64,000 nucleotides of DNA. It comes from Bacteroidales bacterium (lineage in GTDB: Bacteria; Bacteroidota; Bacteroidia; Bacteroidales; UBA932). Shown piece by piece: positions 1 through 64,000 of the stretch (position 1 is its first letter; each line of letters opens with the position of its first letter). The stretch spans positions 1 to 64,000 of the forward strand of contig JAFUGJ010000024.1 in the NCBI GenBank assembly GCA_017469425.1, in the 5' to 3' direction. Position numbers and translations under genes: made by a program. Under the pieces are notes generated by a model. It did no database searches. It had not been told where the DNA came from and was given only the letters and a program-made list of their open reading frames with translations.

Positions 1-270
1 ACAGAAGCCCCTTGATTTGTTTCATTTACTGTATCATCGGTGACATTTTTAGTGCCAGATTTGTCCATAATTTTGTCGTAGCCGGACATGACTACATATT
101 TCTCCCGGAGGATATCGACTTCAAATCCTCCGGTATGAGTGGCAAAGGTGGGTAACTTCAAGTTCTCCGCAGTGAAAGCGTTATGTATCTTCTCGAAGCC
201 CCGGCCCCAATTAAAATGATTGAATGAAGTATAGAATATTGCTTCAAGTCGAAGACCTTGTGGCCGGAGA
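1..270 (-). pseudogene. C-terminal remnant of an AlbA_2/divergent-AAA type ATP-binding regulator
   Basis: On the minus strand a frame runs open to the left window edge and encodes segments such as RLEAIFYTSF, NWGRGFEKIH and LPTFATHTGGFEV. These resemble the C-terminal part of the COG2865 family (putative DNA-binding, divergent AAA ATP-binding proteins), where a VFYRxGxIExWGxGI segment is followed by LPxPxFxExxGGFxV. No plausible start codon or N-terminal half lies upstream, because mntP begins ending at 343 on the same strand. I infer a 5'-truncated relic. The C-terminal end lies outside the window, so its full extent is unknown. The similarity is by eye and only moderate. Confidence 0.45.
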
Positions 271-342
271 ATGGTATATGAACGAAGCGGTGAAATAGAG
301 TACTCCAGCAGTTTGTCGAGGCGGGAAAGCCGGTGCTGCCGT

Positions 343-915
343 TCAGAGTATCGCAAGGTGTTCCAACAGAATCTTGACGCCGATGCAAATCAAGATGATG
401 CCTCCAAGGATTTCCGGTCTGATGCGCTCGCGCACAGGCTCTCCGAATCGTATGCCGAGTTCCGAACCGAGCAGGCTGAAGACAAAGGAAACTGCACCGA
501 TGACGAGAAGGGGAGTGCCCAGCGAGGTCAGGGTATCGTAGCCCGTGCATGCGAAGCTGATGCCGATGGCGAGGGCGTCGATGCTGGTGGCGACCGCAAG
601 CATCAGCTGGCTGCCCAGCCCGTAGGGATTGAAAATGCCCGTCTGCTCTCCGCGAAGGGAATCCGCAATCATTTTGGAGCCTATGATGAGCAGCAGGCCG
701 AAGGCTATCCAGTGGTCGTATGCCTCAATCAGGGAAGAGAATCTGCTGGTAAGAAACCAGCCCGCAAGAGGCATCAGGGCCTGAAAAAAGCCGAACAGGA
801 AAGCCATCCGAAGCATTACGGAAGCTTTGCGCCTGCGCACGATTATCCCTGCTACGACCGATACGGTCAGGCAGTCCATGGCGAGGGCGGCGGCTATCAG
901 CAACTGTTCAATCAT
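343..915 (-). CDS. mntP: MntP family manganese efflux pump
   Basis: This encodes a 190-residue integral membrane protein of the MntP (DUF204) family, which exports Mn2+ across the inner membrane. The sequence is almost entirely hydrophobic, with about six membrane segments. It shows the duplicated Asp-containing motifs of the family: AMDCLTVSV near residue 13 and SIDALAIGISF in the second half. The length fits the usual 180-195 residues. I chose the ATG at 915 over an upstream in-frame TTG, because that TTG is part of the -7 element TATATTTG at 922-929. It is divergent from tRNA-Cys. No manganese riboswitch was seen in the short leader. Confidence 0.93.
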   Translation of the reverse strand: MIEQLLIAAALAMDCLTVSVVAGIIVRRRKASVMLRMAFLFGFFQALMPLAGWFLTSRFSSLIEAYDHWIAFGLLLIIGSKMIADSLRGEQTGIFNPYGLGSQLMLAVATSIDALAIGISFACTGYDTLTSLGTPLLVIGAVSFVFSLLGSELGIRFGEPVRERIRPEILGGIILICIGVKILLEHLAIL

Positions 916-921
916 TGAATG

Positions 922-929
922 CAAATATA
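922..929 (-). promoter_or_regulatory. -7 element of mntP
   Basis: TATATTTG on the minus strand matches the Bacteroidetes -7 consensus TAnnTTTG. Only six bases separate it from the mntP ATG, so the transcript would have almost no leader. No clear -33 TTTG is present. Confidence 0.55.
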
Positions 930-976
930 ATAATAAGAAGTATGGTGAAGAAGCATTGGAATCAAAAAAAAGTTGT

Positions 977-984
977 TATATTTG
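977..984 (+). promoter_or_regulatory. -7 element of tRNA-Cys
   Basis: TATATTTG lies 11 bases before the mature 5' end of tRNA-Cys and matches TAnnTTTG. A weak TTGG stands 17 bases further upstream. Confidence 0.55.
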
Positions 985-995
985 CAGTCCTTTCC

Positions 996-1066
996 GGTGC
1001 GATGGCCGAGCGGTTAGGCACAGGTCTGCAAAACCTGGGACAGCGGTTCGATTCCGCTTCGCACCT
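996..1066 (+). tRNA. tRNA-Cys (GCA)
   Basis: The sequence folds into a full cloverleaf. The acceptor stem is GGTGCGA with TCGCACC, the anticodon stem CAGGT/ACCTG encloses CTGCAAA with anticodon GCA at 1028-1030, and the T arm is AGCGG-TTCGATT-CCGCT. The discriminator base is T (1066), the identity element of tRNA-Cys. CCA is not encoded. A GC-rich hairpin (1073-1079 with 1085-1091) follows, without a T run. Confidence 0.96.
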
Positions 1067-1105
1067 CAAGATGCCTCCGTCAAGCGGGGGCATAATTGTA
1101 CTGTT

Positions 1106-1498
1106 ATGTTGGAAATCGGAATCAAAGGCCGCCAGGAAACGGTGGTGGATGAAAGCAATGTTGCAAAAAACATTGGCAGCGGACGGGTCAAGGTATTTGC
1201 CACGGCCATGATGATAGCCCTCATGGAAAAGGCGGCGGTTATCAGTGTGGAGCCCTATCTGGAGCCCGGTCAGAATACCGTCGGCACGCATGTTGACATG
1301 AGCCACTGCTCCGCCACGCCCGTGGGCATGAAGGTCTATGCCGAAACCGAGCTTGTCGAAATAGACCGCCGCAGGCTCGTTTTCAAGGTGGCTGCATACG
1401 ATGAAAAGGGCTTGATAGGCGAGGGGCGCCACGAGCGTTTTATAATCGATATGGAAAGGTTCCAGGCGAAAACCGAGTCGAAGAACGAAGGGCTGTAG
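1106..1498 (+). CDS. FlK-like hotdog-fold thioesterase
   Basis: This encodes a 130-residue hotdog-fold thioesterase of the fluoroacetyl-CoA thioesterase-like (FlK) family. It carries the family pattern of a Thr in VFATAMMIALMEKAA with a Glu eight residues on, followed by VGTHVDMSH containing the catalytic His, and then ATPVGMKV. Fluoroacetyl-CoA is an unlikely substrate in a gut-type Bacteroidales; homologues in this group are annotated only as thioesterases, and the natural acyl-CoA is unknown. The start is the ATG 39 bases after tRNA-Cys; an upstream frame extension runs through the tRNA and is rejected. It may be co-transcribed with the tRNA, since no T-tract terminator separates them. Confidence 0.88.
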   Translation: MLEIGIKGRQETVVDESNVAKNIGSGRVKVFATAMMIALMEKAAVISVEPYLEPGQNTVGTHVDMSHCSATPVGMKVYAETELVEIDRRRLVFKVAAYDEKGLIGEGRHERFIIDMERFQAKTESKNEGL

Positions 1499-1535
1499 AT
1501 GTTTTTAAAATTTTTGAAAAATTTTTTAAAAATTA

Positions 1536-1566
1536 TTTGCAAACTCAAAAAAGATTACTACCTTTG
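1536..1566 (+). promoter_or_regulatory. Strong Bacteroidetes-type promoter
   Basis: TTTG at 1536-1539 is followed by 19 bases and then TACCTTTG at 1559-1566, an exact match to the -33/-7 consensus TTTG-N19-TAnnTTTG. It lies in a very AT-rich tract downstream of the thioesterase gene. Transcription should begin near 1570, more than 140 bases before the next start codon. Confidence 0.75.
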
Positions 1567-1569
1567 TAT

Positions 1570-1684
1570 TCGGGTTGAGTAAGCGAGAGTTCTTCCCCTT
1601 CAACCTATTGGTTATTAGTTTTAGTGTTATTAATTATGTGGTTAGATGAGTTGTTGCCCGTGAGGGTCACAGCTCATTTTTTTT
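1570..1684 (+). ncRNA. Candidate small RNA or attenuated leader
   Basis: The segment between the promoter at 1536-1566 and the terminator ending at 1684 is about 115 bases and has no credible reading frame. It contains a local hairpin with arms GGTTGA (from about 1573) and TCAACC. The DUF3467 gene begins just after the terminator and has its own weak -7 (TATCTTCG, 1688-1695), so either an independent small RNA or a leader that attenuates the downstream kdsC-valS operon is possible. I do not recognise an Rfam family. Confidence 0.45.
1646..1684 (+). terminator. Rho-independent terminator
   Basis: A 14-base stem (1646-1659 with 1664-1677, loop GTGA, one mismatch and GU pairs) is followed directly by a run of eight T. 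This is the strongest terminator in the left part of the window. Confidence 0.85.
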
Positions 1685-1717
1685 ATGTATCTTCGCGTTG
1701 TAATTCACATTTCAATT

Positions 1718-2041
1718 ATGAACGACGGTAACGACAAAAAAATGAATCTTAATCTGGACCCCCAGATTGCTTCCGGCTCATATGCCAATCTGGCAATCAT
1801 ATCGCACTCGCGCAGCGAGTTCGTCATCGATTTTGCAAGCACTCTTCCCGGGATGCCCGGCCCCAAGATAAGCAACCGCATTGTAATGAGCCCCGAACAT
1901 GCAAAACGGCTGCTCGGAGCTTTGAACGAAAACATAGGCAAATATGAAGCCCAATTCGGCAGAATCATGCTCGAGGGAGCCGCCAGCGGCAATACTTTCA
2001 ATCTCGCTGACATGATGCAAGGGGGAGGCGCCAAATCGTAA
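1718..2041 (+). CDS. DUF3467 domain protein
   Basis: This encodes a 107-residue cytoplasmic protein of the DUF3467 family. Conserved features are the N-terminal ASGSYANLAIISHSRSEFVIDF, a central PGPKISNRIVMSPEHAKRLL, and an amphipathic helix ending near IGKYEAQFG. The function of the family is unknown. The start at 1718 is preferred over an in-frame ATG at 1685, because 1685 directly abuts the terminator T run and precedes the probable -7 element TATCTTCG (1688-1695). The stop overlaps the kdsC start by one base (TAATG), which suggests translational coupling. It is the first gene of the operon that continues to the dipeptidase. Confidence 0.88.
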   Translation: MNDGNDKKMNLNLDPQIASGSYANLAIISHSRSEFVIDFASTLPGMPGPKISNRIVMSPEHAKRLLGALNENIGKYEAQFGRIMLEGAASGNTFNLADMMQGGGAKS

Positions 2042-2565
2042 TGAACAAGTGGAAGAAGATAAAGGCCATCACCATGGATGTGGATGGCGTGATGACCGAC
2101 GGGTGCCTCGTAGCTTTCGACAGTCATGAAATGGTGCGTATCTTCAATGCCAAGGACAGTTTCGCCATACGCGTGGCCCTGATGCGGGGGTTTCGCGTCG
2201 GCGTGTTCAGCGGGGGAGATACCGAGGGCGTGCGCAACCGCTTCCTTACATGCGGCATGGACCCTGACGACATCCACCTGGGATGCCGCGGCAAAATCAA
2301 GGATTTCAGAAGCTTCTGCACCAAATATGGCCTGGAGCCTTCGGAGGTGCTTTACATCGGCGACGATGTTCCCGATGTGCCGGTGCTGAAGGCTGCCGGG
2401 ATAGGTGCGGTTCCTGCCGATGCCGCTCGGGATGCCGTGAAAGCGGCGGACTATGTCTGCGAGGCTCCGGGCGGAAAAGGCTGCGTGAGGGAAGTCATAG
2501 AGGGCGTGCTCCGCGAGCAGGGAAAGTGGTACTTCGACGAGGGCGAATACGAAAAGATTTTCTGA
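2041..2565 (+). CDS. kdsC: KdsC-type HAD phosphatase (Kdo-8-phosphate phosphatase)
   Basis: This encodes a 174-residue HAD phosphatase of the compact C0 type. It is expected to hydrolyse 3-deoxy-D-manno-octulosonate 8-phosphate to Kdo for lipopolysaccharide inner core. The nucleophile motif is MDVDGVMTDG with Asp13 and Asp15; GDDVPDVPVL near residues 107-116 supplies the acidic Mg2+ ligands. The length fits KdsC tetramers (170-190 residues). No kdsA or kdsB lies nearby. A related sugar-phosphate phosphatase role cannot be excluded, but the motif spacing strongly favours KdsC. Confidence 0.9.
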   Translation: MNKWKKIKAITMDVDGVMTDGCLVAFDSHEMVRIFNAKDSFAIRVALMRGFRVGVFSGGDTEGVRNRFLTCGMDPDDIHLGCRGKIKDFRSFCTKYGLEPSEVLYIGDDVPDVPVLKAAGIGAVPADAARDAVKAADYVCEAPGGKGCVREVIEGVLREQGKWYFDEGEYEKIF

Positions 2566-2566
2566 G

Positions 2567-3163
2567 ATGGACCTGAAGGGAAAAAGAGTTATCCTTGCGA
2601 GCAATTCTCCCCGCAGAAAGGAGCTGCTGTCGGGGCTTGACATTGATTTTGAGGTTGATACACGGAATGATTTCGAGGAAAACTGCGGGCCTGATGTGCC
2701 GCATTGCAAGGTGCCTGCCCTGATGTCGGAAGGAAAGTCGGCAGGCTTTCACCGCCCCCTTGCCGACGGCGAAATCCTGATAACCGCCGATACCATGGTG
2801 CTTGTGGACGGCCTCATAATGGGCAAGCCTCACGGCAGGGAAGATGCGGTGCGCATGCTGAAAACCCTTTCGGGCCGCACCCATGAGGTGATTACTGCCG
2901 TTACCGTGCGAGACCCTTTCCGGCGCGAAACCGTGTCCGATTCCACCCTCGTGCGCTTCCGCAGGCTTCTCGACGAAGAAATCGATTATTATGTAGATAA
3001 TTTCAAACCCTACGACAAAGCCGGGGCGTACGGCATACAGGAATGGATAGGCTATGCGGCCATCACCGGCATCGAAGGTTCTTTTTACAATGTCATGGGC
3101 TTTCCCGTGCATCTTGTTTACGAGGAATTGATTAAATTTGCAGATTATGGAACTGAACGCTAA
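2567..3163 (+). CDS. maf: Maf-family nucleoside triphosphate pyrophosphatase
   Basis: This encodes a 198-residue Maf protein. It has the N-terminal signature ILASNSPRRKELL (about residues 9-21), the ITADTMV segment with the acidic catalytic residue, MGKPHGREDAVRML, and YDKAGAYGIQ near residue 150. Maf proteins hydrolyse dTTP, UTP or modified nucleotides to monophosphates and are linked to septum inhibition and nucleotide-pool cleaning. It follows kdsC with a one-base gap. Its 3' end overlaps the valS start by 17 bases and contains the putative valS -7 element. Confidence 0.93.
   Translation: MDLKGKRVILASNSPRRKELLSGLDIDFEVDTRNDFEENCGPDVPHCKVPALMSEGKSAGFHRPLADGEILITADTMVLVDGLIMGKPHGREDAVRMLKTLSGRTHEVITAVTVRDPFRRETVSDSTLVRFRRLLDEEIDYYVDNFKPYDKAGAYGIQEWIGYAAITGIEGSFYNVMGFPVHLVYEELIKFADYGTER
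3133..3140 (+). promoter_or_regulatory. Possible internal -7 element for valS
   Basis: TAAATTTG lies inside the maf reading frame, six bases before the valS ATG at 3147. It matches TAnnTTTG exactly and has the same spacing to the start codon as other genes in this window. The sequence also encodes Lys-Phe of Maf, so it could be chance. Confidence 0.4.
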
Positions 3164-5786
3164 ATATAACCCCTCCGAAGTGGAGGACAAATGGTACGAG
3201 TACTGGATTAACAACAGATGTTTTCATTCCGAACCCGACTCAAGGGAGGCTTATACCATAGTCATACCTCCGCCCAATGTGACCGGAATCCTTCACATGG
3301 GCCATGTGCTCAACAACACCCTCAATGATGTGCTTGTCCGCAAGGCCCGCATGGACGGCAAGAATGCCTGCTGGGTTCCCGGCACCGACCACGCGTCCAT
3401 CGCCACCGAGAGCAAGGTGGTGGCCAAACTCAAGACCAAGGGCATTTCCAAGGAGGATCTTACCCGCGAAGAGTTCCTGAAATATGCGTGGGAGTGGAAG
3501 GAAGAACATGGCGGAATCATACTCCGGCAGCTTCGCAAGCTCGGGGCTTCCTGCGACTGGGACCGCACCAAGTTCACGATGGACCCGGAACTCTCAAAGG
3601 CCGTCATCAACACCTTCGTATATTTCTACAAGAAGGGCTTGATATACAGGGGAGTGCGCATGGTGAACTGGGACCCTGTGGGGCTTACTGCAGTGAGCGA
3701 CGAAGAAGTTATCCATCGCGATACCAAGAGCCATTTCTATCATCTAAAATATTATATTTCCGACGGAAACGGCAATGCTACCGACGACTATCTGGTAATT
3801 GCCACCACCCGCCCGGAGACCATCATGGCCGATGCCGCCATCTGCGTGAATCCCAAGGATGAAAGGCATTTCCGCCTGCATGGGAAGAAGGTTCTCATCC
3901 CTCTTATCAACAGGGAGATACCTGTGATTGAAGACGATTATGTGGAGATGGACTTCGGAACCGGATGCCTAAAGGTTACTCCGGCCCACGACGCCCATGA
4001 CTACGAAATCGGGCTCCGCCACAATCTTCCCGTCATGGACATCATCGACGACCATGGACGCCTGAACGAAAAAGCGGAAATCCTTGTGGGGCAGGACCGT
4101 TTCGAGGCCCGCAAGAATATCGTGAAGATGCTGGAGGAATCCGGCAACCTCGTAAAGGTGGAGGAATATGTTTCTCCCGTGGGATATTCGGAGCGCACCG
4201 ACGCAGTCATTGAACCCAAACTTTCCGCGCAGTGGTTCCTGAAGATGGAAGACCTTGCAGCAAAGGCCCTTGAGAGCGTGGAAAGCGGAAAGGTCAGGCT
4301 CATTCCGGACAAATATCGCAACACCTACCGTCACTGGATGGAAAATGTGCACGACTGGTGCATCTCCCGTCAGCTCTGGTGGGGACAGCAGATTCCCGCA
4401 TATTATCTTCCCGACGGGAAAATCGTCGTGGAAGCTACTCCCGAAGATGCGCTGAAGGCGGCGCAGGCAATCAATCCGGCATACACCGCGGCTGATTTGC
4501 GCCAGGACGAGGATGTCCTCGACACCTGGTTCAGCAGCTGGCTTTGGCCCATCAGCGTGTTCGACACCGAAAGGCCCGGTCATCCCGACCATAAGCCTAA
4601 CCGCGACCTCGGCTACTATTATCCTACCAGCGACCTGGTTACCGGCCCGGACATCCTTTTCTTCTGGGTTGCCAGAATGATTATGGCAGGCAACGAATTC
4701 ATGGGCGACATCCCGTTCCGCAATGTATATCTTACGGGAATCGTGCGCGACAAGCTTGGCCGCAAGATGAGCAAGACTCTCGGCAACAGCCCCGACCCTC
4801 TCGAACTTATCAAGAAGTACGGAGCCGACGCCGTGCGCATCGGCATGCTGCTGTGTTCTTCTGCAGGCAACGACATTTTCTACGACGAGGCGCAGATTGA
4901 GCAGGGACGCAATTTCTGCGGCAAGATTTGGAACGCCTGGAGGCTCGTGAACGGATGGAATGTGGATACCAAGGCCGGGCAGCCCGCCCATGCACTCGAG
5001 GCGGTGAAGTGGTTCGACAACCTTCTCAGCCGCACCATCGTCGAGGTGGAGGACCATTATTCCAAATTCCGCATTTCCGATGCCCTCATGGCAATCTACA
5101 AACTCTTCTGGGATGATTTCTGCAGCTGGTATCTGGAACTCGTCAAACCCGCTTACGGAGCGGCTGTAGACGGCGTCACCTTCGATGCAACGGTCACCTT
5201 CTTCGACAAACTCCTGAAGCTCATCCATCCCGTGATGCCCTTCATCACCGAAGAGCTTTGGCAGGCGATGGAAAAGCGCGGGGCGGGCGAGACCATCATG
5301 TATCAGCGCACCCCCATGGCCGGTCCGTTTGACGCCGCCTTCCTTGCCAAATTCGTCCGTATCCAGGAGGCTGTGGCAAATGTCAGGGCCGTGCGCGCGC
5401 AGAAGGGCATACCCGCAAAGGATACGCTCGACCTGTATGTGGCCGACGACAGCCTTGCCGAACTGTATCCCGCCCTCGTGAAGCTCGCTAATGTGAGTGT
5501 GAAGGCAGGGGAGGCGGAAGGCGCTGCGGTGTCGTTCATAACCGGAACCGTCAAGATGAGCATCCCCCTTGCCGATTATGTGAATGTCGAGGAGGAAAGG
5601 GCCAAACTGAATGCGGAACTCGCATACCAGCAGAAATTCCTTGCATCCGTGCGGGGCAAACTGTCCAACGAGCGCTTCGTGGCGAATGCTCCCGAGGCGG
5701 TCGTGGCTGGCGAGCGCAAGAAGGAAGCCGACTGCCTGCAGCGTATAGAGGCCATTGAAAATTCGCTTAAATCCCTCGGCGCATGA
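3147..5786 (+). CDS. valS: Valine-tRNA ligase
   Basis: This encodes a class I aminoacyl-tRNA synthetase of 879 residues that charges tRNA-Val in the cytoplasm. The HIGH motif appears as ILHMGH within PPPNVTGILHMGHVL, and KMSKT (KMSKS motif) occurs in GRKMSKTLGNSPDPLEL. The editing domain with TTRPETIMAD lies between them. The C-terminal part has the anticodon-binding domain and a coiled coil (VNVEEERAKLNAELAYQQKF) typical of ValS. I set the start at the ATG at 3147; an in-frame TTG nine bases upstream belongs to the TAAATTTG element. The stop overlaps the next start (ATGATAG). Confidence 0.98.
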   Translation: MELNAKYNPSEVEDKWYEYWINNRCFHSEPDSREAYTIVIPPPNVTGILHMGHVLNNTLNDVLVRKARMDGKNACWVPGTDHASIATESKVVAKLKTKGISKEDLTREEFLKYAWEWKEEHGGIILRQLRKLGASCDWDRTKFTMDPELSKAVINTFVYFYKKGLIYRGVRMVNWDPVGLTAVSDEEVIHRDTKSHFYHLKYYISDGNGNATDDYLVIATTRPETIMADAAICVNPKDERHFRLHGKKVLIPLINREIPVIEDDYVEMDFGTGCLKVTPAHDAHDYEIGLRHNLPVMDIIDDHGRLNEKAEILVGQDRFEARKNIVKMLEESGNLVKVEEYVSPVGYSERTDAVIEPKLSAQWFLKMEDLAAKALESVESGKVRLIPDKYRNTYRHWMENVHDWCISRQLWWGQQIPAYYLPDGKIVVEATPEDALKAAQAINPAYTAADLRQDEDVLDTWFSSWLWPISVFDTERPGHPDHKPNRDLGYYYPTSDLVTGPDILFFWVARMIMAGNEFMGDIPFRNVYLTGIVRDKLGRKMSKTLGNSPDPLELIKKYGADAVRIGMLLCSSAGNDIFYDEAQIEQGRNFCGKIWNAWRLVNGWNVDTKAGQPAHALEAVKWFDNLLSRTIVEVEDHYSKFRISDALMAIYKLFWDDFCSWYLELVKPAYGAAVDGVTFDATVTFFDKLLKLIHPVMPFITEELWQAMEKRGAGETIMYQRTPMAGPFDAAFLAKFVRIQEAVANVRAVRAQKGIPAKDTLDLYVADDSLAELYPALVKLANVSVKAGEAEGAAVSFITGTVKMSIPLADYVNVEEERAKLNAELAYQQKFLASVRGKLSNERFVANAPEAVVAGERKKEADCLQRIEAIENSLKSLGA

Positions 5787-6190
5787 TAGAGTTCGAAACC
5801 CATATCCCGGTAAGGTATTATGAGGCGGATCCCATGGGGATCGTGCATCACAGCAACTACCTTCGTTATTTCGAATGTGCCAGGGATGAAATGATAGCAT
5901 CTTGGGGCTACGGAATAGAAAAGTGTGCTGAGGACAGCATTACTTTTCCTGTAGCATCGCTTCAGGTGAAATATCATAACCCTGCAAGAATCGGAGATAT
6001 GCTGAGGGTTACCGCCCGCATAGACGGCATTCCCCTGGCAAAACTCACCGTGAAGCAGGCCGTTTACAATCAGGACGGCGTGCTGTGTGCCGAAGGCACC
6101 GTGATACTGGGTTTCCTGAATGCAAAAACCGGGCGCATCACGGCCTGTCCGGAGAAATTCCGGAGCATCATGGAGAAGTACGACAAATGA
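5783..6190 (+). CDS. YbgC/4-hydroxybenzoyl-CoA-type acyl-CoA thioesterase
   Basis: This encodes a 135-residue hotdog-fold thioesterase. The active-site motif YYEADPMGIVHHSNYLRYFE (residues 11-30) contains the Asp of the 4-hydroxybenzoyl-CoA thioesterase subfamily. It should hydrolyse acyl-CoA or acyl-ACP thioesters in the cytoplasm; the chain length cannot be read from sequence. It overlaps valS by 4 bases and the ABC-F gene by 4 bases, so all three are translated from one message. Confidence 0.9.
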   Translation: MIEFETHIPVRYYEADPMGIVHHSNYLRYFECARDEMIASWGYGIEKCAEDSITFPVASLQVKYHNPARIGDMLRVTARIDGIPLAKLTVKQAVYNQDGVLCAEGTVILGFLNAKTGRITACPEKFRSIMEKYDK

Positions 6191-8097
6191 TCTCCATAAA
6201 CAATCTTACCGTCAATTTCGGAAGTTTTTCGCTTCTCGACCATATCAACTTCCACATCAGCGAATCCGACAAAATCGGCCTGGTGGGGAAGAATGGTGCC
6301 GGTAAGAGCACGCTGATGAAGATTATCTGCGGGGAGATGAATCCCACTTCCGGGAGCGTCGACAAGCCGCAGCATGTCAGCATAGGCTATCTTCCGCAGA
6401 TAATGGAGCATCACAGGGGGCGTACCGTCATGGAAGAAACCCTCACGGCATTCGACGAGAGCAACGAGGCCGAGAGGGCCGTGGAGAGGATTACCGCCGA
6501 ACTTTCGCGCAGAACTGACTACGAATCCAGGGAATACAGCCTCTTGATAGAGCAGCTTAACGAGCTGAACGACAGACTCGCCGTCTGGCACTCCGAGCCT
6601 CCCAAAGTGCAGGCGGAGAAGACTTTGCGCGGCCTTGGCTTCCTTCCCTCCGAACTCGGCAGGCTCACCGAGACCTTCAGCCAGGGCTGGAACATGCGTA
6701 TCGAGCTTGCCAAGATTCTGCTGAAACACCCCGACCTGCTGCTTCTCGACGAACCCACCAACCACCTTGACATAGAATCCATTGAATGGTTGGAAGGTTA
6801 TCTGAAGGATTACACCGGGGCGGTGATGCTGGTGTCGCACGACCGCAAGTTCCTCGATACGGTTACCCGGCGCACCGTGGAGCTGATGCTTTCCCATGCA
6901 TACGACTACAAGGTTCCCTATACGCAATATACCGAGCTGCGTGCAGAGCGCATCGCGCAGCAGACTGCCGCATATGAGAACCAGCAGCGCATGATAGAGA
7001 AGACCGAAGATTTTATCCGTGCTTTTCGCTATAAGCCCACGAAATCGAATCAGGTGCAGAGCCGTATAAAGGCCCTTGAAAAGCTGGACCGCATCGAAAT
7101 CGACGAAACCGACAATGCCACCCTCACGGTCAAATTCCCTCCTGCGCCGCGTTCCGGTGACATTGTCTACAAATGCTCCGACCTCACTGTAGGGTATCCG
7201 CAGAAAGTGGTTTTCGAAGGAGCCGGAATCGAGATTAAAAGAGGGGAGAAAGTCGCTTTCGTGGGGCGCAACGGGGAAGGAAAAACCACGATGATGAGGG
7301 TGATTGTAGGGGAGTTGGAGCCCATTTCGGGGGAATCCCGCCTCGGGCACAATGTGGATTTCGGCTATTTCGCCCAGAATCAGGAAGATGTGCTTGACAA
7401 AAGAGATACCGTCTTCAGCACACTCGACCGCATTGCAGTAGGGGATATCCGTACCAAATTGCGTGACATCCTGGCGCAGTTCCTCTTCCGTGGCGAAGAT
7501 ATTGACAAACGCGTCTCCGTGCTGAGCGGTGGAGAAAGGGCCCGGCTGGGCATGGCCAAGCTGATGCTTCAGAGCCATAATCTGCTTGCGCTCGACGAGC
7601 CTACCAACCACATGGACATCAAGAGCAAGGACATACTCAAGCAGGCCCTGAAAGCGTTTGACGGAACCCTTGTGATAGTGTCGCACGACCGCGATTTCCT
7701 GGATGGTCTCGTGGACAAGCTCTATGAGTTCCGCGACGGCCATGTCCGCGAATATCTCGGGGGAGTAAGTGATTTTCTTGCAAAGCGGCGTATAGAATCG
7801 TTGCAGGAACTGGAACGCTCCGCACCTGCAGTGACGGCGGAAAGCGCCCCTTCTCCTGCCGGACGCGTTTCATACAGTGAGGCAAAGGAGAAGAGCCGGG
7901 AAGAGAGGAAAAGACGCAACAGGATTGATTTTCTGGAAAAAGAGATAGCCAGGCTCGAGCATAAGATGAAACAGATTGAATCGGTGCTCGAGGCTCCCGG
8001 GGAGGGCGACGACATAATGGAACTCACGCGCGAATATCTCGAATGTAAGCGCGAGCTTGATGCCAAGACCGAGGAGTGGGGTGAATTTTTAGATTAG
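6187..8097 (+). CDS. ABC-F family ATPase (Uup/EttA-like)
   Basis: This encodes a 636-residue soluble ABC-F protein with two ATPase domains and no membrane segments. The first domain has Walker A GKNGAGKST (residues 35-42) and Walker B LLLLDEPTNHLD; the second has GRNGEGKTT, signature LSGGERARLGMAK, and ALDEPTNHMD. The linker between them is rich in Glu, Gln and Lys, and a C-terminal coiled coil (REERKRRNRIDFLEKEIARLE) is present as in Uup. ABC-F proteins act on the ribosomal E site as translation factors or resist ribosome-targeting antibiotics; the Uup-like coiled coil argues for a housekeeping role. It starts in an ATGA overlap with the thioesterase stop. Confidence 0.93.
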   Translation: MISINNLTVNFGSFSLLDHINFHISESDKIGLVGKNGAGKSTLMKIICGEMNPTSGSVDKPQHVSIGYLPQIMEHHRGRTVMEETLTAFDESNEAERAVERITAELSRRTDYESREYSLLIEQLNELNDRLAVWHSEPPKVQAEKTLRGLGFLPSELGRLTETFSQGWNMRIELAKILLKHPDLLLLDEPTNHLDIESIEWLEGYLKDYTGAVMLVSHDRKFLDTVTRRTVELMLSHAYDYKVPYTQYTELRAERIAQQTAAYENQQRMIEKTEDFIRAFRYKPTKSNQVQSRIKALEKLDRIEIDETDNATLTVKFPPAPRSGDIVYKCSDLTVGYPQKVVFEGAGIEIKRGEKVAFVGRNGEGKTTMMRVIVGELEPISGESRLGHNVDFGYFAQNQEDVLDKRDTVFSTLDRIAVGDIRTKLRDILAQFLFRGEDIDKRVSVLSGGERARLGMAKLMLQSHNLLALDEPTNHMDIKSKDILKQALKAFDGTLVIVSHDRDFLDGLVDKLYEFRDGHVREYLGGVSDFLAKRRIESLQELERSAPAVTAESAPSPAGRVSYSEAKEKSREERKRRNRIDFLEKEIARLEHKMKQIESVLEAPGEGDDIMELTREYLECKRELDAKTEEWGEFLD

Positions 8098-8105
8098 ATA
8101 AGGCC

Positions 8106-9080
8106 GTGTATATTATTGATGCTCATTGTGATGCTCCTACTCAAATGTATCGTGGGAGGGATTATGGCAAGGATAATCCCGGAGTTCAGGTAGATTTCCC
8201 GAAAATGCTCAGGGCTCCGCTTGCAGGTTCTTTCTTTGCCCTGTACATTCCCGCTCGCATGTCTGAAGAAGAAGCGGCACGCTACGCTTTTGCACAGCTT
8301 GATGAGTTGAAGCGCCAGGTTGCTGCAAATCCCGACAAGTCCGCTTTTGCGTGCAACGAGGCCGATTTCAGGAGCAATGTGGACAAGGGGGTCATTTCCG
8401 TCTTTATCGGGCTTGAAAATGGTTCTGCCCTTCTTTCAGCTCCTGATGTTCTGGAAAAGTTGTACGATGGGGGCGTGAGATATGTCACGCTCTGCCACAG
8501 TGCCGACAACGGACTCTGTGATTCCTGCACCGGGAACGGCAGATGGGGAGGGCTCAGCCCTGTCGGCCACGACATGGTGGAGAGGATGAATGCCATGGGG
8601 ATGATGGTGGATGTTGCGCATACTTCCAATGATGTTGTGAAGGATGTACTTGAACTTTCCTCAAAACCCATAGCCTATACCCATGGGTGCTGCGCCGCTC
8701 TTTGTTCGCACAGGCGCAACCTTCCGGACGACTTGCTGAGAGGCATTGCAGACAAAGGGGGAGTGTCGTGCATGAGCATATATCCATGCTTTCTCTCCGA
8801 GGATTGCATTGATTTTGACGAAGACCATCCCGACGGCAGGCCTATGCCCGGACTTGAATTTTTGCTCAGGCACATCAGGCATGCCGTGAACATTGCAGGC
8901 ATCGAACATGTGGGCATCGGAACCGACTACGACGGAATAGAAGTAACCGCCCTCGGCCTGGAAAGCATCGATAAATTCGGGATTTTATTCGATGAACTGA
9001 AAAAATCCGGTTTTTCGGAGAGAGAAATCGAAAAAATAGCCTCTGAGAACCTTCTACGCGTGATTTCCGCGCAAGTATAA
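8106..9080 (+). CDS. Membrane-dipeptidase family (M19) zinc peptidase
   Basis: This encodes a 324-residue M19 (renal dipeptidase-like) metallopeptidase. It has IDAHCDAP at the very N-terminus with the His-x-Asp zinc pair, a bridging Glu in GLENGSALL, His in VDVAHTS and SHRRNLPDD, and the C-terminal IGTDYDG. It probably cleaves dipeptides, including those with D-residues, in the cytoplasm since no signal peptide is visible. The start is a GTG 8 bases after the ABC-F stop; the next ATG falls after the essential DAHCD motif, so GTG is required. It is the last gene of the operon that starts with DUF3467. Confidence 0.92.
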   Translation: MYIIDAHCDAPTQMYRGRDYGKDNPGVQVDFPKMLRAPLAGSFFALYIPARMSEEEAARYAFAQLDELKRQVAANPDKSAFACNEADFRSNVDKGVISVFIGLENGSALLSAPDVLEKLYDGGVRYVTLCHSADNGLCDSCTGNGRWGGLSPVGHDMVERMNAMGMMVDVAHTSNDVVKDVLELSSKPIAYTHGCCAALCSHRRNLPDDLLRGIADKGGVSCMSIYPCFLSEDCIDFDEDHPDGRPMPGLEFLLRHIRHAVNIAGIEHVGIGTDYDGIEVTALGLESIDKFGILFDELKKSGFSEREIEKIASENLLRVISAQV

Positions 9081-9256
9081 ATGTTGATTATAGTTTCAAA
9101 TTGTTAATGAAACAAAGTTGTTACAGTGTTTAACAAAGTTGTTTTATCTCTTTATAATCAACGGAAAGCGAAAAAATCACAAAAAACAGATTAAAGGAGC
9201 TGGCAGAGGGCCTTCCGCGTCTCGATGCCCACAGAAAGGCATTGCCCGACCGCTCT

Positions 9257-10522
9257 TCACTGGGCGATATACAGCCTCAGGAAATTGAGGGCAGACGCTG
9301 CAAACCTTTCAATATTGCGCTTGCGGTCACCCTTGTAATTGAACCTCTTGCTGACAGTTCCGCGGGGGCCTGAAACGCCAACCCATACCGTGCCTGCAGG
9401 CTCGTGTTCGTCGCCGTAGGCATCCGCCCATCCGGTGGTGGCGACGGAGTATGTGCTGCCCGTAAGTTTCCTTACTCCTTCGGCCATAGCCTCGGCTACT
9501 GCACTGCTCACGATACCGTAATTTTCTATGGTATTTCCATCGACTCCGAGTACCGATTTCTTGACCTCCGGGGAGTAGGATGTGACGGAACCGAGGAAGT
9601 ATTCGGATGAGCCCGGAACGGTGGTTATAAGGTGGGCTATCTCGCCTCCGGTGCAGGACTCCGCACAGCTCATGGTCTGGCCGGTACCGCGCAGAAGCCG
9701 CCCTATGGTGCCCTCAAGCGTGTCGTCTGAGAGAGAATACAGATATGAACCTAAAAGAGGCTCCAATGCCTTGATTTGGGCCTCTGCGCGCCTTTGTATG
9801 TCCTCAGCATCACCTCCATACACCGACAACCTCAGGCGCACGCCTGTAAGGGGATTGGGGAGGTAGGCGAGATGCATGTCGGCAGGAAGCGCATCTTCCC
9901 AGGGGGCGATGAGCTCGGACAAAGCCGACTCTGCAATGCCATAAGTCATTATGGTTTTGTGATAAATGCTGTTTAATATAAAGTGATTCTTTATGTCATC
10001 TACCACATCCCCCAAAGCTCCCAGCGCTTCATACGGAACGCCGGGAAGGGAATACAGCACTGCGGGATGGCCGAATTTGCTATCGTCGAAGCGGAAGACC
10101 ATGACAGGAGCCGTTCCCAACTTGTTTATGATGACCTCGCAGCTGTCGGGCACATCGGCCTGACGCAGGTTGATGTCCAGCACATCCAGCCCTCTGGCGC
10201 TCAAGATGCGGTGGATAACGCTTTCCTGCCCTTTGTGGCGGACATATCCGGTGCTGGCGCTGAGTTTTGCAAGGGCGTCCTTGGTAATGTCGTCCTTGGT
10301 GGGGCCCAAACCTCCCGTACAGACAACTATATCGTTGGTTTTAAGCTCTTTGCGAAGGCTGCTGATAATGTCGGAACGCTTGTCCGCGATGGAAACCATG
10401 CGGGTTGTTCTGACTCCAATGGCTCCGAGAGCCTGAGATATTGCAGATGAATTGGTATCGACGATTTGCCCGATAAGAATCTCGTCGCCGATAGTGCAGA
10501 TGGATGCAGTGGTTTGTTTCAT
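9257..10522 (-). CDS. cinA: CinA-like protein (nicotinamide-nucleotide amidohydrolase)
   Basis: This encodes 421 residues with the two-domain CinA architecture. The N-terminal MoaB/MogA-like (COG1058) domain has ICTIGDEILIGQIVDTNS and GGLGPTKDDIT; the C-terminal PncC-type amidohydrolase domain has MSCAESCTGGEIAHLIT. The enzyme recycles NMN from ligase reactions and hydrolyses ADP-ribose in characterised homologues. One oddity is that the usual SGIAGPxGG loop of the C-terminal domain reads TGWADAYGDEHEPAGT. It lies 24 bases downstream of the Cro/cI-type regulator on the same strand, so they may share a message; a weak -7 (TATCTTCG) lies five bases upstream of the start. Confidence 0.93.
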   Translation of the reverse strand: MKQTTASICTIGDEILIGQIVDTNSSAISQALGAIGVRTTRMVSIADKRSDIISSLRKELKTNDIVVCTGGLGPTKDDITKDALAKLSASTGYVRHKGQESVIHRILSARGLDVLDINLRQADVPDSCEVIINKLGTAPVMVFRFDDSKFGHPAVLYSLPGVPYEALGALGDVVDDIKNHFILNSIYHKTIMTYGIAESALSELIAPWEDALPADMHLAYLPNPLTGVRLRLSVYGGDAEDIQRRAEAQIKALEPLLGSYLYSLSDDTLEGTIGRLLRGTGQTMSCAESCTGGEIAHLITTVPGSSEYFLGSVTSYSPEVKKSVLGVDGNTIENYGIVSSAVAEAMAEGVRKLTGSTYSVATTGWADAYGDEHEPAGTVWVGVSGPRGTVSKRFNYKGDRKRNIERFAASALNFLRLYIAQ

Positions 10523-10546
10523 GATGGCGAAGATACCAATAATTTC

Positions 10547-10945
10547 TTATTGCCTGGTATATTCTTCGAAACTTCCGTCTGAATAAAATAGAAGAATTTT
10601 AGTGATAATCTTTTTATTATCAACTTGTTTACCCTTTTTACTTGAAGTGCTGGTAGAAACAATTTCCTCTTCATCCTCCTTCTCCTCGACTCCGAACAGG
10701 AAGCCATCTTCCGGTTCGGGCTTTAATCCGGCTGCGCTTTTATACATCCGTCCCTTGCCGGTAATGAACCATTCAAGGTTAAGGGAAGGGTAGTGAAGCG
10801 ACATGTTTTCAATAAAATCGAAGCCGGGCTTGTTCCTTCCTGCAATAATATGGGAGATGCTGGCCCTGGCAACTCCGAGTTCATCGGCAAACTGTGCCTG
10901 GGACAGGTTCTCTGCGTTCAAAAACTGCTGTAAGCGCTGATTCAT
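10547..10945 (-). CDS. Cro/cI-type (XRE) transcriptional regulator
   Basis: This encodes a 132-residue DNA-binding protein. Residues 1-60 form a helix-turn-helix domain of the XRE type (LSQAQFADELGVARASISHIIAGRNKPG). An acidic, low-complexity linker (VEEKEDEEE) and a Ser/Thr/Lys-rich stretch follow, and the tail KILLFYSDGSFEEYTRQ looks like a small partner or dimer motif. I chose the ATG giving MNQRLQQF; an in-frame extension of 23 residues upstream crosses the promoter and is rejected. A palindrome overlapping its own -7 element suggests autoregulation. It lies just upstream of cinA. The regulated genes are otherwise unknown. Confidence 0.87.
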   Translation of the reverse strand: MNQRLQQFLNAENLSQAQFADELGVARASISHIIAGRNKPGFDFIENMSLHYPSLNLEWFITGKGRMYKSAAGLKPEPEDGFLFGVEEKEDEEEIVSTSTSSKKGKQVDNKKIITKILLFYSDGSFEEYTRQ

Positions 10946-10960
10946 TTTCGTAAACAAATT

Positions 10961-10974
10961 TTTACAAATGTAAA
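10961..10974 (-). promoter_or_regulatory. -7 element with overlapping palindromic operator of the XRE gene
   Basis: On the minus strand TTTACATTTGTAAA is a near-perfect palindrome (TTTACA/TGTAAA) that contains the -7 element TACATTTG (10965-10972). A further GTAAA/TTTAC pair lies at 10950-10965. A repressor bound here would block the regulator's own promoter; the link to this regulator is inferred from position. Confidence 0.5.
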
Positions 10975-11017
10975 GTAAATAATTAGAAAATGCAAGGTTA
11001 ATATATGTAAACAATAA

Positions 11018-11170
11018 ATGGAGGAGTCGTGGAATCGTACGAAATTAACCGATAGTATTAATAGAGATATTCATAGATTATCTTCTTATTATCAATATAA
11101 TAGTTCTAATTATTTACTTGAATTTCGAGCTTTTGACGGCTTAGGGGTAAATCAATGTATATTTATCTAA
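11018..11170 (+). CDS. Possible small protein of 50 residues
   Basis: An ATG-started frame of 51 codons opens inside an AT-rich spacer, where stop codons are expected often. The product (MEESWNRTKLTD... to ...NQCIFI) is hydrophilic with a Ser/Tyr/Asn-rich centre, has no membrane segment, and resembles nothing I recognise. No -7 element stands at a convincing distance. It may be a decayed gene or chance. Confidence 0.2.
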   Translation: MEESWNRTKLTDSINRDIHRLSSYYQYNSSNYLLEFRAFDGLGVNQCIFI

Positions 11171-11291
11171 ATTCAAATTGTATATTCTGCAATATAATCT
11201 TCTGATTACCAATTAGATAATAAATAATAAATTTAGATATAAAATTTTCTTATAGAGTTGCGATTTATTTTTGGAAATTCCCTGTAAAAAT

Positions 11292-11309
11292 ATTTGTAAA
11301 TTTACAAAT
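11292..11309. promoter_or_regulatory. Perfect 18-base palindrome upstream of queA
   Basis: ATTTGTAAATTTACAAAT reads the same on both strands. It shares the TTTGTAAA half-site with the palindrome at the XRE promoter, so it may be a second binding site for that regulator. It lies about 80 bases upstream of the queA -7. Confidence 0.45.
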
Positions 11310-11385
11310 TGCTAACGGGTGCTTTAAAATTGTAACCGGCCCTTGCAGTCATTTTGCAGGGTTTCGTTATCTCGGAACAATTAAT

Positions 11386-11393
11386 TAAATTTG
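11386..11393 (+). promoter_or_regulatory. -7 element of queA
   Basis: TAAATTTG matches TAnnTTTG and lies 18 bases before the queA ATG at 11412. No exact -33 TTTG stands at the expected distance. Confidence 0.5.
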
Positions 11394-11411
11394 TATTACA
11401 ATTGCGTTTAT

Positions 11412-12623
11412 ATGATACCTCAAATTAGGATTGAAGATTACAATTATTCTCTCCCGGATGATAGGATTGCCAAATATCCTCTTCCGGAGCGGGATGCTTC
11501 AAAACTGCTTGTTTACAAGCACGGAAGCGTCTGCAAGAAGGTTTTCCGCAAGCTTCCTTCGCTCCTTCCTGCTGATGCTCTAATGGTTTTTAACGATACC
11601 AAAGTCGTTCCTGCAAGGATGCATTTCAAGCGTGCTACAGGTGCCCATATAGAGATATTCTGCCTTGAGCCCGTGCTTCCGGTAGAGTACAATACAAGTT
11701 TTGCTTCCACCCGCAGCTGCCGCTGGAAATGTGTTATTGGCAACTCAAAGCGTTGGAAATCAGATATTCTGGATTATGACTGCCCGCCCGACAGCACCCT
11801 CGCAGGGATGCACCTGAAAGCTTCGCTGGTAGAAAGGGACGGGCAGACGGGAACCGTTGAATTCTCCTGGGATGGCGGCCATGCCTTCTCCCGTGTATTG
11901 GAAGAATGCGGGCAGGTGCCTATCCCTCCTTACCTTAACCGCGACACAGAAGCCATTGACCTGGAGCGTTATCAGACGCTTTATGCGCATGTGAGAGGTT
12001 CGGTGGCAGCCCCGACAGCCGGTCTCCATTTTACTGAAGAAGTACTTGAGAAGATTCGTGCTAAAGGCATAGAAACAAGAAATGTATGCCTTCATGTGGG
12101 GGCGGGAACTTTCCTTCCCGTCAAGAGTTCCCTGGTGAGCGAACACCCCATGCACCGGGAGCCTTTCTCCGTCAGCCTGCAGCTGCTCCGAGAACTCAGG
12201 GCAGGGAATCGCCCTTGCATTGCGGTCGGCACCACTTCCGTCCGGACCCTCGAATCCCTATACTATGCCGGGGTATCCATCCTGGAAACCGGCGCGCCGC
12301 AGGACATCCCCCAGTGGGCTCCATACGAAAAAGAATACGGGTATTCGACTGCGGAAGCCCTCGATGCCATTATTTCGTATCTCGAATCCAAAGACCTTGA
12401 AGAACTCCGGCTCGGCACCAGGATTATCATAGTTCCGGGATTCCGGTTCAGGATAGTCGACATGATGGTTACCAATTTCCATCAGCCGGAAAGTACCCTT
12501 ATCTTGTTGATTTCCGCGTTTGTAGGCGGAGATTGGAGAACTATTTATAACTTTGCACTTGCGAACGGTTTCCGTTTCCTCAGTTATGGCGACAGTTCGT
12601 TGTTATTCAGACATGATTACTAA
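11412..12623 (+). CDS. queA: S-adenosylmethionine:tRNA ribosyltransferase-isomerase
   Basis: This encodes QueA, 403 residues, which moves the ribosyl part of AdoMet to 7-aminomethyl-7-deazaguanine in tRNA to make epoxyqueuosine. Family motifs are YSLPDDRIAKYPLPERDASKLL at the N-terminus, VFNDTKVVPARM, QVPIPPYL, VAAPTAGLHFTEE, and the C-terminal MVTNFHQPESTLILLISAF. The protein is somewhat longer than the 340-350 residues of E. coli QueA, as is usual in Bacteroidetes, with extra sequence after ARMHFKRATGAHIEIF. An in-frame TTG at 11391 is part of the -7 element, so the ATG at 11412 is used. The 3' end overlaps the acyltransferase start. Confidence 0.95.
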   Translation: MIPQIRIEDYNYSLPDDRIAKYPLPERDASKLLVYKHGSVCKKVFRKLPSLLPADALMVFNDTKVVPARMHFKRATGAHIEIFCLEPVLPVEYNTSFASTRSCRWKCVIGNSKRWKSDILDYDCPPDSTLAGMHLKASLVERDGQTGTVEFSWDGGHAFSRVLEECGQVPIPPYLNRDTEAIDLERYQTLYAHVRGSVAAPTAGLHFTEEVLEKIRAKGIETRNVCLHVGAGTFLPVKSSLVSEHPMHREPFSVSLQLLRELRAGNRPCIAVGTTSVRTLESLYYAGVSILETGAPQDIPQWAPYEKEYGYSTAEALDAIISYLESKDLEELRLGTRIIIVPGFRFRIVDMMVTNFHQPESTLILLISAFVGGDWRTIYNFALANGFRFLSYGDSSLLFRHDY

Positions 12624-13764
12624 TATGGAAGATATCGAACACATCCAACCCTACAACGACGAAGAGGTCGTGGCAGCTCTCCATAAGCTTGCCAGGCATC
12701 CTGCGCTTCCGGTTATCAGCAAATACATCTTTCCCGAGTTCCCTGTCAGCACCCTGAAGGAGATGCTGAACGGCATCAAGGGCGTTGACGACTTTCAGTA
12801 TACCATCGTGGCAAAAGCCGTGTCGGTCATAGTGGGAAGGTCGTCTTCGGGCTTCACTTACGAGGGCATAGAGAATTTTCATAAATTGGGCGGAAACGGC
12901 AGGTTCCTCGCCATCTCCAACCATCGCGACATCGTTCTCGACCCTGCCCTTACGCAGTGGATGCTGATGCTCAACAATATCCCGCTCACCGAAATTTGCG
13001 TGGGCAGCAACCTGCTTGCAAACGGGGTGGTGGAGGCGCTGCTCCGTTCCAACCGCATGATTACGGTAATCAGAGGCATTTCCGCGAGGGAAATGTATCT
13101 GTCCAGCCAGATTTTGTCGAAGTTCGTGCGTTCCGAAATCACTTCCGGCAAGAGTTCGGTGTGGATTGCACAGAGGGAGGGGCGTACCAAGAATGGCCTG
13201 GACATTACGGAGCAGGGCCTGCTCAAGATGTTCGACATGAGCGGGGAAGGCGACTTCAAGTCCAATTTCCGCGAACTCAATATCATCCCCATGTCCATTT
13301 CCTATGAATACGAGCCCTGTGACTTCCGAAAGGCGCGCGAGATATATATAAAGGAAACGACGGGCACTTACAAGAAGAAGGGAAACGAGGATATGCACAG
13401 CATACTGACGGGCATCAGGCAATGGAAAGGCGGCATTCACCTTTCGGTGGGAGAGCCGCTTACGGAGGAGGAAATCGACAAGGCTTCCTGGTATGAGAAG
13501 AACGACCGTTACCAGGCCATCCGCAGGATACTTGACGAGCGTATTATCAGCGGCTACAAGCTTTGGAAGACGAATTATATGGCCTACGACATGATGACAG
13601 GAGGCTGCAGATTCTCCGACAAATACTCTGCCGAGGACCTTGAAAATTTCAACCGGTACATCGAACATAAGCTGCAAAGGCTGGAAAAACGCTACGACAA
13701 GGAGCGGGTGCGCGACATTTTCCTTCACATTTACGGCAATCCAATCGTTTCCAAAGAGGGCTGA
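12613..13764 (+). CDS. Glycerophosphate acyltransferase family protein
   Basis: This encodes a 383-residue protein with a PlsC-like acyltransferase core. The NHRD motif (ISNHRDIVLDPAL, about residue 110) corresponds to the catalytic HX4D, and IAQREGRTKNGLD corresponds to the conserved EGxR block. Homologues in Bacteroidetes are annotated as 1-acyl-sn-glycerol-3-phosphate acyltransferases, but the long N- and C-terminal extensions differ from PlsC, and no clear membrane anchor is visible. The ATG at 12613 overlaps queA by 11 bases; an ATG at 12625 is an equally good start. It is probably co-transcribed with queA. Confidence 0.85.
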   Translation: MITNMEDIEHIQPYNDEEVVAALHKLARHPALPVISKYIFPEFPVSTLKEMLNGIKGVDDFQYTIVAKAVSVIVGRSSSGFTYEGIENFHKLGGNGRFLAISNHRDIVLDPALTQWMLMLNNIPLTEICVGSNLLANGVVEALLRSNRMITVIRGISAREMYLSSQILSKFVRSEITSGKSSVWIAQREGRTKNGLDITEQGLLKMFDMSGEGDFKSNFRELNIIPMSISYEYEPCDFRKAREIYIKETTGTYKKKGNEDMHSILTGIRQWKGGIHLSVGEPLTEEEIDKASWYEKNDRYQAIRRILDERIISGYKLWKTNYMAYDMMTGGCRFSDKYSAEDLENFNRYIEHKLQRLEKRYDKERVRDIFLHIYGNPIVSKEG

Positions 13765-13776
13765 AAAGTTGTATTT

Positions 13777-13807
13777 TTTGCTTTTATCGGAAATTATGCT
13801 ATTTTTG
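13777..13807 (+). promoter_or_regulatory. Promoter of the barrel protein gene
   Basis: TTTG at 13777-13780, 19 bases, then TATTTTTG at 13800-13807. Both elements and the spacing match the Bacteroidetes vegetative consensus exactly. The ATG lies 19 bases downstream at 13827. Confidence 0.75.
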
Positions 13808-13826
13808 TCAATTAAATCATAATTTT

Positions 13827-14747
13827 ATGAAAAAACATCTTCTTGCATCTTTTGCGTTTCTGCTCGCAATGTCGATGCCGCTTTCTGCACAGGAGTTCGT
13901 GGAGGAAGCCGTACAGGACGAAGGTCTTGCCGACGCCAACCTTACCGTGAATGCCGAAAAGGAAGCGCCGCATTACTCTTTCTTCAATCATGTAGGTATC
14001 GGGGTCTCGGTCGGTCTGATGGATGGCGTCAGCGTATCCGCCGGTGTTCCGCTCGGGAAGAATTTCCAGCTCAGGGGCGGTTTCTCCTTCCCTTCCGTTG
14101 TTAAAGTCAATGCGACTGTCGGAGACATTCTGTCCGACATCGAACCTGTAGATATCAACGGAACACAGGAAGATATCTCGGGCTGTAACCTTGAGGCCGC
14201 GCTGCAGAATTCCGTTTACGGAATCCTCGACATCTACCCTTCCGGCAAGCATGCATTCCACTTCTCCGTAGGTGCATTCAGCGCACTGAACGGTGATCTT
14301 GCCAGGGTTTCAGGCGACCTTACCAACATCCATTCGCTTACGCCCGCCGATTATGGTACGCTCCGTATCAGCGTGAGCGACAATAGTTCTTCCGAAGAAC
14401 TCAAGGTTACCACCGACTTTGACGGAAAACTGCAGGCAGGCGTCGAGTACAAGAACAAGATTATGCCTTATGTCGGACTCGGATGGGGCCGTGCCGCCAA
14501 CCTCAAGCACCGTGTGAGCGTCAGTTTCGACCTCGGCGTGATTGCTACCGGTGGTCTCCGTGCCTATGCCAACGACTACTACGATTCCACCGACCGTGAC
14601 AATCAGGTAGTGAACAAGCAGTATGTGACAAGCGGCGTTCTCGGTGACAATGACAAAGATGGTTGGGTTGACAAGATTGCCGATGGAAAAGGCGTGTTCG
14701 GATTCCTTCCTGTAATCAAACTCGGCCTGAATGTAAGGCTCTTTTAA
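13827..14747 (+). CDS. Predicted outer-membrane beta-barrel protein
   Basis: This encodes 306 residues with a clear signal peptide (MKKHLLASFAFLLAMSMPLSAQ, cleavage before EF). The mature part is rich in alternating hydrophobic strands with Gly turns (VGIGVSVGLMDGVSVSAGVPLGKNFQLRGG) and ends VIKLGLNVRLF, with the terminal Phe typical of outer-membrane barrels. The family is not recognised. It has its own strong promoter and is followed after 26 bases by a lipoprotein gene, so the two may form one envelope unit. Confidence 0.82.
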   Translation: MKKHLLASFAFLLAMSMPLSAQEFVEEAVQDEGLADANLTVNAEKEAPHYSFFNHVGIGVSVGLMDGVSVSAGVPLGKNFQLRGGFSFPSVVKVNATVGDILSDIEPVDINGTQEDISGCNLEAALQNSVYGILDIYPSGKHAFHFSVGAFSALNGDLARVSGDLTNIHSLTPADYGTLRISVSDNSSSEELKVTTDFDGKLQAGVEYKNKIMPYVGLGWGRAANLKHRVSVSFDLGVIATGGLRAYANDYYDSTDRDNQVVNKQYVTSGVLGDNDKDGWVDKIADGKGVFGFLPVIKLGLNVRLF

Positions 14748-14773
14748 TCAAGATTTCCAAAAATATTTATGAT

Positions 14774-15712
14774 ATGAAAAAATTTTCCAAACTTTTCCTT
14801 GTTCTGGCAGCAGCCTGCACAGTTTCTGCAGTTTCCTGCAAGAAAGACAACGGCGGCAGCACGAACGGCACGACCGACGATTTCAGCGATGTAGTTGCTG
14901 AATATGCAGCCCAGGCGCAGAAGATTGACCTTCCCACTGAAACTGACCAGGTAATCACCACCAACGACGGTGCAAAAGTCAAGACCATCGAATTCACGGA
15001 GTCCGGCTATGCAATCATTACCAAACTCGTTCCCGTGAAGGTGAGGGCTGACGAGGATGTGACTTATGAAGAAGTTGTGTTCGTCACCACCTTTACCGTA
15101 AACGGCACCACTTATACCGTAGACGGATTCGGTACCGTGACCGTGTCGACTTCCAATGGCACGACCACTGTCAGCGTCACTGCAACCTCCACCGGCGGCG
15201 ACAATGCAGTCAGCGAGAGCGTGGAAGTTCCTGCAGAGAATGTTACCGCCTCCACTTCTACCAACGACCTTTTCAAGTCTTGGAAGATATATGTCACCGA
15301 GGTGTCCGCAAAGGGCGGCAGCCTTGGCAACAACGCGGTTGAGAAGAAATTCACCGGAACTTCTGCCGGCAGCCTCGACGAGATTGCAGTATGGCTCAAG
15401 GATAAGGGCGTCAAGTTTGACGAACAGATAAACGGTTATGTAATTGAGTCCGTGACCCTTACCGATGCCGGTACCTTCCTTGTCAAGTTCAACAAGCAGG
15501 AACCCTACAAGGGAGATTTCAAACTCAGCGGAAAGAACTTCTCGTATAAGTTCGAAGGTGAAGGCAACTCCGTCCTCAATGGCGAAGCAAACGGAACCGT
15601 GGAAGTCAAGGACGGCGTATGCACCCTTCTCCTGAACGGAACCGTAAAGAACGGCAGCGACACTTACACCACCGTCATCAAACTTACCCTGCACCCTATT
15701 GCAAAAGTATGA
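14774..15712 (+). CDS. Predicted lipoprotein of unknown function
   Basis: This encodes 312 residues with a type II signal peptide (MKKFSKLFLVLAAACTVSAVSC), with lipidation expected at Cys22 followed by KKDNGG. The mature region is Thr/Val/Gly-rich with repeated short strands (TTYTVDGFGTVTVSTSNGTTTVSVTATS), suggesting beta-sandwich or adhesin-like folding. No enzyme motif is visible. A rho-independent terminator follows 22 bases after the stop, closing the two-gene unit that starts at 13827. Confidence 0.82.
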   Translation: MKKFSKLFLVLAAACTVSAVSCKKDNGGSTNGTTDDFSDVVAEYAAQAQKIDLPTETDQVITTNDGAKVKTIEFTESGYAIITKLVPVKVRADEDVTYEEVVFVTTFTVNGTTYTVDGFGTVTVSTSNGTTTVSVTATSTGGDNAVSESVEVPAENVTASTSTNDLFKSWKIYVTEVSAKGGSLGNNAVEKKFTGTSAGSLDEIAVWLKDKGVKFDEQINGYVIESVTLTDAGTFLVKFNKQEPYKGDFKLSGKNFSYKFEGEGNSVLNGEANGTVEVKDGVCTLLLNGTVKNGSDTYTTVIKLTLHPIAKV

Positions 15713-15734
15713 CGGATGCTTAATCCTTTAATGA

Positions 15735-15763
15735 GCGGGCACTACACGGTGTCCGCTTTTTTT
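15735..15763 (+). terminator. Rho-independent terminator after the lipoprotein gene
   Basis: Stem GCGGGCAC (15735-15742) pairs with GTGTCCGC (15749-15756) across a six-base loop and is followed by seven T. The folE -7 element begins two bases later. Confidence 0.85.
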
Positions 15764-15764
15764 G

Positions 15765-15772
15765 TATTTTTG
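15765..15772 (+). promoter_or_regulatory. -7 element of folE
   Basis: TATTTTTG matches TAnnTTTG and lies only four bases before the folE ATG at 15777, which predicts a leaderless message. Confidence 0.55.
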
Positions 15773-15776
15773 TACC

Positions 15777-16367
15777 ATGGCTTATATCAATACGGAACAC
15801 TACGATGCGGATGTCACCGCCGAGATTGCCTCACATGTCAGGCAGATTCTTTCGCTGATAGGGGAGGACCCTTCCAGGGAAGGGCTGTTGAAAACTCCGG
15901 AAAGGGTTGCAAAGGCTTTGCAGTTCCTTACCAAGGGGTATTCCGAAAACGGTGCGCAGATTATTGCTTCGGCCCTTTTTGAAGAGGACTACAAGCACAT
16001 GGTGGTAGTCAAGGACATTGAACTGTTCTCGCTTTGCGAACATCATATGATGCCCTTCATAGGCAAGGCGCATGTGGCTTATATTCCAAACGGGAAGATT
16101 ACCGGGCTTAGCAAGATTGCACGCGTCGTCGAGTGCTATTCGAGGCGCCTGCAGGTGCAGGAACGGCTGACGGAACAGATTCGGGATTCGATTCAGGAAG
16201 CCCTGCATCCTCTTGGCGTGGCCGTGGTGATTGAAGCCATGCATACCTGCATGAGCATGAGGGGAGTACAAAAGACGAATGCCGTAACCACGACATCCGC
16301 CTTTTCCGGTGCGTTCCTTGAGTCCGAAAAGACCCGGAACGAATTTATAAATCTGATTAAAGCCTGA
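15777..16367 (+). CDS. folE: GTP cyclohydrolase I
   Basis: This encodes a 196-residue FolE, which converts GTP to dihydroneopterin triphosphate at the entry of folate (and possibly queuosine) synthesis. Zinc ligands are visible in [10 protein letters not shown] (Cys and His) and HTCMSMRG (Cys); further signatures are [19 protein letters not shown] and the substrate-binding [23 protein letters not shown]. The length matches the decamer-forming family. The start at 15777 replaces an upstream TTG lying in the promoter. Queuosine precursors also start with FolE, and queA lies 4 kb upstream, but they are not one operon. Confidence 0.97.
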
Positions 16368-16377
16368 GGAGTTCCGT

Positions 16378-17301
16378 TCAGTTCTTTACGGTAACATCCA
16401 CATGGGGGAAACTGAACTCGATGCCGCGTTTGGGCAGTTGGTCGTACAGGTTCTCGTTAATCCAGAAGAACACATCCCAGTATTTTTCGGCAGTCGTCCA
16501 GGTGCGGGTGACGAATTCCACGGTGCTTTCCTTGAGGTTGAGAATCGCAACGAAGGGGTCGGCGGCTCCGGGAGTCGCTGAATCGATTACATCCGGATTC
16601 GATTTGATGATTTCCAGTATGGTCTGCTTCGCATTCTCGACATCCGTGCCGTAGGCGACATTGATGTTGATATCCACGCGGCGCAGGGGATTGACGGAGA
16701 AGTTGTTGATGTTGCCGCTCGCAAGGGCGCCGTTTGGAATGAAAATGACGCGGTTGTCGAGGGTGGTGAGCTTGGTGCTGGTGATGTTGATTTCGGTAAC
16801 AGTGCCTGTAAATCCTTGTGCTTCAATAAAATCACCTGCTTTGACAGGCTTGAATACCAGCAGCATGATGCCTCCGGCAAAGTTCTGCACGGTGCCGCTC
16901 AGGGCCATGCCTATTGCCATGCCGCCTGCGGCGAGAAGCGCAGCCAGAGAGGTGGTATTTACACCCAGTGCGCCTACTGTAATGATGATGAGGAGTACCC
17001 ATAATGTGATGGATACCAGGCTCTTGACAAACGATGCAAGGGCTGCGTCGGAGCCTTTGCGCTCAAATGCCCTTGATACGATTTTGGTGACCTTTTTGAT
17101 GAGCCACGCACCGATGAGATAAATTGCAAGGGCTGCTATGACCTTGAGTCCGAAATGCAGGGCCTGCTGGCCGAGATTCTGAAGGAGAACATTGGGTTCG
17201 GTGTTTTTCAGGGTTTCCAGGGTCGCAGCCGTCTTTGCCTGCAGTGAATCGGCCGTGAATTTCTCGACAGCCGTCTGAGCTTGTAGAATTGGAATTAACA
17301 T
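16378..17301 (-). CDS. mscS: Small-conductance mechanosensitive channel (MscS family)
   Basis: This encodes a 307-residue MscS-type channel of the inner membrane. An N-terminal region (residues 1-45) with a signal-like start is followed by three membrane helices; the pore helix reads SLAALLAAGGMAIGMALSGTVQNFAGG, with the Gly/Ala packing of TM3, then LVFKPVKAGDFIEAQGFTGTVTEI, the beta-domain signature. The C-terminal alpha/beta vestibule follows. The length and layout are close to E. coli MscS (286). It is last in a minus-strand run below argH and the nitroreductase and may have its own promoter in the 60-base gap. Confidence 0.95.
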   Translation of the reverse strand: MLIPILQAQTAVEKFTADSLQAKTAATLETLKNTEPNVLLQNLGQQALHFGLKVIAALAIYLIGAWLIKKVTKIVSRAFERKGSDAALASFVKSLVSITLWVLLIIITVGALGVNTTSLAALLAAGGMAIGMALSGTVQNFAGGIMLLVFKPVKAGDFIEAQGFTGTVTEINITSTKLTTLDNRVIFIPNGALASGNINNFSVNPLRRVDININVAYGTDVENAKQTILEIIKSNPDVIDSATPGAADPFVAILNLKESTVEFVTRTWTTAEKYWDVFFWINENLYDQLPKRGIEFSFPHVDVTVKN

Positions 17302-17361
17302 ATAGATAGGGGATTTAAAATATATTCAACTTAACATAATATAAATTGTGTAACAAAAGGC

Positions 17362-18045
17362 TTATTTCCCGCTCCATTCGAAATTTTCCTTTCCGGCACC
17401 GACTTCAAAGTTGTATTTTACAATTCCAAGGTCGATGTTGACATAGCCTGCAAACGAATATTGCGTCCTTGCTTCGACTTTTCCGTCCTTGTGCAGGATG
17501 AATTTGAATTTCTGCTGGTTGATGGCCGTTGGCGCCAGCACGGCGGCCTGCATGCCGTTTATGAACCATTCGGGCAGCTCATCCTTCTCTGCTTCATAAA
17601 AACGCTCTATGGGTTTAATGGAATGCTGCACTCCGGGGATTTCTCCATATCCGAGGGCTATTACGCAGTGTACGGTGTCGTCAGGACGCAGGCTGAATGC
17701 GCCGTCAACTTTTTTATATGTGAGTCCGACCCAGCATGAATTCAGCCCCAGGCTTTGTGCGAGAATTACCAGTTTTTCACCGTGATAACCGATTTTTTCT
17801 TCATTCAGCTTTCCTTTCGGACCGGCCATGACAAGATAGTTGCGCACTCCTGAAAAGGTTCCATACTTGAGAATGCCGCTGCTGAAGGCCCTGGGCTCCT
17901 CCAGAACCAGCTGAATGTTGAGTCCGGCATCTTCGTTAGCTTCGGAAATAGCTGTGCGGAGCTTTTCAACTATCTCAGAATCAATGCTTTTGGGGAGATA
18001 CTTTCGCACCGAATGGCGCGCTTTTAATGCTTCGAGAACTTCCAT
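17362..18045 (-). CDS. Nitroreductase-family flavoprotein
   Basis: This encodes 227 residues of the nitroreductase fold. ALKARHSVRKYLPKSID at the N-terminus is the FMN phosphate-binding motif, LGLNSCWVGLTYKK is a flavin-contact strand, and MQAAVLAPTAINQQKF is the second duplicated half, as in the TM1586-like nitroreductase subfamily. The substrate is unknown; it could reduce nitro, quinone or flavin-like compounds in the cytoplasm. It starts 18 bases after the argH stop on the same strand, so it may be transcribed with argE-argH, although no arginine role is obvious. Confidence 0.85.
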   Translation of the reverse strand: MEVLEALKARHSVRKYLPKSIDSEIVEKLRTAISEANEDAGLNIQLVLEEPRAFSSGILKYGTFSGVRNYLVMAGPKGKLNEEKIGYHGEKLVILAQSLGLNSCWVGLTYKKVDGAFSLRPDDTVHCVIALGYGEIPGVQHSIKPIERFYEAEKDELPEWFINGMQAAVLAPTAINQQKFKFILHKDGKVEARTQYSFAGYVNIDLGIVKYNFEVGAGKENFEWSGK

Positions 18046-18063
18046 ATGCTTATTTTTTGCAAA

Positions 18064-19401
18064 TTAATACATTTTCTTTAATATGTCACAGGCTTTGTGT
18101 ACGGCGTCGAATCCGAAGCTGCTTTCGAGGGCGGCGAAGCGGGTGGCTATTTCTGCGTTGCAGAGATTCCCGATGGACCCTTCGTGGGTGTGGTTGAGCC
18201 TGCCCTTGAAGCTGAAGCGCCTTTCCTGAATCTCCTGCCCTACCTGCCTGTAGGCGTCACGGAACGGAACCCCTTCCCCTACCCTGCGGTTGACTTCTTC
18301 CACGCTGAAGGAGAGGGCGTAGCGGGAATCGGACATGAGGTCTTTGCTTACCTGCATCTCCCCTATTGCAAAGCTTGCAATGTCAAGACAGTCGCCAAGT
18401 TCTTCAAACAGTGGCAGATATATTTCTTTCACAAGCTGCATGTCGCGGAAATACCCGGAAGGAAGATTCGCACAGATGCTTCGAATCTGTTCCGGAGCCG
18501 CTGCGATACGGTTGCAGTGCGCCCTGATGAGCTCGAAGACATCGGGGTTTTTCTTGTGTGGCATGATGCTGGAGCCGGTAGTGAGGGCGTCGGGAAGCTT
18601 CACGAAACCGAAATTCTGGCTGTTGAAAAGGCAGCAGTCGAAAGCGAGCCTGCCGAGGGTTTCAGCAACGGAAGCCAGGGCGGATGCGACTATGCGCTCC
18701 GTCTTTCCCCTGCTCATCTGGGCATATACCACATTGTAGTCCAGGCCGTCGAAACCAAGGAGGCTGGTGGTGAGGGTCCTGTCGAGTGGTGCCGAAGAAC
18801 CATATCCGGCTGCGGAGCCCAAAGGGTTGCGGTTAGTCACCTTCCATGCTCCGAGAAGCACTTCCAGGTCGTTGCACAGGCTTTCGGCGTAGGCTCCGAA
18901 CCAAAGTCCGAACGACGAAGGCATGGCTACCTGCAGATGGGTGTAGCCCGGCATGAGGATGTCCTTGCATTCCTCGCTCCTTGCCTGCAGGACGGCGAAC
19001 AGCTCCTTTACCTTTCCCACGATGCCCTCTATCCCGGCACGGGAAAAGAGCTTCAGGTCAAGCAGGACCTGGTCGTTGCGGGAACGCCCAGTATGCACCT
19101 TCTTTCCAAGGTCGCCAAGCTTCCGGGTAAGCAGGAATTCAACCTGTGAATGAATGTCCTCGATGCCTTCTTCAATGACGAATTCTCCGGCCAGGGCCTT
19201 GGCATGAAGGGCTTCCAGCTCCGGAAGCAGCTGCCTCAGTTCGCCGTCTTCCAGCAGGCCCACCTTGCATAGCATGGTGATGTGCGCCATGGTTCCGAGA
19301 ATGTCGTAGGGTGCAAGAAGGAGGTCGAGCTCCCTGTCTTTTCCCACGGTGAACTTCTCAATTTTCGAATCGGTAGCAAAGCCTTTGTCCCAAAGTTTCA
19401 T
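18064..19401 (-). CDS. argH: Argininosuccinate lyase
   Basis: This encodes ArgH, 445 residues, which splits argininosuccinate to arginine and fumarate, the last step of arginine synthesis. The superfamily signature GSSIMPHKKNPDVFE lies at about residues 265-279, with the catalytic Ser in its flexible loop; THLQVAMPSSFGLW and HTGRSRNDQVLLDLKLF supply the other two conserved regions. The ATG overlaps the argE stop by 3-4 bases, so the two are coupled. It is about 15 residues shorter than E. coli ArgH but has all conserved blocks. Confidence 0.97.
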   Translation of the reverse strand: MKLWDKGFATDSKIEKFTVGKDRELDLLLAPYDILGTMAHITMLCKVGLLEDGELRQLLPELEALHAKALAGEFVIEEGIEDIHSQVEFLLTRKLGDLGKKVHTGRSRNDQVLLDLKLFSRAGIEGIVGKVKELFAVLQARSEECKDILMPGYTHLQVAMPSSFGLWFGAYAESLCNDLEVLLGAWKVTNRNPLGSAAGYGSSAPLDRTLTTSLLGFDGLDYNVVYAQMSRGKTERIVASALASVAETLGRLAFDCCLFNSQNFGFVKLPDALTTGSSIMPHKKNPDVFELIRAHCNRIAAAPEQIRSICANLPSGYFRDMQLVKEIYLPLFEELGDCLDIASFAIGEMQVSKDLMSDSRYALSFSVEEVNRRVGEGVPFRDAYRQVGQEIQERRFSFKGRLNHTHEGSIGNLCNAEIATRFAALESSFGFDAVHKACDILKKMY

Positions 19402-20450
19402 AAGTTGAAGCCATCTAATAATTTGACATAGCCTTCAATGGCGGAGGTTATTTCGCTGCGGAGGACGAATTCGTCGGCCCCGTGTGAACGGGAGGATTCC
19501 CCCGGGCCAATCTTGACTGCCGGGAAATCCGCGAGCGCCCAGTTGCTTAGCGTGGGAGAGCCGAATGTGCCGAAGCCCAGTTCCGCCGCCCTGCGCACAA
19601 ATGGATGTGACGCATCAGTATGCGAGCTCTTCCTCCGCATTGAGCGGGGCGTCACATCGCTTGCTACATTCTCCCGTATGGTCTGCAGGATTTCTTCGTT
19701 GGAGTACATGCCGTTCGGGCGTACATCGACCACGAACCTGCATGTGTCCGGCACCACATTATGCTGGGTACCCGCTTCTATCATGGTGACGCTCATCTTT
19801 ACAGGACCGAGGAACTCCGACACCCGGCCAAAGCGATATCTGCGCAGCCAGTCGATGTCTTTCAGCGCCTTGTAAATGGCATTATCCCCTTCTTCCCTTG
19901 CGGCGTGCCCGCTCTTGCCATGCGCCGTGCAGTCCAGTACCATAAGCCCCCTCTCAGCAAGGGCCAGTCGCATTCCGGTCGGCTCGCCGAAAATGCCGAA
20001 ATCCACATGTCCGATTTCCGGCAGCAACTGCTCCATCCCTCCCCTGCCGCTGTTCTCTTCTTCAGCGGTCGCGCTCCATATCAGGCGGTAGGGCTGTTCT
20101 TTTCCGGTCAGTTCTTCAAATGCTGCAAGCAGCGCCACTACCGAAGCCCCGTCGTCATTGGAGCCGAGCCCGTAAATCCTGTCGCCTTCGAGGGCCGGGT
20201 CGTACGGGTCGCGGGTGTAGCTTGCCGCAGGACGGACGGTGTCGATATGCGCGTTCAGCAGTATTGCAGGCCCTTTGCATGGCCTTGTGTCGGCTGAATC
20301 CAGCCACAGGTTGTTGCCTTTTCTATGGCAGTGCAGCCCTCTTGTCTGAAGCCAGCTTTCAAGCATGGCCGCAACCCGGTCTTCTTCCCCGCTGTGCGAG
20401 GGAATGGCTATCATCCGGCGCAGAAGCTCTATGTAATCGGCAATGTGCAT
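19398..20450 (-). CDS. argE: M20-family N-acylornithine/N-acylcitrulline deacylase
   Basis: This encodes a 350-residue M20 zinc deacylase. LLNAHIDTV gives the first His-x-Asp metal site, GLGSNDDGAS the bridging Asp, TAEEENSGRGG the catalytic Glu pair, and SHGADEFV the C-terminal His. In a pathway that uses a succinylornithine-type transcarbamylase the expected substrate is the N-acylated citrulline, giving free citrulline for ArgG. The ATG at 20450 (MHIADYIELL) is chosen; an upstream in-frame TTG is inside the -7 element TATATTTG (20460-20467). It heads the argE-argH transcription unit, separated from the other arg genes by the divergent ATP-grasp gene. Confidence 0.88.
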   Translation of the reverse strand: MHIADYIELLRRMIAIPSHSGEEDRVAAMLESWLQTRGLHCHRKGNNLWLDSADTRPCKGPAILLNAHIDTVRPAASYTRDPYDPALEGDRIYGLGSNDDGASVVALLAAFEELTGKEQPYRLIWSATAEEENSGRGGMEQLLPEIGHVDFGIFGEPTGMRLALAERGLMVLDCTAHGKSGHAAREEGDNAIYKALKDIDWLRRYRFGRVSEFLGPVKMSVTMIEAGTQHNVVPDTCRFVVDVRPNGMYSNEEILQTIRENVASDVTPRSMRRKSSHTDASHPFVRRAAELGFGTFGSPTLSNWALADFPAVKIGPGESSRSHGADEFVLRSEITSAIEGYVKLLDGFNL

Positions 20451-20459
20451 ATATGTGTT

Positions 20460-20467
20460 CAAATATA
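20460..20467 (-). promoter_or_regulatory. -7 element of argE
   Basis: TATATTTG on the minus strand, nine bases before the argE ATG. No ARG-like box pair like those at carA and argR is seen here. Confidence 0.5.
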
Positions 20468-20479
20468 CATATTTTTGAC

Positions 20480-20487
20480 TAAATTTG
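20480..20487 (+). promoter_or_regulatory. -7 element of the ATP-grasp gene
   Basis: TAAATTTG on the plus strand, 31 bases before the GTG start at 20519, divergent from and only 12 bases away from the argE -7 element. Confidence 0.45.
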
Positions 20488-20518
20488 CGCCCTAATTCTA
20501 AACTGAAAGTCTATACCT

Positions 20519-21379
20519 GTGAAGCCAACCGTTTCAGAGTTCCTGAAAGTGTATTTCAGATACCGCCGCAAGATGGGCAAGTGGGGCAATCTCCGCCATC
20601 CCTCCCTCTTTTCCGAGAAGATGCAATGGCTCAAATTGTATTACAGAAATCCCCTCTATACCACCATGGCCGACAAAAATGCGGCAAAAGCTTATGTCGA
20701 TTCCCTTCTCGGTCCGGGTTACACCGTTCCCTCTCTCGGGATTTATGAAAAGGCCGGGGATATAGCCTGGGAAGCACTCCCCTCCCGCTTCGTGCTCAAG
20801 TGCACGCACGACAGCGGAGGCTACCGTATCTGCAAGGATAAAGAAGTTTTTGACAAGGAGGAAGCCGCCTCTTTTCTGGACAAGCGCCTGAAAATGGATT
20901 ACTCCGTGCACAAGTCGGAATGGGTCTATGCCGGCATTCCGCACCTCATTATTGCGGAGGAATACCTTACGGAAGGGCCCGAGACTGATTTGAACGGCCT
21001 TCCTGACTACAAGTTCATGTGTTTCGACGGAAAGGTTCACAGCGTGATGGTCTGCATCGACCGTGGAATAGGAGAGGTCAAATACTATTTCTTCGACAGG
21101 AACTGGAGCCTGCTTCGCATCAACCAGTGGGGCGCCTCGGCTCCGAAAGGGTTCACGCTCCCCCGCCCGGAGAACATGGATGAAATGTTCGACATTGCAG
21201 CCAGGCTGAGCAATGGAATCCCGTTCGTGAGGGTGGACCTCTACAATGTGCACGGAAAGATTTATTTCGGGGAATTCACCTTCTTCCCCAAGAGCGGGCT
21301 CGACCTCGACCTGCTTCCTTCTACCGACCGTCTGTACGGGGAGATGATGCATCTGCCTGCACCAGGGTCTTCCCTATGA
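20519..21379 (+). CDS. TupA-like ATP-grasp protein (polysaccharide/teichuronopeptide type)
   Basis: This encodes 286 residues of the ATPgrasp_TupA family. Hallmarks are the N-terminal MGKWGNLRHPSLFSEKMQWLKLYYRNPLYTTMADK, the nucleotide-binding strand FVLKCTHDSGG, the pair IIAEEYL and PDYKFMCFDGKV, and a C-terminal VRVDLYNVHGKIYFGEFTFFP that contains the metal-binding acidic residues. Relatives are found in capsule and exopolysaccharide loci as amidoligases or glycosyltransferase-like enzymes. The GTG start keeps the conserved N-terminus. It sits inverted between argB and argE, and its 3' end overlaps argB tail-to-tail by 59 bases. It is the only non-arginine gene within this run. Confidence 0.82.
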   Translation: MKPTVSEFLKVYFRYRRKMGKWGNLRHPSLFSEKMQWLKLYYRNPLYTTMADKNAAKAYVDSLLGPGYTVPSLGIYEKAGDIAWEALPSRFVLKCTHDSGGYRICKDKEVFDKEEAASFLDKRLKMDYSVHKSEWVYAGIPHLIIAEEYLTEGPETDLNGLPDYKFMCFDGKVHSVMVCIDRGIGEVKYYFFDRNWSLLRINQWGASAPKGFTLPRPENMDEMFDIAARLSNGIPFVRVDLYNVHGKIYFGEFTFFPKSGLDLDLLPSTDRLYGEMMHLPAPGSSL

Positions 21380-22082
21380 AGACTTCCCTGACTCCCCTGC
21401 CGAGCGAGGCGAAGGCATTGTCAATTTTGGGAATCATCCCTCCGGAAACCGCAGCGGATGACTTCAGCGCCAGGTAGGAATCTGGAGTTATGCTTCGGAT
21501 GAGCACTCCGTCCTTATCCAGTACACCCTCTTTTTCAAAACAATACCTGAGACTTACTTCGTATCGGTCGGCAAGGGCGGCGGCCAGCTCCGCTGCTATG
21601 GAATCTGCATTGGTATTGAGAAGGGTGGTTCCGTCGAAACTAAGCGGCGCGAACACGGGTGTGACACCGCTTTCCAGAAGTCTGCAGATTGCATCCGCAT
21701 TCACTTCGCGAACATCGCCCACATAGCCGTAGTCGATTTGTGCGGAAGCGCGTTTTACTGCCTTGATGCAGGCAAGGTCGGCTCCGCTCAGCCCAAGGGC
21801 GTTCTCCCCTCTATGCTGCAGGGCTGCAACTATGTTCCTGTTCACCAGGCCGCCGTAGGTCATAATGGCAACTTCGAGGGTGGCCTTGTCGGTTATCCTC
21901 CTGCCGTCCACCATTTTTACCGGGATGCCGAGCCTGCCGCAGAGTTCGCTTGCGCTCCTTCCTCCCCCGTGGACGAGAATCTTCGGCCCTTCCACCTCAT
22001 GGAAAGAGTCGAGAAAAGAGCCGAGGGATGCGGGATTCTCCACGATGGCCCCGCCAACCTTCAATATGGAAAGCTTTCTCAT
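21321..22082 (-). CDS. argB: Acetylglutamate kinase family (N-acylglutamate kinase)
   Basis: This encodes ArgB, 253 residues, an amino-acid kinase that phosphorylates the gamma-carboxylate of N-acylglutamate. ILKVGGAIVE and ILVHGGGRSASEL form the phosphate-binding glycine loops; VDGRRITDKATLEVA carries the substrate-binding Arg; GGMIPKIDNA near residue 217 holds the catalytic Lys. In a succinyl-type pathway the real substrate may be N-succinylglutamate. The ATG overlaps the argF' stop by 4 bases. Its 3' end overlaps the opposing ATP-grasp gene by 59 bases. It is last in the argR-argG-argC-argD-argF'-argB run. Confidence 0.95.
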   Translation of the reverse strand: MRKLSILKVGGAIVENPASLGSFLDSFHEVEGPKILVHGGGRSASELCGRLGIPVKMVDGRRITDKATLEVAIMTYGGLVNRNIVAALQHRGENALGLSGADLACIKAVKRASAQIDYGYVGDVREVNADAICRLLESGVTPVFAPLSFDGTTLLNTNADSIAAELAAALADRYEVSLRYCFEKEGVLDKDGVLIRSITPDSYLALKSSAAVSGGMIPKIDNAFASLGRGVREVFIGKTLVQADASSPRTDGR

Positions 22083-23026
22083 AGCGATTCGAGCATCCTC
22101 TTCATCACCACCTGTGCCGACACCACCCTGTTGGCAGCCTCGGGAATAACCAGGCTCCGGGCTGAATCGATAACTTCGTCGGTCACAATCACATTGCGCC
22201 TTACGGGCAGGCAGTGCATGAAGTAAGCGTTGTTGGTAACTGCCATGTGTGCGGCGTCTATGGTCCAGGAAGGGTCCTTGCAGAGAATCTTGCCGTAGTC
22301 GCGTACCGACGACCAGTTCTTGGCATACACGAAGTCCGCCCCTTCCAGGGCTTTCATCTGGTCGTATTCTATGCGGGCGTTTCCGGCAAACTGCGGCTCC
22401 AGTTCGTATCCTTCAGGCTGGGTGATGACAAGGTCGACATCCGCCGCGTTCATCCATTCCGCAAAGGAATTCGGAACGGCCTGCGGGAGTGCCCGGGGAT
22501 GCGGCGCCCAGCTCAGCACGACCTTGGGCCGCGTGCATTTGCGGTATTCCTCTATGGTGATGAGGTCTGCGAATGCCTGACAAGGGTGAACCGTGGCCGA
22601 TTCCAGGCTGATGACGGGCTTTCCGCTGTACTGCACGAACTGCTGCAGCACGGTTTCGGCATAGTCTGCCTCCTTGTCGGCAAGCCCTGCGAACGACCGC
22701 ACCCCGATGATGTCGCAATAGCTTCCTATGACCGGGATGGCCTCGCGCAGATGCTCGCTCCTGTCGCCGTCCATCACCACGCCGAGCTCGGTTTCGAGTT
22801 TCCAGCTGTCGCCGTTCACATTCAGCACTATGGGGTTCATTCCCAGGTTCAGCGCGGCCTTCTGCGAACTCAGGCGGGTGCGCAGGCTGCTGTTGAAAAA
22901 TACCAGGATGATGGTCTTGTTTTCTCCGAGATGCTTCCAGCCGAAGGGATTGGCCTTGACTGCGGCGGCTTCTTTCAGCGCTGCGTCGAGCGGACCTATG
23001 TCGCCTACATGGAAAAAGGATTTCAT
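22079..23026 (-). CDS. argF': N-succinylornithine carbamoyltransferase-type enzyme
   Basis: This encodes a 315-residue transcarbamylase matching the Bacteroidetes N-succinyl-L-ornithine carbamoyltransferase rather than ordinary ArgF. The carbamoyl-phosphate motif reads FFNSSLRTRLSSQKAALNLGMN (residues 43-64); WKLETE and MHCLPVRRN are also characteristic. The specificity residue at position 90, Pro in the Bacteroides enzyme and Glu in the acetylornithine enzyme, is Ser here, which is compatible with the succinyl type. The frame continues open upstream, but the ATG giving MKSFFHVGDIG is the family start and overlaps argD by 4 bases. Confidence 0.93.
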   Translation of the reverse strand: MKSFFHVGDIGPLDAALKEAAAVKANPFGWKHLGENKTIILVFFNSSLRTRLSSQKAALNLGMNPIVLNVNGDSWKLETELGVVMDGDRSEHLREAIPVIGSYCDIIGVRSFAGLADKEADYAETVLQQFVQYSGKPVISLESATVHPCQAFADLITIEEYRKCTRPKVVLSWAPHPRALPQAVPNSFAEWMNAADVDLVITQPEGYELEPQFAGNARIEYDQMKALEGADFVYAKNWSSVRDYGKILCKDPSWTIDAAHMAVTNNAYFMHCLPVRRNVIVTDEVIDSARSLVIPEAANRVVSAQVVMKRMLESL

Positions 23027-24144
23027 ATCAGTTCTTGCAATGCGTTGACGAATGTGCAGGCGTCTTCCTTGCTCGTGCAGAGCGGGGCAAGGAGCCTGAT
23101 GATGTTTTTCCCGGCAACACCGGTGAAAATGTGCTTTTCGTATAGAAGGGCGCTCCGTATGGGGGCGACATTGCAGTTGAATTCGATGCCGAGCATCAGC
23201 CCGCGCCCGCGAACTTCCTTGATTAAAGTAGAGGCAGGGATGATGGACGAGAGGTATTCGCCCGTTTCGAGAGCGTTCTGCACGAGCTTTTCCTCCACGA
23301 TGATGTCGAGAACGGCATTTGCTGCTGCCATTGCGAGGTAATTTCCTCCGAATGTGGTTCCCAGCCTTCCCTTCACCGCCTTGAATTCCGGCGAAAGCAT
23401 GATGGCTCCGCAGGGGAAACCGTTGGCTATGCCCTTCCCCATTGTGATGATGTCGGGACGGATGCCTGCCCACTGATGGGCGAAGAAGCGTCCGCTGCGC
23501 CCGTATCCACTCTGTACCTCGTCGAGAATCAGCACCGCACCATGTCGCGTGCAGAGCTCTCGGAGTTCCTTCATGAAGGTGTCGGAGGGGATGTTGATGC
23601 CTCCGCATCCCTGTATTCCTTCTATGATTACCCCGGCCACATCGCCTTTGGCAAGTTCCGCTTCCACTCCGGCGGCGTCGTCCAGATTGCAGAAGGTGAC
23701 TTTGTGCACCGCATTGAAAGGCGACACTATTGCTGGATTGTCGGTTACCGCAACAGCTCCCGATGTCCTGCCGTGGAAACTTTTCCGGAAGGCAATGATG
23801 CGGTCTTTTCCCGTATGGAACGACGCCATCTTAAGTGCATTCTCATTGGATTCCGCTCCCGAATTGTCGAGGAAAAGGGAATAGTCGCCATAGCCGGAAA
23901 CTTCCCCCAGCTTGCGGGCGAGTTCTTCCTGGAGCGGGTTGTGCACGGAGTTGGAATAGAATCCTATCTTTTTCGCCTGCTGCGTAAGGGCTTCGACATA
24001 TTTGGGATGGCAGTGTCCCACCGAAATTACGGCATGCCCCCCGTAGAGGTCGAGATATTTGTTTCCTTCACTGTCCCAGACCGTACAGCCGGAGGCTTTT
24101 ACGGGGGTGACATCGAACAGCGAATATACATCGAAAAGTTCCAT
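23023..24144 (-). CDS. argD: N-acylornithine aminotransferase
   Basis: This encodes a 373-residue class III PLP aminotransferase that converts N-acylglutamate semialdehyde to N-acylornithine with glutamate as donor. GGHAVISVGHCHPKYVEAL near the N-terminus, FLDNSGAESNENALKMA for cofactor binding, ILDEVQSGYGRSGRFFAHQ with the PLP Asp, and ITMGKGIANGFPCGA with the Schiff-base Lys are all present. The order argC-argD-argF'-argB is tightly packed (3-base gap upstream, 4-base overlap downstream), so one message is very likely. Confidence 0.95.
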   Translation of the reverse strand: MELFDVYSLFDVTPVKASGCTVWDSEGNKYLDLYGGHAVISVGHCHPKYVEALTQQAKKIGFYSNSVHNPLQEELARKLGEVSGYGDYSLFLDNSGAESNENALKMASFHTGKDRIIAFRKSFHGRTSGAVAVTDNPAIVSPFNAVHKVTFCNLDDAAGVEAELAKGDVAGVIIEGIQGCGGINIPSDTFMKELRELCTRHGAVLILDEVQSGYGRSGRFFAHQWAGIRPDIITMGKGIANGFPCGAIMLSPEFKAVKGRLGTTFGGNYLAMAAANAVLDIIVEEKLVQNALETGEYLSSIIPASTLIKEVRGRGLMLGIEFNCNVAPIRSALLYEKHIFTGVAGKNIIRLLAPLCTSKEDACTFVNALQELI

Positions 24145-24147
24145 AAT

Positions 24148-25113
24148 CTACCATCTGTTTGCCTTCAGCGCGAGCCCGGTCTTTTCCGGGATGCCGAAGA
24201 GTATGTTCATGTTCTGTACCGCCTGGCCGGAAGCTCCCTTCAGGAGATTGTCGATGACGCAGGTAATGTGGAGTTTGCTCCCGTATTTGCGGGGATATAC
24301 CAGGGCTTTGTTGGTTCCAGTGACCATTTTGAGGTCGGGATTTTCCTTGCAGACGAAGGTAAAGGGTTCGTCGCGGTAGTATTCTTCATATAGCTGGACG
24401 GCCTCTTCTTCGGTGAGTCCGCAGTCAAAATATGCCGACACCAGTATCCCCCTTGTGAAATCCCCCCGGATGGGTACGAAGTTGATGTTTCCGCTCCATG
24501 AAGGGGAAAAACTCAGCAGGGTTTCGCGGATTTCCGCAAGATGCTGGTGGGTGAATGGCTTGTAGATGGAAAGGTTGTCGCTCCGCCAGCTGAAATGCGT
24601 GGTTTCGCTGGGCTTCTGCCCCGCCCCTGTCGAGCCGGTGATGCCGGTAATGTGCACTTCGGAAAGCAATCCCGCTTTTGCGGCGGGCAGCAGGGCAAGC
24701 TGGATGGCGGTGGCGAAACATCCCGGATTTGCAAGATGCTTTGCTCCCGCTATCCTGCTTCTGAAGGCTTCAGGGAGCGCGTAGATGTAATCTCCGGCAT
24801 CTGCCGCCAGGCGGAAGTCGTTGCTGAGGTCTATGATGCATCCGGAATATCCGGGAGGGAAGGATGCGGTAATCTGTGCGGATTTGCCATGGCCGGAACA
24901 GAGGAACACCACATCGGCATCGCTCACCGGAGCGGATTCGGAAAAGGTCAGGGAACAGTCGCCGAACAGGTCGGCGTGGGCCTTCCACAGCGCTTCTCCG
25001 GCATGGCTGGCGCTCTGCGCAAACACGATTTCGACCTCCGGATGGTTAATGAGTATGCGGATGAGCTCCCCTGCCGTGTAACCGGCTGCGCCTATGATTC
25101 CTGCCTTTATCAT
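24148..25113 (-). CDS. argC: N-acyl-gamma-glutamyl-phosphate reductase
   Basis: This encodes a 321-residue NAD(P)H-dependent reductase that makes N-acylglutamate semialdehyde. The N-terminal Rossmann motif GIIGAAGYTAGELIRIL is followed by the catalytic Cys in KHLANPGCFATAIQLALLP and by TGSTGAGQKPSETTHF. The length is typical of the short, Bacteroidetes-type ArgC. The ATG overlaps the argG stop by 4 bases, and argD begins 3 bases after the stop. Confidence 0.96.
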   Translation of the reverse strand: MIKAGIIGAAGYTAGELIRILINHPEVEIVFAQSASHAGEALWKAHADLFGDCSLTFSESAPVSDADVVFLCSGHGKSAQITASFPPGYSGCIIDLSNDFRLAADAGDYIYALPEAFRSRIAGAKHLANPGCFATAIQLALLPAAKAGLLSEVHITGITGSTGAGQKPSETTHFSWRSDNLSIYKPFTHQHLAEIRETLLSFSPSWSGNINFVPIRGDFTRGILVSAYFDCGLTEEEAVQLYEEYYRDEPFTFVCKENPDLKMVTGTNKALVYPRKYGSKLHITCVIDNLLKGASGQAVQNMNILFGIPEKTGLALKANRW

Positions 25114-26891
25114 AGGATGTCATTCTCTATTTCCGAAGCTTCTTCGGGGTGTGCAAGATAATAAGCGCGGAGAGGAGTCGAACTTACTTTGATAAATCCC
25201 TTTGCATCGTCTGAACTCCAACCTTTCTGAATCTCGCCGTATTCGCCGAGCTTGTTCTTCACGAGGTCGTCGGGGCTGTCGACGCCCACAGGCTCGAAAC
25301 CGTAGGGTCTCAGGAGCATGGTAACGGTGCCGTTTACATTGCGCTGGCTGTTTTCGAGCATAGCTTCAATGTCGCGCATGACAGGTTCGAGATACTGGCT
25401 TTCATGCAGGAACATCCCGTACCAGTTAGCCACCTGGTCTTTCCAGTACTGCTGCCATTTGCTGAGGGTGAATTTTTCCAGGAACTTGTGCGCGGCGATG
25501 ATAAGGATGGCGGCTGCCGCTTCGAATCCTACACGGCCCTTGATGCCTATGATGGTGTCGCCCACATGCATGTCGCGTCCTATGCCGTAGGCGGAAGCGA
25601 TTTCTTCCACCTTGCGTATGGCCTCGGGGCCATTGGAAAAATGTTCGCCGTTCACTGCGGTGAGCACGCCTTTTTCAAATTCAAGGGCTATGGTTTCGCT
25701 GCCGTCTTTCACCACCGGTTTAAGGTAGGCGCTTTCCGGAAGCCCCTGCTTCGAATCCAGAATCTCCCCTCCGCAAATCGAAGTTCCCCAAAGCCCGACA
25801 TTGTAGGAATATTTGAGTTTTTTGAAGTCGGCGGGGAATCCGTGGCTGTTGAGATAATCCACCTCATATTCGCGCGTGAGCGAGAGGTCTCTCGTGAGGG
25901 TGATGATTTCGATGCCGGGAGCTGCAACCAGGAAGGTCATGTCGAAGCGGACCTGGTCGTTGCCCGCTCCGGTAGAGCCGTGGGCGATGGCATCGGCTCC
26001 TATCTGCTTGGCGTAACGCGCGATGGCAAGGGCCTGGAAAATGCGCTCCGACGACACGGAAACAGGGTAAGTTCCGTTTCGCAGCACATTGCCGTACACC
26101 ATGTAGCGTATGCTCTTCTCGTAGTATTCGTCCGTGACATCGAGGGTGACATATTTCACCGCACCGAGTTTATAGGCATTTTCCTCATTGGCTTTGAGCT
26201 GCTGCGGGGAGAATCCGCCGGTGTCGGCACACGCGGCGTATACTTCGTAACCCTGGCGGGTCAGGTACATTACGGTGAAGGAGGTGTCCAGTCCGCCGCT
26301 GAATGCCACCACGACTTTTTTCTTCCTTCCGTCGGGCGCTTTGCCTCCCGTGCCGTGTACTGCAGGATTGTAGAGCATTCCGGTGCAGAGGCAGCGGGTG
26401 AAACTGTTTCGGCAGAGGATGTCGTAGTTGACGCAGGTTTCGCAACCCTTCCAGAATTTGGGGTCGGTGGTAAGGTCGGCGAAAGTGACGGGATGATACC
26501 CCAGCGCCGTGTTGATTTTCATGACGGCGGCACCCGTGGTGAGCCCGAATATCTTGGCACCCGGGAATTTCTTTTCGGAAAGCTCGAATGCGGCTTTCTT
26601 GATGCGCTTCGCAATCCCCTGCCCCCTGTACTCTTCTTTTACGATAAGTCCGGAGTTGGCCACGAAACTTTCGTTTTCCCAGCTCTCGATGTAGCAGAAT
26701 CCCACGAATTTGTCGCCGTCCATGGCTATGATGGCTTTGCCTTCGCGGATTTTGCTTTCCACATATTCGCTTTTCCTGCGGGCTATTCCCGTGCCTCTGA
26801 CCCTGGCGGCGTCTTCAATCGTCTTCAGGATTTCATCTACATATTTAAGGTGGGTTTCATTGGCAACTGAAACCGTTACTTTGCTTTCCAT
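25110..26891 (-). CDS. argG: GNAT acyltransferase fused to argininosuccinate synthase
   Basis: One uninterrupted frame of 593 residues encodes two enzymes. Residues 1-145 are a GNAT domain with the acyl-CoA loop VKEEYRGQGIAKRI (84-97). Residues 150-169 hold a Cys cluster (Cys150, 153, 160, 167, 169). Residues 190-593 are a complete argininosuccinate synthase with the ATP PP-loop AFSGGLDTS (196-204) and HGSTGAGNDQVRFD. In Bacteroides the equivalent GNAT protein is, to my knowledge, a separate gene next to argG. No argA, argJ or other N-acylglutamate synthase is seen in the window, so I infer that the GNAT half makes N-acetyl- or N-succinylglutamate. The gene lies 5 bases after argR. Confidence 0.9.
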   Translation of the reverse strand: MESKVTVSVANETHLKYVDEILKTIEDAARVRGTGIARRKSEYVESKIREGKAIIAMDGDKFVGFCYIESWENESFVANSGLIVKEEYRGQGIAKRIKKAAFELSEKKFPGAKIFGLTTGAAVMKINTALGYHPVTFADLTTDPKFWKGCETCVNYDILCRNSFTRCLCTGMLYNPAVHGTGGKAPDGRKKKVVVAFSGGLDTSFTVMYLTRQGYEVYAACADTGGFSPQQLKANEENAYKLGAVKYVTLDVTDEYYEKSIRYMVYGNVLRNGTYPVSVSSERIFQALAIARYAKQIGADAIAHGSTGAGNDQVRFDMTFLVAAPGIEIITLTRDLSLTREYEVDYLNSHGFPADFKKLKYSYNVGLWGTSICGGEILDSKQGLPESAYLKPVVKDGSETIALEFEKGVLTAVNGEHFSNGPEAIRKVEEIASAYGIGRDMHVGDTIIGIKGRVGFEAAAAILIIAAHKFLEKFTLSKWQQYWKDQVANWYGMFLHESQYLEPVMRDIEAMLENSQRNVNGTVTMLLRPYGFEPVGVDSPDDLVKNKLGEYGEIQKGWSSDDAKGFIKVSSTPLRAYYLAHPEEASEIENDIL

Positions 26892-26896
26892 GACAA

Positions 26897-27352
26897 TCAG
26901 ATGTTTTTGTTCCTAATTTCGCCTAATACAGACGACAGGCTCTGCAATACCTGCTCCTGCTTGAATGGGGTGCGCAGGGCAAGGATGATGGTATCGTCGC
27001 CGGCAATGCTGCCTGCCACTTCCTGCAAGGGCGCTGCATCAATCTGGGATGCTATCGCCGCTGCAAAGCCGGGAATGGTCTTGATGACGGCGAGGCATGC
27101 GGTAAACTCTATGCTGAGCACGCCGGAGGGAGATTTGCCTCCGTTTTTCCGGCTTTCGCCGAGAATGTAGCGGTAACCGGCATCGGCAGTATGCTGTTTG
27201 ATGATTCCAAGTTCTTTGAGGTCGCGCGACAAGGTTGCCTGGGTGGCAGCTACATCAAAGGAAGCAAGCTTGGAGAGGAGTTCTTCCTGGCTCTGTACTG
27301 CTTCCTTTGTGATGATGCTGCGGATAATCTTTTGGCGTTCTTTCTTATCCAT
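26897..27352 (-). CDS. argR: Arginine repressor
   Basis: This encodes ArgR, 151 residues. Residues 1-75 form the winged helix-turn-helix DNA-binding domain (RQKIIRSIITKEAVQSQEELLSKL then QATLSRDLKELGIIK); the C-terminal hexamerisation domain binds arginine through EVAGSIAGDDTIILA. It probably represses its own operon and carAB when arginine is plentiful. Paired ARG-like boxes straddle the -7 element of its promoter. The gene sits between carB (81 bases upstream) and argG on the same strand. Confidence 0.96.
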   Translation of the reverse strand: MDKKERQKIIRSIITKEAVQSQEELLSKLASFDVAATQATLSRDLKELGIIKQHTADAGYRYILGESRKNGGKSPSGVLSIEFTACLAVIKTIPGFAAAIASQIDAAPLQEVAGSIAGDDTIILALRTPFKQEQVLQSLSSVLGEIRNKNI

Positions 27353-27364
27353 TTTATATCATAA

Positions 27365-27408
27365 TAACTAACTATGCAAAGTAATTAATAATTATTCATT
27401 ATTCCAAA
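27365..27408 (-). promoter_or_regulatory. argR operon promoter with two ARG-like boxes
   Basis: On the minus strand TTTG (27405-27408), 20 bases, then TTACTTTG (27377-27384). In plus-strand orientation ARG-like box TAACTAACTATGCA (27365-27378) and box TTAATAATTATTCA (27385-27398) lie 20 bases apart, start to start, directly flanking the -7. The offsets are the same as at carA. The E. coli ARG box is close to TGAATwwwwATTCA. Bound ArgR would occlude polymerase. Confidence 0.65.
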
Positions 27409-27415
27409 TAAAATA

Positions 27416-27429
27416 TGAATATTTATGCA
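27416..27429. promoter_or_regulatory. Third ARG-like box upstream of argR
   Basis: TGAATATTTATGCA matches 13 of 14 positions of the TGAAT-N4-ATTCA pattern. It lies just after the carB stop and upstream of the argR -33. Confidence 0.5.
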
Positions 27430-27432
27430 AAA

Positions 27433-30400
27433 TTAGTATTCGTCCCAGGCTTTTATCTCGATATTCTGCATGTTAATGGTGCATAACGAGCGGATATATG
27501 CCGAGGCGAGGCGTCCGTCGGTAAAGAGCGGAATATTGCTGTCGATGGCGGTTCTCCTGATAATGAATCCGTCCGCGAGCTCCTTTTCCGAGAAGTTTTT
27601 CGGAATGTTCACCACCATGTCCACTTCGTGTTTTTTTATGAGCTCCAGCACCTGGGGGAAGGTGCCAGCCATGACTTTGTTCGCTGTTTCCGAGGGCCAC
27701 AGGGCGCGCCTGGCCTTGATGCCGTTTTCGTATAGGTACCTCCAGCTCCCTTCGGTGGCGTAGATTTCGAAGCCGTTTGCATCGAGCATCCTGCACGCAG
27801 GAAGCAGTTCCGCTTTCTGCATGGGATTGCCCGAAGACAGCACGACCTTTTTCCCTCCTACCCCGTTTCCAACGGCAATCATGGCCTTCAACAGGGCCTC
27901 ATCGACATTCGTGGCAAGGCATGCCGCTTCGCCGGTAGAGGCCATGTCCACCCCGTGCAGCGGGTCGGCTCCCTGAAGGCGGGCAAAAGAAAACTGCGAT
28001 GCCTTCACTCCTATGTAATCCAGGTCGAAGGCCGCCTTGGGAGCGGGTTCGGGATGCAGCCCCAGCATGGCTTTTGTCGCAAGGCGGATGAAGTTGAGTT
28101 TCAGCACCTTGGATACGAAGGGAAAACTCCTCGACGCCCGGAGGTTGCACTCTATTACCTTGACGACATTATCCTTTGCGAGAAACTGTATGTTGAAGGG
28201 GCCGCAAATCTTGAGTTCCGCAGCTATTTTGGCAGCGGCCTTCCGCACGCGCCTGACGGTTTCCACATAAAGTTTCTGGGCGGGAAACACAATCGTGGCG
28301 TCGCCCGAATGTACCCCTGCATATTCCAGATGTTCCGAGATTGCGTATGCAAGAATCTTCCCGTCGTCCGCCACTGCGTCGAATTCTATCTCCTTGCATT
28401 TTGAGATGAATTTGCTCAGCACCACCGGGTGCTCCGCCGAAACTTCGGCCGCTTTGGACAGCACCTCTTCCAGCTTGCTGCTGTCGTGGCAGACATTCAT
28501 GGCCGCGCCGGACAGCACATAGGACGGACGCACCAGCACAGGGTATCCCACCTTTGCGATGAACTCATCAACTCCTTTCATGTCGGTCAGTTCGCTCCAC
28601 TCCGGCTGGTCAATGCCGAGGGCATCGACTATTTCCGAGAATTTGTGCCTGTCTTCCGCCCTGTCTATATCGGTGGCGGAGGTGCCCAGGATGGGAATCC
28701 CGTTTTGCCTTAGGCTGAGTGCCAGGTTGTTCGGAATCTGCCCTCCTACCGAAACTATCACTCCGTAGGGAGCCTCCAATTCGGCGATGTCCAGAACCCT
28801 CTCCAGACTCAGTTCCTCAAAATACAGCCGGTCGCAGCTGTCATAGTCTGTGGAAACGGTTTCGGGGTTGTAGTTTATCATCACTCCCCTCCACCCGTTG
28901 CGCCGCACCTCGTCGAGCGATGTGACGGAACACCAGTCAAATTCCACGGAACTGCCGATGCGGTAGGCGCCCGACCCAAGCACAATCACCGATTTGCCAT
29001 CCTGTTCCGGTGCAATGTCGCTGCTGCTGCCATTGTAAGTCAGATACAGGTAATTTGTCCGTGCGGGAAATTCCGCTGCGAGGGTGTCGATTTGCTTTAC
29101 CACGGGAAGGATGCCAAGCTGCTTGCGGTATTTTCTGACCTCCTGCTCACCGGAACCCGTTGCAAGGGCAATCTGCGAATCCGAAAAGCCCATGCATTTA
29201 GCCTTTTTCAGCAGCTCCGGCCCTGCCAGGGCGGCTGCTCCTTTCGCGCACAGGGCTTTCCATATTTGCGCAATCCCGGATAATTTTTCCAGGAACCATA
29301 GGTCGATGCCGGTGAGGCTGTGAATTCGCTGCGGGCTGTAGCCTTGCTGCAGGGCATCTGCAATAATGAAAATGCGCCTGTCGGTAGGTTCGCTGAGGGC
29401 TTCGTCCATATCTCCGTCATAGGGGGAATTGCCCGTGAAGCCTTTGCTGCCCTGCCCTATCATCCTGAGTCCTTTCTGTAGCGCCTCTTCGAAACTACGC
29501 CCTATGCCCATCACTTCGCCTACCGACTTCATCCCGGTGCCGATTTTGTGCGAGACACCGCTGAATTTGGCAAGGTCCCAGCGCGGTATCTTGCAGACGA
29601 CATAATCCAGCGCGGGCTCAAAGAATGCGGAGGTGTTTCCGGTAACCGGGTTGACAAGCTCCGCGAGCCCGTAGCCCAGACTCAGCCTGGCTGCAACCGC
29701 TGCGAGAGGATATGCCGTCGCCTTGGATGCGAGGGCGGACGAGCGGCTGAGGCGGGCATTCACCTCAATCACCCTGTAGTCGGTAGAGAGAGGGTCGTAG
29801 GCGAACTGTACATTGCATTCGCCTACTATTCCGAGGTGCGCCACAATCTTCAGCGACAGTTCCCGCAGGAAATGGTAGTCCTTGTTCGAGAGGGTCTGCG
29901 AAGGAGCCACCACGATGCTCTCGCCGGTATGGATGCCGAGCGGGTCCAGGTTTTCCATGTTGCAGATGGTGACGGAGTTGCCGTAGCGGTCGCGCACAAC
30001 CTCATATTCGATTTCTTTCCAACCTTTCAGGCTCTTCTCTATCAGAACCTGGGGCGAAAAGGAAAAAGCTTTGTCGCACAAGGCATTAAGTTCTTCATCA
30101 CAGGAAGCGAAGCCGGACCCCAGGCCGCCCAGAGCATAGGCGGCGCGGACGATGACAGGATAGCCCAGGGCGGACGCGGCCTGAAGCGCTTCGGAAAGGT
30201 TTCCGGCAGGATGCGAACTGATGGTCTTCACCCCGATTTCGGAAAGCCGGGCAACGAACCTCTCGCGGTCTTCGGTATCCTCTATGGTCTGTACCGGGGT
30301 TCCCAGCACCTTGACTCCATATTTGTCGAGTATGCCTTTGCGCCACAGTTCCACGCCGCAGTTCAGCGCTGTCTGCCCTCCGAACGAGAGCAGGATGCCG

Positions 30401-30633
30401 TCCGGCCTCTCCTTTTCTATCACTTTTTCGGCATATTCTGCATTCACGGGCAAAAAGTAAATCTTGTCCGCATAAGTTTCCGAGGTCTGCACCGTAGCGA
30501 TGTTCGGATTCAGCAGCACTGTGCTTATTCCCTCTTCTTTCAGTGTTTTGAGGGCCTGGCTGCCGCTGTAGTCGAATTCGCCGGCCTGCCCTATCTTGAG
30601 GGCGCCAGAACCTAATAACAGCACTTTTTTCAT
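27433..30633 (-). CDS. carB: Carbamoyl-phosphate synthase large subunit
   Basis: This encodes CarB, 1066 residues, which makes carbamoyl phosphate from bicarbonate, ATP and the ammonia delivered by CarA, for arginine and pyrimidines. Two homologous ATP-grasp halves are visible, beginning LLLGSGALKIGQAGEFDYSG and, near the middle, VIVLGSGAYRIGSSVEFDWCS; each has the NARLSRSSALASKAT or NLRASRSFPFVSKV active-site strand. The C-terminal allosteric MGS-like domain (about 930-1066) is present. Overlaps carA by 4 bases. The full length is normal, with no truncation. Confidence 0.97.
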   Translation of the reverse strand: MKKVLLLGSGALKIGQAGEFDYSGSQALKTLKEEGISTVLLNPNIATVQTSETYADKIYFLPVNAEYAEKVIEKERPDGILLSFGGQTALNCGVELWRKGILDKYGVKVLGTPVQTIEDTEDRERFVARLSEIGVKTISSHPAGNLSEALQAASALGYPVIVRAAYALGGLGSGFASCDEELNALCDKAFSFSPQVLIEKSLKGWKEIEYEVVRDRYGNSVTICNMENLDPLGIHTGESIVVAPSQTLSNKDYHFLRELSLKIVAHLGIVGECNVQFAYDPLSTDYRVIEVNARLSRSSALASKATAYPLAAVAARLSLGYGLAELVNPVTGNTSAFFEPALDYVVCKIPRWDLAKFSGVSHKIGTGMKSVGEVMGIGRSFEEALQKGLRMIGQGSKGFTGNSPYDGDMDEALSEPTDRRIFIIADALQQGYSPQRIHSLTGIDLWFLEKLSGIAQIWKALCAKGAAALAGPELLKKAKCMGFSDSQIALATGSGEQEVRKYRKQLGILPVVKQIDTLAAEFPARTNYLYLTYNGSSSDIAPEQDGKSVIVLGSGAYRIGSSVEFDWCSVTSLDEVRRNGWRGVMINYNPETVSTDYDSCDRLYFEELSLERVLDIAELEAPYGVIVSVGGQIPNNLALSLRQNGIPILGTSATDIDRAEDRHKFSEIVDALGIDQPEWSELTDMKGVDEFIAKVGYPVLVRPSYVLSGAAMNVCHDSSKLEEVLSKAAEVSAEHPVVLSKFISKCKEIEFDAVADDGKILAYAISEHLEYAGVHSGDATIVFPAQKLYVETVRRVRKAAAKIAAELKICGPFNIQFLAKDNVVKVIECNLRASRSFPFVSKVLKLNFIRLATKAMLGLHPEPAPKAAFDLDYIGVKASQFSFARLQGADPLHGVDMASTGEAACLATNVDEALLKAMIAVGNGVGGKKVVLSSGNPMQKAELLPACRMLDANGFEIYATEGSWRYLYENGIKARRALWPSETANKVMAGTFPQVLELIKKHEVDMVVNIPKNFSEKELADGFIIRRTAIDSNIPLFTDGRLASAYIRSLCTINMQNIEIKAWDEY

Positions 30634-31709
30634 AACATTGCCTTGAATTCGTCGAACAAAAATCTGGTATCCGTGGGGCCGCTGGCGGCTTCGGGGTGGA
30701 ACTGGACGGAGAAGAAGGGTTTGCTGCGGTGCCGGATGCCTTCGTTGGAGCCGTCGTTCATGTTTTCAAACCAGCTTTCCCATCCGTCAGGCAGGCTCGA
30801 CGCGTCCACCGCGTAGCCGTGGTTCTGCGAACTGATGAAGCAACGCTTGCTTCCGAGCATCCGCACCGGCTGATTGTGGCCCCGGTGACCATATTTCAAC
30901 TTGTATGTAGTGCCTCCCGCCGCCCTTGCAAGCAGCTGGTTGCCCATGCAAATCCCGAATATGGGCCTGTCTTCCTGCATGGCTTTGCGGATCTTTTCCA
31001 CCGCCGCGCCGCAGAGCTCCGGGTTGCCCGGCCCGTTGGAGATGAACAGTCCGTCGTAATCGAGCTTGCTGAAATCGTAATTCCAGGGAACTCTCACTAT
31101 TCGGAGCCCGCATCCGAGCAGGCAGCGTAGGATGTTGTGCTTGACCCCGCAGTCGAGAAGCGCCACGGTTTTGCTGCCCGTTCCGTATACTATCGGTTCT
31201 TTGCAGGATACGAATTCGAGCTGGTTCTCCCCGGAGGGGTCGTAAAGCGATGCAGGGGCGGCGGAACCTTCTGGAACTATGGCACCCAGCATGGAACCGT
31301 TGTCGCGCAGGTGCTTGGTAAGTTCCCGCGTATCGATGCCGAATATTCCCGGTATGCGATACTCCTTGAGCCAGGAGTCCAGGCTTCGCACCGCATCCCA
31401 ATGGCTGAAATTCTGCGAATAGTCGCTGATGACAAGCCCCCTCACCCATATCCTTTCCGACTCGAATGCCTTTGAAATGCCGTCGGCGTCGAAAGCGTCG
31501 GCGCTCACTCCGTAGTTGCCTATGAGCGGATATGTGGCGCAGAGAATCTGCCCGCTATATGACGGGTCGCTGAGGCTTTCGGGATAGCCTACCATTGCGG
31601 TGGAGAATACCACTTCGCCGGAACCGGCCCCATCCCAGCCGAAACCGAATCCCTCGAAGCGGCTTCCGTCGCTGAGAATCAGACTTGCCTTTTTTGATAG
31701 ATTGGTCAT
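30630..31709 (-). CDS. carA: Carbamoyl-phosphate synthase small subunit
   Basis: This encodes CarA, 359 residues, the glutaminase partner of CarB. The N-terminal domain (ASLILSDGSRFEGFGFG to TRELTKHLRDNGSM) is followed by a class I amidotransferase domain with FGICMGNQLLARA (nucleophile Cys) and SVQFHPEAASGP (His-Glu). The promoter carries two ARG-like boxes around the -7 element, so transcription should fall when arginine is high. It is divergent from rlmD. It heads the carA-carB pair that directly precedes the argR operon. Confidence 0.97.
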   Translation of the reverse strand: MTNLSKKASLILSDGSRFEGFGFGWDGAGSGEVVFSTAMVGYPESLSDPSYSGQILCATYPLIGNYGVSADAFDADGISKAFESERIWVRGLVISDYSQNFSHWDAVRSLDSWLKEYRIPGIFGIDTRELTKHLRDNGSMLGAIVPEGSAAPASLYDPSGENQLEFVSCKEPIVYGTGSKTVALLDCGVKHNILRCLLGCGLRIVRVPWNYDFSKLDYDGLFISNGPGNPELCGAAVEKIRKAMQEDRPIFGICMGNQLLARAAGGTTYKLKYGHRGHNQPVRMLGSKRCFISSQNHGYAVDASSLPDGWESWFENMNDGSNEGIRHRSKPFFSVQFHPEAASGPTDTRFLFDEFKAML

Positions 31710-31718
31710 ACTCTAATT

Positions 31719-31752
31719 TGAATAACTATGCAAAACTATGAATTATTTTGCA
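31719..31752 (-). promoter_or_regulatory. carA -7 element flanked by two ARG-like boxes
   Basis: The minus-strand -7 TAGTTTTG (31731-31738) fits TAnnTTTG. In plus orientation, box TGAATAACTATGCA (31719-31732) and box TGAATTATTTTGCA (31739-31752) stand 20 bases apart on either side. No good -33 is visible. This mirrors the argR promoter exactly in offsets. Confidence 0.65.
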
Positions 31753-31809
31753 ATATTTATGTATATTTATTCGGAAATATGCAGAAAATCGGGTTTTCCA
31801 AAAAAATAT

Positions 31810-31817
31810 TAATTTTG
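31810..31817 (+). promoter_or_regulatory. -7 element of rlmD
   Basis: TAATTTTG matches TAnnTTTG, 23 bases before the rlmD ATG. The ARG boxes of carA lie about 60 bases upstream, so ArgR could in principle also influence this divergent gene, but that is speculation. Confidence 0.5.
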
Positions 31818-31840
31818 TAAGATTTGCTACGAAGTGTACT

Positions 31841-33250
31841 ATGGCCCGGAAGAAACTTGATTTGGTTTTGCGTGATGTCCGCATCGAGGCGGTTGCTGCT
31901 GAAGGAAAAGCGCTATTTCACACCGACGAAGGAGTGGTGGTTTTCGTGCCTTTCGCGGTGCCCGGCGACATAGCCGATGTGCGCATCATCAAAAAGAAGA
32001 AGAATTACATGGAAGGCTTGCTCGTGGAACTGAAAACCCCGTCTCCCGACAGGCTGGAACCTTTCTGCGGGCATTTCGGAGTATGCGGCGGTTGCAAGTG
32101 GCAGCCTCTCCCCTATGCCATGCAGCTGGAAGCGAAACGCATGCAGGTTTACGACCAGCTTGTGCGCATAGGCCATCTTGAACTTCCGGAAATCAAGCCT
32201 GTCCTCCCTTCGGAACGCACCCGTTTCTATCGCAACAAGCTCGAGTTCACGGCTTCCGACCGCAGATGGATTCTTCCCGACGAAGACCCTGAATCCCTTT
32301 CCGACACCCAGCGCCTCGGGCTTGGTTTCCATGTTGGGAAATTCTTCGACAAGGTCCTCGACCTGAAGCAGTGCTACCTGCAGCCCGAACCTTCCAATGC
32401 CATACGGCTTTTCGCCAGGGAATATGCCATCACGCATGGCATCCCTTTTTATAATATCAGGGAGAACCGCGGCATCTTCCGCACCATTTTCGTGCGCACT
32501 TCCGAAAGCGGCGCCACCATGGTAATCGTCTGTTTTGCAGAAGATTTCGACGGGCGCGAGGCTTTTCTTGAGGCCCTTTTCGGGCAGTTCCCGCAGATAA
32601 GCTCGCTGTATTATGTAATCAATGCGAAGCTCAACGACAGCATTGCCGACCAGGAGTGCATCCTTTTCAAGGGCGACGAAACTATCTTCGAAGAAATGGA
32701 AGGGCTGCGCTTCCGCATAGGGCCCAAGTCGTTCTACCAGACCAATACCCTGCAGGCATACAATCTTTACAAGGTGGCGAGGGATTTTGCCGGACTCGGC
32801 GGCAGCGAAACCGTCTATGACCTTTACACCGGCACCGGCACCATCGCCCAGTTCGTGAGCAGGCAGGCCGCAAAGGTGGTGGGCATAGAATATGTGAGCG
32901 AAGCTATCGATGATGCCCGCGCCAATGCCAAGGCCAACGGCATAGACAACTGCGTGTTCTATGCAGGCGACATGAAAGACATCCTCACTCCGGCTTTCAT
33001 CCGCGCCAATGGCAGGCCCGATGTCATAATCGTGGACCCGCCCCGTGCCGGGATGCATCCCGATGTGGTGAAGGTGATTCTGGATGCCGCCCCGCGCCGT
33101 ATCGTGTATGTGAGCTGCAACCCTGCGTCGCAGGCTCGCGACCTTGCGCTGATGGCGGACAAGTATATGATTACCGAAGTGCAGCCCGTGGATATGTTCC
33201 CGCATACCCAGCATGTCGAAAATGTTTGCAAACTTGATTTGAGAAAATGA
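31841..33250 (+). CDS. rlmD: 23S rRNA (uracil-5-)-methyltransferase, RlmD/TrmA family
   Basis: This encodes 469 residues of the TrmA/RlmC/RlmD family, which methylates C5 of a uridine in 23S rRNA using AdoMet. A TRAM-like N-terminal domain is followed by a [4Fe-4S] Cys cluster (FCGHFGVCGGCKW plus a later Cys). The methyltransferase core has VYDLYTGTGTIAQFV, IVDPPRAGMHPDVV and the catalytic YVSCNPASQARDL. The exact target base cannot be told from sequence. I chose the ATG giving MARKKLDL; a longer frame from 31748 runs through the promoter. Confidence 0.9.
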   Translation: MARKKLDLVLRDVRIEAVAAEGKALFHTDEGVVVFVPFAVPGDIADVRIIKKKKNYMEGLLVELKTPSPDRLEPFCGHFGVCGGCKWQPLPYAMQLEAKRMQVYDQLVRIGHLELPEIKPVLPSERTRFYRNKLEFTASDRRWILPDEDPESLSDTQRLGLGFHVGKFFDKVLDLKQCYLQPEPSNAIRLFAREYAITHGIPFYNIRENRGIFRTIFVRTSESGATMVIVCFAEDFDGREAFLEALFGQFPQISSLYYVINAKLNDSIADQECILFKGDETIFEEMEGLRFRIGPKSFYQTNTLQAYNLYKVARDFAGLGGSETVYDLYTGTGTIAQFVSRQAAKVVGIEYVSEAIDDARANAKANGIDNCVFYAGDMKDILTPAFIRANGRPDVIIVDPPRAGMHPDVVKVILDAAPRRIVYVSCNPASQARDLALMADKYMITEVQPVDMFPHTQHVENVCKLDLRK

Positions 33251-34179
33251 TACTTGAAATCCTGTCTCTGCTCCTGGGGCTCGCCATGGTTGTGGGCGGA
33301 GCCAATGTGCTCATCGACGGTTCTTCCTCCCTCGCACGCCGTTTCGGGGTCAGCGATTTTGTAATAGGCTTGGTCATAATAGGTTTCGGCACCTCGCTTC
33401 CGGAACTCGTCGTGAGCGTCACCGGAGCCCTTTCGAGAAATTCCGCCATAGCCATAGGTAATGTGGTGGGTTCCAACATCTTCAATACCCTGCTCATCCT
33501 GGGACTTTCCGCCCTTTTCGCTCCTGTGGCGATCAGCCGCAAGAATAAAATGCGCGACATTCCAATCGCAATCCTGGCGACCTTCCTCGTCGTTTTCCTC
33601 GGTGAATTCGGGGGGCTCTCCAGAGTGGAAGGATGGGTCCTTCTTGCGATATTCGCCGCATATCTGATTTATACTTTCCGCACCGACGAACCCGACTCTG
33701 CCGAAGCTTCCGAGATTAAGGAATTTCCCCTCTGGGCTTCGTCACTTCTCATTGCAGGGGGCCTTGCATGCCTCATTTTCGGAGGAAACCTTTTCGTGGA
33801 TTCCGCAGTGACGCTTGCAAAGCTTCTGGGAGTGAGCGACAAATTCATAGCCATCACGGTGCTCGCTTTCGGCACTTCCATGCCGGAACTCGTCACCACG
33901 GTAGTGGCCCTATCCAAGCACCGCAGCCAGATGGCCCTGGGCAACATCCTCGGCTCCAACATTTTCAATCTGCTGCTCATACTCGGAGTTTCCGCAGCCA
34001 TCTGCCCGATGAGTTTCGCGGGAATCGATGCCATCGACATAACTGCGCTGCTTCTTAGCATCATACTGGTATGGACAGGCATCTACACGGGAAAAAAGAA
34101 CCTGCTGGACCGTTTCGACGCATCAGTCATGCTGCTGGTTTTCGTCGGCTACATGGTAAAGCTTTTCATCGCATTGTAA
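33247..34179 (+). CDS. Calcium/sodium antiporter (CaCA family, YrbG-like)
   Basis: This encodes a 310-residue integral membrane protein of about ten helices with the two inverted alpha repeats of the CaCA superfamily: GFGTSLPELVVSVTGAL...GNVVGSNIFNTLLILG and AFGTSMPELVTTVVAL...GNILGSNIFNLLLILG. The Glu in each GTSxPE motif coordinates the exchanged ion. It exports Ca2+ with Na+ or H+ influx across the inner membrane. It overlaps rlmD by 4 bases and is followed by the cysteate-synthase-like gene, which suggests one transcript without an evident functional link. Confidence 0.94.
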   Translation: MILEILSLLLGLAMVVGGANVLIDGSSSLARRFGVSDFVIGLVIIGFGTSLPELVVSVTGALSRNSAIAIGNVVGSNIFNTLLILGLSALFAPVAISRKNKMRDIPIAILATFLVVFLGEFGGLSRVEGWVLLAIFAAYLIYTFRTDEPDSAEASEIKEFPLWASSLLIAGGLACLIFGGNLFVDSAVTLAKLLGVSDKFIAITVLAFGTSMPELVTTVVALSKHRSQMALGNILGSNIFNLLLILGVSAAICPMSFAGIDAIDITALLLSIILVWTGIYTGKKNLLDRFDASVMLLVFVGYMVKLFIAL

Positions 34180-34191
34180 CAGAACAGGAAT

Positions 34192-35478
34192 ATGAGAAAA
34201 TTTCAGCCAACCCAGTATAAACTGCAGAATGTTGGCACGGGCCGCATCTTCGAGGACCGGGGATGGACCCTCGCCGACCCTGAATCCAAAGAGCCTTCGC
34301 TTGTGAGGGCGGTTTATGCCAATAAGCAATTCACCCCGCGCGACGACCTGAAAGGGCTGTACCGCTATGCGGAATGGATGCCCGTACGGCGTGTGCTGAA
34401 AAACAGCTGCGCCCCCGTCACTTTCAAGAGCAAGGGGCTTGGGAAACACCTTGGCCTGGATAATCTCTATATCACCTTCTCCGGCTACAATCCACGCATC
34501 GGGGCAAAGTTCCAGACCTGTTCTTTCAAGGAAACCGAGGCTTACAGTGTGTGCGCCCGCCTCGCAAAGGATGAAAAGCGCACCCTCGTGGTGCAGTCGG
34601 CGGGCAATACCGCAAGGGCCTTCGCACAGGTCTGCTCCGACAACGAGATTCCCATCGTCATCTGCATCCCCGAGGACAACAAGCACGACCTCTGGTTCCA
34701 TGGGAAGCTGAATCCATGCGTAAAACTCATCGCTGCTCCTCATGGCAGTGATTATTACGACGCCATCTCCCTTGGCGACAAGCTTTGCGAAGACCCCCGC
34801 TATTTTGCCGAGGGCGGTGCCAAGAATGTTGCCAGGCGCGACGGCATGGGAACCACTCTGCTCTCCGCCGTGGAAGCCATAGGCCGCATTCCTGATGCCT
34901 ATTTCCAGGCAGTGGGTTCCGGAACCGGCGCCATAGCAGCGTGGGAGAACAACCTCAGGCTCATCGAAGACGGGCGCTTCGGTACCAACAAAATGAAGAT
35001 ATTCGTTGCCCAGAACCGTCCTTTCACCCTCCTGCACGACTCTTGGAAGGCCCACAATCGTTCCCTCGCAGAGCTTTCCGCCGCGCAGGGAAGGCGTGAT
35101 TCGGAATGCATCCTTGCCAAGGTGCTTAGCAACCGCAAACCTCCGTACAGTCTTGCCGGGGGGCTTTTTGATGCTCTTGAAGACAGCAAGGGAGATACTT
35201 TTACCGCCAGCAACGACGACATCATCTACTGGATACTCCAGTTCCGCAATCTCGAAGGCTTCGACTTACTCCCCGCCCCTGCATGCGCAGTCCATGCGCT
35301 TTCCGAAGCCGTGCGTGAAGGAAAGGTAGCAAAAGACGATGTGGTCATGCTCAACATTACCGGAGGCGGCCTGCTCGCATCCATGGCAAAGGGATTCCAG
35401 TTCAAGGAACCCGACCTGGTGATTAGTCCGGAGCTGTCTGCCGACGAGATTATCGCCAAAGTTGATTCCCTGTTCTAA
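34192..35478 (+). CDS. Cysteate-synthase-like PLP enzyme
   Basis: This encodes 428 residues of the threonine-synthase-like fold type II PLP family. The Schiff-base Lys lies in RIGAKFQTCSFKETEA, phosphate contacts in VVQSAGNTARAF and AVGSGTGAIAAW. The family resemblance is to proteins annotated as cysteate synthase, which in methanogens makes cysteate from phosphoserine and sulfite. In Bacteroidales, cysteate is the head-group precursor of sulfonolipids (capnine type). No acyltransferase partner lies nearby, so sulfonolipid synthesis is only suggested. It is a stand-alone gene 12 bases after the antiporter and overlaps the next minus-strand gene by 4 bases. Confidence 0.78.
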   Translation: MRKFQPTQYKLQNVGTGRIFEDRGWTLADPESKEPSLVRAVYANKQFTPRDDLKGLYRYAEWMPVRRVLKNSCAPVTFKSKGLGKHLGLDNLYITFSGYNPRIGAKFQTCSFKETEAYSVCARLAKDEKRTLVVQSAGNTARAFAQVCSDNEIPIVICIPEDNKHDLWFHGKLNPCVKLIAAPHGSDYYDAISLGDKLCEDPRYFAEGGAKNVARRDGMGTTLLSAVEAIGRIPDAYFQAVGSGTGAIAAWENNLRLIEDGRFGTNKMKIFVAQNRPFTLLHDSWKAHNRSLAELSAAQGRRDSECILAKVLSNRKPPYSLAGGLFDALEDSKGDTFTASNDDIIYWILQFRNLEGFDLLPAPACAVHALSEAVREGKVAKDDVVMLNITGGGLLASMAKGFQFKEPDLVISPELSADEIIAKVDSLF

Positions 35479-36083
35479 AATTCCAGGGCGACAGCCATAT
35501 TCAGCGCATAATACCACGCATTGTTGCGCAGGATATTGCGCTCCGGAATGTATTCTTCCTCAACCGGATCCCACACTCTGGGGCGGTCGTGGCTTACCTG
35601 GGCGCCGAGCTTGAAATCCAGGCTCCTCCTGGCGTCGAGGACTATGCGGTATCCGCTTCCGAGCTGGTACAGGCGCACTCCCCTTTCATTCCTGCGCATG
35701 CCGGTTCCGGCTTCGCTGAAGAAAAAGATTCCCTCCTCGTGCACTCCTGAAGGAAAGAGTCCGGCCCTGAGGCTGACCGGCATGATGCGGCGGCCCCTGC
35801 TGATACCTTCGTAAGAGCCGGAAACGCAGATGCTTACGAAGCGGGAAACATCGCAGCCGAGGGTCAGGCGGACGAAGCCGAGCTGGGTATAATGTCCTCT
35901 CCAACCGGAATCGTCGATACGGAAGCCTATGGAAGAGTCAAGATAGTTGAAGTGGTGGTAGTCCACCAGATTTGCGCTCAAACCCCATTCCGCGCCGAGA
36001 TGCATGCGCTGCAGGAAATCCCCTCCTCCCGCCGCAAGCGGAAGCGTTGCAAACAAGAGTATGGCCGCCATCAGTTTTCGCAT
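35475..36083 (-). CDS. Predicted outer-membrane barrel protein
   Basis: This encodes 202 residues with a signal peptide (MRKLMAAILLFATLPLAAGGG) and a mature region of alternating strands with many aromatic residues, ending WYYALNMAVALEF with terminal Phe. It resembles small 8-strand barrel proteins of the envelope but I cannot name a family. It overlaps the preceding gene of the same type by a base (ATGA), forming a two-gene unit. Confidence 0.75.
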   Translation of the reverse strand: MRKLMAAILLFATLPLAAGGGDFLQRMHLGAEWGLSANLVDYHHFNYLDSSIGFRIDDSGWRGHYTQLGFVRLTLGCDVSRFVSICVSGSYEGISRGRRIMPVSLRAGLFPSGVHEEGIFFFSEAGTGMRRNERGVRLYQLGSGYRIVLDARRSLDFKLGAQVSHDRPRVWDPVEEEYIPERNILRNNAWYYALNMAVALEF

Positions 36084-36610
36084 CAGAAACGGTATGAGAT
36101 TTTTACGAATGGATAATATGCTTGGGTGAGACCGTTTCGGTAGAGGCTCATGCGCACGCCTTTGTCGATACTTCTGGAAAACAGGCCGGCTTCGCAGTTG
36201 AATCCCACTTCGATGTCGAAACCCCTTTCAAAGTTAATGCGTCCGGCGAGGGCAATGTCGACCGCCGTGCTGATACCGTATAGACCTTCGCTGCCGGAGT
36301 CGCGCACATATCCCATGCTCACGCCGGGGGCAAAATAGAAATCGACCGCCGTGCCGCCGGATTCGAAGCCTGCAAAGCGGTTGTAATGGAGAAAGACGGC
36401 CTTGATGCCCGGAGTGTCGTAACGCCCTTTCACGACCCCGTAAAGGTCGGCAAGGACGATGTAGCTGTTGCGGATGTTCCGGCTTACTTCATAGTCGATG
36501 CTGAACCCTGCTCCCTTGGGAGAACTGAAGAGTCCGGGCGAAACTCCCTTTCCCTGCAGGTTCGCGGCAGAGCACATCAGGAAAAACAGTATGAAGACTT
36601 TCCGGCTCAC
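36083..36610 (-). CDS. Predicted outer-membrane barrel protein
   Basis: This encodes 175 residues with a signal peptide (MSRKVFILFFLMCSAANLQG) and beta-rich body, ending LTQAYYPFVKISYRF with the aromatic C-terminus of outer-membrane barrels. No family is recognised. Its stop overlaps the start of the second barrel gene (ATGA), so expression is coupled, and the two may form a pair in the outer membrane. Confidence 0.75.
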   Translation of the reverse strand: MSRKVFILFFLMCSAANLQGKGVSPGLFSSPKGAGFSIDYEVSRNIRNSYIVLADLYGVVKGRYDTPGIKAVFLHYNRFAGFESGGTAVDFYFAPGVSMGYVRDSGSEGLYGISTAVDIALAGRINFERGFDIEVGFNCEAGLFSRSIDKGVRMSLYRNGLTQAYYPFVKISYRF

Positions 36611-36692
36611 TGCACGAAGTTAGCAATATTCTTTGTTTTTTCCGATGAAAAAGGTTAAATTCGCAACTTCAGTGTACTAAAATACAATACAA

Positions 36693-37835
36693 ATGAGTGT
36701 AGAAATACGCAAAATCGATCCTTCGAAGAGAAAAGACCTGCGGCAGTTTGTCTTGTTCCCCGAAACCCTCTACAGGCATAATCCCTACTATGTTCCCTGC
36801 CTTGTATTCGACGAAATGGATACCCTGAATCCCGCCAGGAATCCGGCTTCGGACTTCTGCGACCAGGTTCTATACATGGCCTACATCGACGGAAAACCTG
36901 TAGGGAGGATAGCCGGAATAATCAACCGTTGGGCCAATGAGCACTGGAATCACGACGAAGTGCGCTTCGGATGGTTCGACACTATCGACGACCGTGAGGT
37001 GTCCGCCGCGCTCATCGCCAAGGTGGAGGAATTCGGCAGGGAGCACGGGATGACGCATATAGTTGGCCCTCTCGGATTCACAGATTTCGACCCTGAAGGG
37101 ATGCTGGTGGAGGGCTTTGACCAGGAAAGCACCATGCCCCTCATCTACAATCATCCCTATTATGTGGAGCATATCGAAGCACTCGGTTTCAGCAAGGATG
37201 TCGACTGGCTGGAATACCGCATATTCATTCCGGAAAAAGTTCCCGAGAAATTCGCGCGCGTAGCGGACATAGTCGCCCGGAGGAATAATTTCCACATCCG
37301 CCCCGTCACCCGCAAGCTCATTCGCGAAGAAGACTACGCCACAAAGATTTTTGCACTCATAACGGAGTGCTACAAGGATTTGTACGAATACACCATGCTG
37401 CCGGACAACCTTGCGGACAAATACATAGGATTCTATCTCAAGGTGCTCGACCTGCGATATATTTCCGTGGTGGAAAACGAAAACAATGAGATTGTAGCCT
37501 TCGGCATAACCATGCCTTCCCTTGCCGATGCGCTGAAAAAATCGCGCGGCAGGCTCTTCCCCTTCGGGTGGTGGCATCTTGCCAAGGCCCTTTTCATAAA
37601 GCACAGCGAAGGCAGCGAACTGCTGCTCATGGGAGCAAGGCCGGATGTGCGCAACACGGGAGTGACCGCCCTGCTTGTAGCCGACATGTTCGACAAATAC
37701 AACAAACTGGGCGTGAAATGGTCCGAGTCCAATGCCGAGCTTGAGGACAACCATGGCATACGCAATACTTTCGAGCCTTTCGAGCGCATCCAGAACAAAC
37801 GGCGCCGTTCCTACAAGAAAGCCATAGAGCAATGA
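36693..37835 (+). CDS. YghO-like GNAT-fold protein
   Basis: This encodes 380 residues similar to E. coli YghO and related acetyltransferase-like proteins of unknown substrate. The N-terminal block FVLFPETLYRHNPYYVPCL and the central GPLGFTDFDPEGMLVEGFDQ are hallmarks; a GNAT-like fold is suggested by RNTGVTALLVADMFDKYNKLG in the C-terminal half. No signal peptide or membrane segment is evident. In homologous loci it is linked to lipid or envelope genes; here it overlaps rarA by 4 bases. Function is unassigned. Confidence 0.8.
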   Translation: MSVEIRKIDPSKRKDLRQFVLFPETLYRHNPYYVPCLVFDEMDTLNPARNPASDFCDQVLYMAYIDGKPVGRIAGIINRWANEHWNHDEVRFGWFDTIDDREVSAALIAKVEEFGREHGMTHIVGPLGFTDFDPEGMLVEGFDQESTMPLIYNHPYYVEHIEALGFSKDVDWLEYRIFIPEKVPEKFARVADIVARRNNFHIRPVTRKLIREEDYATKIFALITECYKDLYEYTMLPDNLADKYIGFYLKVLDLRYISVVENENNEIVAFGITMPSLADALKKSRGRLFPFGWWHLAKALFIKHSEGSELLLMGARPDVRNTGVTALLVADMFDKYNKLGVKWSESNAELEDNHGIRNTFEPFERIQNKRRRSYKKAIEQ

Positions 37836-39127
37836 CCGGAATCCTGCCACCGCTTCCCGAACGGATGCGCCCCCGCAGTCTCGACGACTATGTAGGGCAG
37901 AGGCATCTGGTGGGGCCGGGCTGCATACTCCGCAACATGATTGAGAGCGGCAATCTCTCGTCGTTCATTCTTTGGGGCCCTCCGGGGGTGGGAAAAACCA
38001 CCCTGGCAAGGATTATAGCCGACAGCTGCGGCCGGGAATTCTTTACCCTCAGCGCAGTCAGTGCCGGTGTAAAGGAAGTTCGCGAGGTAATCGATGCGGC
38101 CAAAGGCGGCGGAGGACTTTTTGCCGGCAGAGGGGCGCCGATCCTTTTCATCGACGAAATTCACCGTTTCAACAAAGCGCAGCAGGACGCCCTGCTCGGT
38201 GCCGTGGAAGCGGGAACCGTTGTGCTCATAGGCGCCACGACGGAAAATCCATCTTTCGAGGTCATTACTCCCCTGCTTTCGCGTTGCCAGGTGTATGTGC
38301 TCAAAAGTCTTGAGGTGGAAGACCTCAGGCTGCTGCTCGAACGGGCGGTTTCGCAGGATTCGGAACTAAGGGAGAGGAAGATAGAGATACTGCAGACCGA
38401 AGCGCTTTTCCGCCAGAGCGGAGGCGACGGCAGGAAACTGCTGAACATTCTCGAGCTGGTGGTGGATTCCCAGGCGGGAAAGAAAAGAGTCGTAATCGAC
38501 AACAAAAGCGTCACCGAATGCCTGCAGGAAAATGTGGCCATCTATGACAAGGACGGGGAGATGCACTACGACATCATCTCCGCCTTCATAAAGAGTATAC
38601 GCGGCTCCGACCCGAATGCCGCCATCTACTACCTTGCACGCATGCTTGACGGCGGCGAGGACCCGCTTTTCATTGCCCGCAGGCTCTGCCTGAGCGCTTC
38701 GGAGGATGTAGGGCTCGCCAACCCTAACGCCCTTCTGCTTGCCAACGCTACTTTTCAGGTAGTGAACCAGATAGGCATGCCCGAAGCCCGCATTCCCCTT
38801 GCGGAATGCACGGTTTACCTGGCTTCGTCGCCCAAGAGCAACGCTTCTTACATGGCTCTGGAAGCTGCACTACAGGTTGCACGAGACGACAAGACCCGCG
38901 CTGTGCCGCTCCATCTTCGCAACGCTCCCACGAAGCTGATGAGCGAGCTCGGTTATTCCGACGGCTACAGATATGCCCACGACTATCCCGGTCACTTCGT
39001 GGATTTGGAATTCATGCCCGAAGGGCTGGAGGGAACGGTGTTCTACCACCCTGCGCAGAACAGGCACGAAGATGTGCTCCGTGCCTATCTTGAAGCCTGC
39101 TGGCCAAAATATTATTCAAAGAAATAA
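37832..39127 (+). CDS. rarA: Replication-associated recombination protein RarA (MgsA)
   Basis: This encodes a 431-residue AAA+ ATPase of the RarA/MgsA/WRNIP1 family, which acts at stalled forks. Walker A GPPGVGKTTLA lies about residue 50, Walker B ILFIDEIHRFNKAQQDALL, sensor 1 GATTENPSFEV, and the C-terminal tetramerisation region contains HYDIISAFIKSIRGSDPNAAIYYLARML and EDVGLANPNAL. The length is normal. The start codon overlaps the stop of the YghO-like gene. It converges with the GH92 gene, whose stop is adjacent (39128), with no terminator between them. Confidence 0.97.
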   Translation: MTGILPPLPERMRPRSLDDYVGQRHLVGPGCILRNMIESGNLSSFILWGPPGVGKTTLARIIADSCGREFFTLSAVSAGVKEVREVIDAAKGGGGLFAGRGAPILFIDEIHRFNKAQQDALLGAVEAGTVVLIGATTENPSFEVITPLLSRCQVYVLKSLEVEDLRLLLERAVSQDSELRERKIEILQTEALFRQSGGDGRKLLNILELVVDSQAGKKRVVIDNKSVTECLQENVAIYDKDGEMHYDIISAFIKSIRGSDPNAAIYYLARMLDGGEDPLFIARRLCLSASEDVGLANPNALLLANATFQVVNQIGMPEARIPLAECTVYLASSPKSNASYMALEAALQVARDDKTRAVPLHLRNAPTKLMSELGYSDGYRYAHDYPGHFVDLEFMPEGLEGTVFYHPAQNRHEDVLRAYLEACWPKYYSKK

Positions 39128-41677
39128 CTACTCCACCCAGATTTCGTCGGTGAAAATGAACCCGGGGGCGCCTGCGCCCGGATGCCATGCGGGTATGGTG
39201 CCTATGTTGCGGGCATAGACCTTGATGTATCGCGCCTGCACGCCTGCGGCGATTTCGCAATCCCATATCCTGGGCTCCATATCCTTCTCGTCCATGGTAT
39301 TCTCCACGCGTTGCAGGAGCCTGAACTCGCTTCCGTCCTGCGAAACATGGAATTCCACATAACGCGGCATCCATATCCAGGAGCGGGCATCCTGGCAGAA
39401 TCCGGCGCCTATCTTTTCGATATGCCTCTTTTCGAGCAGGTCCACTACGGCCTCGAAATCGGTATCCTGGTATCCCTGCCATCCGCCGGTGCGCCAGTTA
39501 AGGCTGCCCCTGTGGCCGTCAATCAGCCCTTGCGGGCCGCCTGCATCGTACTGCCTGCTGTAACGCGAGTGAAGTTCTATCTTCCTGTCAGTCTTTATCT
39601 TGTGAAGCCTGGTTCGGGTAATGAAACTGCGCTCGGCTCCTTTGCAGGCATAGGCTTCTATCCCGCAGGCGTCCTTCACGGTAAAAGGGCCTTCGTACTT
39701 GCTGAACGGTGCGCCGCCTATGCTGTAGAAAATCTCCCCTTCTCCGGCGATGGCAACTTTCAGGGAATCGGCGAAAATGTCGCTGTCCATCACGAAGTAC
39801 GGGTTGCAGACTATGCTGCCGTTTTCGCGGATGTCGGATATGAGCCCCGGACAGACGGGATACTTCCCTATTGAACTCAGCACATACCAGGCACTCATTT
39901 GCCCGCAGTCGTCGTTGCCGCAAAGCCCGTCGGGGGCAGAGCCATAGAGCTCTTCCAGAATGCGTTTCACAATCCTCTCCGCCTTGTCCTGGCGGCCTAT
40001 GGCATTGTAGAGGTAAGCAATGTGCTGGCTTGGTTCATTTCCCTGCGCATACTGCCCTATGCATCCGGTAATGTCGGCCTGGGTGCGCCCGGTGGTCTGC
40101 GAAGGCGCGGAGAAAAGAGAGTCCAGCCTGGCTTCGAATGCCTCCGGGCCTCCGATGGCATCAATCAGCGAGGGAATGTCGTGAGGCACGAAAAAGCTGT
40201 ACTGCCAGGAATTGGCTTCAGTGTAATTGTTATTCACTTCGCGGGGGTCGAAAGGGCTGTACCAACGCCCGTTCAGCTTTGCACGCATGAATCCCGTCTG
40301 CGGGTCGAAGACATTGCGCCAGTATGCGGATGAGTGAAGGTATCTGCGGTAGATGTCCTCCCTGCCAAGATACTTCGCAACCTGCGCCACGCACCAGTCG
40401 TCGTAGGCGAACTCCAGGGTCTTGGAAACGCTTTCGTGCTCGTCGTCGGCGAGCACCAGCCCGTTGCTTCGGAAACTCTGCATCCCGTGCTCCGGGCGCA
40501 GCGACGATGCCACCATCGCTTCCAGCGCCTTTTCAATGTCGAATCCTGTGATTCCCCCGGCGATGGCGTCGGCGATTATGGGAGCGGAGTTGTATCCTAT
40601 CATGCAGTCGGTCTCGTATCCCGAAAGCTCCCAGACCGGGAGTTTTCCGTTCTCGTCATAGATGGAGAGCATGGATTTTATGAAATCCAGATTCTTTTCC
40701 GGTGCAATCATGCAGAGCAGAGGATGCTCTCCCCTGAAGGTATCCCATGTCGAAAATACCGTATATCGCTCCCAGCCTTCCGCGCGATGCACTTCCCCGT
40801 CCATACCGCGATATTCTCCGTTGAAGTCGGAGTACAGTGAAGGGTGGATGCCTGTGTGGTAGAGTGCGGTGTAGAATCGCTTCCTGTGTTCTATGTCGTC
40901 GTAGGGGCATTCCAATGCCGACAGATAGTCCTCCCAGGCTGCGGAACTATCTTTCCTGAGATTTTCGAAAGATACAGGATACTCCGAATACAGATTCTGC
41001 CTTGCATTTTCTTCGGATACGCTTGAAATCGCAACGCGAAGGGCCACCCGGCGGGTCTTCTTGCCGAAACGGAAAACTGCTTTCCTTCCGCCGTTTTCCA
41101 GTAGGCATTCAGCCTTTGCGGAAAACTCGATATGGAAATACACTTCCTGTCCGCGCGCCCAGCTGTCGGAGCGCCTGCGGCCGCTGCACCAGTCGGGCCC
41201 GTAGTGGATGTCGTATGCATCCAGATAATCCCTGTGGCCGAGGTCGAGTGCAATAATGGGTTCGGCGCCTTTGTCGAAACGGTATTCGTGCATTGCGGCG
41301 CGTCTTCCTGCGGTCATACGGGCAAGCACCCTGGAATCGTCCAGGTACACTTCATAATAGCCCGGAGCGGCTTTTTCTTTTTTGTGCGAAAAAGCTGACG
41401 GGCCGGAACCGGGGGTTATCAGAATGTCGCACCAGTCGTCGCAGCCTGTGCCGCTGAGATGGGTGTGGCTGAAACCGTAGATGACGCTGTCGGAGTAATG
41501 ATAGCCGCTGCATCCGTCCCAGTCTCCGGCGAGGGGGCGGGTGTCGGGGCTGAGCTGAATCATCCCGAAGGGATAGACGGCTCCGGGGAAAGTATGCCCG
41601 TGCGCACCGGTTCCCACCATGGGGTCGGCATAGCTCGTCAGCAGGGCCTGCAGCAATGTGAATATCAGCGCAATCAT
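39128..41677 (-). CDS. GH92 alpha-mannosidase with C-terminal F5/8 (discoidin) domain
   Basis: This encodes 849 residues of a secreted glycoside hydrolase family 92 enzyme, calcium-dependent exo-alpha-mannosidases acting on N-glycans in Bacteroidetes. The N-terminal motif DPMVGTGAHGHTFPGAVYPFGM follows a signal peptide (MIALIFTLLQALLTSYA). YTVFSTWDTFRGEHPLL and GNEPSQHIAYLYN contain catalytic acid/base region residues, and GNDDCGQMSAWYV lies in the C-terminal domain. From about residue 700 a discoidin-like domain follows (SLNWRTGGWQGYQDTDFEAVVDL). The ATG at 41677 is chosen over a longer frame reaching back into tamL. It lies 2 bases after the tamL stop. No SusC/SusD pair is in the window, so it is not a classical PUL. 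Confidence 0.93.
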   Translation of the reverse strand: MIALIFTLLQALLTSYADPMVGTGAHGHTFPGAVYPFGMIQLSPDTRPLAGDWDGCSGYHYSDSVIYGFSHTHLSGTGCDDWCDILITPGSGPSAFSHKKEKAAPGYYEVYLDDSRVLARMTAGRRAAMHEYRFDKGAEPIIALDLGHRDYLDAYDIHYGPDWCSGRRRSDSWARGQEVYFHIEFSAKAECLLENGGRKAVFRFGKKTRRVALRVAISSVSEENARQNLYSEYPVSFENLRKDSSAAWEDYLSALECPYDDIEHRKRFYTALYHTGIHPSLYSDFNGEYRGMDGEVHRAEGWERYTVFSTWDTFRGEHPLLCMIAPEKNLDFIKSMLSIYDENGKLPVWELSGYETDCMIGYNSAPIIADAIAGGITGFDIEKALEAMVASSLRPEHGMQSFRSNGLVLADDEHESVSKTLEFAYDDWCVAQVAKYLGREDIYRRYLHSSAYWRNVFDPQTGFMRAKLNGRWYSPFDPREVNNNYTEANSWQYSFFVPHDIPSLIDAIGGPEAFEARLDSLFSAPSQTTGRTQADITGCIGQYAQGNEPSQHIAYLYNAIGRQDKAERIVKRILEELYGSAPDGLCGNDDCGQMSAWYVLSSIGKYPVCPGLISDIRENGSIVCNPYFVMDSDIFADSLKVAIAGEGEIFYSIGGAPFSKYEGPFTVKDACGIEAYACKGAERSFITRTRLHKIKTDRKIELHSRYSRQYDAGGPQGLIDGHRGSLNWRTGGWQGYQDTDFEAVVDLLEKRHIEKIGAGFCQDARSWIWMPRYVEFHVSQDGSEFRLLQRVENTMDEKDMEPRIWDCEIAAGVQARYIKVYARNIGTIPAWHPGAGAPGFIFTDEIWVE

Positions 41678-41679
41678 TG

Positions 41680-43851
41680 TCAGAATGGGTAGCCTATGCC
41701 GAAGTGGAATGCATTGTTGCCCCGGAGCAGCCATTTGTCAGGCCCGATGAGGCGGGAGCCTTCGGCAAGCGACGGGTCTCTCAGTTTCATTCCGAAATCG
41801 ACCCTGAGCAGGATGAAATTAAGGTTTACCCTCAGCCCTGCCCCCCAGTCGGCGGCGAGGCTCTTGTAAAAGTCGTTCAGGCGGAATGCTCCCAGGCGCC
41901 CTTCGGCGGTGTTTTCGTACTTGAGATTCCAGACATTGCCCACATCCACGAACAATGCTCCTTCGAGTTTCCAGAACAGCTGGAAGCGGTATTCCGCATT
42001 CATTTCCAGTTTTATGTCGCCGGTCTGGCTGGGGATTACGAAGGTGGAGTCGCCGGGCGAATACCCGGGGCCGAGGTCACGGGCCTGCCATGCCCTCATG
42101 CTGCTGGCTCCGCCTGCGTAGAACTGTTTTTCGAAAGGCATTGCCGACGAATTCCCGTAGGCATATCCGGCTCCTATCAGCAGGCGCGTGGCAACTGCCT
42201 GCATGTCGTCGTGGCCATAGCGGAAGGTGCGGCCCAGGGAGTACTCGCCTCGGATATACTGGGCATAGGGGGAGCCTGCAATAAGGGCTTCTCCGTCGCT
42301 GCTGCGCTTCATGGAAGAGCGGAAGAGACCGAGGGCGTTGCCGGACAGGTCCACGCTGAGCCTGTGGAAATAGTATGACGACTGCGGCACTATGTCGGCG
42401 CTGGAATTGAAATACAGCGTAGCGCTTACTCCTGCGTCCAGATGGTCCTGGTAGGAGTACTTCATATAAAGGTTGTTGGCAAGCCTGTCGTTGAAGTCGG
42501 AATCGAGGTTGAAAAGCCTCACGAAATTAACCCTCAGTGGGTAAATCTGGTACGAGATATTGTGCCTCGTGACCCCGTTGTAGCCGTAGCCGAGGGAGAA
42601 GACATTGCGGGTGTATTCCGGTCTGTCCTGATGGTTGAAGGCTACATTGAAATCGGTTCTCGGCACGGCTGTGCGGCGGAAATAGCTGTATGGCAGTCCG
42701 ACGAAACGCGGGAAGCTGATACCTGCGGACACGCCATATTCGGTGGCCCTGGTGTCGTCGTTGAACCTGAACTGGAAGTCGCCGTTGAAACCGAGGTTGA
42801 GCCACTCCCCTCCCCGGAATATGTTCTTGTGGAAATAGTTCACCTGAGGCGATACGCCCAGCAGGCCGCCGGAGTTGCTGGAAGCCTCGAGATTGAGCTT
42901 GAAACCCTGCAAGGGAGAACGCGACAGGTTGATGCTGCAGTCAACGGTGCTGCTGTCGGCCTGGGTCATTTCAATCGAGACTCCGCTGAATACCTTGAGG
43001 GCGGAAAGCCGTGAGTATGTGGTGTTTATGGTGTTTTCGCTGTAAATCTGGCCGGGCCTTACGGTGCTTATGCCCCGCAGCAGCCCTTCCCTGAACCTGA
43101 TATCCTTTGGGAGGCTTACCGACACCTTGCCTATGCGGTAGCGCCCGAGCCTTCCGGCATTCTCAGGCGACTGGTTCCTCTCGTATTCGGCAATGCGGTA
43201 GTGAAGCAGGGCGCTGCCTCCGAGGGTGTCCGCTTCGAAGGAATAATTGTTCTTGCTTAGCGAGTAATAGCCGAGGTTGCGCATGCGCGAAGATGAAAGG
43301 ACCGTCTCTTCTTCGAGCAGCTGCTCAGAAAGGTAATTTCCCTTCAGGCGCAGGATGGAGGATGCCGTGTCGGCGGCGAAATCGGAATTGAAACTGTCGT
43401 AGGAAGGAACTTCGAAGACCACATCGTCGATTAGGTAGCGCTTGCCGGGCTTCACTACATAATCGACCTTCACTTTCTTGCCGTCGCGCACTATGACCGT
43501 ATCTACATCGGCGTTGTAATATCCCAGATAGCGCAGCCGGTTCTCAATGTTTCCAATGGATGCGCCCACGGCGCTTTCGTCGAAAATGACAGGAGGGGTA
43601 CCGAGCCTGTGGAAGATGCCGTCGGACTTTTGCCAGTTGTAAACGAAAAGGAAGGGATTGAAGCCCAGCAGCCCGCCGCTGCCGGCATCCTGGCGTATGT
43701 ATTTGCGGACATCCCCTTCGCTGAGGGCGGAGTCGTCGCTGATGCGGACATTGTTTGCAGTGAGGCGGTACTGCCCGTCCTCCAGCACTCTGGTGGTGCT
43801 GCAGGAAGCTGCCAGAAGGCAGGCGGCAAGGATAGGAAATATGCGCTTCAA
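41680..43851 (-). CDS. tamL: TamL-type BamA/TamA-superfamily outer-membrane lipoprotein
   Basis: This encodes 723 residues with POTRA-like repeats and a C-terminal 16-strand barrel of the Omp85 superfamily. The start is a TTG (43851) giving MKRIFPILAACLLAASC, a type II signal peptide with lipid Cys17, as in Bacteroidetes TamL, the lipoprotein TamA paralogue. The barrel includes GGASSMRAWQARDLGPG (the VRGY/F-like loop signature) and ends FHFGIGYPF. It probably assists insertion of outer-membrane or surface proteins. No tamB is adjacent. The frame remains open upstream, but no ATG fits before the promoter; the -7 TATATTTG lies 6 bases before the TTG. It is followed by GH92 with a 2-base gap. 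Confidence 0.88.
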   Translation of the reverse strand: MKRIFPILAACLLAASCSTTRVLEDGQYRLTANNVRISDDSALSEGDVRKYIRQDAGSGGLLGFNPFLFVYNWQKSDGIFHRLGTPPVIFDESAVGASIGNIENRLRYLGYYNADVDTVIVRDGKKVKVDYVVKPGKRYLIDDVVFEVPSYDSFNSDFAADTASSILRLKGNYLSEQLLEEETVLSSSRMRNLGYYSLSKNNYSFEADTLGGSALLHYRIAEYERNQSPENAGRLGRYRIGKVSVSLPKDIRFREGLLRGISTVRPGQIYSENTINTTYSRLSALKVFSGVSIEMTQADSSTVDCSINLSRSPLQGFKLNLEASSNSGGLLGVSPQVNYFHKNIFRGGEWLNLGFNGDFQFRFNDDTRATEYGVSAGISFPRFVGLPYSYFRRTAVPRTDFNVAFNHQDRPEYTRNVFSLGYGYNGVTRHNISYQIYPLRVNFVRLFNLDSDFNDRLANNLYMKYSYQDHLDAGVSATLYFNSSADIVPQSSYYFHRLSVDLSGNALGLFRSSMKRSSDGEALIAGSPYAQYIRGEYSLGRTFRYGHDDMQAVATRLLIGAGYAYGNSSAMPFEKQFYAGGASSMRAWQARDLGPGYSPGDSTFVIPSQTGDIKLEMNAEYRFQLFWKLEGALFVDVGNVWNLKYENTAEGRLGAFRLNDFYKSLAADWGAGLRVNLNFILLRVDFGMKLRDPSLAEGSRLIGPDKWLLRGNNAFHFGIGYPF

Positions 43852-43857
43852 AACACA

Positions 43858-43865
43858 CAAATATA
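43858..43865 (-). promoter_or_regulatory. -7 element of tamL
   Basis: TATATTTG on the minus strand, six bases before the TTG start of tamL. Confidence 0.5.
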
Positions 43866-43878
43866 CGGAAAATATGCG

Positions 43879-43886
43879 TATTTTTG
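43879..43886 (+). promoter_or_regulatory. -7 element of the SpoU methyltransferase gene
   Basis: TATTTTTG on the plus strand, five bases before the ATG at 43892; divergent from the tamL -7 with 13 bases between them. Confidence 0.5.
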
Positions 43887-43891
43887 CACTG

Positions 43892-44593
43892 ATGGAAAAA
43901 ATCAGCAACAATGAGTTGAAGCTAATCCGTTCGCTGCGTGAGAAAAAGTTCCGCGACGAGAGCGGGCTGTTCCTCGCCGAAGGGGAAAAAATGCTTGCGG
44001 AAGCCCTTGCATCCGGCTTCGAGGTAGTGCGGATAGTCCGTCGGGATGAAGTCGGCTCCGCCGTCATGGAGCGCCTCAGCAATATGAGTTCTCCCTCCCC
44101 CGTGCTTGCGGTAATACGCAAACCGGCCCCTTCCGTCCACGAAGCTTCGGGCCTGTGCCTCGGGCTTGATTCCGTGAGGGACCCCGGCAACATGGGCACA
44201 ATACTCAGGATAGCCGACTGGTTCGGCATCGACTGCATTTTCGCTTCTTCCGATTCGGTGGAAATATTCAATCCCAAGGTGGTGCAGGCTTCCATGGGCG
44301 CTATTTTCCGCAAGAAGGTGGTGTATTGCGACCTGGCGGCAAAATGCCGGGAGTTCCGTTCCGCCGGGCTGCAGGTGTTCGGCACCTTCCTGAAAGGTGA
44401 AAACATCTACTCATGCGTACTGCCTTCGGAGGGTCTGGTCGTCATGGGGAACGAAGCCGTAGGCATTTCTCCCGCCGTTGCCGCAGAATGCAGCTGCGCC
44501 CTCACCATTCCCGGTTTCGGAGGAGGCTCCGAATCGCTGAATGTATCCGTCGCCACGGCAATCACGGTTTCGGAATTCAAACGCAGGAGCTGA
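43892..44593 (+). CDS. SpoU/TrmH-family RNA 2'-O-methyltransferase
   Basis: This encodes 233 residues of a SPOUT methyltransferase. Motif 1 is GLDSVRDPGNMGTILRIADWFG, motif 2 LVVMGNEAVGIS, and motif 3 LTIPGFGGGSESLNVSVATAIT, which form the knotted AdoMet site. The N-terminal part (LREKKFRDESGLFLAEGEKML) resembles the RNA-binding domain of RlmB/TsnR-type enzymes. The target 2'-OH in rRNA or tRNA is unknown. An in-frame ATG 19 bases upstream would place the start before the promoter; 43892 is preferred. It is followed by the GH13 gene after 5 bases. Confidence 0.88.
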   Translation: MEKISNNELKLIRSLREKKFRDESGLFLAEGEKMLAEALASGFEVVRIVRRDEVGSAVMERLSNMSSPSPVLAVIRKPAPSVHEASGLCLGLDSVRDPGNMGTILRIADWFGIDCIFASSDSVEIFNPKVVQASMGAIFRKKVVYCDLAAKCREFRSAGLQVFGTFLKGENIYSCVLPSEGLVVMGNEAVGISPAVAAECSCALTIPGFGGGSESLNVSVATAITVSEFKRRS

Positions 44594-44598
44594 AAGGG

Positions 44599-45912
44599 AT
44601 GGAGGTGATTTATCAGGTATTGCCCCGTTTTTGGGGAAAGGGAAAGTTTTCTGACTGGGACGGCAAAACCTTCGATTATCTCAAGTCCCTTAATGTGACC
44701 GCCGTCTGGTATACGGGAGTGCTCCGCCATTCCATGGGTAGACCGTATGTCAAGGGAAATCCCGGCTCGCCGTATTCGGTGCTGGATTATTATGATGTGA
44801 ATCCTTATCTTGCCGAAGAGCCCGACCGACGGATGGCGGAATTCGGGAATCTGGTACGCCGTACCCATAAGGCAGGGCTGAAAGTGATAATTGACTTCGT
44901 GCCCAACCATGTGAGCCCCGACTGCAAGGACCTTCCGGTTTACGACTACTGCGACTACGACTGGACCGACACGCGCAAGGTGGATTACAGCAACGGCGAA
45001 ACCTGGCACAAGATGCTGGATATCGTGCTTTTCTGGGCTTCGAAAGGAGTTGACGGCCTTCGCTGCGACATGGTGGAGATGGTGCCTCCGGAGTTTTTCG
45101 GATGGCTCATTCCCAAGGTCAGGGAAGCCCGCCCGGGATTCCTATTCATAGGTGAGGCTTACGACAGGAACAATTACCGCCGATACATAAACGAACTCGG
45201 ATTCGACTTCCTTTATGACAAATCCGGGCTTTACGACAGTCTGCGGGCCATACTCTGCAACGGGGCTTCGGCCAGGAACATCACCCATAACTGGCAGTTC
45301 CTTCAGGACCTTCAGCCCTCCATGCTCAATTTCCTCGAAAACCACGACGAACAGCGGATAGCGTCGCCATATTTCCTCTCCGACCCTTTCAAGGCCGTGC
45401 CTGCCGTCGCGGCGGGTGCTCTTTTCAACGGAGCTTCGTATATGATTTATGCGGGGCAGGAAGTCGGGGCCGATGCTGCCGAAGGTGCGGAAGGCAGGAC
45501 CTCGATTTTCAACTGGTGCCAACCCGCCCAGCTGGCGCGTCTTTACGCTTATATCCATAAAGGCAAGGGGCTTGAAGACTCCGAACTCAGGCTGCTATCG
45601 CTTTACAGGCAGTTGTTCGCTTTGCTCGGAAGCCATGTTTTCCGGGAGGGCAGCAATTACGACCTCTGCTGGTGCAACTCCCCCGCAGGAGGTTTCGACC
45701 CCGAAAAGCATTTTGCCTTCCTGCGTTACCATCGCGCACCCCGGAAACGCTATGCCGATGCCGTCCTGGTGTTCTGCAATTTTTCCGGCTCTCCCGCCAG
45801 CGTCAGTCTGAATATCCCCGGTGACCTGAGGGCGCAAAAAGAACTCGGCCGCATCCCGGCGAAAGTGCCGCTTGCAGCCGAGCCCTATGGCGTAGTGGTA
45901 AAAGAATTATAG
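44599..45912 (+). CDS. GH13 alpha-amylase-family enzyme (cytoplasmic)
   Basis: This encodes 437 residues of a glycoside hydrolase family 13 protein. The (beta/alpha)8 barrel shows VIIDFVPNHVS (region I), GVDGLRCDMVEMVP (nucleophile Asp, region II), FLFIGEAYD (acid/base Glu, region III) and LNFLENHDEQRI (transition-state Asp, region IV). No signal peptide is visible, so it acts in the cytoplasm, perhaps on malto-oligosaccharides or related glucans. A C-terminal beta domain follows (FLRYHRAPRKRYADAVLVFCNF). The ATG lies 5 bases after the SpoU stop. Bond specificity cannot be decided. It overlaps the next minus-strand gene by 6 bases. Confidence 0.9.
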   Translation: MEVIYQVLPRFWGKGKFSDWDGKTFDYLKSLNVTAVWYTGVLRHSMGRPYVKGNPGSPYSVLDYYDVNPYLAEEPDRRMAEFGNLVRRTHKAGLKVIIDFVPNHVSPDCKDLPVYDYCDYDWTDTRKVDYSNGETWHKMLDIVLFWASKGVDGLRCDMVEMVPPEFFGWLIPKVREARPGFLFIGEAYDRNNYRRYINELGFDFLYDKSGLYDSLRAILCNGASARNITHNWQFLQDLQPSMLNFLENHDEQRIASPYFLSDPFKAVPAVAAGALFNGASYMIYAGQEVGADAAEGAEGRTSIFNWCQPAQLARLYAYIHKGKGLEDSELRLLSLYRQLFALLGSHVFREGSNYDLCWCNSPAGGFDPEKHFAFLRYHRAPRKRYADAVLVFCNFSGSPASVSLNIPGDLRAQKELGRIPAKVPLAAEPYGVVVKEL

Positions 45913-46752
45913 CTTCATTCCGTAAACGACCCCCTTCACATCCACGCACATCAGTTCTTCCCCGTAGAAAAACAGCGCTTCCGGCTCGTTGGGAATGCCT
46001 GCGGAGGGAAGGTCTTCAGACCACAGTTCCCTTCCTGTGGCAAGGTCGTAGCATACCAGGGAGGAATCCCCCGCCATGCCATAAACCTGATACATGCGTC
46101 CGTCGCGGATTACTGCCCCCTGCGTGGCGAGGCGGAAAGAGTAAACCTTCCTGTCGAGGATGTCGGAGCACTGCAGGCTGACGCGTTCGTCTTTCAGCGA
46201 GGGAATCGTAAACTTCAGCACCTGGAGTCCGTTTCCAAAACGGGCATCCTTCCAACTCTCCCTGCTGTATCCGGTTACATAAATGAAGCCGCCTTCGTTG
46301 TCAAGCACCAGATTCGGGTACCAAAGCCCCATCTGCACGGGGTCCGGCAGTACGATTTTCTGCACGACGGATGCGGCGTATGCACCTGAATCCTTCCATA
46401 TCCTGAAGACGCAGATGCAGTGCTCCGCCTTGTTTTCCTGGCTCACATAAATCAGGGGAAACTCATCCCCTTTCACGAAATATTTCCCGCTCACGCATGC
46501 GTTGTTGCAATGCCAGCGCTTGTTGCCTTCAAGAGGGATGCGCTGGATATGCCGGGCATTCTCGACGGAATAAATGTCGATTGCGGGCGCCCCGTCGAAA
46601 AACTGGAAGATGCAACCGTCCAGGGCGACCGCACCCTGGCGGGAGGAGGGCGAAGCGCTGACGGGCTGCTGCCTGAATCTGACTTCGAATGAACGGGCCC
46701 CTGCGGCAGTGCAGAGCAGCAGGATGGCGGCAAGTGCAATAATCCTTTTCAT
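45907..46752 (-). CDS. Periplasmic beta-propeller-like protein of unknown function
   Basis: This encodes 281 residues with a signal peptide (MKRIIALAAILLLCTAAGARS). The body has repeated short strands with Trp/Tyr turns (PNLVLDNEGGFIYVTGYS, GAVIRDGRMYQVYGMAGD, LVCYDLATGRELW) reminiscent of a PQQ- or Kelch-type propeller, but no clear motif. It is probably periplasmic. I use the ATG at 46752; an ATG two codons earlier is possible but would leave one base after the -7 element TAATTTTG. It converges with GH13 with a 6-base overlap and is divergent from the phosphofructokinase. Confidence 0.72.
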   Translation of the reverse strand: MKRIIALAAILLLCTAAGARSFEVRFRQQPVSASPSSRQGAVALDGCIFQFFDGAPAIDIYSVENARHIQRIPLEGNKRWHCNNACVSGKYFVKGDEFPLIYVSQENKAEHCICVFRIWKDSGAYAASVVQKIVLPDPVQMGLWYPNLVLDNEGGFIYVTGYSRESWKDARFGNGLQVLKFTIPSLKDERVSLQCSDILDRKVYSFRLATQGAVIRDGRMYQVYGMAGDSSLVCYDLATGRELWSEDLPSAGIPNEPEALFFYGEELMCVDVKGVVYGMKL

Positions 46753-46759
46753 AACCATA

Positions 46760-46767
46760 CAAAATTA
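46760..46767 (-). promoter_or_regulatory. -7 element of the propeller-like gene
   Basis: TAATTTTG on the minus strand, seven bases before the ATG at 46752. Confidence 0.5.
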
Positions 46768-46779
46768 AGGCTTTTTTGC

Positions 46780-46787
46780 TAACTTTG
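46780..46787 (+). promoter_or_regulatory. -7 element of the phosphofructokinase gene
   Basis: TAACTTTG on the plus strand, exact TAnnTTTG, 42 bases before the ATG at 46830; divergent from the neighbouring -7. Confidence 0.55.
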
Positions 46788-46829
46788 CGCTGCTTTCGAC
46801 CTACAGGAAGAAATATCTTACAAAATATT

Positions 46830-48059
46830 ATGAAAGATTCTATCATTATCCTTTGCGGCGGCGGCCCCGCTCCGGGCATGAACACCGTCGTTTGCTCAGT
46901 TGCAAAAACCTTCCTTTCCCACGGCTATCGCGTTATCGGCCTGCATGGCGGATATTCCGGTCTGTTCAGCAACTCTCCCCGTACGGAAGACATCGACTTT
47001 TTCAAGGCCGACGCCTATTTCAACAGGGGCGGTTCCTACCTTCAGATGAGCCGTTTCAAGCCTACCGACAAGGACTTTGAAGAAAACTTCAACCTCGACC
47101 TTTTCAAGAGCAACAACATCAAGCTCCTGGTTACCGTAGGCGGCGACGACACCGCATCTACCGCCAACCGCATCGCAAAGTTCCTCGAGGCCAAGAAGTA
47201 CCCCATCCACAACATCCATGTGCCCAAAACCATCGACAACGACCTTCCCCTTCCCGGAAACGCCCCCACTTTCGGCTTCAATTCCGCAAAGGACGAAGGC
47301 GCGCATCTCGCACGCACCGTGTATGAGGATGCCCGCACTTCCGGCAACTGGCTGCTGATAAGCGCAATGGGCCGCAGCGCCGGGCATCTTGCCCTCGGCA
47401 TAGGCGAAGCTACCCACTGCCCTATGACCATCATTCCGGAGATGTTCAACAAGACCGGCATTTCCCTCGATAAAATCGTGAAGCTGGCAATCTCCGCCAT
47501 CGTGAAACGCAAGATTCTCGGCATCCCCTACGGCACCGTGGTGGTGGCTGAAGGCGTGTTCCACGACCTTGATCCCCGGGAAATCAAGAATGCGGGCGTG
47601 ACCATGACCTACGACGAGCACGGACACCCCGAGCTCGGCAAAATCAGCAAGGCCGTGCTCTTCAACGACATCCTCGAAAAGGAATTCAAGAAAATCGGCC
47701 TCAAGATAAAGACCCGTCCCGTGGAAATCGGCTACGATGTCCGCTGCCAGGATCCCATCGGATATGACCTCACATACTGCACCGAGCTTGCAATGGGAGC
47801 TTATGAACTCTTTGCAAAAGGCGAAACCGGATGCATGGTTTATGTCGACGCCGAGGGAGAGGCCCATCCCCTTTACCTGAAGGACCTGCAGAACGCGGAA
47901 GGCAAGATTCCTCCGCGCCGCGTGAACATCGAAGGCGGCACCGCCCAGAATTACTATTCCAACATCTGCCACTACATCACGGCAGCCGACTATGAAGCTG
48001 CCAAGGCTTATGTTCCCAACCCCGAGGACTACGACTTCTGCAAGATTCTCGGCTGGTAA
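46830..48059 (+). CDS. pfp: 6-phosphofructokinase, pyrophosphate-dependent type
   Basis: This encodes 409 residues of the PfkA superfamily. The donor-site motifs read GGGPAPG (residues 10-16), GGDD (104-107) and PKTIDND (132-138). ATP-using enzymes normally have GGDGS and PGTIDND; Asp at the second position and Lys in PKTIDND are the established marks of PPi-dependent enzymes. The reaction fructose 6-phosphate plus PPi to the bisphosphate is reversible, so it can serve glycolysis and gluconeogenesis. The upstream in-frame TTG-containing extension is rejected. A strong terminator follows. Its own promoter drives it opposite the propeller-like gene. Confidence 0.9.
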   Translation: MKDSIIILCGGGPAPGMNTVVCSVAKTFLSHGYRVIGLHGGYSGLFSNSPRTEDIDFFKADAYFNRGGSYLQMSRFKPTDKDFEENFNLDLFKSNNIKLLVTVGGDDTASTANRIAKFLEAKKYPIHNIHVPKTIDNDLPLPGNAPTFGFNSAKDEGAHLARTVYEDARTSGNWLLISAMGRSAGHLALGIGEATHCPMTIIPEMFNKTGISLDKIVKLAISAIVKRKILGIPYGTVVVAEGVFHDLDPREIKNAGVTMTYDEHGHPELGKISKAVLFNDILEKEFKKIGLKIKTRPVEIGYDVRCQDPIGYDLTYCTELAMGAYELFAKGETGCMVYVDAEGEAHPLYLKDLQNAEGKIPPRRVNIEGGTAQNYYSNICHYITAADYEAAKAYVPNPEDYDFCKILGW

Positions 48060-50213
<2,154 letters not shown>

Positions 50214-50216
50214 GAT

Positions 50217-51146
50217 ATGGAAGGCGTAGCGCCCAAATACAAGAAGATAGGACTCAAGGACATCAAAGCCTTGTTTACCGACCGGCTGTGGGGGATGGAA
50301 ACCGATTTCGCCTCCAAGGCATGGAAGGGTCTGGTGCGCTTCATGAAGCTTGCCCGCATCACACTCGACAGTTTTGCCGAGCACCGGATGGGCTTCCAGT
50401 GCGTGGCGCTGAGTTACTTCGTAACCCTTGCCATCATTCCGCTGATTGCCTTCATGTTTTTCATTTCCGACGGCCTGCATGTTTCCGACAAGCTTTCCGA
50501 CCTGCTGCACCAGGCGCTGCCGGACAATCTCGAACTCGTCAACATTGCCATAGAGAAGGCAGACAATATAATCAACGCCGCAACTTCCGGCCCCGTGGGA
50601 GTCATTTCCGCCTTAATGTTCGTCTGGACGATCATCTGGCTCATGTTCCAGACCGAACGCGTTTTCAACAATGTCTGGGGCATACGCAAGATTCCGCGCA
50701 ATATCCTGGCGCGTTTCGGCTTCTATCTCGGATTCCTCTTCCTGCTCCCCTTCCTGATAGTAATCATGTGCTATGGGATAGTTCTTTATTCCAATGCCCC
50801 TTCGCTGCTGGGCCTGGACATAACCTCCCTGCACCGTTTCTTTGGTTGGGTCGTATTTTATGCCGTGACGGTATTCACTCTGTCGGCGGCATACAAGTTC
50901 ATCCCGGCCTGCAAGGTGAGTTACAGGCACGCATTTACCGCTTCGCTGTTTTCCTCGCTGGTGTTCGTCGCATTCCAGTACCTGTATCTCGAGACCCAGG
51001 TGTTCGTCACCAGGCTGAATACGGTTTACGGAGTCATCGCAGCCGTGCCTCTGTTCCTTATCTGGCTGAATTTCAGTTTCCAAATTATAATGTATGGTGC
51101 GCAGCTGACTTATGCGCTGCAGAATGTAGATGATTACCGGCTATGA
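50217..51146 (+). CDS. YihY family inner-membrane protein
   Basis: This encodes 309 residues of the YihY/UPF0761 (formerly ribonuclease BN) family with about six membrane helices. The conserved AALSYFVTLAIIPLIAFMFF-like core, GVISALMFVWTIIWLMFQTERVFNNVWG and IAAVPLFLIWLNFSFQIIMYGAQLTYAL are present. Function is unknown; early RNase BN claims were withdrawn for E. coli YihY. It follows ligA by 3 bases and overlaps the Rel gene by 4 bases. Confidence 0.9.
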   Translation: MEGVAPKYKKIGLKDIKALFTDRLWGMETDFASKAWKGLVRFMKLARITLDSFAEHRMGFQCVALSYFVTLAIIPLIAFMFFISDGLHVSDKLSDLLHQALPDNLELVNIAIEKADNIINAATSGPVGVISALMFVWTIIWLMFQTERVFNNVWGIRKIPRNILARFGFYLGFLFLLPFLIVIMCYGIVLYSNAPSLLGLDITSLHRFFGWVVFYAVTVFTLSAAYKFIPACKVSYRHAFTASLFSSLVFVAFQYLYLETQVFVTRLNTVYGVIAAVPLFLIWLNFSFQIIMYGAQLTYALQNVDDYRL

Positions 51147-53305
51147 GTGTTTCGAAGTTCACGATAAAGGATTATAACCTCATCAAAAAGGAATGGGGCA
51201 TTCTCTTCCTGCTTGCGCAGCAGCGTTGCCGCAGCGAGGAGGAGCTTGCCGTGGTGAAGAAGGCATTCGACTTCGCCAATACCGCCCACCGCAATGTGCG
51301 CAGGCGTTCCGGCGAGCCTTACATCATCCATCCTCTTCAGGTTGCAGAGATTGTGGTAAAGGAAATAGGGCTTGGGTACAAGTCGATTTCGGCAGCCTTG
51401 CTGCACGATGTGGTGGAAGATACCGACTATACCATCGACGACATACGCAACCTGTTCGGCGACCGCATCGCCCTGCTCGTGGACGGACTTACCAAAATCA
51501 AGACCGTACTCGACAACGAAGACCGCAAGCGCGGCCCCATGACCTCCTCGGAGAGCATCCAGGCCGAGAACCTGAAGCGCATCCTGCTCACACTGAATGA
51601 CGATGTGAGGGTAGTGCTCATCAAACTTGCCGACCGCCTGCACAACTGCCGTACCATTGAATTCATGCCCGAGCACAAGCGCGACAAGATTCTCAGCGAG
51701 ACCATGTTCATCTTCATTCCCCTCGCCCACAGGCTCGGACTGTACGGGGTCAAGAGCGAGATGGAGAACATCTGGCTGCGCTTCAAGGAGCCCGAGGCAT
51801 ACAAGGAGATTTCGGACAGGGTCAACCGCAATGTTACGGCGAGGGCCAAGGAAATAAATGATTTCGTCGCCCCCATAGAATCGGCCCTGAAGCAGGCTGA
51901 CATCGCGTTCAGCATCAAAAAACGCATCAAGACCCCTTACTCCGTGTGGTTCAAGATGCGCACCAAGAATGTGCCCTTCGAACAGATTTACGACCTGTAT
52001 GCCGTACGCATCATATTTGACCCCACTTCGCCTGATGCCGAGGTGGAACGCAGGCAGGCATATCTGATTTATTCCATACTTATCGGGCTTTACACCTCGC
52101 AGCAAAGCCGTTTCCGCGACTGGATAAGCACCCCCAAGAGCAATGGCTATGAAGCCTTGCACTGTACTCTCATGAGCCAGGCCGGAATCTGGATAGAGGT
52201 TCAGATAAGGTCGCGCCGCATGGACGACATTGCCGAGAAAGGCATCGCCGCGCATTGGGCTTACAAGAACGACGGTTATCTCTCCGAAGTCGACAGCGAG
52301 ATGGACCGCTGGCTGAAGAAGGTGCAGGAAATACTTGTCAGCGAGGATGTGAATGCAATCGAGTTGTTGGACATCATCCACAAGGACCTGGTCGCCACCG
52401 ATATAGTGGTGTTCACCCCCAAGGGCGAGCAGCGTTCCGTGCAGTATGGCGCCACCGTGCTGGATTTTGCATACAACATCCACACCCACATAGGGAACCA
52501 GGCAATTGCGGCAAAGGTCAATATGAAGCTTACCCCGCTTTCCCAGACGCTCAAGGCCGGTGACCAGGTGGAAATCATTACGGCTGAAAGCGGAAAACCC
52601 AAGATTGAATGGCTGCAGTTCCTGCAGACCAGGCATGCCCGCAATCAGGTTATCGAGTATTTCAAACGGGACAGGCGGAAACTTGTGGAAAGAGGCAAGG
52701 CCGTTTATGCCGAGCGGCTGTCTGCAATGGGCGTGGAGAACAGCAAAAGCAATGTCAAGCTCTTCCTGCGCTACAATATGCTGAACGATGCTTCGGAAAT
52801 GTTTTTCCGCATAGGGCTCGGACTTATAGGCCCCGAGGCTTTCCGCAGCGCTTTCGGCTCCGGCCATGGCGAGGCTCCCCGTCTTCAGGGATACTCCATT
52901 GCAACATGCTGCAATCCCATTCCAGGCGACCCTGTAATAGGATTCAGGAATGACGACGGCACGGTGCTCATTCATAAGAAATCATGCCCGGAACTCGAAA
53001 AACTCGCAATGAAATTCGGAAGCTCCCGTTTCGTGGTGGTTGACGATTTTGAAGGTGGACTCAGCGAGTTCCCCGTCAGGCTTTCCATACGCGGCATCGA
53101 CACAAAGGGCCTGCTCAATAAAATCACCCAGTACATCTCCCTCACCATGGGCATCAACATACGCGAAATCCATCTAGGCGGCAAGGACGGTGTCATGGAA
53201 GGCTATATCGAGATGCTGGTGCACGACAGGCAGGTTCTTTCCGCCATGCTGAAGGGAATTGCGGGTATAGATGGCATACAAGATGTAGTACGGACAGATA
53301 TATGA
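51143..53305 (+). CDS. rel: Bifunctional (p)ppGpp synthetase/hydrolase (Rel)
   Basis: This encodes 720 residues with the long RelA/SpoT layout. The N-terminal HD hydrolase domain has H49, H63, HD at 88-89 and ED in VVEDTDYT, and looks intact. The synthetase domain follows with YGVKSEMENIWLRF, YDLYAVRIIF and RFRDWISTPKSNGYEALHCTL, then TGS (about 405-470, VFTPKGEQRSVQYGATVLDFAYNIHTHIG), a Zn-finger/helical region and a C-terminal ACT domain (RGIDTKGLLNKITQYISLTMGINIREIHLGG). It controls the stringent response. It overlaps yihY upstream and the lipoprotein gene downstream, both by 4 bases. Confidence 0.96.
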   Translation: MSVSKFTIKDYNLIKKEWGILFLLAQQRCRSEEELAVVKKAFDFANTAHRNVRRRSGEPYIIHPLQVAEIVVKEIGLGYKSISAALLHDVVEDTDYTIDDIRNLFGDRIALLVDGLTKIKTVLDNEDRKRGPMTSSESIQAENLKRILLTLNDDVRVVLIKLADRLHNCRTIEFMPEHKRDKILSETMFIFIPLAHRLGLYGVKSEMENIWLRFKEPEAYKEISDRVNRNVTARAKEINDFVAPIESALKQADIAFSIKKRIKTPYSVWFKMRTKNVPFEQIYDLYAVRIIFDPTSPDAEVERRQAYLIYSILIGLYTSQQSRFRDWISTPKSNGYEALHCTLMSQAGIWIEVQIRSRRMDDIAEKGIAAHWAYKNDGYLSEVDSEMDRWLKKVQEILVSEDVNAIELLDIIHKDLVATDIVVFTPKGEQRSVQYGATVLDFAYNIHTHIGNQAIAAKVNMKLTPLSQTLKAGDQVEIITAESGKPKIEWLQFLQTRHARNQVIEYFKRDRRKLVERGKAVYAERLSAMGVENSKSNVKLFLRYNMLNDASEMFFRIGLGLIGPEAFRSAFGSGHGEAPRLQGYSIATCCNPIPGDPVIGFRNDDGTVLIHKKSCPELEKLAMKFGSSRFVVVDDFEGGLSEFPVRLSIRGIDTKGLLNKITQYISLTMGINIREIHLGGKDGVMEGYIEMLVHDRQVLSAMLKGIAGIDGIQDVVRTDI

Positions 53306-55101
53306 TGAATATCAGAAAATACATACCCCTCTTCATAGCTTTGATGCTTGTTTCCCCGCTTGCGTTCGTGCATGGCTGCGCAAACACGACCGAAGCTCCT
53401 TCCGGCGGCAAGAAGGACACGATTCCTCCATTCATAACAAACATCCGTCCTCTGCCGGGAGTCACCTCCTTCCCTCTCGAAGGCGGGAAAATCGTCTTCG
53501 ATTTCAGCGAATATGTAACCTTGAAGACCGCTACCGACATTTTCCTCTCCCCTCCTCTCGAGAAACGGCCCAAGGCCAGTGTGAAAGGCAAGTCGGTGGT
53601 CGTCACTTTCGAAGGAGCTCTCGAACCCTCCACCACATATACCCTGAACCTGAACAATGCGATTGTCGACAATAACGAAGGCAACATTTTCCCCGGTTTT
53701 ACCTATGTGTTCAGCACCGGAGAGAATATCGATTCCATGTTCGTGACGGGTACCGTGCTGGATTGCAACACCCTCGCTCCCGTTAAAGGCGCAACCGTCA
53801 TGCTTTACAAGGACCACCGCGACTCGGCGGTGTTCCTCGAGCGCCCCTATGCTGCAGGACGCACGGACGACTGGGGCTTTTTCGTAATTCCTTTCATACA
53901 GGATACGCTTTACCGCATCTATGCCATCAAGGATGCGAACGGCAACAACATCTATGATCCCGACCAGGAAAGGGTGGCATTCATCGATTCTCTTGTCCAG
54001 CCCAAATGGAAAGTGGCCGATACTATCCCGGAACTGTTAAAATACGACATGACCGACACCCTCGGATGCAAGGAAAGACGCAGTGAGCATGAACTGAAGA
54101 TTTTCCGCGAGCGGCCTTCGAAGCAGCTGCTCATGAACAAGGTCCGCACATCGCCGAGGTCGGCATACATAACCTTCATGGCTTCCAATGCCTGGATAGA
54201 TTCGCTTTGGATTGGCGGTTACAGGGCCGACCAGGTCATCACCCAGTTCAATATCATGCAGGACAGTCTGGAAATATGGCTGAACGACCGGCGTCCCGCT
54301 CCCGATACCATGCATCTTTTCGTGAATTATCGCAAAACCGACTCTACCGGCATCATGCGCCCGGAACTGGAGCATCTGAAAATGGTCATGGATCCGGAAG
54401 TGAAGAAGAATTTCTCCAAGAGCCGCCGCAGGAACCTGAAGCATGAGGACACGATTTGCGTGTATACCCTGTCCGCAGAGGCCGACAAGGTGGAGCAGGA
54501 CGGCTTTGTGCTTGAGTTCAAATATCCCATCATTTATGAGAAATTCGACTCCGTGCAGTTCCGCTACATCAATCCCCGCCAGAAAGAGTTTACCGACAAA
54601 ATCAAGGTGGAGCGCGACAGCATGAATCTGCGGAGGTATGTCATAAGGCCCGAGGTCAAATTCCAGACAGGCTTCGAATACTTTCTCAAGATTCCCCACA
54701 GGGCTTTCCGCGACATCAACGGTTATTGGTCGGACAGTACGGAGGTGAAAGTCTCCCTGCCTACCGATGAAAACCTGAGCGTGATGCATGCGCTGTTTAC
54801 AGGGGTCGACCGGAAGTATATCGTGGATATGCTGAATGAGCAGAAGAACACGGTGCTCCGCAACTATGTCATAGATTCCGACTGCACCCTGGATTTCCCC
54901 TACCTGAAGGAAGGGAAATATTCGATTCGCATAACCGACGACGGCAACAGAAACTCCATAGTCGATACCGGCGACCTGCTTTCGCACCGCCAGCCAGAGC
55001 CCGTGCTGTTCGTCAAGTTTGGCGACGAGGACTATATTCAGATTCCCAAAGGCTCCGAAATCGACCAGACAATCAATGTAAAAGAATTATTCGGATACTG
55101 A
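53302..55101 (+). CDS. Ig-like (Big_5) domain lipoprotein
   Basis: This encodes 599 residues with a type II signal peptide ending at Cys26 (FVHGCANTT). An N-terminal bacterial Ig-like domain (Big_5, PF13205 type) reads APSGGKKDTIPPFITNIRPLPG with FDFSEYVTLKTATDIFLSPP, then a carboxypeptidase-regulatory-like beta fold with YRIYAIKDANGNNIYDPDQERVAF. The Gly-Gly-Lys-Lys-Asp after the lipid anchor is typical in Bacteroidetes. Function is not known; the family is widespread and often lies near ispG or gliding/secretion genes. It overlaps rel and the next barrel gene. Confidence 0.87.
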   Translation: MMNIRKYIPLFIALMLVSPLAFVHGCANTTEAPSGGKKDTIPPFITNIRPLPGVTSFPLEGGKIVFDFSEYVTLKTATDIFLSPPLEKRPKASVKGKSVVVTFEGALEPSTTYTLNLNNAIVDNNEGNIFPGFTYVFSTGENIDSMFVTGTVLDCNTLAPVKGATVMLYKDHRDSAVFLERPYAAGRTDDWGFFVIPFIQDTLYRIYAIKDANGNNIYDPDQERVAFIDSLVQPKWKVADTIPELLKYDMTDTLGCKERRSEHELKIFRERPSKQLLMNKVRTSPRSAYITFMASNAWIDSLWIGGYRADQVITQFNIMQDSLEIWLNDRRPAPDTMHLFVNYRKTDSTGIMRPELEHLKMVMDPEVKKNFSKSRRRNLKHEDTICVYTLSAEADKVEQDGFVLEFKYPIIYEKFDSVQFRYINPRQKEFTDKIKVERDSMNLRRYVIRPEVKFQTGFEYFLKIPHRAFRDINGYWSDSTEVKVSLPTDENLSVMHALFTGVDRKYIVDMLNEQKNTVLRNYVIDSDCTLDFPYLKEGKYSIRITDDGNRNSIVDTGDLLSHRQPEPVLFVKFGDEDYIQIPKGSEIDQTINVKELFGY

Positions 55102-55970
55102 TGCGCAAAAGTCTTTTAATAACTGCCGCCCTTTTTGTCTGCTGTCTGCTGTCCGCCCAGGAAGCCGAAAACGGATACCTGCGCTACATTGCCGACACTA
55201 CGACAAAGGTCCGGAACTATGCCGACATCAACAATTACTCTCTGATTGGAGTGAACTATGGGGTTACTTTCTCCCAGATGCAGTTCAACCCTTCCCAGAA
55301 GCAGAGCTGGCTGTTCAATCCTGTGTATGTCTCGCTGATGTACACCCACTATCTGAAACTGTTCCAGTACATGCCATATTTCGGCTATAAGGTAGGTATT
55401 GCTTATGGAAAAGAAGGCTACAGGTTCAAGGAAAACAAGGACACCCATACGACTTTTTCCATAGAAGGAGCGCATGAGGCCGTGATTGATGTGGTGGAAG
55501 TGCCTTTCCTTGCCCATTTCCATTATGATGCGCTTCATTTCAAGCTCATGGTCGACGCAGGGCTTTACGCTGGCTACAGGCTCGGCATAGAGCGCCGCGG
55601 CGACAATGTGAAAGACGGAATGGCGCGCTCATTCGCCACTACCGACCTCCGACCCGAATACGGCCTTCAGGGAGGCGGCGGAATCGGCTTCGTGTTCAGT
55701 CCGGTGGAACTCCACATTTCGGCCCTGGTGCGTTATTCCTGGTCGAGCCTCTACGAACCCGATTCATCGCCCTCGGTAAACAACAAGTATTATTATCGCT
55801 TCGCATATCCTCTCGATGTTTCGATTATGGCCGGTGTACATTTCCAGATAAGCAAGCGCACCGGACGCACTTCCGCCGACCTTCGCAGACAGGCCATGGA
55901 GATAGTTAAAAACGGATGGGACATAGAAAATGTTGAAACAGAAGACAATTCAGGTAAAAGTGGGGAATGA
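55101..55970 (+). CDS. Predicted outer-membrane barrel protein
   Basis: This encodes 289 residues with a signal peptide (MRKSLLITAALFVCCLLSAQ) and strand-rich body (VNYGVTFSQMQFNPSQKQ, PYFGYKVGIAYGKEGYRF). It resembles the PorT/OmpA-beta-brl barrels of Bacteroidetes but no family motif is decisive. It has a hydrophilic C-terminal tail (MEIVKNGWDIENVETEDNSGKSGE) and no terminal aromatic. Overlaps: one base with the lipoprotein gene, 41 bases with ispG. Confidence 0.78.
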   Translation: MRKSLLITAALFVCCLLSAQEAENGYLRYIADTTTKVRNYADINNYSLIGVNYGVTFSQMQFNPSQKQSWLFNPVYVSLMYTHYLKLFQYMPYFGYKVGIAYGKEGYRFKENKDTHTTFSIEGAHEAVIDVVEVPFLAHFHYDALHFKLMVDAGLYAGYRLGIERRGDNVKDGMARSFATTDLRPEYGLQGGGGIGFVFSPVELHISALVRYSWSSLYEPDSSPSVNNKYYYRFAYPLDVSIMAGVHFQISKRTGRTSADLRRQAMEIVKNGWDIENVETEDNSGKSGE

Positions 55971-57282
55971 CCTTCTTATCGGCGACCCCTCTCACATAGT
56001 TATCCAGACGATGTGCAATACGCACACCAACGATATTGATGCCACCCTGGCGCAATGCAGACAGCTCGCCGCCTCCGGGGCTGAGTTGATTCGCATTACC
56101 GTGCCCGGCATGAAGGATGTTCCCTGTATCGGGGAGATTCACGACACCCTCAGGGCCGAAGGCATTGCAACCCCTTTGGTGGCGGATATTCATTTTTCTT
56201 CGGAAACCGCCATTGCAGTTGCCTCCATAGTCGAAAAGGTCCGCATCAATCCGGGTAATTTCCATCCTGACCATGAAGAGGCCAAGGCCCGGTTCGCGAA
56301 GCTGGTGTCCGTTTGCAAGGCGCATGGAACTGCAATCCGTATCGGTCTGAATCACGGTTCGCTCGGCAAATACATTACCGAACTCTACGGCAACACTCCC
56401 CTTGCCATGGCGAAAGCCGCAATGGAATGGCTTGCGCTCTGCGACGAGAACGATTTCCACAATGTTGTGGTGTCGCTGAAGTCAAGCAACACAGTTGTGA
56501 TGGTGGAGGCATACCGCATTCTGCAGAAGCTGATGCAGGAGGCTGGCTGCGTCTATCCCCTTCATCTCGGGGTTACGGAAGCAGGCAATGGCGACAGCGG
56601 ACGCATCAAATCCTGCGTCGGCATTTCCGCCCTGCTCTCCCAGGGCATAGGCAATACCATTCGCGTCTCGCTCACGGAGGACCCTGCCGCCGAACTCCCG
56701 GTAGCGGCATTCCTCGCAGACAGGTACGGCGGCAAGAGCAAGAGTTCCCTTATATCCTGTACGACTAAGGACCGCGTTGCATACGCTGAGTATTCTTCTC
56801 CCGACAGGACTACGCTGATGCTTGATGCCGCCTGCGACTTTGGCCGCGCCCTTCTTGACCGCGAAATCGACGATGTGGTATTCTCCGGAAACTACATTGC
56901 AGACAACGGGGAGAGCGTAGACATAGCCGAATCCGGATTCGGAAGCTATCTGCAGGATGAAATCCTCCAGGCTGCGCGGAGGCGTTTCTACAAGCCCGAA
57001 TACATTGCCTGCCCCGGATGCGGGAGGACCATGTATAATCTTCAGGAGGCCTTCGAAACTGTCAAGCGGCGCACTTCGCATCTCAAGGGAATGGTAATTG
57101 CCGTGATGGGCTGCATAGTTAACGGCCCCGGAGAGATGGCGGATGCCGACTGGGGCTATGTGGGAGAAGGAAACGGCAAGGTGAGCATATACAAAAAGAA
57201 TGTGCCCATACTGAGGCACATTCCTGAGTCTGAAGCCGTTGACCGTCTGCTCGAACTTATCGATGCGGAAGTTCGGCAATGA
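55930..57282 (+). CDS. ispG: 4-hydroxy-3-methylbut-2-enyl-diphosphate synthase with shortened insert
   Basis: This encodes IspG, 450 residues, which reduces MEcPP to HMBPP in the MEP isoprenoid pathway with a [4Fe-4S] cluster. The TIM barrel (1-265) has VRINPGN and LHLGVTEAGNGD. The cluster ligands are Cys361, Cys364, Cys395 and Glu402 (CPGCGRTMYN and GCIVNGPGE). Between barrel and cluster domain is an insert of about 95 residues. The two-domain E. coli enzyme lacks it, whereas Bacteroides IspG, as I recall it, is over 600 residues with an insert of more than 200. The start is needed for the conserved N-terminus and causes the 41-base overlap with the barrel gene. Confidence 0.92.
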   Translation: MLKQKTIQVKVGNDLLIGDPSHIVIQTMCNTHTNDIDATLAQCRQLAASGAELIRITVPGMKDVPCIGEIHDTLRAEGIATPLVADIHFSSETAIAVASIVEKVRINPGNFHPDHEEAKARFAKLVSVCKAHGTAIRIGLNHGSLGKYITELYGNTPLAMAKAAMEWLALCDENDFHNVVVSLKSSNTVVMVEAYRILQKLMQEAGCVYPLHLGVTEAGNGDSGRIKSCVGISALLSQGIGNTIRVSLTEDPAAELPVAAFLADRYGGKSKSSLISCTTKDRVAYAEYSSPDRTTLMLDAACDFGRALLDREIDDVVFSGNYIADNGESVDIAESGFGSYLQDEILQAARRRFYKPEYIACPGCGRTMYNLQEAFETVKRRTSHLKGMVIAVMGCIVNGPGEMADADWGYVGEGNGKVSIYKKNVPILRHIPESEAVDRLLELIDAEVRQ

Positions 57283-57922
57283 TGCTTTCGCAGGCGCGGA
57301 CCTTGTCGCCGACCTTCACATTAATCTTTGTATCCAGAGGGAGATAATAATCCACCCGCGAGCCGAACTTGATGATGCCGCACTGCTTTCCGGATTCGAC
57401 CCGGAGCCCGTCGGTGGCATAGTTCACTATGCGCCGTGCAAAGGTGCCCGCAATCTGTTTGAAAAAGACCTTGTCGCCGTCCGGCGTACGCAGGCATACC
57501 GAATGATGCTCATTGTCGGTGGAAGATTTGGGAAGGAATGCCAGCAAATGCTTTCCGGGGTGATACTTCGTGTATTCCACTTCCCCGTTCACGGGCCAGA
57601 AATTGGCGTGGACATCGAAAAAGTCCATATATACGCAAACCCTCTTGCAAAGCACCTTCAGGTATTCCTCCTCCACGCATTCATCCACAATCACCACTAT
57701 CCCGTCGGCTGCGCTTGCAACAAGATGTCCGCTTCCGGCAGCCTCCCTTTCCGGCACCCGGAAAAAGAATACCTGCCAGATACAGAAAACCCAGGCAAAA
57801 ACGATTACCGCCCATTTCAGCCATGCCGCCGAAATGAAATGATAGCTCAGAACCATTACTATCGCAGCAATGATGAATACCACGGCCAGGGTTCCGAAGG
57901 AGTTGTGGTCGATACGGGTCAT
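57257..57922 (-). CDS. psd: Phosphatidylserine decarboxylase
   Basis: This encodes 221 residues of the archaeal-type/Bacteroidetes Psd proenzyme, which makes phosphatidylethanolamine. Self-cleavage is expected at the Gly-Ser of GIIKFGSRVDYYLP near residue 184. Two N-terminal membrane segments precede it. DFFDVHANFWPVNGEVEYTKYHPGKHLLA contains the conserved His. It is last in the ftsH-cdsA-psd run, one base after cdsA, which supplies CDP-diacylglycerol for the same pathway. It overlaps ispG tail-to-tail by 26 bases. Confidence 0.93.
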   Translation of the reverse strand: MTRIDHNSFGTLAVVFIIAAIVMVLSYHFISAAWLKWAVIVFAWVFCIWQVFFFRVPEREAAGSGHLVASAADGIVVIVDECVEEEYLKVLCKRVCVYMDFFDVHANFWPVNGEVEYTKYHPGKHLLAFLPKSSTDNEHHSVCLRTPDGDKVFFKQIAGTFARRIVNYATDGLRVESGKQCGIIKFGSRVDYYLPLDTKINVKVGDKVRACESIIAELPHR

Positions 57923-57923
57923 A

Positions 57924-58577
57924 TTATAAAAGTTTAAAGATGAGCAGGTAAAGGCCCCCGACGGGAAAAGCCGCCAGGGAACTGTCGAAGCGGTCCAGCA
58001 GCCCTCCGTGGCCGGGGATTATATTCCCCGAATCCTTGGCCCCGCAGCGGCGCTTCCAAAGCGATTCCAGAAGGTCGCCGCATACTCCCGCGCAGTGAAC
58101 AAGCACCGCAAGCACGAGGCAGTGTACGAGCGGAATGGCGGAAAGCAGGTTGAAATGCAGGATTACGGCGGCGACAACGCTGAATGCGAGTCCGCCCCAG
58201 AAACCTATCCATGATTTGTTGGGTGATATGGACGGGGCAAGTTTCCGGCTTCCTTCTTTCTGTCCGAACAGTGAACCGACGCAGAAGGCTCCCACATCGG
58301 AACTCCATATAATGATGAAAAAGGCCAGTATCAGAAGGCCGGAGAATTCTCCTCCAGGAAATCCGAGCCGGTATATCAGGGAAACCGATGCTATTATGTA
58401 AACAATTCCGATAGGAAGATAGGCGGCCTTTCCGGACAGCTTGACAAACTCGTACAACATTCCGCCGCAGATGAAAAGCAGCAGGGCCGTGAAGACATAC
58501 TTGTCAATGAGAAGCCCCGCCAACATTACAAGAATGAAGACGGTGCCTGAAATGCCTCTTGTGACTACCTTGTTCAT
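57924..58577 (-). CDS. cdsA: Phosphatidate cytidylyltransferase
   Basis: This encodes a CdsA of only 217 residues, against about 265-285 in most bacteria. About six membrane segments and the complete CDP-diglyceride synthase signature SLWKRRCGAKDSGNIIPGHGGLLDRFD are kept, as are DVGAFCVGSLFG and SISPNKSWIGFWGG. The missing length corresponds to N-terminal helices. It makes CDP-diacylglycerol for phospholipid synthesis, feeding psd via phosphatidylserine. It lies 2 bases after ftsH and 1 base before psd. Confidence 0.93.
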   Translation of the reverse strand: MNKVVTRGISGTVFILVMLAGLLIDKYVFTALLLFICGGMLYEFVKLSGKAAYLPIGIVYIIASVSLIYRLGFPGGEFSGLLILAFFIIIWSSDVGAFCVGSLFGQKEGSRKLAPSISPNKSWIGFWGGLAFSVVAAVILHFNLLSAIPLVHCLVLAVLVHCAGVCGDLLESLWKRRCGAKDSGNIIPGHGGLLDRFDSSLAAFPVGGLYLLIFKLL

Positions 58578-58579
58578 CT

Positions 58580-60502
58580 TTAATCGGCTTTGGCCTTGGG
58601 GCCGAGGATTGCTTCTATGTCATCTGCAAATATAACTTCTTTTTCGAGAAGCATTGCAGCAACTTTCTCAAAAGCGTCGCGATTGTCGGAAAGCAGGGCA
58701 AGGGTGCGTCTGTGAACCTCCGCCACGAGGTCCTTGACCTCCTGGTCCATAAGTTCTGCGGTTTTCTCGGAATAAGGCTTGGATAGGTCGTATCCGCGGG
58801 CTCCTGTGGAATCGTAGAAGGATATTTCACCGACCTTCTCGCTCATTCCATAGTACTGCACCATGCTGTAGGCAATCTTGGTGAGCCTTTCGAGGTCGTT
58901 GAGCGCTCCCGAAGCAGGTTCTCCGTTGATGAGCTCTTCGGCTGCGCGTCCTCCCATCAGGGTGCACATTTCATCCATCATCCACGACTTGGAAAGAATT
59001 TTCCTTTCGCTTGGAAGGCTCCAGGTAAGGCCGAGGGCCTGTCCGCGCGGTATGAGGCTGACTTTGAACACAGGGTCGGCATAGGGCAGGAGCCATCCTA
59101 CCACTGCATGCCCGGCCTCATGGTAGGCGGTCGTCCGTTTTTCTGCAGGCGTCATTATCGTGGAACTCTTGCGCTCCAGGCCCCCTACTATTCTGTCGAC
59201 CGCATCCAGGAAATCCTGTTGAGTGATTGCCGTGCGGTTTCGCCTTGCCGCTGTGAGGGCAGCTTCGTTGCAGACATTGGCTATGTCTGCGCCGGAGAAG
59301 CCCGGAGTATGCTTGGCCATGAATTCCACATTGAAGTCGGAGTCCAGCTTCAGCCCGCGGAGATGGACTTTGAATATCTCTTCCCTCTCCTTGAGTTCGG
59401 GGAGTTCGACATGAATCTGCCTGTCGAATCGTCCGGCCCTCATGAGGGCACTGTCGAGAATGTCGGCGCGGTTGGTGGCGGCGAGCACGATTACGCCGCT
59501 GTTGGTTCCGAAACCGTCCATTTCGGTAAGCAGCTGGTTAAGAGTATTTTCCCGTTCGTCATTCGACGACCATCCCACATTCTTTCCCCTGGCACGGCCT
59601 ACGGCGTCGATTTCGTCGATGAACACGATGCACGGGGCTTTCTCTTTGGCCTGGGCAAAAAGGTCGCGCACTCGGCTGGCGCCGACTCCCACGAACATTT
59701 CCACGAAATCGGAACCGCTGATGGAGAAGAAAGGCACATCCGCCTCTCCGGCCACTGCCTTTGCAAGCAGGGTCTTGCCTGTGCCGGGAGGGCCTACCAG
59801 CAATGCACCCTTGGGAATCTTGCCTCCGAGAGCGGTATATTTCTGGGGATTCTTCAGGAAATCGACGATTTCCATCACTTCTTCCTTGGCACCGTACAGT
59901 CCGGCGACATCCTTGAAAGTAACCTTGACCGAGTTCTTGTCGGCGAGTTTTCCGGTCGCTTTCCCTACATTGAATATGCCGCCGGGGCCTCCCTGGCCTT
60001 TTCCGCCGCCCATGGCTCCGCTCATGCCGCGGAACATCCATACCCACATGAGAATCAGCAGCACCACCCATATCCAGTCGAACATGTTGTGCCACATCTT
60101 GTTCTCGCTCTTCATCACGAGTTTTACCGGACTGGCCTGGGGATTGGTGAGCGCAAGTTCGGAATTAAGGTTTTCCATTTCAAGTTCGGGGTCGAACTTG
60201 TCGGAAACGATGAATGTGAAGTGCGGCGACTTGGGCGGCACCTGCGAATTGGGAAACATGTCGGCGTATTTGCCGAGCGCTTCAGGGCGCACCGAGACAT
60301 TGCCCTTGTAGGAGTCGCGAATGAAAACTATCTCTTTTACATCACCGCTCCTAACCATCTGTTTGACCTGGCTCCATTCTATCTTTTCGGGGCCGTTGCC
60401 GGAACTGCGGAACAGCATGTACCCCATGGAGAGTACCAAAATCAGATAGAGCCAGGAAAAGTTGAAGCGGATGACGAATCGTTTATTCTGTTTGTCTGCC
60501 AT
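58580..60502 (-). CDS. ftsH: ATP-dependent zinc metalloprotease FtsH
   Basis: This encodes FtsH, 640 residues, a membrane-anchored AAA+ protease. Transmembrane helices lie at about 14-31 and 143-157; Walker A GPPGTGKT at 237-244, Walker [37 protein letters not shown], and the zinc motif HEAGH at 461-465. Gly-rich linker after the second helix. It degrades misfolded membrane proteins and, in other bacteria, LpxC. It heads the ftsH-cdsA-psd operon and is divergent from birA. Confidence 0.97.
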
Positions 60503-60517
60503 TTCAGAGTTTAATTG

Positions 60518-60525
60518 TAAATTTG
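60518..60525 (+). promoter_or_regulatory. -7 element of birA
   Basis: TAAATTTG on the plus strand, 29 bases before the birA ATG at 60555; lies between the divergent birA and ftsH starts. Confidence 0.45.
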
Positions 60526-60537
60526 CACTAAAGTTTA

Positions 60538-60545
60538 CAAATATA
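60538..60545 (-). promoter_or_regulatory. -7 element of ftsH
   Basis: TATATTTG on the minus strand, about 35 bases before the ftsH ATG. The two divergent -7 elements face each other 12 bases apart, so the promoters overlap and may compete. Confidence 0.45.
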
Positions 60546-60554
60546 ACAACAAAA

Positions 60555-61232
60555 ATGACACCAAGGAACGGTACGGGACATATCTATTGGTACGAAAGCA
60601 TTGATTCTACAAATCTTGAAGTCAGGAGGCGCATTGCGGAGCTTGACAATTTGTCAGTAATCGCTGCGCGATTCCAGACGGCAGGACGCGGGCAGGGTTC
60701 CCATACCTGGATTTCGCCGGAGGATGAGAACCTTACCTTTACCGTTCTCCTGCGCTTCGCTAATGGCGGAATCTCTCCGCTCCCGGCCCAGGATGTAGTT
60801 CGCATCACGCAGATGGCGACGCTTGCCATTTTCGATTTCCTGAAGGAGGAAGGAATAGTGTCGCGCATCAAATGGCCAAACGACATCTGGGTGGGCGACA
60901 GAAAGATATGCGGGATGCTGATAGAAAACATTCTTGACGGCAGCTTTGTATTCGGGAGCATCGTTGGGATTGGTCTGAACCTTAACCAGAAAGAGTTCGA
61001 CCCGTCCCTTCCCAATCCCGTGTCGCTGAGCCAGCTGACAGGCAGGCAATATCCGGTGGAGGAAACCTTGCAGAGGGTATATGAAAATATTTGCCGCCAG
61101 GCAGTCCTGCTGGACACGCCCGACGGCAGATGCGAGTTGGAAAAAAGATTCAGTCAGCATTTGTTCCATCTGGACAGGAGCCGTCAGGAACAGTTAAGTT
61201 CCGCTATCGAGGATTTCGAAGCAAATCGATAG
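60555..61232 (+). CDS. birA: Biotin--[acetyl-CoA-carboxylase] ligase
   Basis: This encodes 225 residues of a class I biotin protein ligase without the N-terminal HTH, so it is catalytic only and not a repressor. The biotinyl-AMP loop is reflected in AARFQTAGRGQGSHTWIS, and RIKWPNDIWVGDRKICGMLIE is the catalytic Lys region. GIVGIGLNLNQ is the conserved Gly-rich strand. It loads biotin on acetyl-CoA carboxylase. The ATG giving MTPRNGTGH is chosen; a longer frame passes through the promoter. Overlaps rpe tail-to-tail by 29 bases. Confidence 0.94.
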   Translation: MTPRNGTGHIYWYESIDSTNLEVRRRIAELDNLSVIAARFQTAGRGQGSHTWISPEDENLTFTVLLRFANGGISPLPAQDVVRITQMATLAIFDFLKEEGIVSRIKWPNDIWVGDRKICGMLIENILDGSFVFGSIVGIGLNLNQKEFDPSLPNPVSLSQLTGRQYPVEETLQRVYENICRQAVLLDTPDGRCELEKRFSQHLFHLDRSRQEQLSSAIEDFEANR

Positions 61233-61857
61233 CCTCGGCGGGATTCTCCGCCTTGAAAACTGAGCTTCCGGCAACGAATATGCTTGCACCGGCCCTGGCA
61301 AGCAAGCCCGCGTTTGCAGGGCCCACTCCCCCGTCAACCTCAATGGGAGCGTCGTTTCCCGCTTTGTCAAGCTCGGCTTTCAGCTTTTCTATCCTGCCCA
61401 AACTTTCGGGGATGAACTTCTGTCCGCCGAATCCTGCAAATACCGACATGATGAGGAAATAGTCGGCTTTGCCAATAAAGGGATACAAATCTTCCACGGG
61501 GATATTCGGATTGATGACCAGCCCGGCCTTCATTCCGTGCGAGCGTATGTCTGCAAGAATTCCTTCTGCCTCATCGCGGGCGGCCTCCAGATGGAAACTC
61601 ATCATGGCAACCCCCAGCGATGCGCAGCGTTCCACCCATTTCCCGGGATTCACCACCATCAGGTGTGCATCCATGGGGATGGTTGCGACAGCTGCAACGG
61701 CCTCTATGACAGGAAAACCGAAAGAGATATTGGGCACGAAACTGCCGTCCATCACATCAAGATGGACAAGGTCGGCAGAAGCGTTGAGCATGCGGATGTC
61801 ACGGGCAAGGTTGCCGAAATCCGCTGAAAGGATGGAAGGTGCTATTTGAAGTTGCAT
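61204..61857 (-). CDS. rpe: Ribulose-phosphate 3-epimerase
   Basis: This encodes Rpe, 217 residues, a TIM-barrel enzyme that interconverts ribulose 5-phosphate and xylulose 5-phosphate. Signatures are IAPSILSADFGNLARDI, VHLDVMDGSFVPNISFG with metal ligands, DAHLMVVNP and EVDGGVGPANAGLLARAGASIFVAGSSVF. The start overlaps the pepD stop by 16 bases on the same strand, so it is in the dnaA-pepD-rpe run. Confidence 0.96.
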   Translation of the reverse strand: MQLQIAPSILSADFGNLARDIRMLNASADLVHLDVMDGSFVPNISFGFPVIEAVAAVATIPMDAHLMVVNPGKWVERCASLGVAMMSFHLEAARDEAEGILADIRSHGMKAGLVINPNIPVEDLYPFIGKADYFLIMSVFAGFGGQKFIPESLGRIEKLKAELDKAGNDAPIEVDGGVGPANAGLLARAGASIFVAGSSVFKAENPAEAIDLLRNPR

Positions 61858-63257
61858 ACCACATCATCTAAAAGTGCTTCGAAGCGGTCCATGGATGCGA
61901 GTTCCAATTTCTCGCCGGGGGCATGCACGCCCCTGAGGGTGGGACCGAATGAAATCATGTCGAGTCCGGGGAACTTTTCGAGGAACAGTCCGCACTCGAG
62001 CCCGGCATGGATGGCAAGGACGAGGGGTTCTTCGCCGAAAAGTCTGCGGTAAGACTCCACGCAGTCTTTCAGAATCTTCGACTTCAGGTCCGGCTTCCAT
62101 CCCGGATATTTGCTGTAGCAGTCTACCCTTGCGCCTGCATTGCGGAAGATTCCGGCCACTTTTTCCACGAGCGCGTCGAGTTCCGCCTCCACGCTGCTTC
62201 TCTGGCTGGTGGCAATCTTGATAACTCCGGGCTCAGGGGAACTGACGGCGGCGAGATTGGTCGATGTCTGTACAAGGCCCGTTATGTCCGGACTCATCTT
62301 GACGACACCGTGGGGCACTTCGGCGAGGGCTCCTATAATCCTGCCTGCCGCTCCGCTTTCGACAGCCCGGGCGGCTTCGCATTCCCTGACGCTGAAGCGA
62401 AGGGCAGGCTCCGTTGAAGAATAAGCGGCTCGGACCAGTTTGCCGTAGGCTTCAAAATCGGCTGCCAGCACATCTGCACAGGGGCTCGCAACCACTGCCT
62501 TGCATTCCCTGGCAATCGCATTCGACTTGCCTCCTCCGTTGATGGAAACAAGTTGGAAACTCTCGTTGCGTTCGAGGAAATCCGCAAGTATCTTGACAGT
62601 GTTTGCACGCAGTTTGTTGATATCATCGCCGCTGTGGCCGCCGAGGGCATCGGTAACCGACAACTCCAGAACTTTCGAACCCTCTGCGATATTCTCAAAA
62701 CCATGCTCGAAATATGCATCGGTATGCTCTCCCCCGGCACAGCCGATAAAGAGCTGCCCCTCATCCTCCGAATCCAGGTTGATAAGGGTTTTGCCGGTAA
62801 AGAATCCTTCCTGCATGGCATCGGCCCCGTCCATGCCGGTTTCTTCGGAAATGGTGAAGATGCACTCCAGCCTGCCCATGGGCCTGTCGCTTTCCAGAAG
62901 CGCCAGACAGGCGGCTATGCCGATGCCGTCGTCGGCACCGAGGGTAGTGTCCTTCGCTACCATCCAGCCGTCTTCGATGACATAAGGGATGGGATCCTTC
63001 GAAAAATCAAATTCAAAACCTTCGTTCTTTTCGCATACCATGTCCTGGTGAGCCTGCAGCACAAGCGTGGGAACATTCTCTTTCCCGGGAGCTGCATTCT
63101 TTATTATGCAGACATTGTGGATGTCATCGACCTTGTACTCAAGGCCATGGGCCTCCGCCCATTTGCAAAGCCACTCTGTAATGGGGCCTTCGTGTCCGGA
63201 TTCGCGCGGGATACGGGTTATTTCCTTGAAAATATCAAGTACGGTTTCTGATGTCAT
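61842..63257 (-). CDS. pepD: Aminoacyl-histidine dipeptidase (PepD-like, M20C)
   Basis: This encodes 471 residues of the M20C cytosolic nonspecific dipeptidase family. Metal ligands appear in VLQAHQDMVCEK, DTTLGADDGIGIAA, SEETGMDGADA and the final HAGLECGLF/HAPGEKLE. It hydrolyses Xaa-His dipeptides and other dipeptides in the cytoplasm. Its ATG lies 18 bases after the dnaA stop. Overlaps rpe by 16 bases. Full length for the family. Confidence 0.95.
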   Translation of the reverse strand: MTSETVLDIFKEITRIPRESGHEGPITEWLCKWAEAHGLEYKVDDIHNVCIIKNAAPGKENVPTLVLQAHQDMVCEKNEGFEFDFSKDPIPYVIEDGWMVAKDTTLGADDGIGIAACLALLESDRPMGRLECIFTISEETGMDGADAMQEGFFTGKTLINLDSEDEGQLFIGCAGGEHTDAYFEHGFENIAEGSKVLELSVTDALGGHSGDDINKLRANTVKILADFLERNESFQLVSINGGGKSNAIARECKAVVASPCADVLAADFEAYGKLVRAAYSSTEPALRFSVRECEAARAVESGAAGRIIGALAEVPHGVVKMSPDITGLVQTSTNLAAVSSPEPGVIKIATSQRSSVEAELDALVEKVAGIFRNAGARVDCYSKYPGWKPDLKSKILKDCVESYRRLFGEEPLVLAIHAGLECGLFLEKFPGLDMISFGPTLRGVHAPGEKLELASMDRFEALLDDVVCNFK

Positions 63258-63275
63258 ATATAAAAGTATGGTTGT

Positions 63276-64000
63276 TTACTTTGCGGCGGGAGCAAGCAAA
63301 TGCTCCAGGTCGGTGACATACTTGCGGAACGACCTGTCGGTAGCCATCAGGTCCGATACGGTGGCGCATGCGTGCAGCACCGTAGCGTGGTCCTTGCCTC
63401 CGGTTTCGGCTCCGATGGTCGAGAGCGAGCAATTGGTGATCAGGTTGCGGCTCAGATACATGGATATCTGTCGGGCCTGGACAATCTGACGCTTGCGTGA
63501 AACCGAGAGAAGGATGTCGCGGCTGATGTTGAAGTAGTCGCAGACTGTCTTCTGCACTTTTTCTATGGTGATGGTGCTCAGGTCCTCACCCACTATCTTG
63601 CGGGTGACCCTGGCGGCGAGCTCGACGGAATTCTCCTCGCGGGAGAGGGCCGAGTGGGCTGCCACCGATATGAGGGCGCCTTCAAGTTCGCGGAAATTGG
63701 TCTGTATGTTTGCCGCGAGGTACTCCAGCACATCGTCACCTATGTTCATCCCTTCGCGGAAAGCCCTTGCCTTAAGCATTGCGAGCCTGGTTTCGTAGTC
63801 GGGATGGGTAAGCTCCACGGAAAGCCCCCACTTGAAGCGCGAGAGCAGCCTGTCTTCAAAATTCTGCAAATCCACCGGAGCCCTGTCGGAAGTAAGGATG
63901 AGCTGCTTGCCGTTCTGGTGCAGGTGATTGAAGATATTGAAGAAGGCATTCTGGTTCCCCTGCCCGGACATGTCCTGGATGTCATCGACTATGAGTACAT
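63276..64000 (-). CDS. dnaA: Chromosomal replication initiator DnaA, C-terminal part (runs off the window)
   Basis: The window end cuts this gene: about 241 C-terminal residues are present, and the N-terminus lies beyond 64000. Walker B appears as VLIVDDIQ at the edge, then FFNIFNHLHQNGKQLILTSDRAPVDL, the arginine finger region RLLSRFKWGL, and the C-terminal domain IV helix-turn-helix signature GGKDHATVLHACATVSDL that reads DnaA boxes. It is followed by pepD and rpe. No oriC-like DnaA-box cluster is seen in the flanking 18-base gap. Confidence 0.96.
   Translation of the reverse strand, partial: VLIVDDIQDMSGQGNQNAFFNIFNHLHQNGKQLILTSDRAPVDLQNFEDRLLSRFKWGLSVELTHPDYETRLAMLKARAFREGMNIGDDVLEYLAANIQTNFRELEGALISVAAHSALSREENSVELAARVTRKIVGEDLSTITIEKVQKTVCDYFNISRDILLSVSRKRQIVQARQISMYLSRNLITNCSLSTIGAETGGKDHATVLHACATVSDLMATDRSFRKYVTDLEHLLAPAAK

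Follow-up and report, generated by a model that had tools for sequence, protein, structure and literature searches.

The window, by which we mean the whole analyzed stretch of 64,000 nucleotides (contig JAFUGJ010000024.1 of a Bacteroidales bacterium, lineage UBA932), carries an arginine gene cluster on its minus strand in the order carA, carB, argR, [GNAT-argG], argC, argD, argF', argB, argE-like and argH. The gene following argR joins a GNAT acyltransferase domain to argininosuccinate synthase in one open reading frame. The features, from upstream to downstream, are as follows.

30630..31709, minus strand: carA
27433..30633, minus strand: carB
26897..27352, minus strand: argR, arginine repressor (profile matches)
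25110..26891, minus strand: fused gene argA2-argG, an open reading frame of 593 aa with an ATG start
26457..26891, minus strand: GNAT domain, residues 1-145, of the putative ArgA2/BT3761 kind (Pfam and alignment; family name as used in the available text of PMC9026213)
26385..26444, minus strand: Cys segment, residues 150-169 (C150, C153, C167 and C169 invariant; C160 variable)
26376..26378, minus strand: ATG of Met172, within the GNAT part, the sole in-frame ATG near the junction
26316..26372, minus strand: linker, residues 174-192; in split relatives this place is taken by the tail of the GNAT, a stop codon and the start of argG
25113..26315, minus strand: predicted argininosuccinate synthase core, residues 193-593 (Pfam; PDB relatives)
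24148..25113, minus strand: argC, sharing 4 bases with the end of the fused gene
23023..24144, minus strand: argD
22079..23029, minus strand: argF', N-succinylornithine carbamoyltransferase type, with Ser90
21321..22082, minus strand: argB
19398..20462, minus strand: argE-like M20 deacylase
18064..19401, minus strand: argH, a gene of its own

The first-pass annotation of this DNA had described a single frame uniting a GNAT domain, a five-Cys segment at residues 150-169 and a complete ArgG, and all of this was confirmed: the minus-strand frame runs for 593 codons, contains the Pfam domains of both partners and has cysteines at residues 150, 153, 160, 167 and 169. Read on the plus strand in frame 1, 25110..26891 is interrupted by stops. 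The neighbors that it had listed (carAB, argR, argC, argD, argF', argB and argH) are likewise present, its argE being the argE-like gene. The longest argF' reading frame (22079-23608, minus strand) has a 193-residue N-terminal extension that overlaps argD and lacks a family match; the Met at 23029 is the likely start. A TupA-like ATP-grasp gene (PF14305; 20519-21379, plus strand) sits between argB and argE, at a place where a collinear locus from the same genus (L205) has only about 150 bases. The operon order is common to the window, a same-genus genome that also has the fusion (G602; 76% DNA identity over 10.3 kb) and the split locus of RGIG3711 (L093).

Two GNAT models match the N-terminal part of the fused protein above cut-off, PF13508 at residues 52-111 (E 6e-7) and PF00583 at residues 45-117 (E 6.6e-7). 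Both ArgG domains are full length: PF00764 at 192-353 (E 2.9e-36; model positions 1-162 of 162) and PF20979 at 361-575 (E 2.4e-32; 1-217 of 219). The ArgG half scores below the NCBIfam argG cut-offs (TIGR00032, 253.2 bits against 268.2; the other listed argG models are also below theirs), and its assignment as a predicted argininosuccinate synthase is based on Pfam, PDB relatives and the operon. The stand-alone neighbor gene that the first-pass annotation proposed to look for in Bacteroides was found in Bacteroides fluxus (L045), which stands in here for BT3761 and Cabys_1732 as the relative for GNAT identity; its proteins are 60.6% (GNAT) and 79.8% (ArgG) identical to the two halves.

The GNAT half had been put forward as the only visible candidate for N-acylglutamate synthesis, and it is still the best candidate for this predicted role, ArgA and ArgJ being absent from the genome search. 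Profile searches of the rest of the genome gave no match to ArgJ (PF01960) and, for ArgA (TIGR01890), only the argB locus below cut-off; a search for further copies of the fused protein's GNAT in the genome was also negative. The assembly is 94.05% complete and 6.29% contaminated, in 103 contigs, and, being incomplete, may lack an argA or argJ that the organism has. The GNAT half is encoded within the arginine operon, and the fused GNAT occurs with a succinyl-type ArgF' and without detected ArgA (genome 94% complete). The window's ArgF' aligns over its full length with 2g7m, 2fg6 and 1js1 and has Ser at position 90; these structures are presumably B. fragilis entries, 2g7m with an engineered change at position 90. 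The available text of PMC7311316 lists S, P, A or V at this position for a succinyl preference of the carbamoyltransferase. Because of Ser90 and this rule, the route is probably the succinyl one, and the GNAT product is likely, though not settled to be, N-succinylglutamate. A candidate role of the ArgA2/BT3761 kind in arginine synthesis is already published and not new: in the portions available, the BT3761 gene is described as important for growth of B. thetaiotaomicron without arginine (PMC7311316; PMC9026213), its product is said to take part in arginine synthesis as a probable N-succinylglutamate synthase (PMC7311316), and ArgA2 is proposed as N-succinylglutamate synthase from its operon place and co-occurrence (PMC9026213).

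Loss of two signals accompanies the fusion. Between the CxC motif and the first ArgG strand, the other two frames of the window contain neither a stop nor an ATG. In frame, the single ATG is that of Met172, which still belongs to the GNAT part, and codons 194 and 195 are GTG; the ATG of argG itself has been lost along with the stop of the GNAT gene. Met172 and the GTG codons could in principle allow internal initiation, such that free ArgG is also made from the fused messenger. This is distinctly unlikely, given that four other fused loci (L036, L037, L080 and L115) have GTG or TTG codons but no in-frame ATG in this region, and that many split relatives also have Met at the place of Met172, which is therefore not kept for internal initiation.

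A sequencing error concealing a stop near codon 180-190, which the first-pass annotation had named as a possible undoing of its reading, was not borne out, since the fusion is found in 17 genomes of the genus and the argG ATG is lost. Counts at genus, family, order and class level are of joint matches without stops, with DNA checks on rows with long open frames. Among the matches listed, 17 of 200 genus genomes, the window included, have the open fusion, one per species; the search for the same domain order thus added 16 fused genomes to the window. A match below 1e-40 was present in 133 of the 200 among those listed, and the fusion is accordingly a minority state in the genus (17/133 with a strong match, among the matches listed). 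The family sample contained 4 fused genomes of 149, again with the window included and among the matches listed (L112, L115 and L117 checked at the DNA level). No fusion besides the window's appeared among the matches listed for 295 genomes of the order (140 of them matching) and 395 of the class (191 matching). Eight of 80 named records are fused, all titled as MAGs, and no cultured carrier is known; their titles refer to feces of horse, rumen and reticulum of goat, and colon of roe deer, and Candidatus Cacconaster equifaecalis is among them. Further rows from the genus and class searches, 33 in all and mostly with long open frames, proved split at the DNA level. A first impression of about 10 other fused genomes in the order was rejected, as their joint matches cross in-frame stops, and the long open frames in many other rows reflect read-through of stops, those fetched rows that hold both genes being split.

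Could the fusion nevertheless be an artifact, a stop codon having been lost through faulty sequencing or assembly? The window's genome is in 103 contigs, each of the four fusions outside the main group described below is on a single assembly (L080, L084, L115 and L117), and L084 retains a Met at the argG start. For the main group, however, error is refuted by the spread across species, and the linkers of 7-20 residues, the loss of the argG ATG as well as the stop, and the fused state of both the window and G602, which are 90% identical in protein, also speak against it. We regard an error as scarcely credible.

Most of the split loci examined have the two genes side by side, with gaps ranging from overlap to a few hundred bases, and split GNATs have a C-terminal tail with a median of 24 residues (range 1-83; 191 rows, near-copies included). 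The argA2-argG adjacency looks old, because the Caldithrix locus is given as argAGCBEH in the available text of PMC5317091. The two genes are not always neighbors in the order: GNAT and ArgG matches are on separate contigs in G064 (C1 and C20), G074 and G178. Two types of arg operon occur in the genus, whose ArgG shares about 72-90% identity with the window's in one type and about 52% in the other; they may reflect operon replacement or transfer. Misbinning of the contig, or a foreign operon, was considered on account of a same-genus version only 52% identical (G008); the collinear same-genus G602 makes it unlikely.

The fusion probably arose more than once, because a single clade of all fused rows was rejected (AU p = 0.00014; 53-row tree with 18 fused rows), and with it one origin of all fusions. 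By a quick method, the fused label requires 6 changes on the 141-row tree, at least 4 of them by well-supported branches. L080 and L115 fall amid split relatives in both trees, as does L084 in the 141-row tree (it was left out of the 53-row tree). One clade for the 15 main fused rows was marginal (AU p = 0.036), and this group was chosen after a first tree had been seen; it may represent one gain with losses or several gains. The split L093, L051 and L119 lie among or near the main fused rows with weak support. L051 and L119, whose GNATs are divergent, may be re-separated genes. From the CxC region to the ArgG strand, the main group has linkers of 7-20 residues; those of L080, L115 and L117 are 11-17 residues long, and that of L084 is 27. 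L117 (G375, same genus) is fused and on a very long branch of unsure place; its GNAT is 47-48% and its ArgG 67-68% identical to those of the window.

Both halves are under strong purifying selection, fused and split. Across eight fused pairs with a value, dN/dS was 0.022-0.115 for GNAT and 0.024-0.077 for ArgG (pairs share members, and two rows were used twice), compared with 0.011-0.039 (6 pairs) and 0.007-0.025 (5 pairs), respectively, for split pairs. The higher fused values may hint at mild relaxation, weakly, since several dS values exceed 1 and are often saturated. These values, together with the long branch of L117, are what might be expected if the GNAT half had turned into a regulatory or structural domain of ArgG that no longer makes N-acylglutamate. 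Yet the fused rows keep the family-invariant residues, and argB, argC, argD and argF' are present in a genome whose searches turned up neither ArgA, ArgJ nor a further copy of this GNAT, so that with an inactive GNAT the pathway would lack its first step. Loss of catalysis is therefore highly improbable.

The Cys segment, which the first-pass annotation had placed between the two enzymes, is not a junction feature of the fusion: four of the five cysteines are invariant in stand-alone relatives too. Cys150, 153, 167 and 169 are present in 141 of 141 nonredundant relatives (19/19 fused and 122/122 split), whereas Cys160 is Cys in 8 of the 19 fused rows and is not conserved. Since the four are shared with split relatives, the site is best read from these alignments as a trait of the GNAT family and not of the fusion. 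A class search agreed: 22 of 23 new loci had the GNAT, 21 of these with the four-Cys pattern (L223 had no GNAT in its stretch). In L059 and L210, a five-residue insertion in the Cys segment brings an additional Cys, that of L059 lying between the first two cysteines. The spacing in the window, CX2C-X13-CXC, has the form of a metal site, which the four cysteines probably constitute, perhaps for zinc or Fe-S. No solved structure covering the segment was found; alignments with those solved GNATs that were found end at profile position 140, before the cysteines.

Taken together, these observations make it likely that the gene encodes a genuine bifunctional arginine enzyme, an ArgA2-type N-acylglutamate synthase joined to argininosuccinate synthase. 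The N-terminal part, to about residue 173, would catalyze step 1 as an ArgA2-type N-acylglutamate synthase, probably with succinyl-CoA, and residues 193-593 would catalyze the second-to-last step as argininosuccinate synthase. The two genes would have been neighbors in a compact operon beside argR, and loss of the argA2 stop and the argG start would have placed both active sites on one chain. We infer that both halves are active, that succinyl is the acyl group and that the four cysteines bind metal. The main effect may be fixed 1:1 co-production, perhaps with co-assembly on the ArgG oligomer, rather than channeling, which is disfavored because the two steps are not consecutive.

Alternatively, the fusion may work allosterically, the two halves touching so that step 1 is controlled by arginine or by a ligand of ArgG such as citrulline or ATP. 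Some linkers between the CxC region and the first strand of ArgG are only 7 residues long and might hold the halves near each other, and a similar proposal has been made for argH(A) in the available text of PMC1382215; however, linker length varies from 7 to 20 residues within the main group, and recurrence of the fusion where the genes are simply neighbors could also result from drift. We consider such control unlikely. An extended version, in which first-step flux is coupled to the ArgG ligand state in one oligomer, the four-Cys site (Fe-S or zinc) renders step 1 responsive to redox or metal, and repeated fusions were selected for this control, would be very unlikely.

The preferred reading, a bifunctional enzyme, makes the fused protein a new domain combination of known enzymes, each half being an enzyme type already described. 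No description of an ArgA2-ArgG fusion was found in a search of titles and abstract beginnings in the open literature. The GNAT half resembles ArgA2/BT3761 of Bacteroidota and Cabys_1732 of Caldithrix, as judged from where it lies in the operon, the surrounding pathway and its identity to the Bacteroides relative; fusion is not mentioned for these in the available portions of PMC7311316, PMC9026213 and PMC5317091. The ArgG half resembles Bacteroidota argininosuccinate synthase of the BT3760 kind, as its 79.8% identity to the B. fluxus enzyme indicates, but differs in having a GNAT at its N-terminus and no start codon of its own. The available text on BT3761 gives genetics and mentions no assay (PMC7311316; PMC9026213), and the fused gene offers a natural single-gene construct with which a Bacteroidota N-acylglutamate synthase could be tested with ArgG as internal control. 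It also draws attention to the invariant four-Cys site of the ArgA2 GNAT family, a site for which we found no solved structure.

Other fusions of a glutamate N-acyltransferase to an arginine enzyme or fold are the classical ArgA with its amino acid kinase domain, the bifunctional NAGS/K and the Haliangium NAGS-ArgC; as described in the available text of PMC4490483, these have other partners and other GNAT types. The nearest precedent, going by the accessible parts of the sources, is argH(A) of marine gammaproteobacteria, the H-NAGS of Moritella and other Alteromonas/Vibrio-like bacteria, in which ArgH bears a short NAGS domain (PMC1382215; PMC4490483). It can complement an E. coli argA mutant, and those who described it proposed sensitivity to arginine as well as shared regulation (PMC1382215; PMC4490483). 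In both it and the window's protein, a glutamate N-acyltransferase domain is joined to an enzyme acting late in arginine synthesis. In argH(A), as described there, the partner is ArgH, is N-terminal and is joined to a GNAT of the short ArgA kind, whereas in the window the partner is ArgG and is C-terminal, the GNAT is ArgA2 with the four-Cys segment, and argH is separate. The window's protein indicates that first-step/late-step fusions, already known with ArgH, have formed with ArgG as well, probably on more than one occasion.
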